Shown: positions 1 to 60,061 of the stretch, piece after piece | Numbering within the stretch: the stretch's first letter is position 1 | Layout of the letters: each line of letters starts with the position of its first letter | Source: Actinomycetota bacterium | GTDB taxonomy: Bacteria; Actinomycetota; Actinomycetes; Mycobacteriales; Pseudonocardiaceae | Assembly (NCBI GenBank): GCA_021324675.1 | Contig: JAJPIR010000255.1 | Span: 1 to 60,061 of the forward strand | Length of the DNA: 60,061 bases | Reading direction: 5' to 3' | Notes under the pieces: generated by a model | What the model saw: only the letters and a program-made list of their open reading frames with translations | Told to the model about the DNA's origin: nothing | Database searches by the model: none | Program-made: the position numbers and the translations under genes

Positions 1-365
1 ACCAGGCCACCTTCCGATATGTCGAACCAACGATCAGCCGGAACCGCCTGCTCCTGCGGGGACGCACCACCCCGGGTGCTGCGGGGGGTCGTGGTGGAGG
101 CGTTGATGAGGTTTTCCTGTGCGGTTTGCCAAACACTGCACGGTGCCGGTTGGGGCTGCCAGCGGGTTGAGCATGCCGGGCAGCGGCCCCGCAGGTCCGG
201 CGCGTGCAGGATGAGGACCGCGCGCCAGGCAGTGGTCAGACGAGGCAGCTCGGTGCGCGCAACCGACAGTACGGAGCGATCATCGGCATTAGTGACGTAG
301 TCGTCGAGCATGGCGAGTCGATCCCATACCGCCTTGCGCAGGGTGTCACCCGCTACCCGCTTCAC
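1..365 (-). CDS. Small Cys-containing actinobacterial protein (3' end outside window)
   Basis: Reading from a GTG at 365, the frame stays open to the window edge (about 121 codons). A good ribosome site (AGGGAGGTG) lies 5-7 bases upstream. The protein starts VKRVAGDTLRKAV, then has a helical stretch ending SVARTELPRLTTAWRAVL, then HAPD and a CPAC pair, with another Cys in PCSVW. This arrangement (ARTELPRL, AWR, HAPD..G.CP.C, PC.VW) is familiar to me from small uncharacterised actinobacterial proteins found near conjugative or integrative elements. No enzyme motif is visible; the CPAC pair could bind metal. The GTG overlaps the stop of the upstream frame by 4 bases. Function is unknown. Confidence 0.6.
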   Translation of the reverse strand, partial: MKRVAGDTLRKAVWDRLAMLDDYVTNADDRSVLSVARTELPRLTTAWRAVLILHAPDLRGRCPACSTRWQPQPAPCSVWQTAQENLINASTTTPRSTRGGASPQEQAVPADRWFDISEGGL

Positions 366-715
366 TGCGACACCTCCCTGTCGTGTGGTCGCCAGGTTTG
401 CCGGGAAGGCTTCCCCACCTTCCGAACCGGCCCGATGAGTGGCCTACAGGGTCGCGGAACTGAGGCCACTGCTGGGCAGTGCGTCGGCGACGGGATGAAA
501 ATGGTCCGCAAGCGGCGCCCCCTCATCGGTGCCGGGAAACGTGGTGGGTGCATTGACCGCCGGCGGTGCGCCGCTCGGCGCAGCTGAGTGGGCGGGACCG
601 GGCCTTCAGGCTCGGTGTTGGCGCGGTTGGCGAGCCCGGCTTTGCCCAGCATGCGTCGTGACAGGTCGAAACCGACGATCTCGGCGCTGCGACCGGCAGT
701 GGAGAACTTGTGCAA
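362..715 (-). CDS. Possible small protein upstream of and overlapping the edge gene
   Basis: Open frame of 117 codons with a TTG start and no clear ribosome site. Its TGA shares four bases (GTGA) with the GTG of the following gene, the arrangement of translationally coupled genes, which is the main reason to list it. The first 35 residues (HKFSTAGRSAEIVGFDL...) look protein-like, but the rest is an Arg/Pro-rich stretch typical of non-coding high-GC frames. It could be the damaged 3' part of a larger gene. Family not recognised. Confidence 0.25.
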   Translation of the reverse strand: MHKFSTAGRSAEIVGFDLSRRMLGKAGLANRANTEPEGPVPPTQLRRAAHRRRSMHPPRFPAPMRGRRLRTIFIPSPTHCPAVASVPRPCRPLIGPVRKVGKPSRQTWRPHDREVSQ

Positions 716-789
716 CGGGGTGAGTGTGGCGGCGATCCCGGCACGGGCAACTGCTTATCCAGCAGATGCCCAGGAGGGTGAACATCGGC

Positions 790-1008
790 TTAGACGACAC
801 GGGGAAGCGCCTGGTTGCGTCGACACCACACACCGAGGCGCCGTTCGAGTCCGGCGAACGACTCCGGCGGACGGCACGTGCCACCAAGACGGTGCGCGTC
901 GTACAACTGCTCGTCGTCCCACGTCACGCAGCAGAGCACGCAATGACAGCGCGTCTCGCCAACCCAACGAGCTCCGCATGCACCGCAGCTCCCGCGCACC
1001 TGCTCCAT
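790..1008 (-). CDS. FDXHR-family putative zinc-binding protein
   Basis: A 72-residue protein with the layout of the small actinobacterial FDXHR family: a CGACG pair near residue 10, then RCHCVLC around residue 22, then the signature helix (here LYDAHR, matching FDxHR), then a Cys in TCRPP. These Cys and His residues are placed as in a zinc-ribbon/zinc-finger fold. The family is uncharacterised and is common in actinobacterial accessory regions. The C-terminal 20 residues are less typical and may be worn. The ATG at 1008 is the first start that keeps all the Cys motifs; a longer frame extends upstream but looks non-coding. Confidence 0.6.
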   Translation of the reverse strand: MEQVRGSCGACGARWVGETRCHCVLCCVTWDDEQLYDAHRLGGTCRPPESFAGLERRLGVWCRRNQALPRVV

Positions 1009-1403
1009 CAGAACGACGATACGGATCAGCCCGCTCGTCGGCTAGCACAGCCACTCCCCGCGTGTCATACAGATGTTCCAGGATTGCAGCCACGTGAGTC
1101 ACGAACACAATCCATGAGCCTTCGAGCAATTGGTGAATATCCGAAAACGTGCTCCCTTGTGTAAAATCCACAGGGAACCGTGTTGACACCATCGCCAATA
1201 ATCAGCATTGCAACCTTCGGTTGATCAAAAAATGGGTCTTAAAACGCATCCAGGCATCACAGTGTCGCAGATTGACCGGCAAAGCACACTGGCCATGCCA
1301 GCCCTCGTGGACCGCTTTACGGACGCCCTGACAATGTAGGGAAGTCGGTGCACGTCCGATTCGCCCGGTTGCTTCCCGTACCCGTTACGGCAGCGATCTC
1401 CTC
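1009..1403. other. Gene-free stretch
   Basis: No frame with recognisable protein character was found on either strand. The open frames here are short, overlap each other and are Arg/Ser-rich. Confidence 0.5.
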
Positions 1404-1432
1404 TTGACAGCCACACCGCGATTTCTAAAGAT
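1404..1432 (+). promoter_or_regulatory. Sigma-A-type promoter for the universal stress gene
   Basis: A perfect -35 hexamer TTGACA (1404-1409) is followed after 16 bases by TAAAGA, or after 17 by AAAGAT, a plausible -10. The coding start is about 33 bases further on. The AT-rich spacing region stands out from the GC-rich surroundings. Confidence 0.6.
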
Positions 1433-1464
1433 AAGATAGTATGATTATAGAACAGGAGGTTGCG

Positions 1465-2055
1465 ATGGGTGAGCAGCTGCTAGTCGTCGGCATCGACGGC
1501 TCCCCTGCCAGCCACACAGGGCTGGTTTGGGCACTGGCACGCGCCGAACGGACCGGCGCCCGGGTGCGTGCGATTCGCTGCTGGATGCCGGTGATGTTCA
1601 AGGCGTGGGAGGCGGCGGTCACGGCTGAACCGGTAGCGCCCGTCGCCGAACAACGAGCCCGGGCCGAGCGGGAACTTGCGCAGGTGGTGGCGGCCGCATG
1701 GTTGTGGGTGCCAGAGGCGATCGGGCGGGTTGACGTGGAGCAAAAGGTGATTTACGGCTTGCCTGGGCCCACCTTGGTCTCCGCAGCCGCCGACGCGGAA
1801 CTGTTGATCGTAGGCCACGGCCACCACGTGATCGACATGATGCACCGGTCGGTGAGCTGGTACTGCGTGCGGCACGCACACTGCCCGGTGGTGGTTATCC
1901 CTGCGGCTGCGGCGACCCGCAAAACCCTGGTAAGGGCCGTGCCGCCGGTGGCTGAGGTCGAGGGCGCAGCGGTCCCTACGGTCACGGGCATTACTGAGGT
2001 TATGGCGGTTACTCCAGTTGCGACTATTCCGAAGCTATCGCGACTACTCCGATGA
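1465..2055 (+). CDS. Universal stress protein (single UspA-like domain, extended C-terminus)
   Basis: 196 residues. The N-terminus (LLVVGIDGSPAS) is the first strand and nucleotide-binding Asp/Gly/Ser region of UspA domains. Residues about 105-145 (ELLIVGHGHH ... CPVVVIP) match the last strand-loop-strand of the fold. The usual ATP-binding pattern G-x2-G-x9-G-S/T is imperfect (GHGHHV... HRSVS), so ATP binding is doubtful. After the domain, about 45 residues are Val/Thr/Ala-rich and may be read-through of decayed sequence. The start at 1465 is chosen because AGGAGG lies 6 bases upstream; an earlier ATG at 1441 would sit inside the leader. Probably a monocistronic stress-response gene. Confidence 0.75.
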   Translation: MGEQLLVVGIDGSPASHTGLVWALARAERTGARVRAIRCWMPVMFKAWEAAVTAEPVAPVAEQRARAERELAQVVAAAWLWVPEAIGRVDVEQKVIYGLPGPTLVSAAADAELLIVGHGHHVIDMMHRSVSWYCVRHAHCPVVVIPAAAATRKTLVRAVPPVAEVEGAAVPTVTGITEVMAVTPVATIPKLSRLLR

Positions 2056-2223
2056 CGGCCATAACGGGTGCCGAGGCCACGGAAATTACCGATGGCGTCG
2101 GTAGAGCCGAGGTCGGCACTACCGAAGTGACTACAGGGGCGCCAGGATCGAGCAGCGCCGGTCGGTTGGTCCGGTGTCATGGCACCCACCAGATTGCCCT
2201 CGATCCGCCAAGATAAGCCTTGA

Positions 2224-2603
2224 TCAGTGGGCGCAACGGAAGCGGCTGGAGATTTGCCCCTGCGAATTCGTGCGGTCGTAGCCAGGCACGTTCCAGATCA
2301 GGCTCCCGGCTGGCCAAGCCTCCAACGTGGGAGCGACGGTCACCGCAAATATATGATTGATCTCGTAATTGGTGACTTCTGGCCGCGGCCAACGCCAGGA
2401 CACTGCACCGAGGTAATGGGACAACCGAACGTCGATGGCAAGCTCTTCGCGTAGTCCGCGCAGGAACGCGGACTCAAATCCTCAGCAATGTCAGTCTCGA
2501 CATGGCCGCCCGGTAGGAAGGTATGACTTCCGCCGGTCGAGCGCATCGTAAGAACGGCACCGTCGTAGGTGATCACACCGCGAGCGAGCCAATGTAGTTC
2601 CAT
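2224..2603 (-). pseudogene. Nudix hydrolase, frameshifted
   Basis: The gene starts at an ATG (2603) with GGAGG six bases upstream and runs MELHWLARGVITYDGAVL to LPGGHVETDIAED, the first half of a Nudix box. At about 2478 the frame breaks; shifting frame restores SAFLRGLREELAID, the second half (REUxEE), followed by YLGAVSWRWP, then EINHIFAVTV and the normal C-terminus to 2224. A single-base loss (TT where a codon is needed) explains it. The two pieces join into an intact 125-residue Nudix protein, so this is either a very recent pseudogene or a sequence error. The substrate cannot be told. Confidence 0.7.
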
Positions 2604-3465
2604 ACGTCCTCCGACGCACTGCGGGGGCCTCCTCGTCGACGCAAGAAGCCGGTTTACGGTCGTGCGTGGCGCGGGAGTCTGATGCTGCGCCTTGCCGGCG
2701 TCGTCCTGCACCGGATCAACTGTGCTGCAAGCGGGCGGCCGCCGGGCGTAATGGAGTGTGGGAAGACTTCACCGCTGCCCTGACATCCGTCTAGCCCCGG
2801 TCACCTTTTGGTAATCAGCTCGGCTGTGTTGATTTGATCGCCGGATGTGGGTATTGGTGGGATTGTCGGGTGCGGGTGAACGGTTGGGCTGTGGATTTTT
2901 GGGTGCTGGGCGTGCTCGCCTGGTTGATGTTCTTCTTCTTCGTGTGGTCGGTCGTCTGGTCGACCTGCTGCTTGCTGGGGGTCCTGCTATGCAAATGGGT
3001 GATGCAGCACTTGGAGTCACCGCCGCAGCTGCGGGCTGAAACTTCCCGCAGCTCACCGCGAAGTCGCAGTGGTCCACACCGCCCATTGCTCGGGCAGTTA
3101 CCACGAAGGTTGCGAGCCATCCCGAGCTTGAAGACGTGTCCCCACGGCAAGAGATATATGCCGAGACCAACCCAATCCGGTGGACGCGTCTCAGCCAGGC
3201 GGCAGCGGCCACCGGCCGGGCTCGCCAGGATTGACCGGATGACCGCCGACGTGGCCGGGGCTGCCTGGCAGTACTCCCGCGGGGCAGGAATGCGCTTGTC
3301 ACTGCTGTGGCGCTCCTGGGAGCGGATGTCGCGCCAGAAGTAAACGGCTTGGGTGGCGCAACAGGACTGGCCATCCAGCGCCTCGGTTCGATAGCGCTGG
3401 CTCGAGCACCATCGGCCCCGGGCGCTGGCCGGCTAGGTTGGTCAACGGTCCCATCCCGGCTGGTG
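2604..3465 (+). other. Probable decayed coding region
   Basis: No intact gene. On the plus strand, protein-like pieces occur in different frames: a hydrophobic run near 2890-2990 (WVLGVLAWLMFFFFVW), then KLPAAHREVAVVHTA near 3040, IARAVTTKVASHPELEDV near 3090-3130 ending with a stop near 3232, and VALLGADVAPEVNGLGGATG near 3305-3365. The frame changes suggest an old gene eroded by indels. I cannot name the family, and chance remains possible. Confidence 0.25.
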
Positions 3466-4992
3466 TCAGACCGCTGCCTGGAGCGCAGGAGCGGCCCCAT
3501 CCCCGTGGGTGGCGATCACCTGTGAGCTTTCTTCGTGGCCGACAACGGCCAGCACAGTTGCGTGGGGATCGTGGGCGAGGTGCTGGATGAAGCCGTGGTG
3601 GTAGGCGTGGCTGGCTTTGTGTCCTGCCCATCGCCGCAGGACCGGCATGCCCAGCAGGCCGGGTAACTCCAACACGCCTGGCCCTAGACGGTCTAACCGG
3701 CCGAAGACTTCACCGCCCTCCTGCAGTGTCTGTTCGATTGCCATGCCCACGGTGGCACCCGTGGTACCGACGATCGGCAGGTTCCACAATGTTTCAATGT
3801 CGGGCGCCTGCCAGTTCTGGGGAGGGTTGACCGCAGATGGGCTCGGGACGCAGGTCAGGGCCCGGAAGGTGTCGCGCGGGGCACCAGTGAGGGACCGGAC
3901 CGCGTGGTAGAGGGCTTGCCCGCGTAGCCGGCTGCCGGAGCCGCCCAGTTGGTAGGCGACCTCGATGTCATCGATGCCAGCGCGGGCAGCAGTCACGGCA
4001 AGCCGCATACCCACGCCTTGGTCGAGATGGCCATCACCGAACAAGACGCCGCCTGTGTCAAGGATGAGGCCGTGGTCGTTGTCCCAGTCGTGAAACACCC
4101 GGGCCAACAAGTCGCCCAGCCCGATGGGCGGAAACCGTATGGTGCGGGCCTCGACCGCAGCAAGGACATGGTCGTACAGGATGCCGGCGGGCAGCAATCT
4201 GGCCAGGGGGGTCAGTTCCCGTAGCGCCGCAGCGGTGTCGGCGGCGACGGTGTGTTCCAGGCTTGGCCAAAACTGCGGGTAGCGGCGGTGCCAGAAGTGG
4301 CGAATCGCGGAGACCGGAGTACGTAGGTGACCTGCGGCGAAGGCATCGGTGAGATGGTGTTGCGCGGCTGCTTCCCTGGCCATGGCCCAAGACAGGTCAC
4401 CCCGGCACCGGCCCAGCCCGCAGGCCTGGTCCAGCGCGAGTTCGTGAAGCCGGCGGTAAGCAACGATAGCTGAACCAAAGCGGCTAGCCGGCGGGCAGGA
4501 CGGGCAGCCGCGGTTGCTGCCGGTGGTGTCGGGCGATCCCGGAGTGACGAAGTGGTCCCCATTGGCAGCGGCCAAGGCCAAAAAGCGATCCCGGACCCGC
4601 CGTTCGACCTCGGTCACCGCCGCGGTGGGGGTGAACTGGAAGTCGCTGAACTGCCCACCGGGTTCGAAACGGGGGTCGACGAAGCCACCGTCGACGGCCA
4701 TGACCTTCAGCGCACAGATGATTTCGGCTCGAGTACCCGGCTGCGTTCCCCGCTGGCCCGCAATGCCGGCCAGCTCGAACAAGCCATCAGCTGCCAGCCC
4801 CTCTTGTTGCTCGCGGCTGCCTTCACCGCAATCGGGCTTGCCGGGATGGCCGGCGAAGAAGTCACCGCTCAAGGCGACCACGTCGCCGTAGCCAAGGACC
4901 AAGCTGTCCTCAGCAGAGGTGCCGCCGACGTAAACCAGTGCGCCCGCAGCAGCGGCGTCGCCTACGGCGCGATGCTCGGCGGATTTCATCAC
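3466..4992 (-). CDS. Large uncharacterised protein with a His-rich helical core
   Basis: 508 residues. Near the N-terminus is YGDVVALSGDFF. In the middle, AQHHLTDAFAAGHLRTP and IRHFWHRRYPQFW form a His/Asp-rich helical segment. These motifs recall proteins related to the zinc-dependent phospholipase C/P1-nuclease fold, in which such residues bind metal, but I cannot confirm the family. No signal peptide or membrane segment is evident. The start is GTG 4992 or the adjoining ATG 4989, which overlap the stop of a small upstream frame and so suggest coupled translation. The last ~30 residues look ordinary and the stop is clean. Confidence 0.6.
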   Translation of the reverse strand: MMKSAEHRAVGDAAAAGALVYVGGTSAEDSLVLGYGDVVALSGDFFAGHPGKPDCGEGSREQQEGLAADGLFELAGIAGQRGTQPGTRAEIICALKVMAVDGGFVDPRFEPGGQFSDFQFTPTAAVTEVERRVRDRFLALAAANGDHFVTPGSPDTTGSNRGCPSCPPASRFGSAIVAYRRLHELALDQACGLGRCRGDLSWAMAREAAAQHHLTDAFAAGHLRTPVSAIRHFWHRRYPQFWPSLEHTVAADTAAALRELTPLARLLPAGILYDHVLAAVEARTIRFPPIGLGDLLARVFHDWDNDHGLILDTGGVLFGDGHLDQGVGMRLAVTAARAGIDDIEVAYQLGGSGSRLRGQALYHAVRSLTGAPRDTFRALTCVPSPSAVNPPQNWQAPDIETLWNLPIVGTTGATVGMAIEQTLQEGGEVFGRLDRLGPGVLELPGLLGMPVLRRWAGHKASHAYHHGFIQHLAHDPHATVLAVVGHEESSQVIATHGDGAAPALQAAV

Positions 4993-5135
4993 AAACTCGA
5001 TCCAGCAGTGAGGGGACGCTGCGCGGCCGGGGCGGCCTCAACGGCACCGTCTGCAGGCACGCCTGCGTCGAAGATGCGCAGCGGAGATCCCAAGGCGCGT
5101 GCGCACTCGGCGGCAGGTCGCCACGGGGGAGCCAT
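4989..5135 (-). CDS. 48-residue leader protein coupled to the large downstream gene
   Basis: The ATG at 5135 has a good ribosome site (AGAAGGAAG) 7-8 bases upstream, better than anything before the 3466-4992 gene, and its TGA overlaps that gene's ATG (TGATG). The product begins MAPPWRPAAECARALG and has no recognisable domain. Either it is a real short gene that brings ribosomes to the next start, or it is the original N-terminus of the large protein separated by a frameshift. Confidence 0.4.
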   Translation of the reverse strand: MAPPWRPAAECARALGSPLRIFDAGVPADGAVEAAPAAQRPLTAGSSL

Positions 5136-5295
5136 GGAACACTTCCTTCTAACGATGAGATCCTTGTTAATTAGAAGCCTACGTGCTGGCAAGAGATTCC
5201 GTCAACTAATATTGTTTTTAGAAGCTTGCCGCGCGGTCGGCGCCCATGCCGCGGTCCCGGTTGATCGTTACCGGCGAACCGCCCTCTGGACGCGT

Positions 5296-5430
5296 TCACC
5301 TGACGGTGCGCCGCAGAACCTCGCTGGCACCGCCGACCGCCAGTGCAAGCACGGGTAGCACCATGTGGTACTGGTGGTAAATCGCCGCCGCGGCGGCTAC
5401 GACCGCAGCGTTCACCTCGAGCGGGCTCAC
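5296..5430 (-). CDS. Possible 44-residue single-pass membrane protein
   Basis: GTG start at 5430, stop at 5296. The product reads VSPLEVNAAVVAAAAAI, then HMVLPVLALAVGG, then a basic end (EVLRRTVR). A small amphipathic/hydrophobic protein of this type sometimes accompanies biotin-dependent decarboxylases or transporters, but no partner gene is present. The ribosome site is weak. Confidence 0.3.
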   Translation of the reverse strand: MSPLEVNAAVVAAAAAIYHQYHMVLPVLALAVGGASEVLRRTVR

Positions 5431-5660
5431 CGCCGTACCGCGTCCCAGTCCCGACCGCTGCTGTGCGCGCCTGGAACCGACCGCCTCGCCACACGCTGCT
5501 CCACGATCGCCCGAGGTAGGGGCAATAAACCTTCGGCTCGCTGACTACCTCGCGCAATCCCTCAACCGATCGCGTTGGAATTATCGCCATGGATTACTTT
5601 GAGGAACCCCATGGCCCGGTTGGAGGACACGCGGTGCGGCTCCGCGCGCAATGACCTCTG

Positions 5661-6359
5661 ATGTCTCACGCTGGGCCGGTGACACAACCCGCTGGTGAAC
5701 CAGGAAGGTCAACGCCGTTCGGCACCACGCGGGACCCGGCGCGGATCGTCGCATTTAGCGATGCAGTCATCGCTATCGCCGTCACTCTGCTTGTCCTGGA
5801 GATCCGCCCGCCGCAGGACACCGAGCACCTGTTGCATGGCCTGGCCGTGCTGTGGCCGTCTTACCTGGCGTACGGCATCACCTTCATGTTGATCGGGCAG
5901 GTATGGGCCAATCATCACGTCATGTTCGACCACATCCGTAGTGCCGACCGGACGGTGCTGTTCCTCAACACCCTGCTGCTGATGGACATCGCGTTCCTGC
6001 CCTTCGCCGCCTCCGTTTTGGCCAAGGCATTCGACGATGGACACGGCCAGCGCATCGCCGTCGTCTTGCACGGCATCACCTTTGAATTGGCGGCCATCCT
6101 GTTCAACTTCATCTGGTGGCACGCGCGTCACGATCGCCGGCTGCTCGTCACCACCATCGACTCCACCGGTGTGAAAGCCATCGCCGGCCGTTTCCGTCTC
6201 GCCCTTGCCTGGATCGCCACCGGAACCCTGCTGGGCGCCCTGTTTCCTCCTCTCGGCATCGCCGTGATCGCCGCGTTCATTCCCTACTACTGGCTGCCGA
6301 TCCGGGGCGAGACCGCCAAGGTGAAGCGCCGGCACGACAGCGGCGACACTCGAGCGTGA
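5661..6359 (+). CDS. TMEM175-family (DUF1211) potassium-channel-like membrane protein
   Basis: 232 residues. The family signature RxxxFSD is present (RIVAFSD, about residues 28-34) at the start of the first membrane helix, followed by AVIAIAVTLLVLEI. Further hydrophobic helices follow (about 60-80, 95-115, 130-150, 175-215), with a Trp/His-rich loop VWANHHVMFDHI after the second. Bacterial TMEM175 proteins form K+-permeable tetramers in the cytoplasmic membrane. The length is usual for the bacterial form. No clear ribosome site precedes the ATG; the gene appears monocistronic. Confidence 0.85.
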   Translation: MSHAGPVTQPAGEPGRSTPFGTTRDPARIVAFSDAVIAIAVTLLVLEIRPPQDTEHLLHGLAVLWPSYLAYGITFMLIGQVWANHHVMFDHIRSADRTVLFLNTLLLMDIAFLPFAASVLAKAFDDGHGQRIAVVLHGITFELAAILFNFIWWHARHDRRLLVTTIDSTGVKAIAGRFRLALAWIATGTLLGALFPPLGIAVIAAFIPYYWLPIRGETAKVKRRHDSGDTRA

Positions 6360-6743
6360 CTGCGCGCAGCACGCTGCGTTTGCAGCGCGCCTGGTCAAAC
6401 CCCGATCGGTGCGCTGGTCAATGGTGCTGCGAAATGAGCCGCACGCGGGCTTGGGACAGCATCTGGTCGACACTCAGCGCGCCATCCGGTCGACTCACCA
6501 ATCCACCCCGGCTTGTTCCGCGCCGAGGTGGCGCAGCCCCTGAGGCTCGAGCCGATAGCGATTCATCACCGTCAAGGCGGGGGTGTACATAGGCACGCTC
6601 ACCGCGGCGGCTGTACCGGTGTTGGCCCTGGTGAAGGTAGTGCGGGCCGAAGGGCCGCCAGCCTCCGACTCGTGGTCCTCGCTTCGTTCCGGCAACCGGT
6701 ACCAGCGAGCATCACTGAGTTCAGACGTGTAGTCGGCTCGTGC
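6360..6743. other. Gene-free stretch with a possible decayed gene end
   Basis: On the minus strand, 6495-6640 reads TRANTGTAAAVSVPMYTPAL then MNRYRLEPQGL, which looks like a protein C-terminus, but no upstream part or start is present. It lies directly downstream of the TetR gene. The family is not recognised. Confidence 0.3.
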
Positions 6744-7367
6744 TCATGGGGTGATTGCGTACCCCGGCTCCGTGGTGGGCAGAAGCATGTCCAGCAAAAA
6801 ATCGAGCGTTGTGGACAGTTGGCTTGCTGAGATCCACCCGTGCGTGCTCGCCGCGTGCAGAGCCAGGCCGTCGGTGGCGGCCAGTGCGATGTGAGCCGCC
6901 AGTCTGCAGCGGTCGGTCGTCGCATGGGCCGCGGCCAGCGCGAACGCGTCGGTGAGGGCACCGGTGATCTCGGTCAGGATGGTCTGCTGGACGCCGGCAA
7001 GCGCGGGCGATGTTGCCGCCCGTGCGGCGAAGGCCAGCACGATGCGGGACTCAGCAGCACGCTCATCATCAAGGGGTAGCAGCTGGTGAAGGACAGCTGA
7101 CAAGTTGTTCCTCACGTGGGGACCGGCGCAGAGGGAGCTAATCCGCTGCCGGATCCGCTGGACCACGTCGTTGAACGCCGCGAGCAGCATGTCGTCCTTA
7201 GTCGGGAAGTAATGCTGCACAGTGCCGATTGAGACACCAGCAGTAGCGGCGACCTCGCGAACGCTGACCTGGTCGAGTCCGCGCTCGGCGACGATGGTCA
7301 ACACCGCGTTGGTCAGCGCGGTCCGTCGTGGTCGGCGACTTGACAGGGGATCCATCCCTGGCATCAT
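6744..7367 (-). CDS. TetR-family transcriptional repressor
   Basis: 207 residues. The N-terminal helix-turn-helix is clear: LTIVAERGLDQVSVREVAATAG, then VSIGTVQHYFPTKDDML, the TetR recognition helix. The C-terminal half has the Arg/Ala-rich helices and the DGLALH segment of the AcrR-like TetR_C_6 ligand-binding domain. It is transcribed away from the nitroreductase-like gene, and two palindromes fill the gap, one overlapping this gene's own start codon, so it probably represses both itself and the neighbour. ATG 7367 and 7364 are both possible starts, and 7355 cannot be excluded given the operator overlap. Confidence 0.85.
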   Translation of the reverse strand: MMPGMDPLSSRRPRRTALTNAVLTIVAERGLDQVSVREVAATAGVSIGTVQHYFPTKDDMLLAAFNDVVQRIRQRISSLCAGPHVRNNLSAVLHQLLPLDDERAAESRIVLAFAARAATSPALAGVQQTILTEITGALTDAFALAAAHATTDRCRLAAHIALAATDGLALHAASTHGWISASQLSTTLDFLLDMLLPTTEPGYAITP

Positions 7368-7395
7368 ACAGTCGTATGGGGCAATACGTTCGTAT
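7365..7395. promoter_or_regulatory. Probable TetR operators in the divergent promoter
   Basis: Two inverted repeats lie side by side: CATAC-N4-GTATG (7365-7378) and ATACG-TT-CGTAT (7384-7395). They share the half-site ATAC/GTAT and sit between, and partly on, the start codons of the TetR gene and the divergent nitroreductase-like gene. Confidence 0.65.
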
Positions 7396-8056
7396 GGTCA
7401 TGCCGCGTGGGTTGGTCATGGCTACGGCTGCGGCGGTCGTTCTGGTGTGGGCACTATTCGCGCTGAACACCCGTGCGTGGCCGGGAATCACGGCACCGAT
7501 CATCCAAAGCATGCTGCTGCTGGCCAACCTCGCGCTGACCGCACGGAGCCGGCGGACCAAAGTACTCATCGTTCGCATGCTGCAGCGGTGGATGATCAAT
7601 CCACTGGTCCGGCTGCTGTTGAGTGTCGGCATCAATCCGCTGGGGCTGGCCATGCTGGAGACTCGTGGCCGGGTCTCTGGCCAGCCGCGCCGCACGCCGG
7701 TGGGCAACGGTCACATGGGCACCACATTTTGGATCATCGCCGAGCACGGCACCCGCGCGGGATACATACGGAATATCCAGCACGACCCCCGGGTGCGGGT
7801 GCGACTGCGCACCGGTTGGCAATACCGGTGGGTGCCAGGCCTTGCCCAGATCATGCCTGACGATGACGCACTCGCACGGCAACGGCGTATCGTGGGTTGG
7901 CATCCACTACGCGCCTTCAATGCGCTGTTTGTCCGCATCCTGGGCACCGATCTGCTCACCGTACGCGTGCAACTGCTACCAACACTGCCCGACGGCCATC
8001 CGGCGGCCAACTCAGCACCGAGGCTCGACGCCGACATCATGGGTTCCCGGTCTTGA
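7394..8056 (+). CDS. Deazaflavin (F420)-dependent nitroreductase-like protein with N-terminal membrane segment
   Basis: About 220 residues. The core (LETRGRVSGQPRRTPVG, then TTFWIIAEHGTRAGYIRNI, HDPRVRVRLR and PDDDALARQRRIVG) matches the actinobacterial nitroreductase/quinone family of split beta-barrel F420 enzymes (Ddn-like). Before it, residues about 8-50 are hydrophobic (MATAAAVVLVWALFAL and ITAPIIQSMLLLANLAL), so this member is probably membrane-anchored. The start is uncertain: ATGs at 7376, 7394 and 7418 are in frame. 7394 is listed, but an operator palindrome overlaps it, so 7418 may be right. The divergent TetR is the likely regulator. Confidence 0.75.
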   Translation: MVMPRGLVMATAAAVVLVWALFALNTRAWPGITAPIIQSMLLLANLALTARSRRTKVLIVRMLQRWMINPLVRLLLSVGINPLGLAMLETRGRVSGQPRRTPVGNGHMGTTFWIIAEHGTRAGYIRNIQHDPRVRVRLRTGWQYRWVPGLAQIMPDDDALARQRRIVGWHPLRAFNALFVRILGTDLLTVRVQLLPTLPDGHPAANSAPRLDADIMGSRS

Positions 8057-8099
8057 GGCGGGCCGCTGCTTCGGCTCAGCACAGGGTGTGGGCGATGTT

Positions 8100-8666
8100 C
8101 TACGCTGGCTTCCTCGCGGAGATCGCCGGTTCAGTGGAGCGGAGGTGAGGGCCTGCGACGTTGTGCCGATCAACTTGACTGACTTCCTCGTCCTGAATGA
8201 GGGGCAGTGGCGTGCGCACCCAGAACGATGCCCGCCCGGGCTCTGTCTGTGCCCGGCGGACCTCCGTCGAGGGGTTCCAAGCGGGCAGGTCCGGTAGTTG
8301 GGGGATGCGGGGCAGCGACGTGCCCTCGAGATGGGTGGTGTCGGCAGATTGCATGAGCCATGTTCGCAGGCGTACGGCGGCATGCCCGTTGTACCCAAGG
8401 GTGGCCTCGACGAGTTCGATGGTGCGTCCGGGCCGGATGACCGTGACGGCGGTTTCGACTACGTCGAGGGGGATCGTGCCGAGGATGTCATAGGGCAGCC
8501 GTGCGATGACCAGGCCATCGCTGCGGCGCAGGTCGCGGTCACGCTCGACGGCATGTGCCAGCAGGCCGAGAGCAGGGGCGATGTGTTGCTCGTCGGGGTC
8601 CCATGCCCCGCTGACGTAGCCGGTCGGCCGGAAAGCCGACTCACCGGTGCGCTGGAAATAGGCCAA
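8100..8666 (-). pseudogene. Acyl-CoA thioesterase-family protein, C-terminally truncated
   Basis: From a TTG at 8666 (AGGAG six bases upstream) the protein begins AYFQRTGESAFRPTGYVSG, followed by GWDP-like, DGLVIARLPYDILG and RPGRTIELVEATL, the first hot-dog domain of the actinobacterial TesB-like thioesterase family. After ASFWVRTPLPLIQDEEVSQVD the sequence leaves the family and ends within about 20 unrelated residues. Family members continue with a second hot-dog domain to about 260-270 residues; here only about 190 exist. Activity is therefore doubtful. Upstream (8690-8930) there are Arg-rich open frames with no identity. Confidence 0.65.
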
Positions 8667-8938
8667 CTTTTTCTCCTGGAGGCTGAGGAATATTTCCGTT
8701 CGCGGTACGCGCAGGACGCCGGCAATCGATCCTGTTCCATGGTCTTGCGCACATTGCCGGTGCAGCCGCGCGGGACGCCGACCAAGATCGATACTCGGAC
8801 CCTTCCAAGGCCCGGTACCCGCCGATATCCTGGGCGACGGGCCATGGCGTTGAGCAGTTGATGCTCCGTGAGAGTGATCCAATGGTTGGTCGTTGATCGA
8901 CGGGTCCACCGGGTGAGGCAGGACGACAGAGTCGGCTG

Positions 8939-11098
8939 ATGAGTACAGAGACGCCCGATGAGCAGGGCGGCGCCAGCTTGTATGCGGCTGTGGTCGCCCT
9001 GGAGTGGGCCTGTGCCCTGGGTCCTGCCTGCCCGGCGCTGTCGATCTCGGAGATTCACGGTGCGTTGAAGGAACCCACCGAGCGGTTGATAGCCGTGCTG
9101 TCCGGGGAGTCTGTGGACGCGCGGGCGGCAGCCGATGTGGGTGGGCAGCTGGTCGCGCAGGGCTTTACCGGTGCGCAGACCCTGCCGCGGAGCTTTGAGG
9201 TGTTGGGTAAGGCATTGCGCGGCGCCGTGGCTGTGACAGCGCCGGAATCACCGTGTGACCGGGTCATCGAGCTACTCGGTGCGCTGGCTTCCGGGTACGT
9301 GTGGGCGTTGCGTCGCCAGCTGCTTGTCGAGCAGGACGACCTCAAGCGGGCCTTGTCGGTGGCGCCGCAGGAAGGCCAGCGCGGCGCGCACACCAGCAAG
9401 GTCTGGTTCCGGCAGGTATGCGACCGCTCACCGGTGGGCATCACCATCAGTGAGCTCGGCGGGCGAATCGTGTACACGAATCCCTCGATGGAAAACACCC
9501 TGGGCTACCGTCCGGCCGAGTTGGTGGGTCGTGAACTGGCCGAGCTGTTCGTACCCGGGCAGTGGCCTTTGTTGGTCGCGGGATATCAGGGTCTGGTAGC
9601 CAGTCGGACTTCCCGGTTGCGGGTGCGGTCGGCGTTGCGTCACCGCGATGACGAGGCAGTATGGGTCTATCTGGATGCGTGCCTGCTGGGCGGCGCGGAT
9701 CAGGCCCAGCACGTGGTCACGATGGCCCAGGACATCACCGATCAGTATCTACTCGAACAGCAGCTGACGCATCAGAGTCTGCACGACCTGCAGACCGGGT
9801 TGCCGAACCAGCAGTACCTGACCACCTACCTGGAAGGGCTGCTGGCGCGGCTGACACCGTCTGCCGTGGTCACCCTCATACACCTGGACCTGGATGGTTT
9901 CACCGCGATCAACGACAGCCTGGGACAGCAGGCCGGCGACCACTTGCTAGACGTGGTCGCCCGGCGGCTGGAAAGCGTCATCACTCCTGGGCAAGGGATG
10001 GTCGCCCGGCTGGGAGCCGACGAGTACGCCATCCTCCTGGAACCCACGAATCCGGCACCGCACATCGGCGTCCTCGCCGAGACCATCAACGCAGCACTGA
10101 GTGAACCAGTCGATATCGACGGGACCGGCGTGGTGCTCACGGCAACCATCGGTGCCGTCCAGCGCCGCGCTGACGAGTCGAGTACCGGGGATCTGCTGCG
10201 CTGTGCCGCAGCCACCCTACGGCGGGTACGTGGGCGCGGTGGCCGGCAGTGGGCCCTCTACGACCATGACCGCGATGCCACCGATCGCCAGGAACAACAG
10301 TGGGCCACAACCCTGCCCGGCGCTTGGGAAACCGGTCAGCTTCAGGTCACCTATCAACCAGTGGTCACCTTGGATGACCAGCGGCTGGTGGGCATAGAAG
10401 CGGCGGTGTGCTGGGCGCACCCGCAGTCGGGACTGCTGTCCCACGACCAGTGCATGCAGGCCGCCGAACGCACCGGTGTGCTACACCAGCTGGGCCAATG
10501 GTTGCTGCGTACCGCCGCCGAGCAAGTCGTCTGTTGGCTCGAACTAATCAGCGATGACCTCCCTCCGGTAGTGGTCAACCTGTCCATGCCCCAGGCCCAG
10601 GACCCCGATCTGGTGGCCAAAGTCCGGACTGTGCTGCAGGACACCGGCGTGCCACCCTCGGCGCTGGAGCTGCGCGTCCCCCCGACAGCTCTCCGAACGG
10701 TCACCGGACAGCTCGCCGGCGAGGCTGGCGGCCAGGCCGAGGAAAACCTGCAGGTGCTGGCTGAGCTCGGCCTACACGCCGGCCTATACGACTTTGGCGG
10801 TGGCATCGGCGGCATGCGCTGCCTGGCAGATCTCCCGATCCGGACCGTACGCATCGCCCAGTCCATCTCGGACCAGGTGGCCGCCGATCCATCCCGGATC
10901 CTGTCGCAGACGGCGCACGCCCTGGTCCACATCATCCGCGGCGCAGGAATCGACGTGGTTGCGTTCCCCGTAGACCATCCTGACCAGGCCGCGTGCTGGC
11001 CCTGGATCGGCGCGAACTGGGCACAGGGCGCTCTATTCGGTCACCCCGGACCACCAGCCAACATTGAACCGCTGATCGAGGCATTGAACCGACGATAA
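8939..11098 (+). CDS. PAS-GGDEF-EAL signalling protein with degenerate catalytic motifs
   Basis: 719 residues. Residues about 1-150 are a helical N-terminal region; about 155-270 a PAS domain (SPVGITISELGGRIVYTNPS, then MAQDITD); about 275-445 a GGDEF domain; about 450-715 an EAL domain. The GGDEF signature is GADEY (about 359-363), and no RxxD inhibitory site is seen before it. In the EAL domain the signature EALxRW has become EAAVCW (about 487-492), the DDFG loop is YDFGGG, and the usual Lys is Arg (RTVRIAQS). Most residues needed for c-di-GMP hydrolysis are missing, so it is probably a c-di-GMP receptor or inactive scaffold. It precedes the partner-switching genes and may feed them signals. 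Confidence 0.9.
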   Translation: MSTETPDEQGGASLYAAVVALEWACALGPACPALSISEIHGALKEPTERLIAVLSGESVDARAAADVGGQLVAQGFTGAQTLPRSFEVLGKALRGAVAVTAPESPCDRVIELLGALASGYVWALRRQLLVEQDDLKRALSVAPQEGQRGAHTSKVWFRQVCDRSPVGITISELGGRIVYTNPSMENTLGYRPAELVGRELAELFVPGQWPLLVAGYQGLVASRTSRLRVRSALRHRDDEAVWVYLDACLLGGADQAQHVVTMAQDITDQYLLEQQLTHQSLHDLQTGLPNQQYLTTYLEGLLARLTPSAVVTLIHLDLDGFTAINDSLGQQAGDHLLDVVARRLESVITPGQGMVARLGADEYAILLEPTNPAPHIGVLAETINAALSEPVDIDGTGVVLTATIGAVQRRADESSTGDLLRCAAATLRRVRGRGGRQWALYDHDRDATDRQEQQWATTLPGAWETGQLQVTYQPVVTLDDQRLVGIEAAVCWAHPQSGLLSHDQCMQAAERTGVLHQLGQWLLRTAAEQVVCWLELISDDLPPVVVNLSMPQAQDPDLVAKVRTVLQDTGVPPSALELRVPPTALRTVTGQLAGEAGGQAEENLQVLAELGLHAGLYDFGGGIGGMRCLADLPIRTVRIAQSISDQVAADPSRILSQTAHALVHIIRGAGIDVVAFPVDHPDQAACWPWIGANWAQGALFGHPGPPANIEPLIEALNRR

Positions 11099-11275
11099 GG
11101 GCCTCCCGAGCTTCTGTACCTCGCCACGTCGGGCATGAAGCTGCCCACGTCGCGGATGCTGGCCTGCCCGGCTTGAGGCCACCGAAGACGCGGTCGTGTT
11201 ATTGGCCGTGGCCAAGGGCTGCCGCGAGAAGATCACCAAGTCCGCACGTCTCATCTCCGAAGTGGCGCCGGGTTG

Positions 11276-11341
11276 GCGGTCGACGAGCTGGTGTTTGATC
11301 CAGATTGCGGGCTGGGATGGCGCAGGCAACACTGAGGCGCC
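11276..11341 (+). promoter_or_regulatory. Leader of first RsbW-like gene, repeated at 12,062
   Basis: The 66 bases before the ATG contain GGTCGACGAGCTGG, TTGATCCAGATTGC, GGG, ATGG, CAGGC and ACACTGA in order. The same elements in the same order, with a shorter gap near the start, precede the second RsbW-like gene. The gene duplication evidently carried its promoter/leader with it, and conservation of this non-coding part suggests it is functional. Confidence 0.5.
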
Positions 11342-11887
11342 ATGTCGCCACCTGACATTTCCGAGGGCACTGTGGATCCCCTGGCGTCGTCCACGCAAGC
11401 CGTTTTTCAGCATGCTGCTGACCGGGGGTCCCGGGGTGGTTTGCCTCGGTTGTTGCGGTTGGAGTTGCCGGCCGATCCGGTGGTGGTGTCGGTGGCTCGG
11501 GATCGGGTGCGGCAGTGGTTGACGGCGTTGTGCTGGCCGGCTGATCAGGGTGGCGACGTCGTTTTGGCGGTTAGCGAGGCGATGAGCAATGCCGCCGAGC
11601 ATGCCTATCGTGACCAGGCGGTGGGGCTGGTGACGATGACCGGTGGGGTGGAGACGGTCCCGGGTGGGCAGCGTCGGGTCACGGTCGTGGTGCGTGACTA
11701 TGGACGCTGGCGCCCCATCCCGATTCGCCACGACAACCGCCGCCGCGGGATTCCAATCATGCGGGCCTGTATGGATACCGTGACCATTGAACATTCCCCC
11801 GATGACCAGGTAGGCACCTGCGTGGTGCTGCGCAGCAGAGTCGTTCCCCCGCCTTCTCCGACACGCGGCCCGGTGGTCAGGGAGTGA
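11342..11887 (+). CDS. RsbW-like anti-sigma-factor serine kinase (copy 1)
   Basis: 181 residues; a HATPase_c_2 domain from about residue 38. Visible ATP-site motifs are the N-box SEAMSNAAEHAY (about 77-88), the G1-type VVRDYGRW (about 115-122) and the G2-type RRRGIPIM. Proteins of this kind bind a sigma factor or phosphorylate a STAS antagonist in partner-switching systems. The N-terminal 35 residues are Ser/Ala-rich and probably disordered. It is about 60% identical by eye to the gene at 12,110, in tandem, each with its own similar leader. A third relative is at 21,718 and a remnant at 21,590. Confidence 0.85.
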   Translation: MSPPDISEGTVDPLASSTQAVFQHAADRGSRGGLPRLLRLELPADPVVVSVARDRVRQWLTALCWPADQGGDVVLAVSEAMSNAAEHAYRDQAVGLVTMTGGVETVPGGQRRVTVVVRDYGRWRPIPIRHDNRRRGIPIMRACMDTVTIEHSPDDQVGTCVVLRSRVVPPPSPTRGPVVRE

Positions 11888-12061
11888 GGAGCCGGGATGG
11901 CTGTGCTGGAGGCATGGGCGAGGGCACACTGCCCGGGAGCTAACAGGATCGGCACATTGTTGCCCTGGTCCGCGTTGATCGGGGCCCTGCGCCGTGACAC
12001 CAGGCGCCGCCAACGCCAGTCGCTGCTCGCCGTTCCCCGGGCGGCGGTGGTGGCCGGTCGA

Positions 12062-12109
12062 CTAATTGATCCAGATTGCCGGGCGCCATGGTTTAGGCGA
12101 CACTGACGC
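12062..12109 (+). promoter_or_regulatory. Leader of second RsbW-like gene (copy of 11,276-11,341)
   Basis: Contains GGTCGACT, TTGATCCAGATTGC, GGG, ATGG, TAGGC and ACACTGA in the same order as the leader of copy 1, ending just before the ATG. Confidence 0.5.
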
Positions 12110-12658
12110 ATGCCGCCTGTTGACAATCCTGACGACATCTTGCCTCCAGCTGCGTCGTCGTCTGAGCGGCCGAGGTCTCAGTGGCCTGGTCACCGCGCAC
12201 AATGGAGTAGGTCGCGCCGGTTACTGCGGCTAGAGTTGCAGGCCGACTCGATCACGGCGTCGGTGGTCCGGACCCGGGTGCGGCACTGGCTGGCGGCATT
12301 GAGTTGGCCTGGCGGTCAGCGTGACGACATTGTGTTAGCGATCAGCGAGGCGGTCAGCAACGTCATCGAGCATGCCTACCTGGACCAGCCGGCTGGAGTG
12401 GTGGAAATCCGCGGTGGGGTCGAGATGACACCGGGTGGACAGCGCCGCGTCACGGTCATCGTGCGTGACTACGGTCGGTGGCGTCCCGTCCCGATTCACC
12501 ACGAGAACCGCCGCCGCGGGATCCCTATCATGCAGGCCTGCATGGACACCGTCACCATCGGCCAGCCCGCCCACGACCGGGTAGGCACCTGGGTCGTGCT
12601 GCGCAGCCGAGCGATCCCACCACCAGCCACAGCCAACGACGAGGACAACCAGGCCTGA
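12110..12658 (+). CDS. RsbW-like anti-sigma-factor serine kinase (copy 2)
   Basis: 182 residues, tandem paralogue of the gene at 11,342. The core is nearly collinear: RLLRLELQADSI, the N-box SEAVSNVIEHAY, the G1-type VRDYGRWRPVP, then RRRGIPIMQACMDTVTIG. N- and C-terminal tails differ most, suggesting different partners or regulators. The two STAS genes just downstream (12,726 minus and 13,430 plus) are natural candidate antagonists. Each copy has a separate leader, so they can be expressed independently. The 220 bases between the copies hold no convincing gene. Confidence 0.85.
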   Translation: MPPVDNPDDILPPAASSSERPRSQWPGHRAQWSRSRRLLRLELQADSITASVVRTRVRHWLAALSWPGGQRDDIVLAISEAVSNVIEHAYLDQPAGVVEIRGGVEMTPGGQRRVTVIVRDYGRWRPVPIHHENRRRGIPIMQACMDTVTIGQPAHDRVGTWVVLRSRAIPPPATANDEDNQA

Positions 12659-12725
12659 TCCCAGCATTACACAGCGGTACGGCAGCGGGCTGCAGCGGTT
12701 CTCACCTGCCGACAAAAATGCGATT

Positions 12726-13082
12726 TTACTGGCCCTGGGCGATCGGCACGCTGTCCGCAAAATCGAAATGCTCCCGGAGCCCACTACCGTATAGGACCCG
12801 GTTGGCATTTGCGGAATGACACACCAACGGCAGATCAGCGCCCTTGTCAGCAGCGAGATGTTTTGCCTCGATCAGCACGCGCAGCCCTGCCGAAGCCAGG
12901 TACTGCACACCATCGAGGTTGACCACCACGACCTGGGCAACGGCCAGCACCTCGGTCAATACAGTGGCCAGGGCCGGCGCGGTCAGGGTGTCCAACTCCC
13001 CGATCACGGTCACAATCCGGGTGTCAGGCCCGTGCTCGGCCACCTGCACACCCAAGATGCCGGCCAGGACAACACCGTCCAT
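12726..13082 (-). CDS. STAS-domain anti-sigma-factor antagonist
   Basis: 118 residues from ATG 13082. The STAS core is clear: DTRIVTVIGELDTLTAP (first strands and helix), VVVNLDGVQYLASAGLRVL with the conserved phosphorylatable Ser in LASAGL, then the last strand and helix (LVCHSANANRVLY). It should bind an RsbW-type kinase when unphosphorylated. A longer frame would add 38 hydrophobic residues, but the preceding AT-rich stretch (TTATTTTTGTTATATT) looks like a promoter, so the shorter start is preferred. It converges on the RsbW-like copy 2, leaving 67 bases between stops. Confidence 0.85.
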   Translation of the reverse strand: MDGVVLAGILGVQVAEHGPDTRIVTVIGELDTLTAPALATVLTEVLAVAQVVVVNLDGVQYLASAGLRVLIEAKHLAADKGADLPLVCHSANANRVLYGSGLREHFDFADSVPIAQGQ

Positions 13083-13429
13083 AACCCAATATAACAAAAA
13101 TAACAAACTAACCAAGTTGACGACGGGGCTCTTATGTCTCAAGGCCAGGACTTCGGTGCACGGCAGATTCGCGCCGTGGTTGGGCTGGAGAGTCAACCGG
13201 GTAATGCCCCGTCACCCACTGTCCAATTTTTCGCGCTGCCGTTGGGTTGCTGCGCTCAGCTGGTCATCCGGGATACTCGCCTGCTGATCGGTCGCCGTGG
13301 CTTGATGGCAGCGACCGTGAAAGGCGCCCTTGTGCTCGGCGCTATGGCGTGGACACCTCCGCCAAAGGAACGTAGCGATCACTCAGGTGATCTGCCCTGT
13401 TGCTGGCCTGGTCAGACTATGGTGCGGGG
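13083..13429. other. Intergenic region between divergent STAS genes
   Basis: Begins with an AT-rich stretch (13,083-13,120) likely to hold a promoter. An open plus-strand frame (13,134-13,466) has no protein-like pattern or ribosome site and is not called as a gene. Confidence 0.4.
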
Positions 13430-13858
13430 GTGCAGCAATCTGGTGACGGCGCCGGTCCTCACCTAGGCGACGATCTGGGCCCAGCCGATGAGCAGCTGGT
13501 GCGCATCGAGACCCGCCGGATTACGCACGCGAACAGCGAAGCGCTGGTGGTGATGGTGGCCGGCGAGATCGATTTGCACACCGTGCACCGGTTACGCACC
13601 GCGGTCGCGGCCGGGTTCGACCAGCTCTCCGACGGGCAAATGCTGGTCATTGACCTGACCGAGGTCACGTTTCTGAGCTCGGAAGGTCTGGCGGCGCTTG
13701 TGGATGTTACGCAGACCGCCCAGCTGCGCCGGGAACCGCTGCCGGTCGTGGTCGATCACACCCGGCCAGTGATCCGGCCCATCGAGATCACCGGGCTTGA
13801 CGACGTTCTGGCGCTGTTTAACACGCTTGAGGATGCTTTACAGGCGCCTTCCCAGTAG
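13430..13858 (+). CDS. STAS-domain anti-sigma-factor antagonist
   Basis: 142 residues from the in-frame GTG at 13430 (an upstream TTG at 13400 is possible). ALVVMVAGEIDLHTVHRL and LVIDLTEVTFLSSEGLAALV are the two STAS strand-helix units, with the candidate phospho-Ser in FLSSEGL. It fits the classical SpoIIAA/RsbV length. Divergent from the STAS gene at 12,726, it completes a small partner-switching set of two kinases and two antagonists with no sigma-factor gene in the window. Confidence 0.8.
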   Translation: MQQSGDGAGPHLGDDLGPADEQLVRIETRRITHANSEALVVMVAGEIDLHTVHRLRTAVAAGFDQLSDGQMLVIDLTEVTFLSSEGLAALVDVTQTAQLRREPLPVVVDHTRPVIRPIEITGLDDVLALFNTLEDALQAPSQ

Positions 13859-14102
13859 GCGACACAGCCCCTCGCAGAAGAAATAGCAACTGTCCAGCTA
13901 ACGGATTTGCGACCCGCAGATAGCAGACAGGGATCTTTGCGCTGTGCGGATTGGGGCCTCGCCAGGCAGCGTGACCGGCTTCGCCGGATATCAGATCCCT
14001 CACTCGGGGGTTGTAACGACCGCGTGTTTGCACCGGGTCACCGGTGGATGCACGGTGTCTTACTAGATGCGGACGCAGACGTGGCCGACAAGGAGGCTGG
14101 CC

Positions 14103-15557
14103 ATGGGCGATCCCTTGAAATTCGTCCACATACCCCGCGAGACTCCCGGCCGGCGCCCGATCAGCCAACGGGTGCGGGATTGGCGTGAAGTGTATGAACC
14201 GCTGCCGGAGCGGCGGCTACGGCTCCAGGCTGCCCGGTGCATGGATTGCGGCGTGCCGTTTTGTCATCAGGGCTGCCCGCTGGGCAATCGCATCCCGGAG
14301 TGGAATGAGCTGGTTTCGCGGGGGAACTGGCGTGAGGCGATCGAGCAACTGCACGCTACGAACAACTTCCCGGAGTTCACCGGGACGCTGTGTCCTGCTC
14401 CGTGCGAAGACGCGTGTGTGCTGGCGATCAATGCCGACCCGGTCACGATCAAGCAGGTGGAGCTGCAGATCATCGACCACGCCTGGGCCCACGGGTGGGT
14501 GATGCCGCTGCGGCCGCGGACGCGAACCGGGCGAACGGTGGCCGTGGTGGGTTCCGGACCGGCTGGGCTTGCTGCCGCACAGCAGCTGACCCGGGTCGGC
14601 CACGATGTGATCGTCTATGAGCGGGCCGATCGCGTCGGGGGGCTGCTGCGTTATGGCATTCCCGAGTTCAAGTTGGAAAAGCGTCGGCTCAACCGGCGGG
14701 TTGAACAGATGATGGCCGAAGGCACGACCTTCCGCGCCGACGTGGATGTCGGCATCGATGTCAGCGTGGACCAGTTGCGCTCCCAGTCCGATGCGGTGGT
14801 CTTGGCCGGTGGTGCCACCGCTTGGCGGGAGTTGCCGGTACCAGGGCGCGAGTTGGCAGGCATTCACCAGGCGATGGAGTATTTAACCTGGGCCAACCGG
14901 GTGCAGGAAGGTGATATCGCAGCCTCCCCGATCACCGCCGAGGGCAAAGACGTGGCCATTATCGGCGGCGGCGACACCGGAACGGACTGCCTGGGGACCG
15001 CCCACCGCCAGCGGGCCCGGTCGGTGGCGCATCTCGACATTCGGCCATGCCCTCCCCGGCAGCGCACCGAGGATATGCCGTGGCCGACCTACCCGGCGAT
15101 CTATCGAACCTCTCCGGCGCACGAGGAAGGCGGCCTGCGCCGGTTCAGCGTGGCCACGCTGGAGTTTGTCGGTGACGACCAGGGCAGGTTGCGCACGATC
15201 AAGATCGTGGAAGGGTTCCGCGACGAGGACAAGCGCTTCCACCCCTTCACCGCAACCGCGCAGAACATTCCGGCGCAGCTTGCGCTGCTGGCCCTGGGCT
15301 TCCTCGGCCCCGAACAGGGCCAGCTGCTTGCCGACCTGGGTGTGGCACTCGACCACCGCGGCAACATCGCCCGCGACGGCAATTTTATGTCCAGCCAAGA
15401 CGGTGTCTTCGTGGCCGGCGACATGGGCCGTGGACAATCGCTGGTCGTATGGGCAATTGCTGAGGGCCGTGCCGCAGCAGCCCGGGTCGATACCCACCTG
15501 ACCGGGCGCGATCTGCTGCCCTGCCCGATCCAGCCGACCGACGGCCCCATCGCCTGA
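14103..15557 (+). CDS. gltD: Glutamate synthase small (beta) subunit
   Basis: 484 residues. Near the N-terminus are the Cys motifs that bind Fe-S clusters in GltD-type proteins: CMDCGVPFCHQGCPLGNRIP and CPAPCEDAC. Then comes an FAD-binding GxGxxG (VVGSGPAGLAAA, about 145-156), and an NADPH-binding GGGDTGTD (about 285). The C-terminus has GDMGRGQSLVVWAIAEGR, the usual final FAD contact. The enzyme passes electrons from NADPH to the GltB subunit to make glutamate from glutamine and 2-oxoglutarate. Start 14103 is chosen for AAGGAGG nine bases upstream. Unusually, gltB is not adjacent on either side. The 244 bases upstream hold no gene. Confidence 0.93.
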   Translation: MGDPLKFVHIPRETPGRRPISQRVRDWREVYEPLPERRLRLQAARCMDCGVPFCHQGCPLGNRIPEWNELVSRGNWREAIEQLHATNNFPEFTGTLCPAPCEDACVLAINADPVTIKQVELQIIDHAWAHGWVMPLRPRTRTGRTVAVVGSGPAGLAAAQQLTRVGHDVIVYERADRVGGLLRYGIPEFKLEKRRLNRRVEQMMAEGTTFRADVDVGIDVSVDQLRSQSDAVVLAGGATAWRELPVPGRELAGIHQAMEYLTWANRVQEGDIAASPITAEGKDVAIIGGGDTGTDCLGTAHRQRARSVAHLDIRPCPPRQRTEDMPWPTYPAIYRTSPAHEEGGLRRFSVATLEFVGDDQGRLRTIKIVEGFRDEDKRFHPFTATAQNIPAQLALLALGFLGPEQGQLLADLGVALDHRGNIARDGNFMSSQDGVFVAGDMGRGQSLVVWAIAEGRAAAARVDTHLTGRDLLPCPIQPTDGPIA

Positions 15558-15600
15558 ACGGGCCTATCTGGCGATCGCCTGAACGGGCCTACCTGGCGAT
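15551..15600 (+). repeat. 25-bp tandem duplication over the gltD stop codon
   Basis: The unit CGCCTGAACGGGCCTA-Y-CTGGCGAT occurs twice head to tail (15,551-15,575 and 15,576-15,600), differing at one base. The first unit contains the gltD TGA. Because 25 is not a multiple of three and the stop is in the first unit, the protein is unaffected. Confidence 0.85.
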
Positions 15601-16262
15601 CGCAGCCCCGGCCGCCTGGGTTTCTGTAGATAAGCGATGATCTCAACGGTGACGGGGCATGATCCCGACCCCCCACAAACTGGCTGCATATGCGGTAATA
15701 ATGCCGCCGAGCTTGAGTAATTGCGGCCTGGCGGCCCGCGATCCTCCGCAGATGTTTTGCACTTGAGGAATTCCGGGCCGTCAGAGGCAGCTTGAATGAC
15801 CGCCGCGAAACCCTTCATCTGGACTCAGACCGCGGACCAACTGCTTGTCACCGCGACTCAAAACGAGAACTCATTTACGTGACATTGGCTAGTTTGACGG
15901 TTGTGGTTAGATCTGGTCTATGGGTGACGGGGCCCATAGGCGCACCCGGTTGACTGCACGAGGCGTCACCAGTAGCCATACCACGGCGATAGTGTCGGCA
16001 GAAAAGGCCGCCTGGCTTGTCGCCCACCTGCAGGCGATAGTCGCCGCCAGCCTCGACGCCTCGGCCAGCATGCAGCGCGACGCCGGCCTCGACCGCCAGA
16101 GGCCTGGAAACAGTACTCAATACCATGGGTCTGCGCATGTCTACCGCACCTTATCGACGTACTCACCGACACCATACGACATTCCGCCCGGCAGCCAAGC
16201 CAACACTGCCTTAGTCCGTCGCTTTTTTGCTCTTTGCGGCATTCACAGAGAGGTTAACAGAA
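15601..16262. other. Gene-poor stretch before the ubiquitin-like gene
   Basis: No confident gene. A plus-strand frame from 15,920 contains AEKAAWLVAHLQAIVAASL, which looks like a helix, but the rest is Arg/Pro-rich and the frame runs into the start region of the next gene. A promoter for that gene probably lies near 16,200-16,250. Confidence 0.4.
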
Positions 16263-16514
16263 ATGGCCAACGAACTAGACACCGCCCAGTACGAGGTGAT
16301 GATCGAAGGAGAGGCCCATCCATGGGCCAAGGACACCATCTCGGTGACTGAGATTCGCGAACTCGGCAACCTACCTGCAGACGCACCCGTCATTGAACAA
16401 GATCTACGCGACGGCAGCGAACGAACACTGACCGAAGATGATGTTCTGCGTCCAGGTAAACTGCGAGAAGGCGCACAGCTTACCAAGAAACGGGTCAACT
16501 TTAGAAAGAGCTGA
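16263..16514 (+). CDS. Ubiquitin-like protein of the multiubiquitin (Multi_ubiq) family, single domain
   Basis: 83 residues. The sequence follows the bacterial Multi_ubiq domain: YEVMIEGEAHPWAKDTISV (beta hairpin), TEIRELGNLPAD (the conserved helix), PVIEQDLRDGSERTLTEDD, ending KKRVNFRKS. AGAGAGG is six to ten bases upstream of the ATG. Domains of this family are beta-grasp ubiquitin relatives, often found next to E1/E2-like and JAB-like proteins. Here there is only one domain, no terminal Gly-Gly, and no such enzyme gene beside it, so conjugation is not evident. It may act as a stand-alone binding protein, or the rest of the operon may have decayed. Confidence 0.7.
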   Translation: MANELDTAQYEVMIEGEAHPWAKDTISVTEIRELGNLPADAPVIEQDLRDGSERTLTEDDVLRPGKLREGAQLTKKRVNFRKS

Positions 16515-17051
16515 TCAGCCGCAAACGCGTTCGGCCGGCAGCTTCTCATTCCCGGCGCCCATATCAATCTCACCCGTAGGCCCTGGCGTGATGGCCATTC
16601 CTCTGGCGTCTCCACGTCCGCGCATGTTTGGGCCACCACAAGACCGCACACGGTCTGCACCAGCGGCTCAATGCCCAAACGCACCGCGGCGCTCTGGTCA
16701 ATCGTGATCGGTCCGAGCGCAGTCTCGGTACTAAGACCCGGTGGCGCGCCGAGTCTGGTCCACCTCGCATACCGTGCCGGTGAAGCGGACATCGGCACAT
16801 GTCCGGTCACTGCCGACCACGCCGCCGGCGACGCGCTGTGCCACGGGTGTCGCTGAGTTGTTCGAGACCCACCTCTGCACCCAGCCAGCACTGCCCGCCC
16901 TGGGCCAGCGGGTGGGCAGGCCGCAAAAGCGGCAGCCGGCAGAGGCGGACGGGCCGCGCTCAACCCGGCCCGTCCTGCCGACCAATGTAGTATTTGGGCT
17001 GGGTCGTAGCCTCAGTGGAGGGCAAGATCCGGCAGGCTTGGCCGATGCACG
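16515..17051. other. Unassigned, possibly decayed sequence
   Basis: Directly after the ubiquitin-like gene a plus-strand frame (about 16,540-16,856) stays open for about 100 codons from QLLIPGAHINLTRRPW to a stop after CHGCR. On the minus strand a frame over 16,560-16,740 reads ITIDQSAAVRLGIEPLVQTV. Both look partly protein-like and neither has a start with a ribosome site. I cannot identify either. Confidence 0.25.
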
Positions 17052-17138
17052 GCGGTTCGGCCCACTGCTGATCGACGCGGCCCGACCCTACCGGCATATC
17101 CCTGGCGACCGATGGTTGCCGACGAAACGTACGTCAAG
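17052..17138 (+). mobile_element. Remnant of an IS6-type transposase
   Basis: About 29 codons: RFGPLLIDAARPYRHIPGDRW, then after a one-base frameshift ADETYVK. This matches the start of the IS6-family DDE domain, where the first catalytic Asp lies in the (V/A)DETY motif. Upstream and downstream sequence does not continue the family, and no terminal inverted repeats were found, so this is a deeply eroded relic. Confidence 0.55.
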
Positions 17139-17703
17139 TCTCCGGACGGTGCGGCTTTCCCCGGATGGTGTCCGAGTGCAGCACGGGGCGGCTCGTTGCG
17201 ATCAACACCGCGGTCATGCGGAGACAGCCTGATGTCCCCACATGGTGTTCAAGACAGAAAGCTGCTCAACGGTGTTGGCCTGCGGACGCATTTAACCAGA
17301 AGGTACGCGCGCTGGCACGATCGGCTTGGGATGGCGGTATTGCTTCGGAACGGATTCAGCGGCTTGGCTAACGGGATTTTCTGCGGCGGTGTCGTGTTGA
17401 ACGTGGCCGGCATCGCCGGTTCCCATGCCGGGGGTTTGTAACAGCATGCTGTTGGCCTGTGGCGGCGATGGGAAAATCGGAGATGGGCCGCGCCATGTTC
17501 ATGAGATCTCGTGGAGCGGGGATGCCGTCTAGTGTCGCATTGACTGGGTACTGAAAATTAAGGTCTGCGGCGCCACCTGTTCATCTGGTCGTTGCGTTGG
17601 GTCGGACGCACCCGAAATCGGTCATAACAAGTCAGACCCATCTCAGCCAGAAATTACCGCACCACCACGCCGTGGCTTCACGCAAACACTCGCCAGGATC
17701 ATT
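17139..17703. other. Gene-free stretch after the IS6 remnant
   Basis: Only short overlapping frames. From about 17,536 the frame of the next gene is open and reads into it, so that gene's true start may be further upstream than the one listed, but no normal start codon with a ribosome site is visible. Confidence 0.4.
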
Positions 17704-18045
17704 TTGCCCATGGCGGCTGGCAGCCTCGGTGTTGTGATCGCCATTATTCTCGATAACCTGCGCCGCAACGCATCCCTGACCATGGTCGTCATCACCTTGG
17801 CAGGCTTGCTGATCTGCCTCGGCCCACTACTCGGTGGGTCCTGGACCAGGCAGGCACTCCGAGCCGACTATAGCCACCGCGCCGAACAGCGTCGCAAGCT
17901 CACTGAAGAATGGCAAGCCATCCGCACCGCCCGTCACCACAACCACTGTCCCCACTGCACGAGCCCACTAACCCCATGCGACTCCTACCACGAACCCACC
18001 ATCGATGAGGCACCATATGGCGACTGGCAGCAGTACATAAAATGA
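17704..18045 (+). CDS. Small membrane protein with C-terminal Cys pairs
   Basis: About 113 residues. Residues 1-20 and 25-45 are hydrophobic (GSLGVVIAIILDNL and LTMVVITLAGLLICLGPLL), then a basic helix (QRRKLTEEWQAIRTARHH) and a CPHC...C motif (HNHCPHCTSPLTPC) like half of a zinc ribbon. The likely topology is two membrane spans with a cytoplasmic metal-binding tail. A TTG at 17704 and an ATG at 17710 are possible starts. Family not recognised. Confidence 0.5.
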   Translation: MPMAAGSLGVVIAIILDNLRRNASLTMVVITLAGLLICLGPLLGGSWTRQALRADYSHRAEQRRKLTEEWQAIRTARHHNHCPHCTSPLTPCDSYHEPTIDEAPYGDWQQYIK

Positions 18046-18218
18046 TGACAACGCAACCACGCGACCGGCAGTGGCTTCTGATGTTGTGGGCGCTAGAGGG
18101 ACGCGTTGGTGGAAGTTCCGGGTCTTGATCGGTTTTGTCGTAGATGTGGTGATCTTTCATCGGGGCCGGCGGTTCGCAGCCTCTCAGCGAGCCTCGTTTC
18201 CGGGTGGAGTGCGCAGTA

Positions 18219-19145
18219 TTAGTCACATGGTAAAATATGAGACCGGCGACACCGGGTCTTCGCGGCTTTTTCCCACCAGGTGTGCGCGGTGGGCAAGTCC
18301 CGCGGTTCCCATTGGGTGGCGAGTAATACGGCGAGATTGCACATCGCCTCGGGGTGACCAGCCTCTGCGGCTTTTTCCCACCAGGCACGCGCATTCGACA
18401 AAAGGCGCCGTTCTCCGAGGCTAGCGAGCAGATTGGCGAGGTTGTACATGGCCTCAACGTGACCTGCTTCGGCCGCTTTTTCCCACCAGGTACGCGCAGT
18501 GGGGAGATCGGGCGGCTGCCATTGAGTACCCAGCAGCAGTCCGAGATTGTTCATCGCCTCGGTGTTGCCGGCCTGGGCAGCCCGTTGGTACCAGGCCAGC
18601 GCACTGGACAGGTCACGCGGCTGCCACAGGGTCGCCAGGAGGTTGGCGAGGTTGTTCATAGCTTCGGGGTCGCCAGCCTCGGCCGCTTTTTCCCACCAGG
18701 TACGCGCGCTGGGGAGATCGGGCGGCTGCCATTGAGTACCCAGCAGCAGTCCGAGATGGTTCATCGAACTTGGACCCGGTGATTGCTGCGAGCCGATGGT
18801 CTCCTCACTGGTGGGCGGGACCGGTTGCGGGCCAAAGGTGCTGCCGACAGAGCCTTGTGACCCAACGGCGCAATCGCTGATGGGGGCACTCTCGGCGGTC
18901 TTCCACGCTGGGGTTAGTCGCAGGGTCAGCGTATGGGTGTTCGCTGGCTTGGGCGCGCCATTAAGCCCGAGCACAGACCATTCGATCTTGCCGTTGTATT
19001 GCCTGGTCACTGCGGCATGCACGGTCAGTTCGACGGGATCGACCCGCAGGTGCATAGGCTGGCCTGCACCGTGGCTCGTGGCCTTCGCCAGTTCCGCTCG
19101 TAATGCCCTGATTGCCGCGGCTAGCCCAACCTCTAGCTGTTCCAC
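18219..19145 (-). CDS. trypco2 domain fused to five Sel1-like repeats
   Basis: About 308 residues from GTG 19145. The N-terminal ~100 residues (VEQLEVGLAAAIRALRAEL, then MHLRVDPVELTVHAAV, NGKIEWSVLGLNG, and HTLTLRLTPAWK) match the trypsin-co-occurring domain trypco2 of actinobacterial conflict and surveillance proteins. A linker (about 105-140) leads to five 35-residue Sel1/TPR-like repeats, each ending ARTWWEKAAEAG..EAM.NL. The repeats are nearly identical at DNA level (105-bp period). The final repeat breaks off in KTRCRRSHILPCD, so the C-terminus is probably lost by a frameshift. No effector gene (trypsin, NACHT, TIR) is adjacent. Confidence 0.75.
   Translation of the reverse strand: MEQLEVGLAAAIRALRAELAKATSHGAGQPMHLRVDPVELTVHAAVTRQYNGKIEWSVLGLNGAPKPANTHTLTLRLTPAWKTAESAPISDCAVGSQGSVGSTFGPQPVPPTSEETIGSQQSPGPSSMNHLGLLLGTQWQPPDLPSARTWWEKAAEAGDPEAMNNLANLLATLWQPRDLSSALAWYQRAAQAGNTEAMNNLGLLLGTQWQPPDLPTARTWWEKAAEAGHVEAMYNLANLLASLGERRLLSNARAWWEKAAEAGHPEAMCNLAVLLATQWEPRDLPTAHTWWEKAAKTRCRRSHILPCD
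18250..18775 (-). repeat. 105-bp tandem repeats encoding Sel1-like units
   Basis: The string GCxTTTTTCCCACCAGG (plus-strand reading) recurs at 105-bp spacing near 18,265, 18,370, 18,475 and 18,685, with a diverged copy near 18,580. Units 1 and 3 are almost identical over more than 70 bases, which indicates recent duplication or gene conversion. Confidence 0.8.
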
Positions 19146-19549
19146 GAAGCCGCATCCCCGGTGTTCGTACTTGCATATGTACGTGCAGGCAGACCTCCCA
19201 ACAGTGTGCGCTGCACGCGTTACCAAGGGAAGACCGACCCCCTAGCGGGCTAACCCAGCGGCTGGGGGTCAACGGAGCGCACCGTCCTCACCGCACCCGT
19301 GCGACCAGTACGGTGCCGATCAGATCGATCACTTCCCGTAACTGTTCACGGTCAGCGAAGAACACTGAGCCGGCGATGTGGTGCAGTTGTGCCCGGCACA
19401 ACTGGCCAGCGTGCCGGGCGGGATAACTCAGAGCGCTGAGTATTATCACTGCTGGTAAGCGCCCCTGCGTCGCTGTGGCGGTACTGGGGAGTGCCTCGCC
19501 GGATGCGATTGTTTGCGATGGTTGCTGTCATTTCACAGGGGGCGTGTTC
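19146..19549. other. Divergent intergenic region
   Basis: Contains a possible hairpin at about 19,237-19,269 (arms ACCCCC and GGGGGT). No gene is recognised. Promoters for the trypco2 gene (minus) and the TauE-like gene (plus) should lie here. Confidence 0.4.
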
Positions 19550-20668
19550 GTGAACCTCGCCGCAGTCTTGGTGACCGGCCTGTTTGCTGGCGGCGTCTCG
19601 TGCGCCGCCGTGCAGGGCGGCCTACTGACCGGGCTGATCACCCGCCAACGTGCGCCGACCCCATCTCCTGGCCCGGCCCATTCTTGCCAGAGCTGCAGCA
19701 ACCATGCCAGCCTCACCACGCCGGACACGGCTACGACGTGCGCCGTCCCCAGCACCCAACCATCCACCAGGCGTGGCCAGCTCGGTGAAGATCTCGCCCC
19801 GGTATGCGGATTCTTAGCGGGCAAGCTAATCTCTCACACCGCACTGGGAGCATTGCTGGGAACCCTCGGCGGTGCAGCGCAGCTATCGATCGGTGCGCGC
19901 ACCTGGCTGCAAGTCGGCGCCGGCCTCCTGATCGTCATCTTGGGTCTGGCCCACCTTGGGCTACCGGGCTTTCGCAGGATTGCCATCGAACCCCCGCTGT
20001 CATGGATGAGGATCGTTCGGAACCAGGCTCGATCTCAGGCGGCGTTGGCTCCGGCACTGCTCGGGGTGGCAACAGTGCTCATCCCGTGCGGGGTGACACT
20101 GTCGGTGGAGGCGCTGGCCCTGACAACCGGGTCCTCGTGGGCAGGTGCTGCCACAATGGCGGTATTCGTGCTGGGTACCAGCCCCCTGTTTGCTGCGCTG
20201 GGATATGCCGCCCGCAAGGCCGCTACCGCGTGGCGGGGCAGGTTGGCGGTGCTCACCGGATTGGCGGTAGTCGCACTTGGCCTTTACACCCTCAATGGCG
20301 GCCTTGAACTGGCCGGCTCACCGGTCGCGGCAAGTCGCATCGCCCAAACAGTCGGACTGGGCGGATCAGTCCCTGACACCGCTACGGTCTCCATACAGGA
20401 TGGTAAGCAGCTCGTGGTGATCACTGCTACGTCGAGCTCTTACCGCCCCAACAACGTCCACGTTCGCGCCGGCATACCGACGACCCTCGTGATTCGCTCT
20501 AATCAGGTGCACGGCTGCATCCGCTCTTTTGTCATCGCCTCCCGTAATGAGCAACGCATTTTGCCCAGCACAGGCGACACCAAAATCGACCTTGGTGTGC
20601 TGCAACCCGGCCGGCTGGACTATGCGTGCGGGATGGGCATGTACACCGGCGCGATTACCGTTGCCTGA
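19550..20668 (+). CDS. TauE/SafE-type membrane protein with C-terminal cupredoxin-like domain
   Basis: About 372 residues from GTG 19550 (AGGGGG upstream; GTG 19544 is also possible). Membrane helices: LAAVLVTGLFAGGVSCAA at the start, then, after a Cys/Ser/Thr-rich loop with CQSC and CAVPS, about 85-110, 115-135, 160-195 and 205-235. The pattern GVATVLIPCGVTLSVEALA is the conserved Pro-Cys-Gly segment of the TauE/DsbD-like family. Residues about 280-372 (VVITATSSSYRPNNVHVRAG, then CIRSFVIASRN and LDYACGMGMYTG) form a cupredoxin-like domain with Cys and Met ligands at the right places. This suggests copper or thiol-redox handling at the membrane, not sulfite export. Confidence 0.75.
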   Translation: MNLAAVLVTGLFAGGVSCAAVQGGLLTGLITRQRAPTPSPGPAHSCQSCSNHASLTTPDTATTCAVPSTQPSTRRGQLGEDLAPVCGFLAGKLISHTALGALLGTLGGAAQLSIGARTWLQVGAGLLIVILGLAHLGLPGFRRIAIEPPLSWMRIVRNQARSQAALAPALLGVATVLIPCGVTLSVEALALTTGSSWAGAATMAVFVLGTSPLFAALGYAARKAATAWRGRLAVLTGLAVVALGLYTLNGGLELAGSPVAASRIAQTVGLGGSVPDTATVSIQDGKQLVVITATSSSYRPNNVHVRAGIPTTLVIRSNQVHGCIRSFVIASRNEQRILPSTGDTKIDLGVLQPGRLDYACGMGMYTGAITVA

Positions 20669-20742
20669 GCAAGGAACAGTAGCTGGGCTATCGGGTCAGG
20701 TGCGGTGGTGTTATGTCCGGCTGTTCCGGGTATTTCCGCACT

Positions 20743-21093
20743 ATGAGTGAGGCAGGTGGACCGGGTGATCGGGCTCAGGAGCTCAAGATCCAGGTCGCCC
20801 AGAGTGCCCAGGAGGTGCGTGCCCAGGTGATCGCGAAGGCCCCACAGCTGACGGGAGCGGTGGCGCAGAAGGCCCAGGGGGTGATGCAGGACAGACCGGG
20901 TGCCGCAGTAGGCGCGGGCCTAGCTGTGTTGGGGTTATTAATCACTCGCCGTCGTCGACGCCGGCGGGAGAAAGCGAAGAAGATCCGTGGGCGATCGAGA
21001 GCAAGCCGGGCTCGGCGGTGGGTGCGGGCGCTAGCCGTGTTGGGATTGCTGATGCGTCGACGTCGGCGGCGTCAGCGGGAAGAGGGCTCGTGA
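20743..21093 (+). CDS. DUF3618-like membrane-anchored protein with duplicated hydrophobic-basic tail
   Basis: 116 residues from ATG 20743. An acidic/amphipathic helix (RAQELKIQVAQSAQEVRAQV) leads to GAAVGAGLAVLGLLI followed by a run of Arg/Lys. The tail is then repeated: VRALAVLGLLMRRRRRRQREE. The first half resembles actinobacterial DUF3618 proteins, which are normally followed by DUF4235; a DUF4235 remnant does follow, overlapping by 4 bases, which supports the reading. The internal duplication is unusual. Its function is unknown; the Arg runs fit the inner face of a membrane. Confidence 0.55.
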   Translation: MSEAGGPGDRAQELKIQVAQSAQEVRAQVIAKAPQLTGAVAQKAQGVMQDRPGAAVGAGLAVLGLLITRRRRRRREKAKKIRGRSRASRARRWVRALAVLGLLMRRRRRRQREEGS

Positions 21094-21230
21094 AGATTTC
21101 TCTGCAGGCCACTGAGCCTGCTCGTCAGCGTGCTCGGCGGGACCCTGGCCGGCGCGGTGTTTAAGAAGGTCTGGGCGGCAGTGTCCGCCCACACCGCAAC
21201 CGTCACAGTCACCTTTACCAGCATCGGTGT
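21090..21230 (+). pseudogene. DUF4235 membrane-protein remnant, frameshifted
   Basis: A GTG at 21090 overlaps the previous stop and begins VKISLQATE. One base is then missing; the next frame reads LLVSVLGGTLAGAVFKKVWAA, the conserved N-terminal helix of DUF4235 proteins. The rest of the domain is absent, replaced by a Thr/Val stretch and then Ser/Pro-rich sequence. Confidence 0.5.
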
Positions 21231-21589
21231 TGGGGCCGGAGGCCAGCCCTCACCACCGTCGACTCCCAGCCTTGCGCCAGACGATGGCCGTCTCCCCTCT
21301 CCGAGCACTGACGACTCGCCAGGCATAGTTCGCCGACCATGGTCCCCGGAGTGCAGGTCTCGGATGTCGTGGTGTACGGAGTCACCGTGGGTGACCACGG
21401 TGGCGGCGTGATGTGAGGCGGCACCGCCTGGTCCCTTCGAGAACCCGACCAAGGCAGCTCGACGTTGGTCCATTCAAATGTTGCTCGACCAAAACTGCAA
21501 CTGGATGAACTGGAAAATGAATGCGGTGGGTGACGGAATCGAACCCGTCTAAAGCTTGTGAACTACATGACCTGGCCAGGACAATAGCC
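21231..21589. other. Gene-free stretch
   Basis: No protein-like frame or strong hairpin recognised between the DUF4235 remnant and the RsbW-like remnant. Confidence 0.4.
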
Positions 21590-21742
21590 GGAACGAGCAT
21601 CTGACGTCGCCCTCAGCAGGGGACGCCAACCTGCTCGCTGGCGGTGAGCAGGTCCGATGGTCATGTTGTCCATGCAGGCCTGCATGATCGGGGTTTCCCG
21701 GCGACGGTCCTCGCCTTTCATGGGTGGCGACCGCCAGCGGCC
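21590..21742 (-). pseudogene. C-terminal fragment of an RsbW-like kinase gene
   Basis: The frame reads RWRSPPMKGEDRRR, then ETPIMQACMDNMTIGP and GWRPLLRATSDA. This aligns with the C-terminus of the RsbW-like genes at 11,342 and 12,110 (RWRPVPIHHENRRR, GIPIMQACMDTVTIGQ, VVLRSR). The G2 glycine is Glu and the upstream half is missing. It overlaps the end of the intact ATPase gene at 21,718, so that gene appears to have inserted into or recombined with an older paralogue. Confidence 0.65.
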
Positions 21743-22188
21743 CGCCCTCCCAGCCCAGCGAACAAAACCACCGTGGTGCCATCTGCGCTGCGGATTACGT
21801 GAGTGCGGCTCGTCACCGCGCGCATCGCGGACAAGCCGCGGCCGCGGTAGCCCGCCTGCTGCGTGGGCAAGCGCCAGCGCCCGTAGTCGGTGATGGTGAT
21901 CCGCAGCAAGGGCGGACACACCTGGGCCTGGAGCCGCATCACCGGATGCAGATGATCGGGCGCGTAGGCATGCTCCACCACGTCAGCCAACGCTTCATAG
22001 CCAGCCCACGTCAGATCATCGGCAAGCAAGGCCTCCACTCCCGTGGTGTGCAGCCACCGCCGCAAGGCAATTCGCAACTGCCGGGCGTGGTAGGCGCCGG
22101 CGTGCGCGGTGATATCCAGCGGCGCTACCCGGGCATCGCGAGCGCGGGCCGCTCGCGAGGAAGCAACGGTCGCGCTGAGGAAAGGCAT
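21718..22188 (-). CDS. RsbW-like ATP-binding protein (divergent copy)
   Basis: 156 residues. RQLRIALRRWLHTTGV, then the N-box-like YEALADVVEHAY (about 63-74), then ITITDYGRW (G1) and YRGRGLSAMRAV (G2), and ADGTTVVLF at the end. This is the HATPase_c_2 layout of anti-sigma kinases, but it is clearly more distant from the two tandem copies at 11-12.6 kb. The Asn of the N-box is replaced (ALADVVEHAY), which should weaken Mg-ATP binding. The stop lies just inside the remnant of another paralogue. Its target is unknown. Confidence 0.7.
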   Translation of the reverse strand: MPFLSATVASSRAARARDARVAPLDITAHAGAYHARQLRIALRRWLHTTGVEALLADDLTWAGYEALADVVEHAYAPDHLHPVMRLQAQVCPPLLRITITDYGRWRLPTQQAGYRGRGLSAMRAVTSRTHVIRSADGTTVVLFAGLGGRAAGGRHP

Positions 22189-22408
22189 GTCTCACTCCCT
22201 TTCTGTTTGTCCTCCCTTGCTGCCGTGACGAACAATGCCTACCCCGCCGCGTCATCTCTCACACACGCCCGTGCTTTTCTGGTGGCGCAGTCACCCGATG
22301 CTCAAACCGCCGCAGCATAGCAATCTACCTTTAATGACAGTGTTGTTAATAAGCGCTCAGTCGCGATGCCAGGTTCGTGACAGCTGGCGACCCGAAAACG
22401 CAGGACTC

Positions 22409-22837
22409 TTAACGAACAGATCCATCAAGGTGAACGGCCTCGGGGTTGAGTTCGGTGAGCAGCTTTTCGACCCGGGCGCGGATGTCGTCGCGGACTGCAC
22501 GGACAACCTCGATGGGTTGGCCGGCGGGGTCGGTGAGCTGCCAGTCCTCGTAGCGCTTGCCGGGAAAGACCGGGCAGGTGTCACCACAGCCCATGGTGAC
22601 GATGACATCGCTTTCCTGGGCGGTGGCGTAGTCGAGTTGCTTGGGGTGTTCGGCAGTGATGTCGATGCCGACCTCCCGCATCGCCTCGACCGCAACGGGG
22701 TTGATCTGGTCGGCGGGCTCGGAGCCGGCGGAGCGGACCTCAACGCCGGCGCCGGCGAGGTGACGCAGCCATCCGGCAGCCATCTGCGAGCGGCCAGCGT
22801 TGTGTATGCAGACGAACAGGACGCTGGGACGGGTCAT
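22409..22837 (-). CDS. arsC: Arsenate reductase, low-molecular-weight-phosphatase type
   Basis: 142 residues. The P-loop CIHNAGRSQMAAG (Cys-x5-Arg-Ser) near residue 10 is the catalytic site; MGCGDTCPVFPGKRYEDW (about 80-98) carries the further redox Cys residues used for thioredoxin- or mycothiol-linked turnover. It reduces arsenate to arsenite in the cytoplasm. The ATG overlaps the stop of the aquaporin-like gene by 4 bases (ATGA), placing it third in an arsR-aquaporin-arsC operon. The length is normal. Confidence 0.92.
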   Translation of the reverse strand: MTRPSVLFVCIHNAGRSQMAAGWLRHLAGAGVEVRSAGSEPADQINPVAVEAMREVGIDITAEHPKQLDYATAQESDVIVTMGCGDTCPVFPGKRYEDWQLTDPAGQPIEVVRAVRDDIRARVEKLLTELNPEAVHLDGSVR

Positions 22838-23340
22838 CGGAGCGCCTCTTTTTCTTGCTCGGGGTGGGGGACGACGACGACATCGGCGGTCCGGGCCGCC
22901 TCGGGGTACCACCAGGCGATCGCCCCGACGGCGAGCAGGCCGCCCAGCAGCCACAGCTGCCCGCCGTTGCGGTGGGTGTGGGACCAGGCCACCGCGGGCA
23001 GCCCGAACATCAAGTCGGCCAGCACGGCGCCGGCGATCGCGCCGGCAATCTGCGCGCCGGCGTATCCGGCCAGGTCGGCTGCGGTCAGGCCGGTGCGGGC
23101 ACGGCGGCCCAGCCACCAATCGGCCGCGGAGACGACCGGGTTGAAGTGCGCCCCGGACACCTGCCCGAAAGTCAGGATCAGCGCCCCGACCGCCAGCGCA
23201 GTAGCGATCGCGTTTTCCAGCAGCTGCAGCCCGGTGTCGTGCGGGGCCAGCCGGGACGCGGCGATGCCGGAGCCCACCACTGCGGCGACCAGCAGGCCGG
23301 TGCCGACGAACTCGGCCGACGCCCGGCGGGCCAGGCTCAC
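22834..23340 (-). CDS. Aquaporin-family (AqpS-like) protein with internal deletion of its second half
   Basis: 168 residues against about 230-250 for the family. The first half is standard: RRASAEFVGTGLLVAAVVGS, then LILTFGQVSGAHFNPVVSAAD with one NPx motif (NPV), then the third helix. After HTHRNGGQLWL the sequence jumps to LLAVGAIAWWYPEAA and a short polar tail, so the second NPA half-channel is missing. A single-half protein cannot form a normal pore unless it dimerises. In ars operons such channels let arsenite leave the cell. Both ends overlap neighbours by 4 bases, so the deletion kept the operon frame. Confidence 0.75.
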   Translation of the reverse strand: MSLARRASAEFVGTGLLVAAVVGSGIAASRLAPHDTGLQLLENAIATALAVGALILTFGQVSGAHFNPVVSAADWWLGRRARTGLTAADLAGYAGAQIAGAIAGAVLADLMFGLPAVAWSHTHRNGGQLWLLGGLLAVGAIAWWYPEAARTADVVVVPHPEQEKEALR

Positions 23341-23714
23341 GTGCCGGCCTCCGCGGCCGCGGTGACCGTGGAGGTGTCCAGCAGCTGCGACAGTTCGGCC
23401 GGTTTTACCGGCACGACCCGGTAGTAGACCCAGGTCCCGCGGCGCTCGGAGTCGACCAGGCCGGCCTTGCGCAGCACCTTGAGATGGTGGGAGATGGTGG
23501 GCCCGCTCAGCGTGAATGCCCCGGTCAGCTCACACACGCAGACCTCGCCACTGCCCCGGGCGGCGATCAGCGACAGCAGCCGCAGCCGTACCGGATCACC
23601 CATAGCCTTGAACCCCCGCGCTGATTCGGCTGCGGCGTCCTCGGAGAGCGCCTCGGTCACCATCGGCGTGCAGCAGCTTGCGTCCCTGAGGACCGGCACT
23701 CCTTGTCTCGACAC
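23337..23714 (-). CDS. arsR: Arsenite-responsive repressor, ArsR/SmtB family
   Basis: 125 residues. Winged helix: GDPVRLRLLSLIAARG, GEVCVCELTGAF, LSGPTISHHLKVLRKAGLV, RRGTWVYYRVVP. The CVC in the helix before the recognition helix is the classical As(III) site; an extra CC pair lies near the N-terminus (DASCCTP) as in some actinobacterial ArsR proteins. It starts at GTG 23714 (an ATG 17 codons in is an alternative). It should repress its own operon and divergent arsI through the palindrome at 23,717-23,742. Confidence 0.9.
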   Translation of the reverse strand: MSRQGVPVLRDASCCTPMVTEALSEDAAAESARGFKAMGDPVRLRLLSLIAARGSGEVCVCELTGAFTLSGPTISHHLKVLRKAGLVDSERRGTWVYYRVVPVKPAELSQLLDTSTVTAAAEAGT

Positions 23715-23716
23715 CT

Positions 23717-23742
23717 ATCTAGTTTGACATTTATCTAGTCAA
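23717..23742. promoter_or_regulatory. ArsR operator/divergent promoter
   Basis: An AT-rich block in GC-rich DNA with TTGACATTTATCTAGTCAA (23,724-23,742): arms TTGAC/GTCAA around nine bases. ATCTAG is repeated at 16-base spacing (23,717 and 23,733). It lies 3-28 bases before arsR and about 50 before arsI, as expected for a shared ArsR site. Confidence 0.7.
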
Positions 23743-23789
23743 GGCGCCAAGCTTTTGTTTAGACAGATGCCTAATCAAGGAGGTGCGGG

Positions 23790-24251
23790 ATGTCCCGCGT
23801 CCAGTTGGCGCTCCGCGTGTCCGACCTGGAGGGGTCGGTGACGTTCTACTCCACGCTGTTCGGCGTCCAGCCGGCCAAGCGCCGGCCCGGGTACGCCAAC
23901 TTCGCTATCGAGCAACCACCGCTCAAGCTGGTGCTCATCGAAGGTGAGGCCGGCCAGCCAACGGTGATGGATCACCTCGGCGTGGAGGTATTCAGCAGCG
24001 AGGAGGTCGCCGCAGCGACCACACGGCTGCAGGAATCCGGGCTGGTCACGCTATCGGAGAGCGACACCATGTGCTGCTATGCGCTGCAGGACAAGGTGTG
24101 GGTGCGCGGTCCTGGCGACGAGCCGTGGGAAGTGTATGTGGTCAAGGGCGATGCCGGCACCCTCGACAAGGCCGCTGGCAGCGCGTGCTGCACGGGCGAG
24201 CAGACCGACGACAGGGAGCCGGCCAGTACCGCCGCCCCCAGCTGCTGCTAG
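23790..24251 (+). CDS. arsI: ArsI/CadI-family metalloenzyme (organoarsenical C-As lyase type)
   Basis: 153 residues, vicinal-oxygen-chelate fold. MSRVQLALRVSDLEGSVTFY is the first beta-alpha unit with a metal-ligand-like position; DHLGVEV gives another ligand, and EPWEVYVV the Glu of the last strand. SDTMCCYALQDKVWV carries the vicinal Cys pair that binds trivalent organoarsenicals. The C-terminal tail ends in SCC, with CC in SACCTG, possible extra metal-thiol sites. The family includes ArsI and cadmium-induced CadI; the ars context favours ArsI. AAGGAGG lies eight bases before the ATG. Confidence 0.88.
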   Translation: MSRVQLALRVSDLEGSVTFYSTLFGVQPAKRRPGYANFAIEQPPLKLVLIEGEAGQPTVMDHLGVEVFSSEEVAAATTRLQESGLVTLSESDTMCCYALQDKVWVRGPGDEPWEVYVVKGDAGTLDKAAGSACCTGEQTDDREPASTAAPSCC

Positions 24252-24318
24252 CCGGGCCTTCGTTCACGCTTGGCGGCGCGGCGAGGACATCCGTCGCCTC
24301 AATGCGACAATCCCGATC

Positions 24319-25224
24319 TCACCGATCAGCACTGAATTTTCGTGGCGGGCCGGCCGCGGCGGGTTTGTCCCTCGAAGCCAACCATGAGCAGAGCAGCCGC
24401 ATCGCGTCGTGCGCGGGGCTGCTTGCGCGGGTCGTGTACACGAACAGGGTCTGGTCCGGGTCGCCCGCCAGGTTCATCGCCTCGTAGTGGATCTCTAGAT
24501 CGCCGACGACAGGGTGGTGCATGCGCTTGGTGCCATGGCTTCGCTCGACCACGTGGCGATCGGCCCACCAGCGGCGGAACTCCTCACTTCTCATCGCGAG
24601 CTCGCCGACCAGCTGCCGGGTGGCCGGGTCGTCGGGATGGCGGCCGGCGTCGAGCCGCAGCGTGCCGACGGCCTCGGCCGCGACCGTCGCCCAGTCCGGG
24701 TAGAGGGACCGGGGCTCGGGCGCCAGGATCATCCAGCGCACGTAGTTGCGTTCCCGCGCGGGCATCGCGTACCAGTCGGCGATCAACGCCCTGGCCAGTG
24801 GGTTCGAGGCGAGCACGTCCGTGCGGCGGCCGATGATGAAGGCAGGCTGGTCGGTGAGCGAGTCGATCAGGTCCAGCATTTCCGGCCGGACCCGCTGGAC
24901 CCGCGAGCCCGTCTGCGGGCGCGCCGGCACCCCCTCACGAGCCAAGTCGACGAGGTGGGCGCGCTCGGCGTTGTCCAGGCCAAGCGCGGTGGCGAGCGCG
25001 TCGAGCACGGAGTCCGACGGGTGTTGGTGGCGGCCCTGCTCAAGGCGCGTGTAGTAGTCCACAGACACCCCCGCGAGCTGCGCCAGCTCCTCCCGGCGCA
25101 GGCCGGGGACCCGGCGGTTCGCGCCCGACCGCAGCCCGACGTCTTCTGGCCGGGTGCGGGCCCTACATGCCTTGAGGTACTTGCCCAGCTCTCCGGTTGC
25201 AGCCACACGCCGAGTTTGCTCCAA
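24319..25224 (-). CDS. XRE-family regulator with MmyB-like ligand-binding domain
   Basis: 301 residues. The HTH is RRVPGLRREELAQLAGVS and VDYYTRLEQGRHQHPS (about 35-70), the typical start of MmyB/MLTR-type regulators, which are encoded divergently from dehydrogenases. The second domain (about 110-285) has FIIGRRTDVLASNPLA, NYVRWMIL, and EFRRWWADRHV, characteristic of the fatty-acid-like ligand pocket. It is divergent from the SDR gene at 25,373 with about 150 bases between, so it probably controls that gene in response to its substrate. Confidence 0.88.
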   Translation of the reverse strand: MEQTRRVAATGELGKYLKACRARTRPEDVGLRSGANRRVPGLRREELAQLAGVSVDYYTRLEQGRHQHPSDSVLDALATALGLDNAERAHLVDLAREGVPARPQTGSRVQRVRPEMLDLIDSLTDQPAFIIGRRTDVLASNPLARALIADWYAMPARERNYVRWMILAPEPRSLYPDWATVAAEAVGTLRLDAGRHPDDPATRQLVGELAMRSEEFRRWWADRHVVERSHGTKRMHHPVVGDLEIHYEAMNLAGDPDQTLFVYTTRASSPAHDAMRLLCSWLASRDKPAAAGPPRKFSADR

Positions 25225-25372
25225 GCGGCGACCCGGCGGGGCACCGAAGGGGGACGCGCCGTACCCAGGTATGACGAGGCCAGTTATCGCGGCCTCGTGC
25301 GGCCGGGCCGGTGATTAGCTCGGTCGTGCGGGCGGACGACGCCCGCGCTGGACAAGGGAAAGGGGATGGAGA

Positions 25373-26233
25373 GTGAGCTACCCCACTGACCGACCCGCCA
25401 CCTGGTTCGTCACGGGCACCTCCCGCGGCCTGGGCCTCGAACTGGTCAAACAGCTGCTCTGGCGCGGCGACAACGTCGCCGCGACGACGCGCTCGGCCAG
25501 CCGGCTCATGACCGCCCTCGGCGGGCGGGCCGATTTGTCGCGGCTGCTTGCCCTTACCGTCGACCTGCCAGACGACAGCGCGGTTGACCGCGCGATGCGC
25601 GAGACCACCCGACGCTTCGGATCCCTCGACGTTGTCGTCAACAACGCCGGCTATGGCTTCCTGGGAGCGGTCGAGGAGACGAGCGACAGCGAAGTCCGCG
25701 AGATGCTCGGTGTCCAGGTCATCGGCGTGTGGAACGTGCTGCGCGCGGCACTGCCGATCCTCCGGCGGCAAAAAGGCGGACACATCGTCAACGTATCGTC
25801 GGTGCTCGGGCTGACCGCGATCCCTGGCTGGGGGCTCTACTGCGCCGCCAAATTCGCGATCGAAGGGCTCAGCGAAGCTCTCGCGGCCGAAGTCGCCGAC
25901 TTCGGGGTAAAGGTCACGGTCATCGAGCCCGGCTACTTCCGCACCGATTTCCTCACCCACGACTCGCTCGCGCTGCCAGCACGCACGTCGGAGGGTTACC
26001 CGGCGATCCGAAAGATGGTCGACAACCACCTCGATCTGCAGGGCAACCAGCTCGGCGACCCGGCCAAGGGCGCCAAGGCCGTCATCTCCCGAGTCGTGCA
26101 CGGGAATGGCCCGCTGCGTCAACTGCTCGGGTCCGACGCCTACTCCTACGCCAGCACGAAGGTCGACACCCTGAGAGCCGACATCGAGGCCGGCCGGGAG
26201 ATCGCACACACCACGGACTTCGCGGCCGTCTGA
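25373..26233 (+). CDS. Short-chain dehydrogenase/reductase
   Basis: 286 residues, a classical SDR. TWFVTGTSRGLGLELVKQL gives the NADP-binding TGxxxGxG (about 13-20). NNAGYG (about 87) is the structural motif; Ser at IVNVSSVLG and the YCAAK catalytic Tyr/Lys pair (about 158-162) are present. The PGYFRTDF loop follows. The C-terminal extension to 286 fits the oxidoreductase group often paired with MmyB-type regulators. GTG start with GGATGGAGA upstream. The substrate is unknown. Confidence 0.9.
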   Translation: MSYPTDRPATWFVTGTSRGLGLELVKQLLWRGDNVAATTRSASRLMTALGGRADLSRLLALTVDLPDDSAVDRAMRETTRRFGSLDVVVNNAGYGFLGAVEETSDSEVREMLGVQVIGVWNVLRAALPILRRQKGGHIVNVSSVLGLTAIPGWGLYCAAKFAIEGLSEALAAEVADFGVKVTVIEPGYFRTDFLTHDSLALPARTSEGYPAIRKMVDNHLDLQGNQLGDPAKGAKAVISRVVHGNGPLRQLLGSDAYSYASTKVDTLRADIEAGREIAHTTDFAAV

Positions 26234-26239
26234 GGCCGT

Positions 26240-26345
26240 CCCCACCATCGCAAGATCTGGTTGGTGACGTAGGCCGTCGTGCCGTCGGGGGGCGATCGCG
26301 ATCCCGTTGGGGTCGTCGCCGACGGTGATAGGGCGACCAGAGATC
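26240..26345 (-). pseudogene. Fragment of a YVTN-type beta-propeller protein
   Basis: Reading on the minus strand: RPITVGDDPNGIAIAP, then with one extra C in a run of six the frame shifts, then DGTTAYVTNQI. This is one blade of the 40-residue YVTN repeat family. No further blades are found on either side. Confidence 0.6.
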
Positions 26346-26720
26346 AGTTCTTGGTGTCGTCGCTCAGCGCCGTCAACCCCGTCGCCGACTGGGTCGTCAA
26401 TCCCGACCCCTTGCGCGCCTACGGCGCGGGAACCAACCTTGGGGGGCGTCGACCCGGAGGCCGCGCCGATGCGGAGCCTCGCAAGGGCAGTGGGCGTATC
26501 AGGCTTGTCGCGCGGTTAGCGCGTCGGGCTGGTCGCCGCCGAGCACCCGCTCACGATCAATCTGCGTGGCCGTGAAGCAGCGAAATGGCCGCCCACCCGC
26601 GTTTGGGCGGAAAGCCATACCGCGATCGTACTGGCATGTGCCGACCGGGATCGTCCTTCCAGCCCGACGAGCGTTATACTGAGCAGGCATCATTGGGCTC
26701 TCTTCTCAGAGATTGGTGCA
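26346..26720. other. Gene-free stretch with a possible short transcript start
   Basis: No protein-like frame. TATACT at 26,675-26,680 is a good -10 hexamer although no clear -35 precedes it; a strong hairpin terminator follows 40-80 bases later. Confidence 0.35.
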
Positions 26721-26763
26721 CCGGGCCTCAGTGGATGGTGGTCCACCGAGGCCCGGTTTGTGT
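26721..26763 (+). terminator. Strong hairpin terminator
   Basis: CCGGGCCTC (26,721-26,729) pairs perfectly with GAGGCCCGG (26,748-26,756); inside, GTGGA pairs with TCCAC across a TGGTGG loop with one A/C mismatch between the stems. TTTGTGT follows. No gene ends just upstream on the plus strand, so it may end a short RNA starting near 26,687. Confidence 0.6.
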
Positions 26764-26877
26764 ATTCACGATATTTAGCTTGTACAGATTCTTGATGTAC
26801 ACGCGGGTGATACGTTGACAGGCTACCAACCCTGTACCAGGTGACCATTTCGACGAATGGACCGTACGAGGCACTCC

Positions 26878-27129
26878 TCAACTGCGGGCCCGGGCTATTA
26901 ACTGACGGCCGGGTGACCATTTTCTATGCTTGTTAACCACCGGAGGTGCGTAGCCAGCTTGGGGAAAATACGGATTACGCGGCGCCGCCGCCCGCCCAGC
27001 ACCGGCGGGTACCGCGCCCGTGGTCTGTTTGAGGAGTGGTCCGGACTTTTCTGCGGCTTGCTTGAGGAGCGGTCGGGCCATTTCTGCAGCCTGTCCTACC
27101 AGACCATTGATCTTGTCCACCAGGCCCAT
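26878..27129 (-). CDS. Small helical protein resembling Rv0909/MT0933-type antitoxins
   Basis: 83 residues. The first 35 (MGLVDKINGLVGQAAEMARP, then LLKQAAEKSGPLLKQ) are an amphipathic helix like the N-terminus of the small actinobacterial MT0933-like antitoxin family; the remainder is Ala/Pro-rich and basic. GGGAGAGG lies seven to nine bases before the ATG. No toxin gene is adjacent, so the antitoxin label is weak; it could instead be a small stress protein. Confidence 0.5.
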   Translation of the reverse strand: MGLVDKINGLVGQAAEMARPLLKQAAEKSGPLLKQTTGAVPAGAGRAAAPRNPYFPQAGYAPPVVNKHRKWSPGRQLIARARS

Positions 27130-27493
27130 TGTGTACGCCTCTCCCTTCCCTTCCGATCGAGGAACCTTATCTTGGCATGCGATGGAGTAGCTGGAGTGAT
27201 CGACAGCGTGGTCACCGGCGCCGCTCGATTGGGGGGATACACAGTGTCAGGTATAGCCTTGCGCCAAACGTCACCAACTCGCCAGCCACGACGTCACCCG
27301 CACTGCACGGGGGTGTCGGTTCTGCCGCAGGGTCGGTGAGTGAAGCGAGTGTCCCGTCCCGGTATGACTCACCACGTCCAAGCGCCGTCCCGGAAACCAT
27401 CCCGGAGCGAAGGTACCGCCGGAGGCGCCTGTATTTGATTATTGAGTCTGGGGAGCTGTCCGGCACCTCGGTGAGGAAAAGAGCGACGACGCG
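27130..27493. other. Gene-free stretch upstream of nrtS
   Basis: Overlapping short frames only. No convincing ribosome site or motif other than a likely promoter region for nrtS and for the minus-strand gene ending at 26,878. Confidence 0.4.
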
Positions 27494-27802
27494 ATGGCCG
27501 CCACCCAAGGCAACCACGATCTCTCACCGCCGACTGGGCAACAGCTGGCCAACTGCCTTCGCTGCATCCTCTATTGGCCCCACCTGTCTCGGACCGGGCT
27601 CACCGCGTTGATCGTGGGCACCGTGCTGTTCGCCATCAACCAGCTCGACGTGGTGGTCGCTGGGCATGCCACCACCACGACCTGGATCAAGATCGCCGTC
27701 ACCTACCTCGTGCCGTTCTGCGTGTCCAATATCGGTCTTCTCATCGGCTTCCGCCAGTACCCCAGCCGCGCGCGTGCAGAGCCTGCCGCAGAACGGGACT
27801 AG
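27494..27802 (+). CDS. nrtS: NrtS-type nitrate/nitrite transporter subunit
   Basis: 102 residues. Two membrane helices: TGLTALIVGTVLFAINQLDVVV and IKIAVTYLVPFCVSNIGLLIGF, matching the short NrtS family (INQ.D between helices, TYLVP.CVSN in the second). NrtS proteins are known from cyanobacteria and proteobacteria as small nitrate/nitrite carriers that act as oligomers. No nitrate reductase gene is near. The ribosome site is unclear. Confidence 0.75.
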   Translation: MAATQGNHDLSPPTGQQLANCLRCILYWPHLSRTGLTALIVGTVLFAINQLDVVVAGHATTTTWIKIAVTYLVPFCVSNIGLLIGFRQYPSRARAEPAAERD

Positions 27803-28164
27803 GGTCCCCGAGGAAAGAGAAAGACGAGAAGGGTGGCGTGGGTCGGTGGAAGCCAGCAGGAGCTGCTCGGCCAGCTGCCCAAGTGGTTCGGCGCTGCCGC
27901 CAGTTGAGCGCGCAGTGGGTCAATAGTTTCCCGCGTTCGATGGTCGCCTTTGCCCGACTACGTGGCCACAGTCGGCCAATCATGGCCGTACCGATCCTGC
28001 GACACGGCCGCACCTTCTCATCGCGAACAGCTTGGGAACCGCGGCAGGGAGCCCAGCTCTGCGCAACGAATCCTCGGCCCACCCGTCCGATCCAACGGCA
28101 CCAGGGGGCGAGGCACCGACAGCGCCCCGATCAGCCGTCCGGCTACCGGCATCGAGAACTTTGC
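27803..28164. other. Gene-free stretch before the metal transporter operon
   Basis: Frames on both strands run through this stretch but none has a protein-like pattern. Confidence 0.4.
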
Positions 28165-28177
28165 AATGATGTTCATT
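28165..28177. promoter_or_regulatory. AATGA-TGT-TCATT palindrome, Zur-like operator candidate
   Basis: A perfect 5-bp inverted repeat with a 3-bp spacer, 68 bases before the start of the ABC transporter operon, in an AT-rich patch (TTTGCAATGATGTTCATTAC). Zur boxes of actinobacteria are AT-rich palindromes with ATGA/TCAT cores, so zinc control is plausible. A Mn-responsive regulator is an alternative. Confidence 0.5.
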
Positions 28178-28244
28178 ACCAGGTAGCGTACTCCTCGATA
28201 CCCGATCGGGTGCAATGTCTACTTCTTTCGTGGAGGACACCCCG

Positions 28245-29288
28245 ATGCGTGCCCAAAACGCCCCCCGGAACAAGCGCGATCGGGGTTGCCGTCTCGCCTC
28301 CGTTACCCAGCCCGCTAACGGAGCGTCACACAAGCAGGGAATGGGCTCAGCCCGGAGGCGTCGCCTGGGGTTTATCTCGGTTGCCGTCTTGGCGGTGGCC
28401 CTGGGCGTGACCGGGTGCGCCACCACCTCGCCCGCGCCGTCGGGCGGGTCCTCCGGGCCGGGTGGTGGCACGGTGATCACGGCGGCGGCCAGCATCAATG
28501 CGTGGGGTTCCCTCCTGAGTCAACTCGGTGGCACGCATGTCCAAACCAGCTCGGTCATCACCAACCCGGATACCGATCCCCATGACTATGAGCCCACTCC
28601 CGCCGATGGCCGGACTATTGCCACCTCGGCGCTGTTTGTGGAAAACGGTGTCGGCTACGACCCGTGGGCGGCCAAGGCGCTCGCGGCGAACCCGAACCCC
28701 CGGCGCGTCGTGATCGATGTCGGTCAGGTGGTCGGGGTGGCGGAGGGGGGCAATCCGCACCGGTGGTATTCCCCCAGTGATGTGCAGAAAGTTGCCGATG
28801 CGATCACGGCTGGTCTGAAAAGGGCCGACCCGGGTGATGGCACCTACTTCGATGCCCAGCGGCAACGCTTCGAAAACACTGGCCTGGCGACGTACCACCA
28901 ATTGATCAATGACATCAAGGCGAAGTATGCCGGCACCCCGGTGGGGGCCAGCGAGAGCATTTTCGCCCCGATGGCCCAGGCGCTGGGCCTGAACCTGATC
29001 ACCCCACCGAGCTTTCTCAAGGCGATCAGCGAGGGCACCGACCCCTCGGCGGCGGACAAGGCCACCGTCGACGCGCAGATCACCGGCAAGCAGATCAAGG
29101 TGTATGTGTTCAACAGCCAAAACTCCACTCCGGATGTGGCCCGCCAGGTCGAGGAGGCCAAAAAAGCCGGGATTCCGGTGTCCACGGTGACCGAGACGCT
29201 GTCGCCGGCCGGGGCCAGTTTCCAGGACTGGCAGTCCAGCCAGTTGCAAGCCCTGCAGGCGGCGCTGGCCCAGGCGCAGGGCTCATGA
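28245..29288 (+). CDS. Zinc/manganese ABC transporter, substrate-binding lipoprotein
   Basis: 347 residues from ATG 28245 (GGAGG upstream). A long basic N-region leads to a hydrophobic signal ending VALGVTGC, a lipobox with Cys as the lipid-anchored residue. The cluster A-I metal-binding fold follows: ITAAASINAWGSLLSQLGG, DPHDYEPTPAD with the first His ligand, NPHRWYSPSDVQ with a second His, and KVYVFNSQNSTPD near the end. The missing His-rich loop of typical ZnuA makes Zn or Mn equally possible. The stop overlaps the next gene by 4 bases. Confidence 0.88.
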   Translation: MRAQNAPRNKRDRGCRLASVTQPANGASHKQGMGSARRRRLGFISVAVLAVALGVTGCATTSPAPSGGSSGPGGGTVITAAASINAWGSLLSQLGGTHVQTSSVITNPDTDPHDYEPTPADGRTIATSALFVENGVGYDPWAAKALAANPNPRRVVIDVGQVVGVAEGGNPHRWYSPSDVQKVADAITAGLKRADPGDGTYFDAQRQRFENTGLATYHQLINDIKAKYAGTPVGASESIFAPMAQALGLNLITPPSFLKAISEGTDPSAADKATVDAQITGKQIKVYVFNSQNSTPDVARQVEEAKKAGIPVSTVTETLSPAGASFQDWQSSQLQALQAALAQAQGS

Positions 29289-30235
29289 ACCGCCGCGGCA
29301 GCGACGTTGCCACCGGCACCGCACCCGGCCCAGACCTTGCCGGCGTGATCCACACAGCTGCTGGCGACTCAGTTGCCCAACCGTCCCATGGTGAAGGCAT
29401 GGGCCCAGACCGGGAGGTGGTCTGGCTGTCAGGGGCCGCCGCGCGGTTGGGCGGGCAGACCATCTGGTCTGACGTGAGCTTGACCGTGCGCCCCGGACAG
29501 TTCGTCGCCATCCTGGGCCCCAACGGAGTAGGCAAATCCACGCTGCTCAAAGCGATCCTCGGGCTGGTCCCGATCACTGCGGGCCAAGCCCGCGTCCTCG
29601 GCGCCAAACCCAAGGTGCGCAATGCCGCGATCGGTTATCTGCCGCAGCGGCGCGCGTTCGACCCCGGTGTCCGCATCCGCGGCGTCGACATCATCCGGCT
29701 GGGTTGGGACGGCGACCGATGGGGCGTCCCGCTGCCCACCTTGCCCTGGGCACACCGCTCCCGTGCCGCACGCCAGCGGGTGCGCGAAGTGATCGCCCTG
29801 GTCGGCGCGCAGTCCTATGCCCACCGTCCGGTTGGGCAGTGTTCCGGCGGGGAACAGCAGCGCCTACTGATCGCCCAGGCCTTGGTCCGCCGCCCCGAGC
29901 TGTTGCTGCTCGATGAGCCGCTCGACAGCCTCGATGTGACCAGCCAAGCCTCGGTCAGTGCCCTCATTCAGTCGGTCTGCCGCTGCGAAGGGGTCGCGGT
30001 GATGCTGGTGGCCCATGACATCAACCCGATCCTGCCCTATCTGGATCAGGTCATCTTTCTCGCCGGGCATGGGGCAGTGATGGGCCCACCCGAGCAGATC
30101 ATCACCGCAGAAACTTTGACCATGCTCTACGGCACCCCCATCGACGTGCTGCGCGACCATGCCGGGCGGCTGGTTGTCGTCGGCCATCAAGACCTACCCT
30201 TCCAGCAGCTGCCCCGGCCACGACACGAGCCATGA
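29285..30235 (+). CDS. Zinc/manganese ABC transporter, ATP-binding subunit
   Basis: 316 residues. Walker A GPNGVGKST (about 79-87), Q-loop in YLPQRRAFDPGVR, signature CSGGEQQRLLIAQAL, Walker B LLLLDEPLDSLD, and switch His in MLVAHD. About 50 extra N-terminal residues (Gly/Pro/Ala-rich) precede the domain; a GTG or ATG nearer 29,400 could be the true start, but the ATG at 29285 overlaps the upstream stop, the usual operon arrangement. It powers metal import with the two permeases downstream. Confidence 0.9.
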   Translation: MNRRGSDVATGTAPGPDLAGVIHTAAGDSVAQPSHGEGMGPDREVVWLSGAAARLGGQTIWSDVSLTVRPGQFVAILGPNGVGKSTLLKAILGLVPITAGQARVLGAKPKVRNAAIGYLPQRRAFDPGVRIRGVDIIRLGWDGDRWGVPLPTLPWAHRSRAARQRVREVIALVGAQSYAHRPVGQCSGGEQQRLLIAQALVRRPELLLLDEPLDSLDVTSQASVSALIQSVCRCEGVAVMLVAHDINPILPYLDQVIFLAGHGAVMGPPEQIITAETLTMLYGTPIDVLRDHAGRLVVVGHQDLPFQQLPRPRHEP

Positions 30236-31161
30236 CAGCCGGGCTGAACTGGAACCTCGTCGACGTCATCCGGCAACTGCTGAGTTTCCATTTCATGGTC
30301 AACGCGCTACGCGCCGGAACGATCGTCGCCGTCGTAGCTGGGGCGATTGGCTACCTGATGGTGCTGCGCCGGCAAAGCTTCGCCGGCCACACCCTGGCCG
30401 TCATCGGGTTCCCTGGCGCCGCCGGGGCCACCTGGCTCGGGCTTGATGCCGCCTTTGGATACTTCGGTTTCTGCGTGGCCGGCGCGCTGATCATCTCAGC
30501 CTTACCCGGCGTGGACCGGCGCAACGCAGGGCTGGGCGGGTTCAGCGAGGAATCCGCCGCCATTGGCACCGTCCAAGCCTTCGCGCTGGCCTGCGGATTT
30601 TTGTTCGTCGGTCTCTACCATGGCTTTCTCAACGGTCTGAACAACCTGCTGTTCGGGACCATCATCGGCATCACCGACCAGCAGGTGCTCGTATTACTGA
30701 TTGCCGGTACCGGCTGTCTGGTCGCGCTGGTGGCCCTGGGCCGCCCGTTGCTGTTTTCCACCATCGACCCCGACGTCGCTCGCGCGAGAGGCGTCCCCAC
30801 CCGGCTGGTCAGCACCGCGTTCCTCGTGCTTCTTGGCATCGCGGCGGGTGGCACCAGCCAGATCACCGGCAGCCTTCTTGTCTTCGCCCTGCTGGTCGCT
30901 CCCGCCGCGGCCGCCACCCGGCTCACCGCGCAGCCTGCCGTCGGACTCGCCCTGTCCATCGCACTCGCCGTGCTGATCACCTGGATGGGGGAGACATTCG
31001 CGTTCTTCTCGCCCTATCCCATCGGATTTTGGGTGACCACCCTGGGCTTTGCCATCTTCCTGCTCGCCACGGCCTACCGCGGCATCACCGACCGGGCCGG
31101 CCGGCATCCGACCATCCCCTCCCCGCCACAACGAGCCCTGTCCGAAAGCACTACCCGATGA
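30232..31161 (+). CDS. Zinc/manganese ABC transporter, permease 1
   Basis: 309 residues, eight or nine membrane helices of the ABC-3 family. VVAGAIGYLMVLRRQSFAGH is the conserved cytoplasmic turn near the N-terminus (R.QSFAGHTL); LFSTIDPDVARARGVP and ITGSLLVFALLVAPAAAATR are the coupling and Pro-containing segments. The ATG overlaps the ATPase stop by 4 bases. The C-terminus is hydrophilic (about 25 residues). Confidence 0.9.
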   Translation: MTAGLNWNLVDVIRQLLSFHFMVNALRAGTIVAVVAGAIGYLMVLRRQSFAGHTLAVIGFPGAAGATWLGLDAAFGYFGFCVAGALIISALPGVDRRNAGLGGFSEESAAIGTVQAFALACGFLFVGLYHGFLNGLNNLLFGTIIGITDQQVLVLLIAGTGCLVALVALGRPLLFSTIDPDVARARGVPTRLVSTAFLVLLGIAAGGTSQITGSLLVFALLVAPAAAATRLTAQPAVGLALSIALAVLITWMGETFAFFSPYPIGFWVTTLGFAIFLLATAYRGITDRAGRHPTIPSPPQRALSESTTR

Positions 31162-31204
31162 CTCGGCAACCTGCGGTCACAGCCGGACCCAAGGCGGTCA
31201 CCAG

Positions 31205-32092
31205 ATGCTGACCATGTTGTCGCTGCCCTTCATTCACCGCGCACTACTCGCGGGCACCGCCATCGCGCTGCTGTCTGGACTGGCCGGCTATTTCGTAGTC
31301 CTGCGCGGGCAGGTCTTCGCCGGCGACATGCTGTCCCACGTCGCCTACGCCGGAGCACTCGCCGCACTCGCCGCCGGCCTCGACCCCCGGATAGGCCTGT
31401 TCGCCAGCACCATCACCGTGGCAGTCGGGATCGCGTTGCTCGCCGGCAAAGCGACCGCCGACGACGTGATCATCGGCAACGCGATGGCCTGGATCCTGGG
31501 CCTAGGGGTGTTCTTCCTCGCCTTCTACACCACCCACCGCGCCACCGGGAACTCCACGGCCAACGTCACCGTGCTGTTCGGCTCCATCTTCGGCCTGTCC
31601 GCTCACGACGCCGCACTGGCCGCGGGCATCGCCACCGGGCTCATCATCGTCCTTCTGCTCATCGCCCGCCCCCTGCTGTTTGCCAGCCTCGACCCCGCCA
31701 TCGCCGCCGCGCGAGGCGTCCCCGTTCGATTGCTCGGATTACTGTTTCTGGCCATCGTCGGAGCCACCGCCGGTGAGGCCAGCCAAGCCGTCGGCGCGCT
31801 GATACTCACCGGACAACTCGCCGCGCCCGCCGCCGCCGCGTACCACCTCACCACGCGTCCCTGGGCCGCCCTGCCTCTCGCCGGAGCGCTCGCCGTGGCC
31901 GCAATGTGGCTAGGCATCACCCTGGCCTACACCATCCCCGTCTTGCCCCCCACCTTCACCATCATGACCGTCACCGCCACCGAATACGCGCTGGCCGCCC
32001 TTACCGCACGCCTACGCCGCCGCCGACAAGACCGACCCACCCGCAGCCGCACCACCGCCAGCAGGACACAACAGACATACCCCACCCCGTAA
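31205..32092 (+). CDS. Zinc/manganese ABC transporter, permease 2
   Basis: 295 residues. The same family as permease 1: LSGLAGYFVVLRGQVFAGDMLSH at the N-terminus, LLFASLDPAIAAARGVPVR in the middle, LILTGQLAAPAAAAYHL near the end. AAGGCGG precedes the ATG. The two permeases differ strongly, so they probably form a heterodimer; many relatives use one permease twice. The tail (about 35 residues) is Arg/Thr-rich and cytoplasmic. Confidence 0.88.
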   Translation: MLTMLSLPFIHRALLAGTAIALLSGLAGYFVVLRGQVFAGDMLSHVAYAGALAALAAGLDPRIGLFASTITVAVGIALLAGKATADDVIIGNAMAWILGLGVFFLAFYTTHRATGNSTANVTVLFGSIFGLSAHDAALAAGIATGLIIVLLLIARPLLFASLDPAIAAARGVPVRLLGLLFLAIVGATAGEASQAVGALILTGQLAAPAAAAYHLTTRPWAALPLAGALAVAAMWLGITLAYTIPVLPPTFTIMTVTATEYALAALTARLRRRRQDRPTRSRTTASRTQQTYPTP

Positions 32093-32288
32093 GCATCGAC
32101 TGCCACTCAGCGACCAACTTTGCCCCTCGGCGCCGGCTTGGTGCGCGACGCGAGCCGGCGGTGACGATACTGCCGTGACTGGCGCGGCGAGCGTTGCGAT
32201 GCAACCGTTAGCGTGGCAACTGCCGTCGGCACTGTCGATTCCTGTCGGCCCAGGCCAACGAGGTAAGACGCTGCGCAACCGGGCGATC

Positions 32289-32588
32289 ATGCTGCAGGAT
32301 ACGGAGATGCTTGAGCCTCATGCCGATGGAGTGGTTGTGAGCGTGCGTGTAGTGCCCGGCGCGCGTGCGACGGAAATAGCCCTTGCCAGTGCAGGGATGT
32401 TGCGGATCAGGGTTGCTGCTCCAGCGGTGGAGGGAAAGGCAAACGAAGCCCTTCTCGCCTTTCTCGCTAATCAACTTGGCGTACGGACGCGTGATCTCGC
32501 GTTGCTCAGTGGTGAGCGGAGCCGAATGAAACGTGTGCTGGTCCGTGGCCGGGAGGCTGACGAGGTCGCGACGGCGCTCGGCATGTGA
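32289..32588 (+). CDS. DUF167 (YggU-type) small protein
   Basis: About 99 residues. VVVSVRVVPGARATEIALAS, then LRIRVAAPAVEGKANEALLAF, LANQLGV, and LLSGERSRMKRVLVRG are the four conserved DUF167 segments. The family is widespread and of unclear function, with a fold seen near RNA- or membrane-linked loci. ATG 32289 is chosen; ATG 32307 is possible and has GGATACGGAG before it. Intact. Confidence 0.85.
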   Translation: MLQDTEMLEPHADGVVVSVRVVPGARATEIALASAGMLRIRVAAPAVEGKANEALLAFLANQLGVRTRDLALLSGERSRMKRVLVRGREADEVATALGM

Positions 32589-32787
32589 TGCAATCACACT
32601 TGTTGGATTCGGCGCACCGCGACCTTGTGACGCTATGACGGATCGCTCCTGATTCCGAGTCGACGCCCTTTCCTCAATACAACATAAGGTCAATCGTGTT
32701 TCACCTCGTGCTCTCCGCGCAGATTGGCGGCAAACCAGCACGCACGCCATGTCACGTAGGGTGCGCCGCCGTGCGGGCATTGGTCGA

Positions 32788-33111
32788 TCACGGGGCGGTG
32801 GTGAGGAAGAGGATGACCAGCGCGCCGAGCAGGTAGATGGAGGTGGTCATCGCCGCCATCAGGACAGGTGCAGGTCGTACCCGCTCGGGCGGAGTCCGGC
32901 TGAGTTGGTGATGCCGTAGGCCGGCCAGGATGGCGCCCGTGATGCCTAAGCCGAGCGCTGCGACCGCGGGCAGCCATTGCTCGTAGCCGGTGATGAGGCT
33001 GGTGCGCCAGAGCAGCAGGGCGCCGTTGGCCAACACGCCCAGGACGGTGCGGTCCCAGGCCATGATGGTGCGTTCGGCCTGGAGACCCGGCCGGTCAGTG
33101 AGCCTGCTCAC
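32788..33111 (-). CDS. DUF202 small membrane protein
   Basis: 107 residues. The first helix is preceded by the family signature (LQAERTIMAWDRTVLGVLANGALL); then two helices near 45-62 and 84-104. The last start codon base overlaps the upstream DUF202 gene's stop (ATGA). Pairs of DUF202 genes of different length are common and may form a hetero-oligomer. Function unknown. Confidence 0.85.
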   Translation of the reverse strand: MSRLTDRPGLQAERTIMAWDRTVLGVLANGALLLWRTSLITGYEQWLPAVAALGLGITGAILAGLRHHQLSRTPPERVRPAPVLMAAMTTSIYLLGALVILFLTTAP

Positions 33112-33464
33112 CGGGTGATCAGCAGCAGCACGATGACGGCGACCGCCAGCACGCTGAGACCCACGGTGAGCAGCAGCGGCATCTTGGTCGGCGGCAGGTC
33201 TTCATCTCGGCGCATTGCCTGTTGGGCGGCCTGCCAGCGTCGATAGCTGGCAGTGGCTACGACGACACCGAGTGCCACCAGAATTGACCCAAGGGCATGG
33301 CGAGTGCCAGGCAGGCGAAACGCTGGCACGAGTTGAACCACCGCCACGCCGCTGGCGATCAGTGCGAGCGCGGTGCGATTCCAGGCGAGGAAGGTGCGCT
33401 CGTTGGCCAGGGTGAAGCGATAGTCGGGTTCCCGGTCGACGCCGGTGTCGATGTCTGTGTTCAC
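33108..33464 (-). CDS. DUF202 (YidH-type) membrane protein
   Basis: 118 residues from GTG 33464. RFTLANERTFLAWNRTALALIASGVAVVQ is the classical YidH signature leading into the first helix; two more helices follow (HALGSILVALGVVVATASY and PLLLTVGLSVLAVAVIVLLL). First gene of a two-gene unit with the shorter DUF202 protein. An ATG further upstream would extend it by 14 residues. Confidence 0.85.
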   Translation of the reverse strand: MNTDIDTGVDREPDYRFTLANERTFLAWNRTALALIASGVAVVQLVPAFRLPGTRHALGSILVALGVVVATASYRRWQAAQQAMRRDEDLPPTKMPLLLTVGLSVLAVAVIVLLLITR

Positions 33465-33538
33465 TAAATGTTGAGACCTTCGGTCGCGGGTGGCTATCGC
33501 GCACACCTAGCCTGCGGTTGGGGGAGAAAATACGTGGG

Positions 33539-34663
33539 TCATAGCACGGACAGGGGTAACGATCGACCCGACAGGCTGCGCCGCAGGACCGGCAGTCGTG
33601 TCGCCAGTTGCCTTAACGCGGTTGCCGACGCAGACGACGGCGAACCCAGGACGACCGGCACGCCACGATCACCGGCGACTCGGGCCTGGATGTCGAGGGG
33701 AATCTGAGCCAGGAGCGGCACCTTGGCTTGCGTGGCCAGTCGTTGGCCGCCGCCCTCTCCGAAGATGGTGGTGTGCTGCCCACAACTGGCGCACACCGTC
33801 GCGGTCATGTTTTCGATCACGCCGGCGATCGGCATGGCGTTGCGCGCGGCCATGGTCAGTACCCGTTCGGCGACGGTGTGAGCGGTGCTGGCCGGGGTGG
33901 TGACGGCCAGCAGGGCGGCGTCGGGGACTAGTTCGAGCAGCGAGAGAGTGATGTCGCCGGTTCCTGGTGGCAGGTCGATGAGCAGGATGTCCAGCTGTCC
34001 CCAGTAGGTGTCGGTGAGGAACTGCTGGAGGGCCTTGTGCAGCATCGGCCCCCGCCAGATGACCGGTTCACCGGCATCGACGAAAAAACCCACCGACATC
34101 AGCCCGACACCGTGGGCCGGTACGGGCAGCATCAGCCCGCCCAGGGTCAGCGGGTTGGAGTGGACTCCGAACAGCTGCGGGATCGAGTGGCCCCACACGT
34201 CAGCGTCCAGGATCCCGACCCGGTGACCGTCAGCGGCCAGAGCGGCGGCCAGGTTCGCCGTAACAGTGGACTTGCCCACCCCGCCCTTGCCGGAAGCGAC
34301 CGCGTAGATGCGGCAACTGGATCCGAGTCCGGTGATGGGCCGGGTGGTGGTGCGCAGGTGCTGGGCCAGCTCCGCACGCTGACGCACGGGCATGGAGACG
34401 AACTCGACGCTCGTGCCGCCAGCGAATCCCACGGCGGTGTCCACGGCGACGCGAACGGCGGCGGCGAGCTCGTCGCGGTGCGGGTGCTCGGCGGTGGCCA
34501 GTGCAAGCTCGATGGTGACCCCACCGCGGCGGGTAGGGCGAACGTCGTTGACCATGCCGAGCTCATCAAGGGAGCGATTCAGCAAAGGGTCGGTGACTGC
34601 TGCTGCGGCCGCGCGAGCCAGGTCCAGGTCGGCGCTGGGGCCGTGGCGAAGGTTGAGCATCAT
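33539..34663 (-). CDS. mrp: Mrp/NBP35-family Fe-S-cluster carrier ATPase
   Basis: 374 residues. The N-terminal ~90 residues form a MIP18-like (DUF59) domain; about 115 onward is the P-loop ATPase with the deviant Walker A SGKGGVGKST, switch DADVWGHSIP, and LIDLPPGTGD. The CASC pair near 290 is the bridging Fe-S site. It overlaps the molybdoenzyme gene by 4 bases, so it is translated with it and may help load Fe-S clusters or insert cofactor into that complex. It is probably a dedicated paralogue of the housekeeping Mrp. Confidence 0.9.
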   Translation of the reverse strand: MMLNLRHGPSADLDLARAAAAAVTDPLLNRSLDELGMVNDVRPTRRGGVTIELALATAEHPHRDELAAAVRVAVDTAVGFAGGTSVEFVSMPVRQRAELAQHLRTTTRPITGLGSSCRIYAVASGKGGVGKSTVTANLAAALAADGHRVGILDADVWGHSIPQLFGVHSNPLTLGGLMLPVPAHGVGLMSVGFFVDAGEPVIWRGPMLHKALQQFLTDTYWGQLDILLIDLPPGTGDITLSLLELVPDAALLAVTTPASTAHTVAERVLTMAARNAMPIAGVIENMTATVCASCGQHTTIFGEGGGQRLATQAKVPLLAQIPLDIQARVAGDRGVPVVLGSPSSASATALRQLATRLPVLRRSLSGRSLPLSVL

Positions 34664-37572
34664 CCCAGCCCCGGGTTGGTCGTGGGGACGCGGAAGGCCC
34701 GGCGTTTGGGCTTGACTGGCCGCATTTGGAATTCAGGTCGGCGCTGGCCCTCGGGGCCCAGGCGAGGGCGGGTTTTGGCGAGCCACTGCTGGTAGACCTG
34801 GGTTGAGCGGTTGGCGTCGACGTAGACGTCGCCGTACTGATCGCCGGGGTGGGCTCTTTCTAGACGGACTTTCTGCAGCCAGCAGTGCTGTCCGGACCAG
34901 GGGTCGGGTTGCACGGCGAACGCGAGGTTTTGGTGCACTCCGGGATCGCTCCACCAGATCCGTTGTGAGTCGGGGTCATCGGAGGCGAACGGGGCGACGG
35001 ACCTCTGGTAACGCAACAGCCAGGTGTTCGGACCGTGCGGATGAGTGATGTTGACCAGACCGCTGACCCAGCGGCTGCCTTCGGTGTCGTGCAGCCGCCA
35101 TCGACCCATGTGGTGGGACAGGGCGCAGACACCGGGGCGGATCCCCTCGGTGACCCACACCCGCGCAACGAGGTAACCGATCGCGGTTGATAAGCGCACC
35201 AGGTCGCCGGTGACCACACGGTGGCGGCGTGCGTCGGTCGAGTTCAGCCACAGAGGGTGGGTGTTGGAGATCTCGTTGAGGTATTTCGCGTTGCCCGAGC
35301 GGGTGTGGATCAGTGTGGGCAGCCGGAAAGTCGGCATCAAGACCAGCTCGCCGGCGTCGAGGTCGATCTCGCGGTAGGCGACGTGGGAGCGGATGTAGCC
35401 GGGGGTGGTGTGCTCGGCCCAGCCCCAGTCGCGCATCGCCGTGGAATACACCTCCAGCTTGCGTGAGGGTGTGAGCCAGCCGGCGGTAGTCGAGCCGTCG
35501 TCGTGGCGCACACCGACCGCGCCCGCCTCGCCGACCAGCGGTGGGGTCGAATCCAGGGTCACCGGCTTGCGCACCACCCCGCGGGTGTCGAGCCCGGTGT
35601 CGACCGTGGTGCCGCCGAGTTCTTCGGCGCGCAGCGGTCGCTCGTCCTGGCGGTAGAGGTCTTTGCCGACCTCGACGGCGCCATAGCGACGCATGTACTC
35701 CAGCGGAGTCAGGTCCTCGGCTTGCGCCTTTTCGACCAAGCCGGGTACCTGGTTTTCGAACATCCAGCGGTAGTACTCATCGACGGTAACTTTTTCCCCG
35801 GGCCGGTAGGGGGACTCGAAGTACTGCCGGATGCCCAGCGTCCCGTCTGGGTCGATGCGCCAGGACAGCTCGAACCAGAACTCGTTTTCTTCCCACACCT
35901 GACCGGGGTTGGCGTCGCGAGTGTCGGTCACCAGGTGCCCGAGCTTTTCCATCGCGACCCGGCGCACGGGCTGGCGAAAGCCTAACCACTGGCTGGCGTG
36001 GGTTTCGTAGGAGTGGGTGTCGTGGCGCTCGGTGGCATGGCCCATCGGCAGGACGTAGTCGGCGAATTCCGCGGTTTCTGACCAGGTCGGGGTCAGCGCA
36101 ATGTGCAGCCCAACCTTGTCCGGGTCGCTGAGCACCCGCATCCAGGCAAAACCGTCGGGATAAGTCCAGACCGGGTTGAACACCCGCGTGAAGTAGACCT
36201 CGAGCCGGCCGCGGCCCTCGGCCAGAAAATGCGGCAGCAGCATCGACATCTCGTTGGTGGCCAAGGGGTACTCCCGCGGCCAGGTCAACTCATTCCAGTG
36301 ATCGTGCGCCGGGGGCGTGGTCGGGCCATGCGGAATGACTTTGTTCCACCCGTTGGGGCTCGTCCCGCCCCGGGTGCCGATCGACCCGGTCAGGGCCAGC
36401 ACGAACCACAGGCAGCGGGCGACCTGCCAGCCACCGAGGTTGCCGGCCGCAGCCGAGCGCCAGATGTGCGCAGCCAGGCGGTGATCGCACTGGGCGACCA
36501 GTTCGGCGAGTTCGGCTATCCGCTCCACCGGGACCCGGGCCTCCTCGGCGGCGAATTCGAAGGTGAAGCCGGCGTAGTCAGCCTCAAGACGATCGAGAAA
36601 AACGTCGAACGACGGTTCGGCATCGGGGTGCAACTCGGCCAGGTAGGTCTGCCAGTTCAGCCAACGACGCAGGAACGGCGCGTCGATCTGGCGCGTGCGC
36701 AGCAGGTGGGAAGCGACCGCGAGCAAGATGGCCGCTTCGCTGCCCGGCCACGGTGCGATCCACACGTCGGCGTGGCTGGCAGTGTTGGACATCCGCGGGT
36801 CGATCACGACCAGCTTCGCACCGGACTGCTTGCCTTCCATGATCCGCTGGGCGTGCGGGTTGAAGTAATGACCCGTCTCCAGGTGACTGGACAGCAGCAA
36901 GATCACCTTTGCGTTCGCGTGATCCGGCGAGGGCCGGTCATAGCCGGCCCACAGCGTCATCCCGAACCGGGCGCCCGAGGAGCAGACGTTGGTGTGGCTG
37001 TTATGCCCGTCCACACCCCACGCTTGCAGGAACCGCTCGGCGAACCCGTCCTCGCCAGGTCGGCCGACGTGGTACATGACCTCGTCGTGGCGCTTGTGTT
37101 GGATCGCCGCGCGGATCCGGGCGGCGATGTCGTCCAATGCGGCATCCCAGCTGACGCGCTCCCACCGGCCCCCACCGCGCTGCCCGGTCCGACGCAGTGG
37201 ATACAGGATCCGCTCCGGGTCGTTGACCTGGTTGATCGTGGCCGGCCCCTTGGCGCAGTTACGTCCCCGCGAACCGGGATGCGCCGGGTTGCCCTCGACT
37301 TTCTTGACCGACAGGTCGTCCTTGTCGACGTAGGCCAGCAACCCGCAAGCTGACTCGCAGTTAAAGCAGGTCGTGGGGATGAGCATGTAGCTGTGCGCAA
37401 CCTTGCGCGGGTGGGCCTTGGCGTCGTATTCGACGTGGTGATCCCAGCTTGACACCGGGGGAAAGTTCCGCAGGTGCTCATGGCGACGCTCGCCGGGCAG
37501 CACGTGGCCATCTGCCGGCGAGATCGGGTCAGCCGGGATCGTGCGCTTGCGCTCCGGGACCGTTTCGGTCAT
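34660..37572 (-). CDS. Molybdopterin-dependent oxidoreductase, catalytic subunit (polysulfide/thiosulfate-reductase type)
   Basis: 970 residues. The N-terminal [4Fe-4S] motif is CFNCESAC...C (Cys 69, 72, 76, 106). The Mo ligand is Cys in SHTNVCSSGARFG (about 197). Further Mo-bisMGD motifs: VVIDPRMSNTASHADVW, HIWRSAAAGNLGGW, and a C-terminal domain near NEISNTHPLWLNSTDA. No Tat signal is present, so the subunit should face the cytoplasm. With the fused ferredoxin-NrfD protein it forms a membrane complex of the Psr/Phs/Ttr class; formate or another small oxyanion cannot be excluded as substrate. The stop overlaps mrp; 33 bases separate it from the upstream gene. Confidence 0.88.
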   Translation of the reverse strand: MTETVPERKRTIPADPISPADGHVLPGERRHEHLRNFPPVSSWDHHVEYDAKAHPRKVAHSYMLIPTTCFNCESACGLLAYVDKDDLSVKKVEGNPAHPGSRGRNCAKGPATINQVNDPERILYPLRRTGQRGGGRWERVSWDAALDDIAARIRAAIQHKRHDEVMYHVGRPGEDGFAERFLQAWGVDGHNSHTNVCSSGARFGMTLWAGYDRPSPDHANAKVILLLSSHLETGHYFNPHAQRIMEGKQSGAKLVVIDPRMSNTASHADVWIAPWPGSEAAILLAVASHLLRTRQIDAPFLRRWLNWQTYLAELHPDAEPSFDVFLDRLEADYAGFTFEFAAEEARVPVERIAELAELVAQCDHRLAAHIWRSAAAGNLGGWQVARCLWFVLALTGSIGTRGGTSPNGWNKVIPHGPTTPPAHDHWNELTWPREYPLATNEMSMLLPHFLAEGRGRLEVYFTRVFNPVWTYPDGFAWMRVLSDPDKVGLHIALTPTWSETAEFADYVLPMGHATERHDTHSYETHASQWLGFRQPVRRVAMEKLGHLVTDTRDANPGQVWEENEFWFELSWRIDPDGTLGIRQYFESPYRPGEKVTVDEYYRWMFENQVPGLVEKAQAEDLTPLEYMRRYGAVEVGKDLYRQDERPLRAEELGGTTVDTGLDTRGVVRKPVTLDSTPPLVGEAGAVGVRHDDGSTTAGWLTPSRKLEVYSTAMRDWGWAEHTTPGYIRSHVAYREIDLDAGELVLMPTFRLPTLIHTRSGNAKYLNEISNTHPLWLNSTDARRHRVVTGDLVRLSTAIGYLVARVWVTEGIRPGVCALSHHMGRWRLHDTEGSRWVSGLVNITHPHGPNTWLLRYQRSVAPFASDDPDSQRIWWSDPGVHQNLAFAVQPDPWSGQHCWLQKVRLERAHPGDQYGDVYVDANRSTQVYQQWLAKTRPRLGPEGQRRPEFQMRPVKPKRRAFRVPTTNPGLG

Positions 37573-37605
37573 GCCTGCCTCCTGTGCAGTGCTCGGCGAG
37601 CGAAC

Positions 37606-39156
37606 TTAAGACAACGGCACGTCCTGACCAGCACGAACGAACACGCTCTCGTAAGACAGCAGCGCGACCTGCACGGCCCCACCCGCGGCGACTACCGCAG
37701 CGAGAGCAATCCCCGACCAGCCGATCGCAGCGACTGCCGCAGCCACCACCGCAAGCCCCACGCCTGCCGGCCAGAACAGCCGCGCGTACGGGCCGTGGGT
37801 GGCCAGGTGCGCCGCGGTGGTGGCCTGGGCGGTGGTATGACGCCCCACGAACTCCAACAGCACCATCAACACGTGGATTGCGGTGGCGAGCACCAGCACC
37901 TGCGCGAGCAGCGCCACACCTTCAGGGGACAGCCCGCTGATCGCCGCAGCCACTGCCAGCGCACCAGCACCCACCATGATCGCCTGTGCCTGTAGATGCC
38001 AGAACAACAACGGCGACTGCCACAAGTCCCGGCCCTCGGCCTGACCGAACAGGAACGCGGTGTAGCCGGCGGTCAGCGCCCCACCTGGCACGGCAAGCGC
38101 CGCGAGCACCTTGAGCACTGCGGCCGCCGTGGACCCGGGACCGCTGGGGACCGCGCCGGACTCGATGAGGATGCCCAGCACCAGCCACGCCGCCGACAGC
38201 GCTGCGAACGCGGTCAGCACCACACCGCCGCGAACCAGCCACGAGGCCGGGTTGGGTTTGAGGAAGATGTAGAGGAACCGTTCCGGACGTTTGAGGTCCC
38301 AGACCAGCAGCGCCCCGGTCGTCACTGTGGTGACCAGAGCCAGCGCGGGAGCGATTACGGTGCCTACCGGTCCCAGGCCGATGCCCAGGAACAGGGCGAA
38401 AGCGGCGAGCATCAGCGCGCCGGCGCCGACGGCCTTAGTCCACAGGTAGGTAGTCACTCGCCAGCCCCAGGGCCGCGGGTGGGCGGTGTTGAGAGTGGTC
38501 CGGGCCCCGGTCACCGGATCCGGAGCCAAGTGTCCAGCTATGCCGGCGCGATGGGGGTCGGGTTGGGAGTACAGGTAGCCGCCCGCGGCGGGGGCAGCCA
38601 GCGGATCGAGCACCGCGCGGTCGGCACCCAGGTAGAACACGTTGGGCCCGGTGCCCTGCTCCGGGGCGCGCACCGAGACCGGGTTGCCTGCCACCAGCTG
38701 AGCGATCCCGCTGGTGGGATCGTCGAGGTCGCCCACCCAGATGGAGTGCGTGGGGCAGACCACCACGCAGGCTGGTTCCAGACCCGCGTCGATCCGGTGC
38801 GCACAGAAGTTGCACTTGGCTGCGGTATGGGTGTTCTCATCGAGGTAGATCGCGTCGTACGGGCAACCCTGCATGCAGCTTTTGCATCCGATGCAGCGCT
38901 CGGAGTCGAAATCGACGATGCCGTCGTCGCGGGTGAACAGCGCCTTGGTTGGGCAGATTCTCACGCAGGGAGCGTTGGTGCAGTGGTTGCAGCGCATCAC
39001 CCCGAAATCCCGCGTGCTTGACGGGAAGGTGCCCTGGTCGACGTACTTGACCCAGGTCCGGAACTGGCCCACCGGGATGTCATGTTCGGTCTTGCACGCC
39101 ACTGTGCATGCATGGCACCCGATGCAACTGCGCTGATCGATCGCGAACCCGTACCT
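37606..39156 (-). CDS. Fused four-cluster ferredoxin and NrfD/PsrC-type membrane anchor
   Basis: 516 residues from ATG 39156 (AGGGACGG upstream). Residues about 1-190 carry four Cys groups: CIGCHACTVACK, CNHCTNAPCVRICP, CIGCKSCMQGCP, and CNFCAHR...CVVVCP. After a linker to about 225, eight or nine membrane helices follow (for example WTKAVGAGALMLAAFALFLG), typical of NrfD. In most systems these are two proteins (PsrB and PsrC); here one chain serves both. It should pass electrons between quinone and the Mo subunit. Co-transcribed with 34,660 and mrp. Confidence 0.88.
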   Translation of the reverse strand, partial: RYGFAIDQRSCIGCHACTVACKTEHDIPVGQFRTWVKYVDQGTFPSSTRDFGVMRCNHCTNAPCVRICPTKALFTRDDGIVDFDSERCIGCKSCMQGCPYDAIYLDENTHTAAKCNFCAHRIDAGLEPACVVVCPTHSIWVGDLDDPTSGIAQLVAGNPVSVRAPEQGTGPNVFYLGADRAVLDPLAAPAAGGYLYSQPDPHRAGIAGHLAPDPVTGARTTLNTAHPRPWGWRVTTYLWTKAVGAGALMLAAFALFLGIGLGPVGTVIAPALALVTTVTTGALLVWDLKRPERFLYIFLKPNPASWLVRGGVVLTAFAALSAAWLVLGILIESGAVPSGPGSTAAAVLKVLAALAVPGGALTAGYTAFLFGQAEGRDLWQSPLLFWHLQAQAIMVGAGALAVAAAISGLSPEGVALLAQVLVLATAIHVLMVLLEFVGRHTTAQATTAAHLATHGPYARLFWPAGVGLAVVAAAVAAIGWSGIALAAVVAAGGAVQVALLSYESVFVRAGQDVPLS

Positions 39157-39353
39157 CATCAGCCCGTCCCTCACTGTTGCTGCCCAAGTCGGCGGCGTGA
39201 TGCCAGGCGCAACCCCATCTGCCGGGCCAACAATAGTCCTAATGTCCCTACTTATCGACGGCTCCGTAAGACCGCAGTGCGTCAGGTTGAATTCCGGCCT
39301 TTTTCGCCTGAAGGGACCTGCCGTCTTTCAGGCAGCCATGAGGCTGGCTTCGA
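39157..39353. promoter_or_regulatory. Spacer between GntR and ferredoxin-NrfD genes
   Basis: About 200 bases with a hairpin at 39,305-39,335 (arms GCCTGAA/TTCAGGC). This may hold the promoter and operator of the oxidoreductase operon. No gene is seen. Confidence 0.35.
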
Positions 39354-40130
39354 TCACGCCGCCGGCACCGCAGCCGAGGCGACGGCCAGCTGGTAGCCAC
39401 CCCGGGCGGAAAACTCGGCACGAAAGCCGAAGCGGTCCCCGCGCACCAGGGTCTGGCGCCACTCGATGGGGCGTCCACCCGCCATACCTCGGCGTTCGAT
39501 GGAGAACACCGCCACCCCGTCCGGGCAGCGCAAGATCTCGGCTTCCCTTGCGGTGGGCACCACCGCGTGGATCTGCTCGCAACCACCGTCAAGCCGGACC
39601 CCGGTGCGGGTGGCGAGTTCGTCGTACAACGAGGTGTGGGTGAAGTCGGCGGCAAGCAGCGGCTTGGCGAACGAGGCGGGAAGCCACACCCGATCCAGCG
39701 CGAGCGGCTCCCCGGCGGCCAGTCGCAGGCGCTCCAGGTGCAGTAGTGGCGTCGATTCCTCCAGTCCCAGCCGGACCGCGATCACCCCGTCGGCTCGCAC
39801 GTCGAGCCTGCGCACCACGCTGCTTTGATGCAGTCCCGCTGCCTCGACGGAGGCGAACAAGCTGTACAGCGCCCCCAGCGGCTGCTCGATTTCGGTCGGG
39901 CGGGACAGCCGGGGCGGGCGGCCGCGCTCGGCGGTGACCAGCCCTTCGCTCCGCAACGCCCGTAGCGCCTCGCGGACAGTGTTGCGACTGACCCCATACT
40001 GGGCGATCAGCGCCTTCTCTCCCGGGAACGCGCGATCGAACTCGCCCCGGGACAGGCGTCGTCGCAGATCTTTCTGTATCTGTGCCCACAGCGGCAGCGG
40101 GCTGTTTCGATCGAGCGCACGAGCTGCCAT
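39354..40130 (-). CDS. GntR/HutC-family regulator (UTRA domain)
   Basis: 258 residues from ATG 40130 (TAGGACCG upstream). The wHTH is PLPLWAQIQKDLRRRLSRGEF, then LIAQYGVSRNTVREALRALR, SEGLVTAERGRPPRL. The UTRA effector domain spans about 80-250 (FASVEAAGLHQSSVV, LALDRVWLPASFAKPLL). It lies immediately upstream of, and in line with, the oxidoreductase operon, so it is the likely controller. The ligand is unknown; HutC-type UTRA domains bind small molecules such as amino acids, sugars or metabolites. Confidence 0.88.
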   Translation of the reverse strand: MAARALDRNSPLPLWAQIQKDLRRRLSRGEFDRAFPGEKALIAQYGVSRNTVREALRALRSEGLVTAERGRPPRLSRPTEIEQPLGALYSLFASVEAAGLHQSSVVRRLDVRADGVIAVRLGLEESTPLLHLERLRLAAGEPLALDRVWLPASFAKPLLAADFTHTSLYDELATRTGVRLDGGCEQIHAVVPTAREAEILRCPDGVAVFSIERRGMAGGRPIEWRQTLVRGDRFGFRAEFSARGGYQLAVASAAVPAA

Positions 40131-40452
40131 CGGTCCTACCCGGTCCCCAGAGCGGCTATCGTCACCCAAGGATAAAGGTCAGGACATTCCACCCGCTCAA
40201 CGCCCCTGCGACTGTGAGTTCAGCGCCCATGCTGGACGTTGACCGGCCGGCAGGTGGCTTTCGTCCATGCGGACTGCGACCCGCACTCCGGAAGCGGCCG
40301 TCAGGGCGGTGACGGCGCAGCCAGCGGTGGTGATGCCGTAGGCATCGGTAACCGTGGAGAGTCGGCAAATCTCGCAGCCATGGAGCCAGCACTGTTTGAT
40401 ACCGCGGGAATGGGCATGTGTGACCGTGGGTATGGCCGTCCGTAGGTCGGAG
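40131..40452. other. Gene-free stretch
   Basis: Several overlapping frames. One minus-strand frame contains TDAYGITTAGCAVTALTAAS, which looks partly protein-like but has no start or neighbour support. Left unassigned. Confidence 0.35.
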
Positions 40453-41889
40453 TCAGGGGGATGCTGCAGCGCCGTCGGCACCGCATGGAATCTCGGGGAT
40501 TGTGGGGTAGCCAGCGGCCTGCCAGGCGGTCATACCCCCGGCAACGTTGAGTGGGGGGAGACGGCCTTCGCGGGTGAGCAGGCTAGCCGCGACGGAGGAT
40601 CTGTACCCGCTGCCGCAGATGACAGCCAGGGACTTATCGGTGGGGACTTCATCGAGCCGGCCCGGAAGTTCGGCGCCGGTGATGAACATGGCCGCCTCGA
40701 TGTGGCCAGCGGCCCACTCGGCAGGTTGTCGGACGTCAAGCACGTCTACCTGGCCGGAGTCCAGCTGCGCCTTGAGCTCGTGCACGGTGATCTGCGGCGT
40801 GGTCTGGATCGGCCGGGCGGCGGTCCGCCACGCGGTCATCCCCCCGGACAGCCAACCGATTGGGCTCGGGTAGCCGATGCGCAGCAGCTGCCAGGTGACC
40901 TCCCACAAGTCGTCGGGCCGGTCGAGTACCAGCAAGATGTCCGCCCCCTCGGGCAACACAGTGCCCGCCCAGGTGGCAAACGCTGAGCCCAGTCCGACGT
41001 TGAGCGCTCCGGGCGAATGCCCCCCACTGAAGGCCTCCGGGCTGCGGGTGTCCAAGGCCAGCGCGCCAGCGCCTTGTTTGTCGGCGAAGGCGGTCACGCT
41101 CAGGGCAGGAGGTTCGGCAAGCACTCCCAGCGGAGTCACCCCCCTGAGGTTCTGTCTACGCATCCGGCGCCAGTACGGCGGTACCGCCGGCAGATTGTCC
41201 AGCCGCAGGCACTCGCGCACGAACCCTTCGGTCGAGTCGACCCCGGCCAGGATCGCGTTGGTGCGCCGTTCATAGCCGACGGTCGTCGACAGCCGGCTGC
41301 CGATGTTGCCCCCGCACAGCGACCCGGCCACGTGAGTGGGAAACACCGCCACGTGATCGGGCAGCGTCAGCAGTTTGGTCTGGATCGTCCGGCAGAACAC
41401 CTGAGCGGCCTCGCGGGCCTGCTCGGATCCGCCAAGTAGGTCTGGCCGGGCCAGATCCCCTACCAGCAGCGCCCCTCCCGACAGCATCAGCGCGGGGACA
41501 TCCGCACTGGCTGACCGGTCATACAGCAGCAAGCTGAGATGCTCGGGAGTGTGTCCCGGGGTGTGCAGCACCTCGATGCCCACCTCACCCATCTCGATCA
41601 GCTCACCATCGTGGAGCGGCCGGTGGGCATAGCCCAACTGCGCCACAGCCGACCCCCACACCTCCAGCCCTGGCTCACGAACGGCGAGTTCGCCGAGCCC
41701 GGACAGGTAATCATTGTGGCCGTGGGAATCAGCGGCGTAAGCAATCCGTAACCCCTGTGCCCGGGCGGCCCCGTGGTAGACGTCCACATCGCGGCGCGGG
41801 TCGAACACCAGCGCCTGCCCCGTGGCCTCATCCCCGACCAGATACGAGGCATGCCCCAGGCCTTCCAGGTAAAACTGCTCAAACCACAC
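40453..41889 (-). CDS. Metallo-beta-lactamase-fold hydrolase/persulfide-dioxygenase-like protein with two rhodanese domains
   Basis: 478 residues from GTG 41889. The lactamase-fold part (1-250) has DSHGHNDYLSG (H-x-H-x-D), HTPGHTPEHLSLL, GDLARPD, and PTHVAGSLC, the metal ligands of the persulfide-dioxygenase/glyoxalase-II group. The first rhodanese domain (ALDTRSPEAFSGGHSPGAL) lacks its active Cys; the second (VLDVRQPAEWAAGHIEAA, then VICGSGYRSSVAAS) keeps it. Such fusions handle glutathione- or mycothiol-type persulfides. Its place 0.3 kb upstream of the oxidoreductase cluster supports sulfur-compound metabolism as the common theme. Confidence 0.85.
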   Translation of the reverse strand: MWFEQFYLEGLGHASYLVGDEATGQALVFDPRRDVDVYHGAARAQGLRIAYAADSHGHNDYLSGLGELAVREPGLEVWGSAVAQLGYAHRPLHDGELIEMGEVGIEVLHTPGHTPEHLSLLLYDRSASADVPALMLSGGALLVGDLARPDLLGGSEQAREAAQVFCRTIQTKLLTLPDHVAVFPTHVAGSLCGGNIGSRLSTTVGYERRTNAILAGVDSTEGFVRECLRLDNLPAVPPYWRRMRRQNLRGVTPLGVLAEPPALSVTAFADKQGAGALALDTRSPEAFSGGHSPGALNVGLGSAFATWAGTVLPEGADILLVLDRPDDLWEVTWQLLRIGYPSPIGWLSGGMTAWRTAARPIQTTPQITVHELKAQLDSGQVDVLDVRQPAEWAAGHIEAAMFITGAELPGRLDEVPTDKSLAVICGSGYRSSVAASLLTREGRLPPLNVAGGMTAWQAAGYPTIPEIPCGADGAAASP

Positions 41890-42432
41890 CGCTACACCGC
41901 CCCTTCGCGGTCCACAAAGGCGCCAGATCGGTATCCGCCACCACCTAGCCCGTGGAAACCGGCCTCGATCACCGTCCATTCAATAGCCCCGACCGGACGT
42001 CAATTCAACCGTGCGCGCCACACTGGCCACTGCCAGCCCACGTAAATCGCCCGGCTCGCGCTGATCGCAAGTCTGAGCATCCTGCGCCTAGACATGATCG
42101 AATCCCGGTATTAGCCGGACGCCTCCGTCACCGGTACCAGCGCAGCTGACAACGCGGACATGCCAACGCAGCCCATCTCACCAGCCGCGGTAGCCGAGGA
42201 ATGACGGCGATAAGCACCACCCAAGAGCGCCGCCAGCAGCACCCGGACAGCTACCAGCCAGCCCAAACGGGTGGATAGGAATCCCAAGCACCGTATTCAC
42301 GGCCAACTCCGCGAAAGATTACGACGACGATGCCACTATTTGCACGCCCCTGCCGGATCGCGGGTGGAGGCATAGTGCTCACCGACACAGTGGCCTCAGC
42401 CTCAACTTTCCCCTGCCGGCAGACCAGCTAAA
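41890..42432. other. Gene-free stretch
   Basis: About 540 bases without a convincing gene. Short Arg/Pro/Ser-rich frames only. Confidence 0.45.
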
Positions 42433-42759
42433 TCACTTGGGGAAGGTGCGATGTCCCTCAAGGTTGCCGCTCGGGGTCAACACAAACTGACCACTGGCGC
42501 CTGGAATAAAATCGCCACACGAGGCATTCTGTGCCCGCGGCACCGATACGCCTATAACATCGGCGCAATGACCACTGACCGTGATGGTACCGTTGTGCTC
42601 CGTGAAAGTAATGCCTGGGCCATGGGAGTCCAGTCCAAACGCCTGGCTGCAAGAAGCAAAGATTGGATGGGGGTTGTCGGCCAGAGCCGGCGGCACGGCC
42701 AGGCCTAGCGGCAGTGCTGCCAGGGCGGTTACACCGAGCGCTGACGTGAGCTTACGCAT
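42433..42759 (-). CDS. Small secreted protein
   Basis: 108 residues from ATG 42759 (AGAGGAG upstream). The first 27 residues are a Sec signal (MRKLTSALGVTALAALPLGL, cleavage after ALA before DNPHP). The mature part has three Cys (SCSQ, HCAD, SCGD) and a Thr/Gly-rich strand pattern (ITFTEHNGTITVSGHC). Its pattern recalls small actinobacterial secreted beta-proteins of unknown function. It stands alone. Confidence 0.7.
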   Translation of the reverse strand: MRKLTSALGVTALAALPLGLAVPPALADNPHPIFASCSQAFGLDSHGPGITFTEHNGTITVSGHCADVIGVSVPRAQNASCGDFIPGASGQFVLTPSGNLEGHRTFPK

Positions 42760-43195
42760 TGCCTTCTCCTCTGTTTTCTCGGATTCAGCGTCTGCACGCT
42801 GCGGACCCATCCGGGCATTCCTGGACTGCTCACTCGAGCCACCTCATCGCCGCACCCCGGCCAGGGAACACCCAAGCTATGGCCCGGTCACAGCGATCGA
42901 TTGGACCGGCACACGTTTGTCCACGTAGGCGAACGTGGAAAGTCCAGCAGTCAAGCGGAGGATTGCGCCAACGCTCACAAGGGACGGCTAACGCGCCTCA
43001 GTGCCTCCTCAGGCCACTGACCGTCTCTGGCGTCGAGCGCTGCTTGCCACCGCCAACACAACGACCCCTGCGACGGAGCAAAACGGAAGGTGAACTAAAC
43101 CTGTACACTGTGACGCAAAACGCTGTGGTTTCCCTATGACCATACCCTTACGTAATCGACGATGAGATCGACGGGAAAGAGGGTATCCGGCGGCC
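42760..43195. other. Gene-free stretch
   Basis: No protein-like frame identified. The 3' part (about 43,070-43,150) is relatively AT-rich. Confidence 0.4.
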
Positions 43196-43423
43196 CGAGC
43201 GAATCAACATCAACGCGATCTGCCCAGGCTTCCTCGCCACGGCGATGGTCCGCCCGTTCCTCGGAGACCCCGAGCTGAGCAAGGCTCTGCACGACAAGTC
43301 CCCCTGGCCCGAACTCGGCATCGCCGAGGACGTCGCCAAGGCAGCCGTCTACCTGTCCACCACCGACGCCCGTTTGCCACCGGGACCCTGCTCACCGTCG
43401 ACGGTGGCTTCACCTCGGCCTAA
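43196..43423 (+). pseudogene. C-terminal fragment of a short-chain dehydrogenase
   Basis: The frame reads RININAICPGFLATAMVRPF, then LGIAEDVAKAAVYLSTTDA; a frameshift near 43,372 then restores FATGTLLTVDGGFTSA and a stop. These are the PG loop and the C-terminal VDGG motif of an SDR. The N-terminal half, with the cofactor and active-site residues, is missing. Confidence 0.7.
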
Positions 43424-43436
43424 TCGGAGGATCGTC

Positions 43437-43721
43437 ATGGCTGGCCTGCAAGACAAAGCCGTCGTCATCACCAGGGCAAGCTCCGGGTTCGGCCGAGGCA
43501 TCGCCAAGGCCTGCGCCGCCGAAGGCGCCAAGGTCGTTGTCAGCGACGTGCACGAGAACCCCAGCACCAGCGGGTTCGAAGACGACCCTCACCGACCGCC
43601 GTGCAGGCCATCCAGAAAGCCGGCGGCACCGTCACCTACGTCGGCTGCAACGTCACAAGGAAGACCATGCGGCCGTGAGTCTTGGTCCGGGAACACCCCG
43701 GCACCCGAAGCAGTTCTATAG
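43437..43721 (+). pseudogene. N-terminal fragment of a second short-chain dehydrogenase
   Basis: Begins at ATG 43437 (CGGAGG upstream) with MAGLQDKAVVITRASSGFGR, then GIAKACAAEGAKVVVSDVH. The TGxxxGxG motif is TRASSGFG with its first Gly lost, and after about 45 residues the sequence becomes Pro/Arg-rich and stops. It begins only 13 bases after the previous fragment; together they look like two adjacent SDR genes, both broken. Confidence 0.7.
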
Positions 43722-43973
43722 ACTAAGAAAATAGTTTATAGGGACTCGTCCCAGGCCTTCTCATCGTGCCACCCCAGACGACAGCCACACCAGACGATCT
43801 ATTCTAGTTGGCCGCCATCTCGGTGAGCGGGAAGCCAAGCGCGGTACTCAGGACGAGATCATCTGCTCAAGGTGATGTCGGTGGACGGGCCACCCCGATG
43901 CCGGCTGCCGACCCGGCGGAAGGTTCGTTCACTTCTGATTCCCCTGAGACGGCCGTAACAAGGAGACAAAGAC

Positions 43974-45257
43974 GTGGACAAGGCGTCTGTGATCCGAAGG
44001 TCTGTTGCCGGCGCCGGTCTGGGTCTGGCCGGGATCTACGCCTACAACATGGCCCGATACCGCCGCGCGGCGGCGCAGGGGTTCCATCTGTCCCACCCGG
44101 CCGCGGTGGGCAGTAACGAGTTCGCGGCCTTCATTGAGGCGCTGGCCCAAGCACCGCGCCGACCAGGCAATCGCATCACGATCCTGCGCAACGGCTGTGA
44201 AATCTTCCCCGCCATGCTGGAGGCCATCCGCTCTGCGCGGGAATGCATCAATTTTTCCACCTACATCTACTGGACCGGAGACATCGCCCCCCGGTTCGCC
44301 GACGCGTTGGCCACCCGGGCATCCGAGGGCCTGGAGGTCAACGTGCTTCTCGACGCCCAAGGCAGCGCCCGGATGGACCGCGGCCTCATCGAACACCTGC
44401 GGGCATCCGGTGCCACCGTGATCTGGTTTCGCCGACCGCACTGGTACACCGTGGGAAAGGTCAACAAGCGCATGCACCGACGGCTTCTCATCATCGACGG
44501 CAAACTCGGCTTTATGGGTGGCGTCGGCATCGCCGAGCAGTGGGACGGAAACGCCGAAGACCCCGAACACGAACGGGAAACCCACCTGCGCATCGAAGGT
44601 CCAGCCGTGCGAGACCTGCAGGGCGGCTTTCTGGAGAACTGGACCGAGGCAACCTCCGCGCTGTTGTCCGCGGCACATTTCCCGGACCTGACCGCCTTCG
44701 ACGACGGGATCCCGGCCCAGGTCGCCCGGATCGTGTCCACCGGCGGAACCCGGGGGCTAGATGAGATGCTGTGGGCGGCGGTGGCCGGGTCCAAGGAACG
44801 CCTCTGGGTCACCACGGCCTTTTTCGCCCCCCGGAGCGCCTTCGTCGACGCGCTGTGTGACGCCGCCAGCCGGGGAGTCGACGTGCGCATCCTCACCGGT
44901 GGTCCCCACCAGGACAAGCAAATCGCCCGCGTGGCAGGCCACCGCTCCTATGAGAAGTTGCTTCACGCCGGCGTGCGGATCTTCGAATACCAACAAGCCA
45001 AGTTGCACGCTAAGGTGATCACCATCGACCGCATCTGGTCGCACGTTGGTTCCAGCAACCTGGAAAACCGCTCGATCGCGCTCAACGACGAAATCAACGT
45101 CTCCATCCAGCACACCACCGTGGCGACCGAACTCGAACGACACTTCCGTGACGACCTGAAAGCCTCCCAGGAACTAGACCTCCAGAGTTGGCGCCGCCGG
45201 CCAGTGGGAAAGCGAGCCCGCGAATACGCCACTGAGCTGATCCGCCAATCACTGTAA
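43974..45257 (+). CDS. Phospholipase-D-like protein (cardiolipin-synthase type)
   Basis: 427 residues from GTG 43974 (AAGGAG upstream). One N-terminal hydrophobic segment. Two PLD domains: the first has RMHRRLLIIDGKLGFMGG (about 162-180), with Arg where the HKD Lys usually is; the second has KLHAKVITIDRIWSHVGSSN (about 342-361), a full HxKxxxxD. Cardiolipin synthases join phosphatidylglycerol units or CDP-DAG with PG; the changed first motif may alter or abolish this. The gene stands alone. Confidence 0.85.
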   Translation: MDKASVIRRSVAGAGLGLAGIYAYNMARYRRAAAQGFHLSHPAAVGSNEFAAFIEALAQAPRRPGNRITILRNGCEIFPAMLEAIRSARECINFSTYIYWTGDIAPRFADALATRASEGLEVNVLLDAQGSARMDRGLIEHLRASGATVIWFRRPHWYTVGKVNKRMHRRLLIIDGKLGFMGGVGIAEQWDGNAEDPEHERETHLRIEGPAVRDLQGGFLENWTEATSALLSAAHFPDLTAFDDGIPAQVARIVSTGGTRGLDEMLWAAVAGSKERLWVTTAFFAPRSAFVDALCDAASRGVDVRILTGGPHQDKQIARVAGHRSYEKLLHAGVRIFEYQQAKLHAKVITIDRIWSHVGSSNLENRSIALNDEINVSIQHTTVATELERHFRDDLKASQELDLQSWRRRPVGKRAREYATELIRQSL

Positions 45258-45627
45258 CCCCAACACCCTAGTGTCCTAGTGCGTCATGCGTGACCGGATC
45301 GCTCGACACATCTACGATTGGCCAAGCGGGACCCAGTTCGAAGGGGTAGATGCGTCATCACAGCACCACCCTGGGCCACCGCGGCTCGACCTCGGTGGCC
45401 GGTTACACCAAAATAACCGACCAACACCGAAGCGAAACATACGAACAAAGTCAACGGCGCGGCTGTGGAAGAGTTTTGCGCTTGGGGAGCGTTTATTTAT
45501 AGACCCAAGGAATAGGTCGCGTTGAGGGGCTGTAGCGTTGCTCGGAGTTCTCTCAAAACAGCCACCTACCCTATCTGGTGTCCGGGTGCGTGCCGAACAA
45601 CCTCGGTGGCCCGGGGCGCCAGAACCG
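45258..45627. other. Gene-free stretch
   Basis: No gene recognised. A patch near 45,480-45,520 is AT-rich (GCGTTTATTTATAGACC) and could be a promoter. Confidence 0.35.
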
Positions 45628-45694
45628 GTCACCATTCGACCGCTTACCTGGGATGACCTGCCTCTGCTGCATCGCTGGCTGAACAGTCCCCCGT
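45628..45694 (+). pseudogene. N-terminal scrap of a GNAT (AAC(6')-like) acetyltransferase
   Basis: VTIRPLTWDDLPLLHRWLN is the typical start of aminoglycoside 6'-N-acetyltransferase/IucB-type GNAT proteins. Only about 22 residues remain; the following sequence has no GNAT motif and soon reaches a stop. Confidence 0.5.
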
Positions 45695-46138
45695 ACGGGA
45701 CGGCTGGCGCAGCGAACCGCTGACACCCACAACATGGTCCGCAGGTACGGGCGCAGCAGCAGGGACGTCTCAAGTGGGGATGGTCGTAGCTGTAATATGC
45801 GGGGTGATCTTCCGGGATTGTCATCAGGCGGGGCTTAACGAATACGCCCGCCCAGCACCAGAGACGGGCTTATGGCGTTGCCGCGGGCCGGGCGAGCATT
45901 ACCTGGTGGGCCATTCGAAAGCGGACAGTTTCAGGTCTGTCGATGCCCGTGGCAGGCTATCACAGCCGTTGGTTTTTGGGTTGGTGTACCCCTTTCCTGA
46001 AGTACATCAAGATGCACCGTCTGACCCTTCAAGTTGGTCATCGTGCCATCCATATCGGCGTAATCAAGTAACATCGTCATAGCCCAGCAACATGGGAGCG
46101 CAGGTTTATGGCTGTGGCTGGTGGGGTAAATCGACCAC
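45695..46138. other. Gene-free stretch
   Basis: No protein-like frame found on either strand. Confidence 0.35.
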
Positions 46139-46489
46139 ATGTTCGCCGCGGAGAATCTGCATGACTGGCTGGGTCACACTGTGGTCGATCCTGACGGCCA
46201 CAAGATCGGAATTTTGGATGCCGTCTACGTCGACACGTCCAGCGATGAACCAAGCTTCGTCACGATCAAGGTAGGCATGATCAATCGACACCGACTGGTG
46301 TTTGTGCCGGTGACTGGCGCGACCGTCTCGCCGAAGGCGGTACGAGTGCAGTATCCCAAGAAATTGGTTCTCGGCGCCCCGGCGATCGACACTAACGGAG
46401 AGCTGGCTGCCACGGCTGAGCCGGAGATCTTCGCGTACTACAACCTCGACTACGGCACTAGGCCAGAGCGGCGGCTAGCCCGCCGCTAA
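46139..46489 (+). CDS. PRC-barrel-domain protein
   Basis: 116 residues. NLHDWLGHTVVDPDGHKIG then ILDAVYVDTSSDEPSFVTI and RLVFVPVTGATVS are the conserved strands of a PRC barrel. The Tyr/Arg-rich end (YYNLDYGTRPERRLARR) is common among actinobacterial members. PRC barrels often bind RNA or other proteins; in actinobacteria such short ones are stress-linked. No ribosome site of note. Confidence 0.8.
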   Translation: MFAAENLHDWLGHTVVDPDGHKIGILDAVYVDTSSDEPSFVTIKVGMINRHRLVFVPVTGATVSPKAVRVQYPKKLVLGAPAIDTNGELAATAEPEIFAYYNLDYGTRPERRLARR

Positions 46490-46791
46490 GTGACTTAGCG
46501 TGATCAACCGGCGAACAGTCCTGCCGTAACCCGACAACCTGTCGCTTGCCCGCTGATGGGGCCTGGGCTTACTCGGTAAGGGTCATCGGGGCCAGTGCAT
46601 TGGTCAGCTGCAGCACGGTGAGTTGGACCCTCGTCAGACAAATGATCAACAACAACTTCGGTAGAGGTGTATGCACTTCGCAGACTGCTGTCTGTGTCGT
46701 GGAGGGCCCAACCCCGTCCTTAATCGCCACGAGGTGATGCGCCGACGTGCTCATCCAGCGAGGTCACCGACAGTTGTGCAATCCACCTGCT
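46490..46791. other. Gene-free stretch
   Basis: Only short unpatterned frames. Confidence 0.4.
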
Positions 46792-47034
46792 CTACACGTC
46801 AGTCGAAGGACTCTCGGGCGTGTCCTGTTGCTGGTCCGTCTGGCTGACATCCGTCACCTGTCCCGTCTCCTCCCTGGCCTGCTGAGCAGCCTGCTCCATC
46901 CTCTCTACGATCGACTCATCTTTGCCCTCGCCGCTTTCCTGCGTTCCCCCGGCACTTTCTTGCGGGCTCTCGGCGCTTTCTTGCGGGCTCTCGGCGCTTT
47001 CTTGCGGGCTCTCGCTACTTTCCTGCATGTCCAT
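46792..47034 (-). CDS. Small acidic Glu/Ser/Gln-repeat protein
   Basis: 80 residues from ATG 47034 (TAGGAG 10 bases upstream). Begins MDMQESSESPQ and contains four copies of ESPQESA-like units, followed by a Glu/Asp/Gln-rich helical part (IVERMEQAAQQAREETGQV). Likely disordered or weakly helical and strongly acidic. It has no Cys and no membrane segment. Function unknown; proteins of this composition are common around stress genes. Confidence 0.5.
   Translation of the reverse strand: MDMQESSESPQESAESPQESAESPQESAGGTQESGEGKDESIVERMEQAAQQAREETGQVTDVSQTDQQQDTPESPSTDV
46951..47013 (-). repeat. Three 21-bp tandem repeats encoding ESPQESA
   Basis: Unit GGCGCTTTCTTGCGGGCTCTC (plus-strand reading) occurs three times from 46,951, the first with a single change. 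The 21-bp length keeps the seven-residue reading frame. Confidence 0.85.
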
Positions 47035-47713
47035 CAACGTCGCTCCTATAGTGAGGAAAAGGGGCTGAGTGTGGGCCAGCCTGGCACGGGTGGCCGTGCC
47101 CCGCCTACTCCCCGGCGTGAAATACCCACCGTACCGAGGAGATGTTGCTGGTCGCGGCCGTGTGCGCGACATCGAATCAGTGATCAACTATCCAGATTCG
47201 ACCGACTGATCATCACCGGATCTGCCCGGGCTCCGTGCTCGACCTCGATCGACCTAGTACTCCAGCCGGCGCCCAGTGATCAGGAGGTGATCGTCCACAC
47301 CATCCGTGTGGGGACCTGTCGGTGTCTCGACGGGCGACCCGCGCAACTTAACTCGCGATCATGGCGATCGCGATATTTCCCGCAAGCGTAGCCACCGACC
47401 GCGTCCCACAGCACAAATGTTCCTGCCCGAGGTGATCATGATTGCCGGACCTGCGCTGCCACCTGTGGCTGACACACGTGGCGGGTGCGGACGTTCGGGG
47501 ATAAGACGGTCTATGACATCGCTAGGTGCGGCTGGGGTTGGTCGACGTGGAGGCACCGAACGGTGAGCGCTGGAAGTACCACGGTCGGCAGCCTTGGCTT
47601 AACAAACTAAACAGATGGCCTGTGCAATCAACCTCCAATCGATCGGGTGACCTATCCTCGTCGCTGCCCATTCAAAGCCTTCGGGCGCGCCGTGTACTGT
47701 TTCACCGTGGCCG
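47035..47713. other. Gene-free stretch
   Basis: About 680 bases. Overlapping short frames on both strands, none with recognisable protein pattern. No obvious hairpins. Confidence 0.4.
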
Positions 47714-48211
47714 TCACCTGTTCCTGCGAAGCAGGCGGCGTAGCACCAAAAGGATTACCATTGTAATTGCCGCGGTAGGCAGTGGCCGTTGCTTCGCCGT
47801 GGTCATCAACGGCTCGACGCGCGTGGCCACTGGTGGAGGAAGCTTCGCCAATCCCTGATGAATTAGGCTCCTAGCCTGTTGCTTGACCTCTTCAGCTTTG
47901 GCTTGTGCCTGTTGTTGCACCTCCCCGGCCGCGGCCTTTGCCTGCTGCTTGACCTCACCAGCCTTGGCTTGTGCCTGCTGCTTGACCTCACCAGCCTTGG
48001 CTAGTGCCTGTTGCTTGACCTCTTCAGCTTTGGCTTGTGCCTGTTGCTTGACCTGTTCCGCCGCGGCTTGCATGGTTTGCTTGGTCTGCTGCACCTTGTC
48101 CTTGACAGATTCCATACCGGGCTGGACCACATATTTTTGGTAAGCGGCAGCAGATTCGGCTGCGGCGGCAGCCGCCCGCTCAGCGCCCGAGGGCGTCTGG
48201 GACGAATTCAT
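47714..48211 (-). CDS. Membrane-anchored 11-residue-repeat helical protein
   Basis: 165 residues; ATG 48211 (or 48214) with GGAGGA upstream. After an Ala-rich start and a short part (YVVQPGMESVKDKVQQTK), seven or so copies of an 11-residue unit of the form KAEEVKQQAQA follow, an amphipathic helix like those of apolipoproteins and LEA proteins. The C-terminus is a membrane helix (AAITMVILLVLRRLL) with Arg. It likely binds membrane surfaces or stabilises proteins under stress. DUF3618-like proteins show a similar layout. Confidence 0.7.
   Translation of the reverse strand: MNSSQTPSGAERAAAAAAESAAAYQKYVVQPGMESVKDKVQQTKQTMQAAAEQVKQQAQAKAEEVKQQALAKAGEVKQQAQAKAGEVKQQAKAAAGEVQQQAQAKAEEVKQQARSLIHQGLAKLPPPVATRVEPLMTTAKQRPLPTAAITMVILLVLRRLLRRNR
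47880..48075 (-). repeat. 33-bp tandem repeats of the helical protein
   Basis: About six copies of a 33-bp unit (e.g. TTGGCTTGTGCCTG...TTGACCTC in plus-strand reading) code for the 11-residue amphipathic unit. Some neighbouring units are identical over more than 25 bases. Confidence 0.8.
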
Positions 48212-48581
48212 CATTCCTCCAATGAATACGGAATGTGGACTGCGCAAGAGTAGCGGATACACTCCGCTAACGGTGTCCCAGGCTGCTTGGCGGATGGGAC
48301 CGTTCTCGATCTTGTAGACAGCCGGTCAGTGGTCCCCGCTGAGGGCAGGCGGAGGGGACCGTCTTGGCGACACGCCGGCATCAACCTCGGCTGCCTGTTC
48401 TGCCCCGACCTACTCGATCAGCAACAGATCCGCCACGCCGCCATGACCCCCGAACAGCTCACCGCCGAAGCCACCATCTATGGCGCTGGATGCTCCCGTG
48501 CCGAGCAGTGGGCGGTCCGCAACACGAGAAGTGGCTGGTTCGGCCGCGACGGAGGGGACACGCCCATAACGCGGCACGGTA
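48212..48581. other. Gene-free stretch
   Basis: A plus-strand frame reads LGCLFCPDLLDQQQIRHAAM around 48,390-48,450 and looks partly protein-like, but it has no start signal and is soon lost. Confidence 0.35.
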
Positions 48582-48598
48582 ATAACGCGTCGCGTTAT
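48582..48598. promoter_or_regulatory. Perfect palindrome, likely HigA operator
   Basis: ATAACGCGTCGCGTTAT: 8-bp arms around a central T, eight bases before the higB start; a further half-site ATAACGCG lies at 48,566-48,573. It overlaps TTATAC, which may be a -10 element. This position suits autoregulation by the toxin-antitoxin complex. Confidence 0.65.
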
Positions 48599-48606
48599 AC
48601 TGGCTC

Positions 48607-48888
48607 GTGCTGCGTTCCTTCGCCAACAAGGACACCGAACGAGTCTGGCGACGCGAGCGCGCACATCGGCTCGACCAGCACACCCAACGGGCGGTGCTGC
48701 GCAAGCTGTTGATATTGGATGCGGCGGAGACCCTTGATGACGCAAGGATCCCGCCGGGTAGCCGGCTGGACAAGCTACGCGGTGACCGCGCCGGGCAGTA
48801 CAGCATCAGAGTGAACCAGCAATGGCGCATCTGCTTTCGCTGGACAGCCGCAGGACCGGAAGATATCGAGATCACCGACTACCACTGA
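48607..48888 (+). CDS. higB: HigB toxin (RelE-superfamily mRNA interferase)
   Basis: 93 residues from GTG 48607. The HigB pattern is VLRSFANKDTERVWRRERA, ILDAAETLDDARIPPGSRLD, RGDRAGQYSIRVNQQWRICF and DIEITDYH at the end. These are the conserved residues of the HigB-1 family (YSIRVN.QWR.CF). It cuts mRNA on the ribosome when not neutralised. higA follows 12 bases later, the normal toxin-first order of this family. Confidence 0.92.
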   Translation: MLRSFANKDTERVWRRERAHRLDQHTQRAVLRKLLILDAAETLDDARIPPGSRLDKLRGDRAGQYSIRVNQQWRICFRWTAAGPEDIEITDYH

Positions 48889-48900
48889 AGGAGGAGTCGC

Positions 48901-49200
48901 ATGAGCACCGCGGCGATGGCACCGATCCATCCTGGCGAGGTCTTAGCCGAGGAGTACCTCGCTCCGCTGGGCATCACCCAGCACGGCCTCGCCGTCGCCA
49001 TTCATGTACCGCCGCGCCGGATTAACGAGATCGTGCACGGCAAGCGGCGTATCAGTGCCGACACGGCACTGCGCCTGGCGCGATATTTCGGAACCTCCGA
49101 GCGCTTCTGGATGAACCTCCAAGGCCGCTACGACCTTGAGGTCGAACGTGACCGTCTCGCCTCCGTCCTTGACCAGATCCACCCACGCGCCAGCGCGTGA
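48901..49200 (+). CDS. higA: HigA antitoxin (XRE-family DNA-binding)
   Basis: 99 residues with AAGGAGGAG before the ATG. PIHPGEVLAEEYLAPLGITQ is the standard HigA start; the HTH follows (HGLAVAIHVPPRRINEIV, HGKRRISADTALRLARYF). The residues after the HTH (SERFWMNLQGRYDLEVER) contact the toxin. It should bind the palindrome at 48,582 and repress the operon. Confidence 0.93.
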   Translation: MSTAAMAPIHPGEVLAEEYLAPLGITQHGLAVAIHVPPRRINEIVHGKRRISADTALRLARYFGTSERFWMNLQGRYDLEVERDRLASVLDQIHPRASA

Positions 49201-49208
49201 GCACCACC

Positions 49209-49251
49209 GACGCGTAGCTTCCCGTAGGCGTCGCAGCGCGCCAGCGGCGCG
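49209..49251. terminator. Hairpin after higA
   Basis: Nested inverted repeats: GACGC/GCGTC outside, then CGCGCC-AGC-GGCGCG (49,237-49,251). There is no T tract, so termination is only possible. Confidence 0.3.
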
Positions 49252-49331
49252 TGTGGGCAGCCGAGTCGGACAGTCAGGTGGACACAGACCAACGATAGGT
49301 CATCATTGACGGCGTTTTAGCTGGCCATAGG

Positions 49332-49376
49332 TGGTGGCCAAGGCGGGGTCGAACCGCCGACCTTCTGATTTTCAGG
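49332..49376 (-). repeat. tRNA-Phe 3'-end fragment, attachment-site candidate 1
   Basis: Read on the minus strand, the fragment carries the anticodon loop CTGAAAATC, then GGTCGGCGGTTCGACCCCGCC and TTGGCCACCA, i.e. the 3' half of a tRNA-Phe with CCA. The 5' half is absent and upstream bases do not match. It repeats the sequence at 52,204 with four differences, one of them a missing base. Confidence 0.75.
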
Positions 49377-49883
49377 ACTACGGTAATTCGTTCGCCCTCA
49401 ATCGCCACCGCCCATGACCTGCGACAAAAAGCCACACGGTGATAGGCGAACGTTGGCGAGCGCACGCGAATGAGACGGAAAAAGAGACGACACCAGTGCG
49501 GCAACTGACCGTATCCGGAAGCGACGACTACCACCGCCACGGTCGACGATCACGCGTGACAGCCACCGACGAGCGACGCTGCTGGTCACCGCTATGGATG
49601 AGCTATTAGGCCCTCCACACCCGGCACATCACGATCAATCTTTGATTATTTTCTTATCGTCAGACAAGCTTTTATCTGTTGGTGCTTGCTTAATCTTGCA
49701 CCCACCGTGAGCTTTGCAAACGCTGCGTTAATAATGTGCAAGTCCGCACCTCTAGCATAAGTTCGTTACACCCGGATTCGAGCCGAATGCGAGACGGGCG
49801 GTTAGCGCCTGCACCCTTGGATACCTACTGGTTGCATGTATTCGGGTGACACGAAGCCCAAACATTCCGCTTTGGTGTACTCC
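49377..49883. other. AT-richer gene-free stretch
   Basis: Around 49,620-49,720 AT content is clearly higher (GATTATTTTCTTATCG, TTATCTGTTGGTGC). No gene is seen; the stretch lies at the edge of the putative integrated element. Confidence 0.4.
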
Positions 49884-50606
49884 ATGTCACACCTGCTCCG
49901 CGGAACAGCCGGGCAGAATGGGGTGTTGCCGCAGGCCGACAGCGGCATACCGGAGAGGGGAGCAGGGTTGCAGGCGTTGCTCCAGTACGGGTTTACCGCG
50001 TTCGGTGAGTGGGTTTCCGCCGCCGAGTTCGTCGGTCAGTTGTGTGCCCTGCTGGTGGTTGTCTTGGCGGGGCGCCGGACCATGGGGACATGGCCGGTTC
50101 AGGTACTGGCGACCGTGTTGCTCTTCGCCGTGTACACCTCGGCACACCTCGGTGGGCTGGCCGCCCGCCAGGTCGTGATCTTCGCGATTTCGGTCTACGG
50201 CTGGTGGGCGTGGACCCGCCGCAAGGATGCGCTGTACGGCGTGACTGTGCGCACGGGGACCAGGACCGAGCGGCTGGTCCTGGTCGTCGCACTGGTAGTG
50301 GGCACGGTGTCGACGGCACTGCTGCTGTCGGCATTGAGTGCGTCGTGGGCGCCGTGGCCGGACGCCTGGATCTTCGTCGGCTCGGTGGTGGCATTCGCCG
50401 GCCAGGGGCTCGGATTGGTCGAGTTCTGGATTGTCTGGCTGGCGGTGGACGCGGTCGGCGTGCCGCTGCAGATCGCATCCGGCTTGTATTTCAGCGCCCT
50501 GGTGTACATGGTATTCGCTGCCCTGGTCATTCACGGTTGGCTGGAATGGCAACGCGCAGCCCACGAGCGCGGCGTCACAGTCAGGCAGGAAGCATCTTCT
50601 CGATGA
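49884..50606 (+). CDS. pnuC: PnuC-family nicotinamide riboside/mononucleotide transporter
   Basis: About 240 residues. Six or seven membrane helices; the family motif is ARQVVIFAISVYGWWAW (W..GW.W), and the C-terminal half has LVEFWIVWLAVDAVGVPL and SGLYFSALVYMVFAALVIHGW, the conserved nicotinamide-moiety pocket of PnuC. The start is uncertain: 49,884 is listed but 49,836 is open, and GTG within the first 30 residues is possible. It sits inside the putative tRNA-Phe element and may be cargo. Confidence 0.82.
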   Translation: MSHLLRGTAGQNGVLPQADSGIPERGAGLQALLQYGFTAFGEWVSAAEFVGQLCALLVVVLAGRRTMGTWPVQVLATVLLFAVYTSAHLGGLAARQVVIFAISVYGWWAWTRRKDALYGVTVRTGTRTERLVLVVALVVGTVSTALLLSALSASWAPWPDAWIFVGSVVAFAGQGLGLVEFWIVWLAVDAVGVPLQIASGLYFSALVYMVFAALVIHGWLEWQRAAHERGVTVRQEASSR

Positions 50607-50689
50607 CGAGCGGCTTCGAAATTGTACTCCAGCCGTAGATCGTTATGTCCGTCAGTGCGCGAGGCTCAGAACCGCTGTCCGCGCTCGCC

Positions 50690-51835
50690 TTTGAGCCGGG
50701 TGATGAGCGAGAGCACAACAGCGGGCCGTCGTCGCCCGGATGCGGCGAGTGAGTTCGGTGGCGCGGTTGCGATAGGTCGATCGGTCGAGGCAGGACCGCA
50801 GCGCATCGGTCAGGGTGTCGGCGGTCAGCTCGTGCAGTGGCAGTGGGTGCGGCGCAACGCCGAGGCGGTGCAGCCTGGCGGCCCAGAAGGGCTGGTCGAC
50901 CAGGACGGGCACCGGGACCGCCGGTACTCCCGCGCGCAGCCCGGCGCCGGTGGTGCCTGCTCCGGCGTGATGGACCACGGCAGCCGTCCGGGGGAATAAC
51001 CACCGGTGTGGCAGGTCGCCGACCAGCAGGATGTCGTCACCGACGGGTCCGAGTCGGCCCAGCCGGACTGGACGACGGCTCGCAGGCCGGCACGTTTGAC
51101 GGCGGCCGAGACGACGTCGTGGAGCCGCTCGTGGCTCGGGGTCATGCTGCCGAACCCGACGAACACCGGAGGGGAACCGCCCCGTAGGAAGTCGACCAGC
51201 TGATCCGAGGGCTGCCATCGCGGCGGTATGGCCGGCCACCAGTATCCGGTCACGTGCGCCGTAGCGGGCCAGTCGGCGGGGCGGGGCACCACTACCGGGC
51301 TAGAGCCGTGGCAGATCGGCCAGCCATCTGGTGTGCCTCCGCAGTACCGGCGGGGAGATCGAGCCGAGCGCACAGCCGCCACAGAACGTCGGCGTAGAGG
51401 GAGCCGGTCCGGGCGAGCAGCTCGCGGCCTGCGGCGATGTTGTCAGCGGACGAGAGCGGGCCGGTAACGGGCCAGCCGGGCGGTGGGAACTCCCGGGTGG
51501 GGACCCCTGGCGCGAGATAGACGCCGAGGCTCTGGATATGAAGCCATCGGCGACGAGCCGGCTCAGCGGGGCCGGGCCGAAAGCGGTGAGCAGAATGTCG
51601 GTGCCGGCGGCCGCAGCGGCTATCACACCCTCGCCCAGCTCGTCGAGGAACGCGGCGAAGACCGATCGCGCGGCCTCCGGAAAGGGGCAGCCGTGCGTGC
51701 GCGGACGAGCTCGAGCGGATCGCCGGGAAGGCCCCGATACTCCAGCCCGCACCTGCGCACGAGATCGGCGAACCGGTCGTGTGAGCCAGCGCTACCTGAT
51801 GGCCTGCCTGCTGCAGCCGCCACCGTTTCGGCGGT
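50690..51835 (-). pseudogene. UDP-glycosyltransferase-type (GT1/MGT) gene with several frameshifts
   Basis: Pieces of a GT1 glycosyltransferase appear in order in three frames on the minus strand: HDRFADLVRRCGLEYRGLPG (N-terminal Rossmann), AAGTDILLTAFGP, then ADWPATAHVTGYWWPA, PPVFVGFGSMTPSHERLHDV, and AAVVHHAGAGTTGAGLRAGVPAV near the C-terminus (the donor-binding motif), then RATELTRRIR. At least three frameshifts break it. The N-terminus is fused to a fragment of a rep gene (51,838). Confidence 0.75.
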
Positions 51836-51837
51836 AG

Positions 51838-51912
51838 GCGCCACGATGATCCAGTCGCCGGGGTAAGTCAGGGTGATCATGGCCGGAAGGCGATAGGAAC
51901 GGTCTGTCAAAA
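51838..51912 (-). pseudogene. Fragment of a RepSA-like initiator gene (reverse orientation)
   Basis: Reads TDRSYRLPAMITLTYPGDWI and VAPTAETV on the minus strand, nearly identical to residues about 229-256 of the rep gene at 52,394 (TDRSYRLPTMITLTYPGDWV). Joined directly to the glycosyltransferase on one side and 20 bases from an integrase fragment on the other. Confidence 0.8.
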
Positions 51913-51931
51913 GGAAGCGGATGTGAGGTAG

Positions 51932-52171
51932 GCGCGGCTGCACAATGCCCGGCACACTGCCGCCACCGTGCTGCTGGTGCTGGGCATCAACCAGCGCGCG
52001 GTCATGGGCCTGATGGGGTGGTCCAACAACGCCATGACCACCCGCTACCAGCACCTCACCCCAGACCTGCGCCACGACATCGCCCGCCAAGTCGACGAGC
52101 TGCTGTGGACACCCCGTTGGACAGATGAGTCCAAAGATGAGACCAAAGATGAGACCACGAGTAGCAGATGA
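51932..52171 (+). pseudogene. C-terminal catalytic fragment of a tyrosine integrase
   Basis: 79 residues directly after a TAG: ARLHNARHTAATVLLVLGIN, AVMGLMGWS, MTTRYQHLTPDLRHDIARQV. This includes the H-x-x-R box (HNAR), the following His and the nucleophile Tyr (RYQHL) of AICE-type integrases. The N-terminal and core DNA-binding parts are gone. The stop is 32 bases before a tRNA-Phe 3' fragment, the normal place of an AICE integrase relative to its attachment site. Confidence 0.8.
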
Positions 52172-52203
52172 TCTATCAAAGGAGGCATTTACGCAGGCCA
52201 GGG

Positions 52204-52249
52204 TGGTGGCCAGGGGCGGGGTCGAACCGCCGACCTTCCGATTTTCAGT
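52204..52249 (-). repeat. tRNA-Phe 3'-end fragment, attachment-site candidate 2
   Basis: Minus-strand reading: CTGAAAATCGGAAGGTCGG, then CGGTTCGACCCCGCCCCTGG and CCACCA, the intact anticodon loop to CCA end of an actinobacterial tRNA-Phe (GAA). The anticodon stem 3' strand and the acceptor end are canonical; the 5' half is missing. It lies just downstream of the integrase fragment. Confidence 0.8.
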
Positions 52250-52393
52250 CTGGGCGGCTCGTCCATTTATTGTCCAGCGCAATTCAATTCTGCTGCGCAA
52301 CTTCAGGAATGCGTCGCGGTCAGTCATGGAGGTTCGGTGCGGTTGCTACACCGGTAGCTACACCGCTCATTCGGCCCGTAGGCAGGGCCACCC

Positions 52394-54040
52394 GTGACAT
52401 CGGTGCAGTGCGGCACGTCGACAAATCCTCCATGCGCGATTACTTCTTCGTGCGTATCTACGCCGGCTGGCGTCGGCCGGCCGGGGCGGGCCGGAGGCTT
52501 GAGCCCCGGCCGTGTCGAGCGCCGGGCCGGCGAAGCATCAACGCCCGAAGAGTCGCAGTCTCCGGGTGGGCTTGTCCCATATGCCATAACTGTCCGTGAT
52601 CATGATCAGGGTCAGGACTGGAGCACTGAGGGGTTGTGGCAGCCGGCATTCCCGGGTGCAGAGCTGGTAGGAGCAGCCGCTGACCTCCTGCCATCAACGC
52701 AAGATACCGGCGGTCGTACTTCCACGCTGAGTGAAGGTCCCCGCTGGGAAATCGTGGTCAGCCCTGGCGTGATCCGGGTGCGGACACGCGACTACGCCCG
52801 AGCCGAGCGAGCCAGTGAACGACGCCGCGCGCACGAGCGAGCCAACGCAGACATGGCGTCCACCTTCTTGGCCGAGGGCAAAGATATTCCTGAGCTGTTG
52901 CCCACGCGGGGAACGATCGTTGCTTGGAGCCCGAAGTCCCGCGCCCGATTGGTGGCTCGTCTATCTGATCTGGATTACACCCGGCTTTACGGTCGCTACC
53001 GCACTTGCGCCGATTGCGGCACCGACTACGACGCTCAGCTGGAGCACTGCCGAGCATGTCGCTCGCGCCGCTCGGTATTGACCGACCGTTCTTATCGCCT
53101 GCCGACTATGATCACGCTGACTTACCCCGGCGATTGGGTCACCGTGGCGCCTACCGCTGCGACGGCCAAACGACATTTGTGGGCACTGTGCAAGCGTTAC
53201 GCCCGAGCCTGGGATGAGCAGCTCATCGGACCGTGGAAGCTGGAATTCCAGGCTCGCGGTGCTCCGCACTTTCACTTGTCGACCACGCCGCCGATGGGTT
53301 TCACCAAGGTAACTGACCCGGAGACCGGACAAACGATCGAAGTCGATTTCCGCCGCTGGCTTTCCATCACCTGGGCTGACATCGTCGCCCACCCCGACTC
53401 TGACCAGCGACGCAAGCATCGGGCTGCCGGCACCGGGGTGGACTACGCCGAGGGCATCCGACTGACCGATCCGCGCCGGATGGCGGTGTACTTCGCGAAA
53501 TACGGCACTGCTGGGCGTAAGGATTACCAGCACCACGTACCCCGTGAGTGGCTCACCAGCGTGCTGATTTGTGACGATTGCGGTCGTGAGTACGCCGAGA
53601 ACCGCGATGAGTGCCCAGACTGCGGGTGTCTCGACGGCGAACTGATCGACGCTGGCGGCGGTCCCGGCCGCTTCTGGGGCTACCGCGGCTTGCGTCCTGT
53701 GCTCGCCATCTGCCAAGTCACGCCAGCTGTGGGCATTGCCGCCGGGCGCGTATTACGCCGCTGGTATCACGCTAAAAGGCTCACTAAAGAGATCACCGTA
53801 CAGCGCGTCGAACGCGCTACCGGCCGCATCCGTTATCGACGCTGCCGCAAACGCAAACAGCTGCTCACCCACAACCGAGGATTCGTCATCGTCAACGACG
53901 GTCCTGCCATAGCTTCCCAACTCGCCAGGTATCTCAATGGCTTCGCAGGAACGTCAAGCAGACGTCCGCACCCCGGCGGACCATCTCGACATTACAGCGG
54001 AACTCCGCCTCTCACCCACCACACTCGCCGAGTCCGCTGA
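52394..54040 (+). CDS. RepSA-like rolling-circle replication initiator of an integrative element
   Basis: Up to 548 residues. From about 68 on: DHDQGQDWSTEGLWQPAFPG, a zinc-binding CADCGTDYD...CRAC (about 204-222), MITLTYPGDW (Rep motif I, about 238), GAPHFHLSTTPPMG (the His-hydrophobic-His motif, about 292), GIRLTDPRRMAVYFAKYG (motif III with Tyr, about 345-362), then a second zinc pair CDDCGREY...CPDCGC. This is the layout of pSAM2/AICE RepSA proteins. The first ~60 residues look non-coding, and no good start is seen, so the 5' end may be rearranged. Fragments of the same gene are at 51,838 and 56,642. Confidence 0.85.
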   Translation: MTSVQCGTSTNPPCAITSSCVSTPAGVGRPGRAGGLSPGRVERRAGEASTPEESQSPGGLVPYAITVRDHDQGQDWSTEGLWQPAFPGAELVGAAADLLPSTQDTGGRTSTLSEGPRWEIVVSPGVIRVRTRDYARAERASERRRAHERANADMASTFLAEGKDIPELLPTRGTIVAWSPKSRARLVARLSDLDYTRLYGRYRTCADCGTDYDAQLEHCRACRSRRSVLTDRSYRLPTMITLTYPGDWVTVAPTAATAKRHLWALCKRYARAWDEQLIGPWKLEFQARGAPHFHLSTTPPMGFTKVTDPETGQTIEVDFRRWLSITWADIVAHPDSDQRRKHRAAGTGVDYAEGIRLTDPRRMAVYFAKYGTAGRKDYQHHVPREWLTSVLICDDCGREYAENRDECPDCGCLDGELIDAGGGPGRFWGYRGLRPVLAICQVTPAVGIAAGRVLRRWYHAKRLTKEITVQRVERATGRIRYRRCRKRKQLLTHNRGFVIVNDGPAIASQLARYLNGFAGTSSRRPHPGGPSRHYSGTPPLTHHTRRVR

Positions 54041-54271
54041 ATGCCGGCCCCATCCGTCCACCCAGCGAGTCCAGGACATTTCCGTCATTCGATCATCGCC
54101 TCGCGGGCAGGCTCCGCTAACCAACACCACGTCTCCGTCACTAACATGTGCAACAGGGCATCGCGGAGGACCACCGCATTCACCCGTATCGTGACCCCGC
54201 GACCAGCACCAACCAGCCATAACGCCATCTCCTCTTCACGCACTCCCCACCTTCACCCGCTCCTAGGCCGC
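54041..54271. other. Spacer after rep gene
   Basis: Pro/Thr/His-coding but unpatterned frames. Nothing recognised. Confidence 0.4.
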
Positions 54272-54424
54272 GCTCTTGAGGAGTGCCTGAGGTCAAGGGC
54301 CGCGAAGCGGTCGCGAAGCGACGGTTCTGGGAGGGGCCGCCGAAGGCGGATAGGGGTCCCCGCCCAGGTTCGCCCTTGATCTCAGGTGCGACGGAGAGAA
54401 AATCCGGCCGATCAGGGTGAGGGG
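54272..54424. repeat. Structured repeat R1
   Basis: About 150 bp with a 12-bp closing stem (GAGGTCAAGGGC 54,289-54,300 with GCCCTTGATCTC 54,372-54,383, one G-T pair), an inner hairpin GTCGC-GAA-GCGAC (54,310-54,322), and GGGGTCCCC near the apex. Strongly similar (about 85%) to R2 at 58,276. Its location straight after the rep gene suggests a role in replication (origin) or a non-autonomous repeat. Confidence 0.7.
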
Positions 54425-54788
54425 CTACAACCGCGGAGTTCGTGTCGTAAGCACCCTCGCGGTGTCCATGGCAGCGCCACCGTAGAGCTACCGCTCAGAT
54501 AGGCGGATATTGAACTGCCGCCGTGAGTATCCGAGGATCGCGATGAGTGTCCCGGAGCGAAGCTGTCCGAGGGCTGGCCGGAGCAAGCGGCTCCGCATCC
54601 AGGTCTTACAGAAAGTCATCACGAGGTAGGATTTGCTGCAGGGGTCAACGTAGATAGCCCCGTTGCCCTCAGCGGGAGTTGTAGCTACGCCACCTAGGAC
54701 CGGAAGTGCGACGGTTGCATGGACGACGTTACATGCCGCGGTCTGGCCCTGCCGCAGCGTGGAAAAAGCGAAGGTATAAGGTGTTGTT
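54425..54788. other. Gene-free leader of the ATPase/DUF4276 cassette
   Basis: No gene recognised. This stretch contains the change from high-GC to the lower-GC sequence of the cassette and probably its promoter. Confidence 0.4.
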
Positions 54789-55976
54789 GTGAGCGAGGTA
54801 GTTCCACAGATGCAAGCAAGGTCGCTTAGAATGCTGCGACTGCACCTGATTAATTTTTTGTCCTACCGCTCCGCCGTTTTGGACTTGGGTGACTTCGTAG
54901 TACTTGTTGGGCCAAATTCTAGCGGGAAGTCCAATGCGGTCGCGGCCATAAAACTTCTTAGGGAGATACCATTCCATGGGCTGCCAACGGCAATTTCTAG
55001 GCGGGGAGGATTTCGACAGCTCCGGCATCGTAGCGGCGGAAAGAGCTTTGACCCCACCCTTAGGCTAGATTTTCAGTTCGGCCAACATGACGAGTCCTTT
55101 TACGAGCTTGCCTTACGGGCAACCGGAAACCGTTATACAGTCTATGAACGGGCGGAGATACATCATGGCGATGGATCGTTCTGGTTCACCAATAGAGGAG
55201 GTACCTATGAATGGGAGGAGTTGCGGGAGGTAGCCGGAGAAAAGCGGCGCATCTCAAGCGAGAGGTTTCAAGAAGAATTCCTAAATGTTCAGGCGGGTCA
55301 TAGTATCGTAAGCATTACCCCAACTTACGGCTCATACATTGTCTCGGAATTGCTCCAATCCATGCAGACAGTTGAGATTAACCCTGCGAGAGTAGGAGAG
55401 CTCCAAGAACCGTCCTCCGTTCGCGACTTTGAACCCGATGGATCAAATACAGCAAGCGTTTATGATAGCTTGCCTGGAGAATCCCGCCAAGAGCTAATTG
55501 ATGAACTGTCGGCAATCGTTCCAGGTATAAGACGAATCGCGGTAAGTCGCTTCGCAGATAAGGTGACGCTCAAGTTTTACCAGGGAAAACCTGGGGCGAA
55601 TAGCCACGAGTTCCTAGCTAAACAAATGTCAGATGGCACCCTCCGAGCGTTTAGTATTTTGTTATCCATGCTCCGCCCGTCGCCGCCCGCGCTTGTAGTG
55701 ATAGAGGAACCAGAGATCGCTATACATCTCGGCGCCCTTCGGACGCTAATTGATATCTTGCGGCAACGATCAGAACGGTCCCAAATACTTATTACGACAC
55801 ACAGCGCTGACATTGTTGACACGATCGACCCGCAATCATTGCGCGTGGTATGGACAGCTGAAAGATCTTCTCATATCTCGCGAGTCGCCGACCATACGAT
55901 TAAGACGGTCAGAGAGGGGCTCATTACCCCCGGACAGCTACTCCGGTCCGATGCTTTAGATCCGGCTGGCATATGA
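54789..55976 (+). CDS. AAA/ABC-type ATPase of a split OLD-like (PARIS-like) defence pair
   Basis: 395 residues from GTG 54789. LRLHLINFLSYRSAVLDLGD leads to Walker A VGPNSSGKSNA (about 40-50). A long variable insert (about 75-270) follows, then QMSDGTLRAFSILLSML (signature region), Walker B ALVVIEEPEIAIH, and LITTHSADIVD (H-loop). It is a RecF/SMC-like AAA ATPase without a TOPRIM domain of its own; the TOPRIM-like partner is the next gene, overlapping by 4 bases. Codon use is AT-richer than the surroundings, indicating recent transfer. Likely senses phage functions and activates the partner. Confidence 0.82.
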   Translation: MSEVVPQMQARSLRMLRLHLINFLSYRSAVLDLGDFVVLVGPNSSGKSNAVAAIKLLREIPFHGLPTAISRRGGFRQLRHRSGGKSFDPTLRLDFQFGQHDESFYELALRATGNRYTVYERAEIHHGDGSFWFTNRGGTYEWEELREVAGEKRRISSERFQEEFLNVQAGHSIVSITPTYGSYIVSELLQSMQTVEINPARVGELQEPSSVRDFEPDGSNTASVYDSLPGESRQELIDELSAIVPGIRRIAVSRFADKVTLKFYQGKPGANSHEFLAKQMSDGTLRAFSILLSMLRPSPPALVVIEEPEIAIHLGALRTLIDILRQRSERSQILITTHSADIVDTIDPQSLRVVWTAERSSHISRVADHTIKTVREGLITPGQLLRSDALDPAGI

Positions 55977-56545
55977 CTGCTAACCCGTCGGAGCCCCATA
56001 TCGGGTTGGTAGTTGAGGGCCCAGGTGATGCTGCGGCTTTGCCCGTATTGCTGAGGTCATTCTTTCACGAGCGGGGAGAGTACCGCGATATCTTGGGCAA
56101 GCCCATTAGCTGCAATGGGCGCGATAAGGCACTTGCACCTCGCGGTTTGGAAGGTTTCGTAGCGGCAGCGGCTGCCCGCCCCGGATGCAATGCCGTGCTC
56201 GTTGTATTGGACGGAGAGAGTGACCTGGTCTGCAAGCTAGGGCCTGAGCTATTGGGCCGGGTAGAAGCAGTAACACATTTAAACGTTGGTATTTGCCTGG
56301 CTGAACACACTTTTGAAGATTGGATATATGCCTCCGCGGAAACTCTCGATCTCGACCTCGAATACGACTCAGGTAAGCATGGTTTGGGCGTAATACGCCA
56401 GGCTCTACGGCCGCTGACATATGCGAAACCAACATGGCAACCACGGCTGACTGCGCGGATGGACCTCAAGCTTGCGGCGTCTCGCAGCATGAGTCTTGCT
56501 AGGCTATCCGTCGAGATTGAGCGGCTCATGGGCTTTATTGACTGA
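55973..56545 (+). CDS. DUF4276 TOPRIM-like effector of the split OLD-like pair
   Basis: 190 residues. IGLVVEGPGDAAALPVLLR supplies the conserved Glu and Asp, VLVVLDGESD the central acidic DxE...D, and ICLAEHTFEDWIYAS the last conserved Glu/Trp block; these are the DUF4276 motifs. DUF4276 is a TOPRIM-like nuclease candidate. It overlaps the ATPase by 4 bases (ATGA). The pairing resembles PARIS (ATPase + DUF4435 TOPRIM) and other split OLD systems, but DUF4276 is a different family. The length is normal and the gene intact. Confidence 0.8.
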   Translation: MTANPSEPHIGLVVEGPGDAAALPVLLRSFFHERGEYRDILGKPISCNGRDKALAPRGLEGFVAAAAARPGCNAVLVVLDGESDLVCKLGPELLGRVEAVTHLNVGICLAEHTFEDWIYASAETLDLDLEYDSGKHGLGVIRQALRPLTYAKPTWQPRLTARMDLKLAASRSMSLARLSVEIERLMGFID

Positions 56546-56641
56546 CCGTTGCCCGATGATGAACACAGGACGGCATAGGTCTCCTTGAAATGTTGGAAAC
56601 AAGGTGGGCGATTCCCAGCACTGATTGTCACGCCGACGGAT

Positions 56642-56784
56642 GATCAGGGTCCAGAATGGGGCACTGAGGGCTTGTGGCAGCCAGCATTCCCAGGTCCAGA
56701 CCTGGTAGGAGTCGCCGCTCCGCGTGCCGCTCGCCGCTGACCGACCGCTCCCATCGTGCCCCTGTCATGATCACACTGACTTAC
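56642..56784 (+). pseudogene. Internally deleted copy of the rep gene
   Basis: 56,642-56,719 matches 52,604-52,682 of rep (DQGPEWGTEGLWQPAFPGPD against DQGQDWSTEGLWQPAFPGAE), and 56,722-56,784 matches about 53,058-53,127 (LTDRSHRAPVMITLTY against LTDRSYRLPTMITLTY). About 370 bp between these parts is deleted and the two halves are out of frame. Confidence 0.8.
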
Positions 56785-56922
56785 CACTGCTCAACGAGAC
56801 ACGTCGGGACCTGGAATTCCCTGATACATCGGACCCATTGCACTGAGTTACCAACCGACGGAGGGCGCGTGATTGACACATGGGATTTACTCGTCGGGAA
56901 CTTGCCCAAAAGGCTCGACCAT

Positions 56923-58077
56923 TCAGGCTAACTCTTCTTCAGAATGGCCCCTCTGCCCCGTGGTCGCCAATAAACTTGAACGCTTATCGAGCACATAGCC
57001 TTCCCAAGATTCTCCCGTTCGCCAAATGGCCTCAATTTGCAGAGAAGCTAGAAGTTCTGCGAAAGCATCTCCGACGGGTTCGGAGAAGAGAGCGACCAGA
57101 TCAGGATCTGGCCGGCCGAGCTCCCGGTAGCAAAAGTGGCGATAAGCAAACAGTTGACCAATAGCCTCCCGTACTACTTTTTCCGCGTTCGCGCCAACGG
57201 TTTTTGCTTCCACTAGCCAGTGAACATCAGCACTGGCGACCGTCAAGTCGCACGGATGGACGTTATTAGCCACAGTGAGAGAAGCGGCTCGGGCCCAGCG
57301 GGCGAATAGATTTATAAGTTCCTCGTGTCGGCGGCCCTTATCCTGATCTTGTTCATTAACATGCGCCCGATACTCAGCTGAACTCTTTGGGCGGAAAGCG
57401 GGAGGCTTTGGCTTAAACCGCGGCCTGTCCTTCTTAGTATCCGCGGTGGTATTTATTCGACCCGGCTCCGTGGCTAAAATTTCTCGTTTGCTTTCAATAC
57501 AGGTTCCATACAAATTTAGAAACCGTGCAAGATCGTCGCGCAGAACAGTCTCGGGCGGTAGCCGCGCTATGTCGTACACTACGGCAGCGATGTTTCCTGC
57601 TTCGTATCCACATGGTAGAAAGTATGTCGATGCCCCAAGGTCGATCTTGGAGAGCAACCCCTCTAAAGTATCCCCACTAAGGCATTGCCGTAAGAGCTCG
57701 CTCTCATTCCGCAACTCCGATAATGCGGCCCTTTCGGCCGCCGAGTTCTTTAGCCCGCGCTTTAGGCCATTTTGTTTATGTTGCGTGGCGCCCTGGTTCA
57801 TACTGAGGTAAACGTGCGATAGATCCCTACGGTACAGGTAAACAACGTATAATCCCTCTTGTGCGGTCGTGGTCACGTCTCGGTCGAGCAGCGCGATCCA
57901 CGGAACGATCGGCAGGCTTTGTCCCGAGCCGCTTACCCGGACGCGCATACCGGGAGGCGCGAGCTTTGGAAGCTCGTGCCGTATCCGTTGTAGGTGCTGC
58001 TGTGCTGGCTGACCTCGCTCAAGGGAGGCCTGGTATCCCTTGGCTTGCACACCTGTAAGCATCTCGGTTAGATCCAC
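56923..58077 (-). CDS. DUF3578 (McrB N-terminal-like) and PD-(D/E)XK nuclease fusion; modification-dependent restriction candidate
   Basis: 384 residues from GTG 58077 (an open frame reaches 58,275 but the extra 66 residues look non-coding). The N-terminal ~120 (LPIVPWIALLDRDVTTTAQE, GLYVVYLYRRDLSHVYLS, MNQGATQ) match DUF3578, the DNA-binding N-domain of McrB/MrcB-like proteins. A linker (about 175-230, Arg/Lys/Pro-rich) leads to RRHEELINLFARWARAASLT, VHPCDLTVASADVHWLVEAK, a PD-(D/E)XK nuclease core with D..EAK. No AAA GTPase domain is present. Codon use is AT-richer. It should cut DNA with modified bases, or be recruited by its partner cassette. Confidence 0.75.
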   Translation of the reverse strand: MDLTEMLTGVQAKGYQASLERGQPAQQHLQRIRHELPKLAPPGMRVRVSGSGQSLPIVPWIALLDRDVTTTAQEGLYVVYLYRRDLSHVYLSMNQGATQHKQNGLKRGLKNSAAERAALSELRNESELLRQCLSGDTLEGLLSKIDLGASTYFLPCGYEAGNIAAVVYDIARLPPETVLRDDLARFLNLYGTCIESKREILATEPGRINTTADTKKDRPRFKPKPPAFRPKSSAEYRAHVNEQDQDKGRRHEELINLFARWARAASLTVANNVHPCDLTVASADVHWLVEAKTVGANAEKVVREAIGQLFAYRHFCYRELGRPDPDLVALFSEPVGDAFAELLASLQIEAIWRTGESWEGYVLDKRSSLLATTGQRGHSEEELA

Positions 58078-58275
58078 ACGATCGATCGTAAGTGCGAGGT
58101 ATGACACGCACGCTGTAGGGCCCCAAGGCAGCTGGCTGCGCGAGATGGACGCGCTGGGAGCCGTGATCGCGGTTGGGGACGGGTGCAAGTAGCTAGCGAG
58201 AGAATTGGAAAACGAACGCGGCCGTCCGTCCGAGGTCCCTCGCCAGGTATCTCTCCTCATCCGGTCCAAGGCCAA

Positions 58276-58410
58276 GCTCTTCAGGAGTGCCGGGGGTCAA
58301 GGGCCGCGCAGTGGTCGCGTAGCGACGGTTCCGTGTGGGGCTAGGGGTCCCCGCACGGGTTCGCCCTTGACCTGCGGTGCGACGAAGAGAGAATCGATCG
58401 GAGGGTGAGG
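58276..58410. repeat. Structured repeat R2
   Basis: About 135 bp, similar to R1. Closing arms GGTCAAGGGC (58,295-58,304) and GCCCTTGACC (58,363-58,372); inner hairpin GTCGC-GTA-GCGAC (58,314-58,326); apex GGGGTCCCC. R1 contains an extra GC-rich block before the apex. Where R1 has a G-T pair in the closing stem, R2 has G-C, so pairing is kept while the sequence differs. Confidence 0.7.
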
Positions 58411-58459
58411 ACACCAATATTAAGAGCAGCGTGTTAGCGACATAAGCAGCAGTTGCGCT

Positions 58460-58888
58460 TCAAATGTGCACGAGCTTGACGCCGTCGTGGGCACGGGCGC
58501 AGGCCTGATCACTGAATGCGTCAGTCACGCGGACAACATATGCAGGATCCATGCGTTGCCGGATTTCCTCGATGGTGAGCCAACGCACCGATAGAGCCTC
58601 GTCGGTTGTGGCGAGCCGGCCACCGACTGGTGAGCACCGGAACACGAGAGCGACGATTGCGCGGGGCATGTTTTTGTAGACACCGGTAAGACGTTCGACC
58701 TGTACCTCGATGCCGGTTTCTTCCAAGACTTCGCGGCGTACGCCTTGGTCGAATGTTTCGGCCAGTTCGAGGACACCGCCAGGTGGTTCCCAGTGATGAT
58801 TGTCGCGGCGGCACACTGCGAGGACTCGCCCGTCGTCACGGACGACGATTCCGGCGACGCTGACTGAATGTTTTGGCGTTTCAGACAC
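58460..58888 (-). CDS. Nudix hydrolase, Pif-like gene of the integrative element
   Basis: 142 residues. SVSVAGIVVRDDGRVLAVCR, then the Nudix box GGVLELAETFDQGVRREVLEETGIEV (positions about 37-62, with the conserved G5xE7xREUxEExGU), then VYKNMPRAIVALVFRC. In pSAM2 a Nudix protein called Pif blocks transfer from or into cells that carry the element; this gene sits beside a KorSA-like regulator as in that system. Divergent from it, with 69 bases between. Confidence 0.88.
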   Translation of the reverse strand: MSETPKHSVSVAGIVVRDDGRVLAVCRRDNHHWEPPGGVLELAETFDQGVRREVLEETGIEVQVERLTGVYKNMPRAIVALVFRCSPVGGRLATTDEALSVRWLTIEEIRQRMDPAYVVRVTDAFSDQACARAHDGVKLVHI

Positions 58889-58957
58889 GGAAGGCCTCCG
58901 TGGTCCGGGCGCTGGGTAGCCTGAAGGCTATCAGTCGTCTGGATGACTGGAGGAGCT

Positions 58958-59734
58958 ATGGCGCTGGGTGCGCTTGATCGCATGGATGACCGCCCGCCGT
59001 ATCGGCAGATTGCTGACCAGCTGCGGGCGGCGATCGAGCGCGGGGAGCTGCGACCGGGCGACAAGCTGCCGTCCGAGGCGGTACTGATGGAGCACTATCA
59101 CGTGGCTCGGATGACGGCACGGCAGGCGATTCAGGAGCTTCGCAGCGAGGGCCGGGTCGTTTCCGAGCAGGGTCGGGGTGTGTTTGTGCGCGACGCTCCG
59201 CCGGTGCGCCGGCTGGCATCAGAGCGCTTCGCTCGTCGGCACCGCGAGGCGGGTATGGCTGCGTTCAGCGCGGAGGCCGCCAAGACCGGGTTCACGCCGC
59301 GAGTTGATCAGATTGAGGTGTCGCGGGCGGTGCCTCCCGCGGATATTCGCGAGCGGCTGCGCCTGGCGGAGGATGCAGCGGTGATCGTCCGGTCCCGCCG
59401 GTACTTGGCCGATGGCCGTCCAGTGGAGACTGCTGTGTCTTACGTCCCAGCGGATATTGCTGATGGCACGCGCATCGCTGAACCGGACACCGGTCCGGGA
59501 GGAATCTATGCCCGGCTGGAAGAGATGGGGCACGTCCTCGACCGGTTCACGGAAGAGGTATCGGCCAGGATGCCCACGGCAGCTGAGCGACGGCGTCTGG
59601 AGCTGTCCCCGGGCACACCGGTGATCGTGCTGGTGCGGACCGCCTTTGACACGAACGGCCGGCCGGTGGAGGTCTGTGACACCGTCAAGGCGGCGCCGGC
59701 TTACGTGCTGGAGTACGACTTCCCGGCACGTTGA
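58958..59734 (+). CDS. KorSA-like GntR regulator (UTRA) of element transfer
   Basis: 258 residues from ATG 58958 (GGAGG seven bases upstream). wHTH: PPYRQIADQLRAAIERGELR, PSEAVLMEHYHVARMTARQA, EGRVVSEQGRGVFV; the UTRA domain runs from about 85 (FARRHREAGMAAFSAEAAK to VLEYDFPAR). In AICEs, KorSA-type GntR proteins repress the replication/transfer operon. TTATCTAGGTAA and CTTGTCTAG sites lie just downstream, before the next gene. Confidence 0.88.
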   Translation: MALGALDRMDDRPPYRQIADQLRAAIERGELRPGDKLPSEAVLMEHYHVARMTARQAIQELRSEGRVVSEQGRGVFVRDAPPVRRLASERFARRHREAGMAAFSAEAAKTGFTPRVDQIEVSRAVPPADIRERLRLAEDAAVIVRSRRYLADGRPVETAVSYVPADIADGTRIAEPDTGPGGIYARLEEMGHVLDRFTEEVSARMPTAAERRRLELSPGTPVIVLVRTAFDTNGRPVEVCDTVKAAPAYVLEYDFPAR

Positions 59735-59766
59735 TCGCAGAGGGACGCATCAACCGTCGTGGTCAC

Positions 59767-59812
59767 TTATCTAGGTAACTAGTTGGCTGTGCTAGCGTTA
59801 CTTGTCTAGAGG
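59767..59812. promoter_or_regulatory. KorSA-like operators before the transfer operon
   Basis: TTATCTAGGTAA (59,767-59,778, near-perfect palindrome) and CTTGTCTAG (59,801-59,809) are separated by a GC-rich spacer with promoter-like GGCTGTGCTAGCGT. CTTGTCTAG-type half-sites are typical of GntR regulators of actinobacterial integrative elements. The next start codon is 38 bases downstream. Confidence 0.6.
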
Positions 59813-59849
59813 ACCAGAGGGGTCCTTGGGAAGACGGGAAATAGCACCG

Positions 59850-60061
59850 ATGCCACAGACGTACAAGATCGACCAGGCGGCGACCTTCGCAGGCGTCGCG
59901 CTGCTCTCGGTAGAACCGAAGGTTGCTTTCGGCAGCACCGAACAAGACCGCACCAGCGACGGCGTGCCGAAATGGGAGGCCCAGCTAGTAGCCGGTTTCC
60001 ATCAGTTCGGCAAGATCAATAACGAGATCTTGAAAGTCGGGGTGGTTGCACACACCAACCC
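59850..60061 (+). CDS. First gene of the element's transfer/maintenance operon (3' end outside window)
   Basis: The ATG at 59850 opens a frame that runs to the window edge (70 codons). The N-terminus MPQTYKIDQAATFAGVALL and ..QEDR-like (TEQDRTSDGVPKWEAQLVA) resembles the conserved small protein that precedes FtsK/TraB-type transfer genes in pSAM2-like elements. Its position right after the operator pair supports that. A ribosome-site-like GACGGGAA lies 8-15 bases upstream. Confidence 0.6.
   Translation, partial: MPQTYKIDQAATFAGVALLSVEPKVAFGSTEQDRTSDGVPKWEAQLVAGFHQFGKINNEILKVGVVAHTN

Follow-up and report, generated by a model that had tools for sequence, protein, structure and literature searches.

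Two overlapping genes, located between positions 54789 and 56545 of a Pseudonocardiaceae contig, code for an ABC-type ATPase and for a small protein of the DUF4276 type, and raise the question of whether they form an anti-phage system, how such a system would act and whether it is new. The window, that is, the whole stretch of DNA analysed here, is 60,061 nucleotides long and corresponds to the entire contig.

Organization of the Gene Pair

The ATPase ORF extends from 54789 to 55976 on the forward strand, starts with GTG and codes for 395 aa; the DUF4276-like ORF, on the same strand, extends from 55973 to 56545, starts with ATG and codes for 190 aa. Both were thus found where the sequence-only reading of this locus had placed them, and the 4-base overlap that it described is the stop/start sequence ATGA (55973–55976, forward strand). 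The same overlap is present in 54 of 61 related pairs, in a count where the start codon was picked near the ATPase stop and a 4-base overlap was preferred where available; translational coupling of the two genes through this overlap is likely from its sequence. The matching lower GC content of the genes was also recovered, with 51.3% for the ATPase gene and 55.7% for the DUF4276 gene versus 64.1% for the whole contig; as a block, the pair has a GC content of 52.8%, below that of all 584 windows of equal length taken along the contig in steps of 100 bases.

The ATPase

Pfam, PADLOC, the alignment of relatives and the structural model all indicate that the first gene product is a HEC-01A-like ABC ATPase of the OLD/RecF type. 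It had been described as a RecF/SMC-like ATPase lacking a TOPRIM domain, and Pfam agrees: AAA_21 (7e-30, 105.6 bits), AAA_15 (57.4 bits) and SMC_N are all above their cut-offs, and no TOPRIM family is found among its six matches at E ≤ 1. NCBIfam returned only matches below the cut-off, the best being MAD3 (5.5e-22). The best PADLOC match is the HEC-01A model PDLC04178 (1.9e-75 over residues 11–393); the protein is also matched by PDLC04144 (1.5e-25), which is called HEC-01B, so that the A and B labels of HEC-01 are not clean, and by the Menshen NsnB model (1.6e-23).

The sequence contains a Walker A motif (GPNSSGKS, residues 41–48), a signature motif (S281-D-G-T284) and an EEPE stretch (306–309). 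In an alignment of the window copy with 57 relatives, from which L045, L088 and L090 were excluded as too short and L094 as too long, G41, N43, G46-K47-S48, S281-x-G283-T284 and EEPE 306–309 are invariant in all 58 proteins; the H-loop position is occupied by His in 33 and by Gln in 25. The AlphaFold model is confident (pLDDT 93.1, pTM 0.92), and Foldseek identified PtuA of retron/Septu systems as its best match (2.4e-14), followed by SMC and Rad50 heads. Comparison of the ATPase profile with solved structures returned OLD (6p74, 2.8e-17), GajA and PtuA, with AriA matched weakly (1.4e-6).

The DUF4276 Protein and the TOPRIM Nucleases

The second protein (190 aa, 55973–56545, forward strand) is HEC-01B-like and, considering PADLOC, Pfam and profile–profile results together, a candidate TOPRIM of the OLD type. 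The three motifs pointed out at first reading, VEGPGD, LDGESD and AEHTFEDW, are all present. Pfam gave DUF4276 alone at E ≤ 1, with a weak score (22.3 bits versus a cut-off of 30.2 bits), and NCBIfam gave zero matches; PADLOC gave three, all HEC-01B, the best being PDLC04196 (1.6e-26, residues 9–186). A PF14103 search of its own genome missed even the known gene, and the Pfam model was therefore dropped.

In TOPRIM domains a catalytic Glu follows strand 1 and an acidic DxD closes strand 3. The DUF4276 protein has E15 following strand 1, bears D80-G-E82-S-D84 where strand 3 ends and shows FExW at 114–117; its AlphaFold model, also confident (pLDDT 94.2, pTM 0.90), has a strand at 9–14 before E15 and a strand at 72–81 bearing D80. 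These positions were followed in an alignment of the window copy with 60 relatives (L088 excluded as too short): E15 occurs in 60 of the 60 rows with letters there, and D80, E115 and W117 in all 61 sequences. A smaller alignment of 13 rows, made of 12 fetched relatives and the window copy, has five invariant columns (E15, D80, D84, E115 and W117). Position 82 is Asp in 60 of the 61 sequences and Glu in the window copy alone, which may be weakened because Glu replaces the second acidic Asp; the window copy is also the sole carrier of G at 81, S at 83, H at 112 and T at 113.

An OLD-like TOPRIM (PF20469) is present in 36 of 296 genomes of the phylum, and a profile was built from 26 sequences aligned out of 30 loci fetched; the second acidic place in these 26 is occupied by D in 19, G in 4, and E, P and A in one each. 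The diverse 13-row DUF4276 profile matched the OLD TOPRIM profile with E = 7.1e-7 and a probability of 91.9 over 70 columns, having VEG and D-x-D in register and E15/D80 opposite TOPRIM E19/D72. The 61-row profile gave a weaker match (E = 3.5e-4, probability 37.3), and the best values among 22 unrelated neighbour families used as controls were 1.04 with the 13-row profile and 6.6 with the 61-row profile. By way of reference, the HHpred link of AriB itself to TOPRIM is given as E = 0.02 in an excerpt of PMC9122126. The structural comparison that the sequence-only reading had proposed for this protein turned out differently, since Foldseek by itself revealed no TOPRIM fold: it gave zero PDB matches at E ≤ 0.001, and the best 50 of 1273 matches comprised only weak matches to other proteins and no TOPRIM. 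Likewise, the DUF4276 sequence profile matched nothing among PDB sequences at E ≤ 10. The proposed TOPRIM-like character of the second protein is thus upheld by the profile–profile comparison, where it scored better than the 22 controls, and this comparison links DUF4276 to the OLD-type TOPRIM nucleases.

Distribution and Co-Inheritance

A single-sequence scan of genome contigs found no relatives; when GTDB genome contigs were queried with an alignment, 65 loci were obtained from 148 pattern matches. The ATPase gene lies directly upstream of the DUF4276 gene in 61 of them, 58 being called by script and three (L039, L050 and L089) added, where the ATPase end was the same and the longest ORF began too early. 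Because 61 of 65 related loci show an identical gene order, the pairing is not due to chance. Three of the 61 pairs (L045, L088 and L090) contain only a partial ATPase. As regards the remaining four loci, L082 is truncated where its contig stops, and L085, L087 and L095 have no trace of the ATPase by tblastn, representing DUF4276-like genes with no detectable ATPase nearby. A DUF4276/TOPRIM-like gene, recognised by motif, also follows the ATPase in 13 of 13 fetched regions, six of which were reached through the second gene and seven through the ATPase.

The relatives are hosted by Actinomycetota, Pseudomonadota, Myxococcales and planctomycetes. The distance matrices of the two partners are correlated (r = 0.868 for 58 pairs; the maximum in 2000 permutations was 0.18), which, at the level of sequence divergence, shows co-inheritance of the partners and not physical contact. 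A single-sequence search, which overlooks distant relatives, recovered relatives of the second gene from 4 of 297 genomes at the family level and from 4 of 396 at the phylum level, each count including its own genome; none was found in 10 other listed genomes of the genus. ATPase relatives are present in 7 of 298 genomes of the order at E ≤ 1e-15, its own included. The nearest relative found belongs to Actinophytocola oryzae (Pseudonocardiaceae), whose ATPase is 53% and whose second protein 46% identical to those of the window, and from these comparisons the window pair is best described as a divergent branch of HEC-01. Carriage of the pair by phages was considered and rejected, two scans of viral contigs having returned no relative.

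Genomic Neighbourhoods of the Related Pairs

If the pair belongs to defence, its relatives might be enriched near defence genes, as the sequence-only reading had anticipated. The 546 neighbour ORFs within 6 kb of the 61 loci, called by a simple script, were clustered and compared with control regions of the same contigs, each separated from the pair by 60 kb or more. Nine actinobacterial loci contain two N6-methylase genes upstream of the pair, the nearer of which carries HsdM_N in the examples scanned; HsdR lies downstream in eight of the nine and HsdS immediately upstream of the pair in seven. In eight loci, therefore, the pair has type I methylase genes on one side and the R-subunit gene on the other. 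In L041, HsdR adjoins the pair on the opposite strand; a DNA methylase is found near the pair in L059, L069 and L077, and a UvrD-type helicase in L045 and L069, with more distant matches in L063 and L068.

Altogether, restriction-modification (R-M) genes occur within 6 kb of 13 of the 61 loci, and three more (L045, L063 and L068) have a helicase only, versus none of 19 control regions. The one-sided Fisher test gives p = 0.0075 for 16/61 versus 0/19 and p = 0.021 for 13/61, that is, with the helicase-only loci dropped, and both values overstate the difference, because six seeds came from case loci and related actinobacteria were counted separately. By the same seed test such neighbours are absent from 45 of the 61 loci, several of which lie among housekeeping genes; the expected defence neighbourhood is therefore seen in a part of the family only. 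PADLOC was also applied, as a coarse test, to case proteins of 19 loci (120 of 156, one longer than 1500 aa having first been dropped) and to control proteins (120 of 151), and at E ≤ 1e-20 gave matches to 94 families in the former versus 5 in the latter, a count of families and not of distinct proteins, in which each family matched at most two case proteins and mad3 matched five control proteins; this amounts to a modest excess of defence families near the pairs.

Some neighbourhoods are of interest in themselves. In L065, which was not caught by the seeds, the pair is flanked by DUF1156 and DUF499 proteins, which we take to be parts of Hma-like systems, and in L021, from the smaller set, a Methylase_S gene lies upstream of the pair. 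Other pairs are found beside genes that we read as yicC/gmk (L062, L070 and L075), carA (L025 and L027) and a citrate-lyase-like gene (L023, L026 and L029); the position of these pairs suggests either recurrent insertion sites or vertical inheritance.

The latter loci bear on the possibility that the pair, composed of a RecF/SMC-like ATPase and a structure-specific nuclease, serves DNA repair or chromosome maintenance and not defence. The similarity of the ATPase to SMC and Rad50 heads, the proximity of some pairs to yicC/gmk or carA (gene names assigned by eye) and the 45 loci devoid of an R-M or helicase neighbour are in line with it, as is the cell-cycle role described, in an excerpt of PMC12796447, for the archaeal OLD-family ATPase Cran1. 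We regard such a function as quite improbable for a pair that is rare and patchy in the single-sequence counts given above, has R-M genes near 13 of its 61 loci and shows a GC content below that of its host contig.

Plasmids provided further examples. A plasmid search with the second protein alone gave zero matches; the ATPase matched 208 plasmid records, and of five inspected two carry AAA and then DUF4276 among restriction-type genes, DUF4276 not being seen in the incomplete gene tables of the other three. A Meiothermus plasmid (L116) contains an S subunit, AAA, DUF4276 and an R subunit in this order, and Aeromonas pHX3 a methyltransferase, AAA, DUF4276 and a helicase. The type I cluster of L116 (731–8768) also holds, ahead of AAA/DUF4276 and the R subunit, a DUF4433 and macro-domain pair, presumably DarTG-like.

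The presence of relatives on plasmids, together with two overlapping genes on integrative-element DNA and the Pfam note for AAA_21 (“putative AbiEii toxin, Type IV TA system”), would also suit a toxin–antitoxin or plasmid/element-stabilising module, in which one of the two proteins holds the other in check and ensures that the cell retains the element. This appears rather improbable, as the ATPase is a complete ABC protein resembling OLD and PtuA, R-M genes accompany 13 of the 61 relatives and, in PARIS, deletion of either gene is non-toxic according to an excerpt of PMC9122126.

The Surrounding Element

The pair had been assigned to a RepSA/KorSA-type element. Mobile DNA is indeed present, with a tyrosine integrase remnant and a strong GntR/UTRA match; the RepSA match is below the cut-off and the element is decayed, so this assignment stands in part. 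The first repSA-like replication initiator (52602–54040, forward strand; longest ORF from 52394) has a weak PF20199 match (21.4 of 34 bits) and is followed by a segment (54253–54404) that is repeated, with 84–86% identity, at 58257–58395, as revealed by repeat comparison. A 5′ remnant of a second repSA copy (56640–56790, forward strand) is 86% identical to 52602–52681 over 80 bases. The repSA modules are thus arranged in tandem across 52602–58395, the second being partly decayed and gutted, with another gene inside, and the ATPase/DUF4276 pair sits between the two copies.

The gene occupying the place of the interior of the second repSA is on the reverse strand (56923–58275; 450 aa for the longest ORF) and codes for an MrcB_N-domain protein (Pfam, 2.8e-29); a D...EAK pattern, read by eye in the C-terminal part, suggests a PD-(D/E)XK nuclease, and no PADLOC model matched the protein at E ≤ 1. 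It may represent a single-chain McrB-like DNA sensor joined to a PD-(D/E)XK nuclease, with the GTPase domain absent. Downstream are a NUDIX hydrolase identified by Pfam (58460–58888, reverse strand) and a GntR/UTRA regulator (58943–59734, forward strand), called KorSA-type here from its position and domains. Only 327 bases of the contig follow the latter, so that any Tra genes and the right part of the element would lie outside the window. The NUDIX gene, next to the GntR gene, matches the PADLOC candidate PDC-S07 (1.9e-14) and is more likely a normal gene of the element.

To the left of the first repSA copy, the C-terminal remnant of the tyrosine integrase (51941–52168, forward strand; 35.5 bits, cut-off 27.1) is followed by a stretch (about 52190–52260, reverse strand, read by eye) that is similar to the 3′ part of a tRNA gene and is a possible attachment site; no complete tRNA gene was found in the window. 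With an inverted repSA piece, these occupy 51823–52260. Elements of the pSAM2/AICE type would be expected to have RepSA, an integrase, KorSA, Tra genes and att sites; the window shows a RepSA match below cut-off, an integrase remnant and a GntR gene. Because of the integrase remnant and the two tandem, partly decayed repSA modules, the region is regarded as decayed integrative-element DNA and not as a complete element; its arrangement can be explained by integrative elements that accumulated and decayed at a single attachment site and brought along two defence-type cargoes.

Given this context, the window pair could itself be a decaying passenger that no longer works, as the change in DxD and the decay of the element would indicate: it is alone among 61 in having Glu82 and its residues at 81, 83, 112 and 113, and the second repSA copy, the integrase and the inverted repSA piece are all remnants. 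We consider this unlikely; both ORFs are full length, E15, D80, D84, FExW and all the ATPase motifs are retained, both AlphaFold models are confident, and the second acidic place is variable in the OLD TOPRIMs as well, with D in 19 of 26.

Proposed Function

The reading that we favour, and that seems to us reasonably probable from the sequence comparisons, is that the pair is a two-gene anti-phage module of the HEC-01 type, carried as cargo by decayed integrative-element DNA and composed of an ATPase sensor and a TOPRIM nuclease; by analogy, the two proteins probably shut down the cell during phage attack. The HEC-01A-like ATPase would dimerise through its ABC heads and act as sensor and regulator, and the DUF4276 protein would be a single-domain, metal-dependent TOPRIM nuclease of the OLD type, an output coupled to the ATPase by the gene overlap. 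The trigger would most plausibly be a phage that inhibits a resident restriction system or causes DNA ends of an unusual kind to be exposed; upon infection the ATPase would activate or release the TOPRIM protein, which, once freed, would cut nucleic acid, either DNA or RNA, and stop both cell and phage. What the sequences show is the conserved pairing, the intact ATPase motifs, the TOPRIM-type acidic residues with the profile link, the co-inheritance and, in about a fifth of the related loci, R-M genes nearby; that the two proteins form a complex, that the second is a nuclease, and its substrate, the trigger and the protection are what we infer from this.

According to an excerpt of PMC12409363, AriA of PARIS senses the trigger and AriB is released and cuts tRNA, and an excerpt of PMC12839542 gives TOPRIM-linked OLD-ABC pairs a back-up effector role in BREX-type loci. 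We therefore consider it most likely that the TOPRIM is gated by the ATPase and stops the infected cell.

The type I clusters in which the pair lies between specificity and restriction subunits invite a narrower proposal, for now a doubtful one. HEC-01 may guard restriction itself, with the ATPase monitoring the R-M complex and freeing the stand-alone TOPRIM protein once this complex is disabled by an anti-restriction protein of a phage, so that the logic of PARIS would have been reached through another family of TOPRIM proteins. The copy in the window, with its D-G-E site and its position beside the McrB-like gene, might be adapted to a different restriction partner or to a different nucleic-acid target. 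If true, anti-restriction sensing would have evolved with more than one ATPase–TOPRIM family, and the type I clusters carrying the pair make this proposal directly testable.

Comparison with Known Systems

Menshen, whose genes are presumably NsnABC, is related to the window pair through the match of the ATPase to the NsnB model. It comprises a DUF262 gene together with a nuclease predicted to be of the OLD type (excerpt of PMC10952713), and no DUF262 protein was found among the four window neighbours scanned. PtuA of the Septu/retron PtuAB systems has the closest fold to the ATPase by Foldseek; its partner PtuB is an HNH nuclease (excerpt of PMC12409363), whereas the window partner is TOPRIM-like. 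The class 1 OLD proteins, GajA of Gabija and the retron Eco8 effector likewise combine an ABC ATPase with an OLD-type TOPRIM, but have both domains on one chain (excerpt of PMC10568477), unlike the window pair, where they are on two. Gabija and single-chain OLD were thus rejected as identities for the pair: there is no fusion, no TOPRIM in the ATPase and no neighbouring helicase, neither a helicase nor a reverse transcriptase having been found among the four window neighbours scanned.

PARIS likewise has separate genes for an OLD-type ABC ATPase and a TOPRIM protein, and is tied to restriction, but its partner is DUF4435 and that of the window is DUF4276. The PARIS rule, as excerpted from PMC9122126, sets scores of 32 and 27 for an AAA_15/AAA_21 ATPase and of at least 27 for the DUF4435 partner. 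The window ATPase lies above the former values (AAA_21 105.6 bits, AAA_15 57.4 bits); in the second protein Pfam found no DUF4435 at E ≤ 1 and no AriB model matched in PADLOC, and membership of the pair in PARIS was rejected, the DUF4435 partner being absent. DUF4435 was found in one of 296 genomes, and this single sequence did not match either DUF4276 profile, which is weak evidence because it barely matched the OLD TOPRIM profile either. The earlier view of a combination related to PARIS but distinct from it is supported.

Novelty of the combination is not supported: it already exists in PADLOC as HEC-01, plasmid annotations at NCBI show AAA and DUF4276 genes side by side, and operons with TOPRIM-linked OLD-ABC proteins have been published (excerpt of PMC12839542). 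The excerpt of PMC12988326 expands HEC as “Hma-embedded candidate”, reports several HECs as active, HEC-06 included, without HEC-01 among those that it names, and cites as the source of HEC-01 the preprint Payne 2024. In a search of a library of published papers, no paper mentioning “DUF4276”, and none with both “HEC-01” and “PADLOC”, was found. The ATPase–DUF4276 combination is thus a catalogued but barely studied defence candidate.

HEC-01 is nonetheless the closest identity, as both window proteins match its models best and one relative (L065) has the DUF1156/DUF499 flanks described above. The window pair differs in its divergent second protein (46% to the best relative), with D-G-E instead of D-x-D, and in its location in decayed integrative-element DNA beside the McrB-like gene. 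To HEC-01 the present analysis adds a computed TOPRIM assignment and the logic of a conserved gene order.
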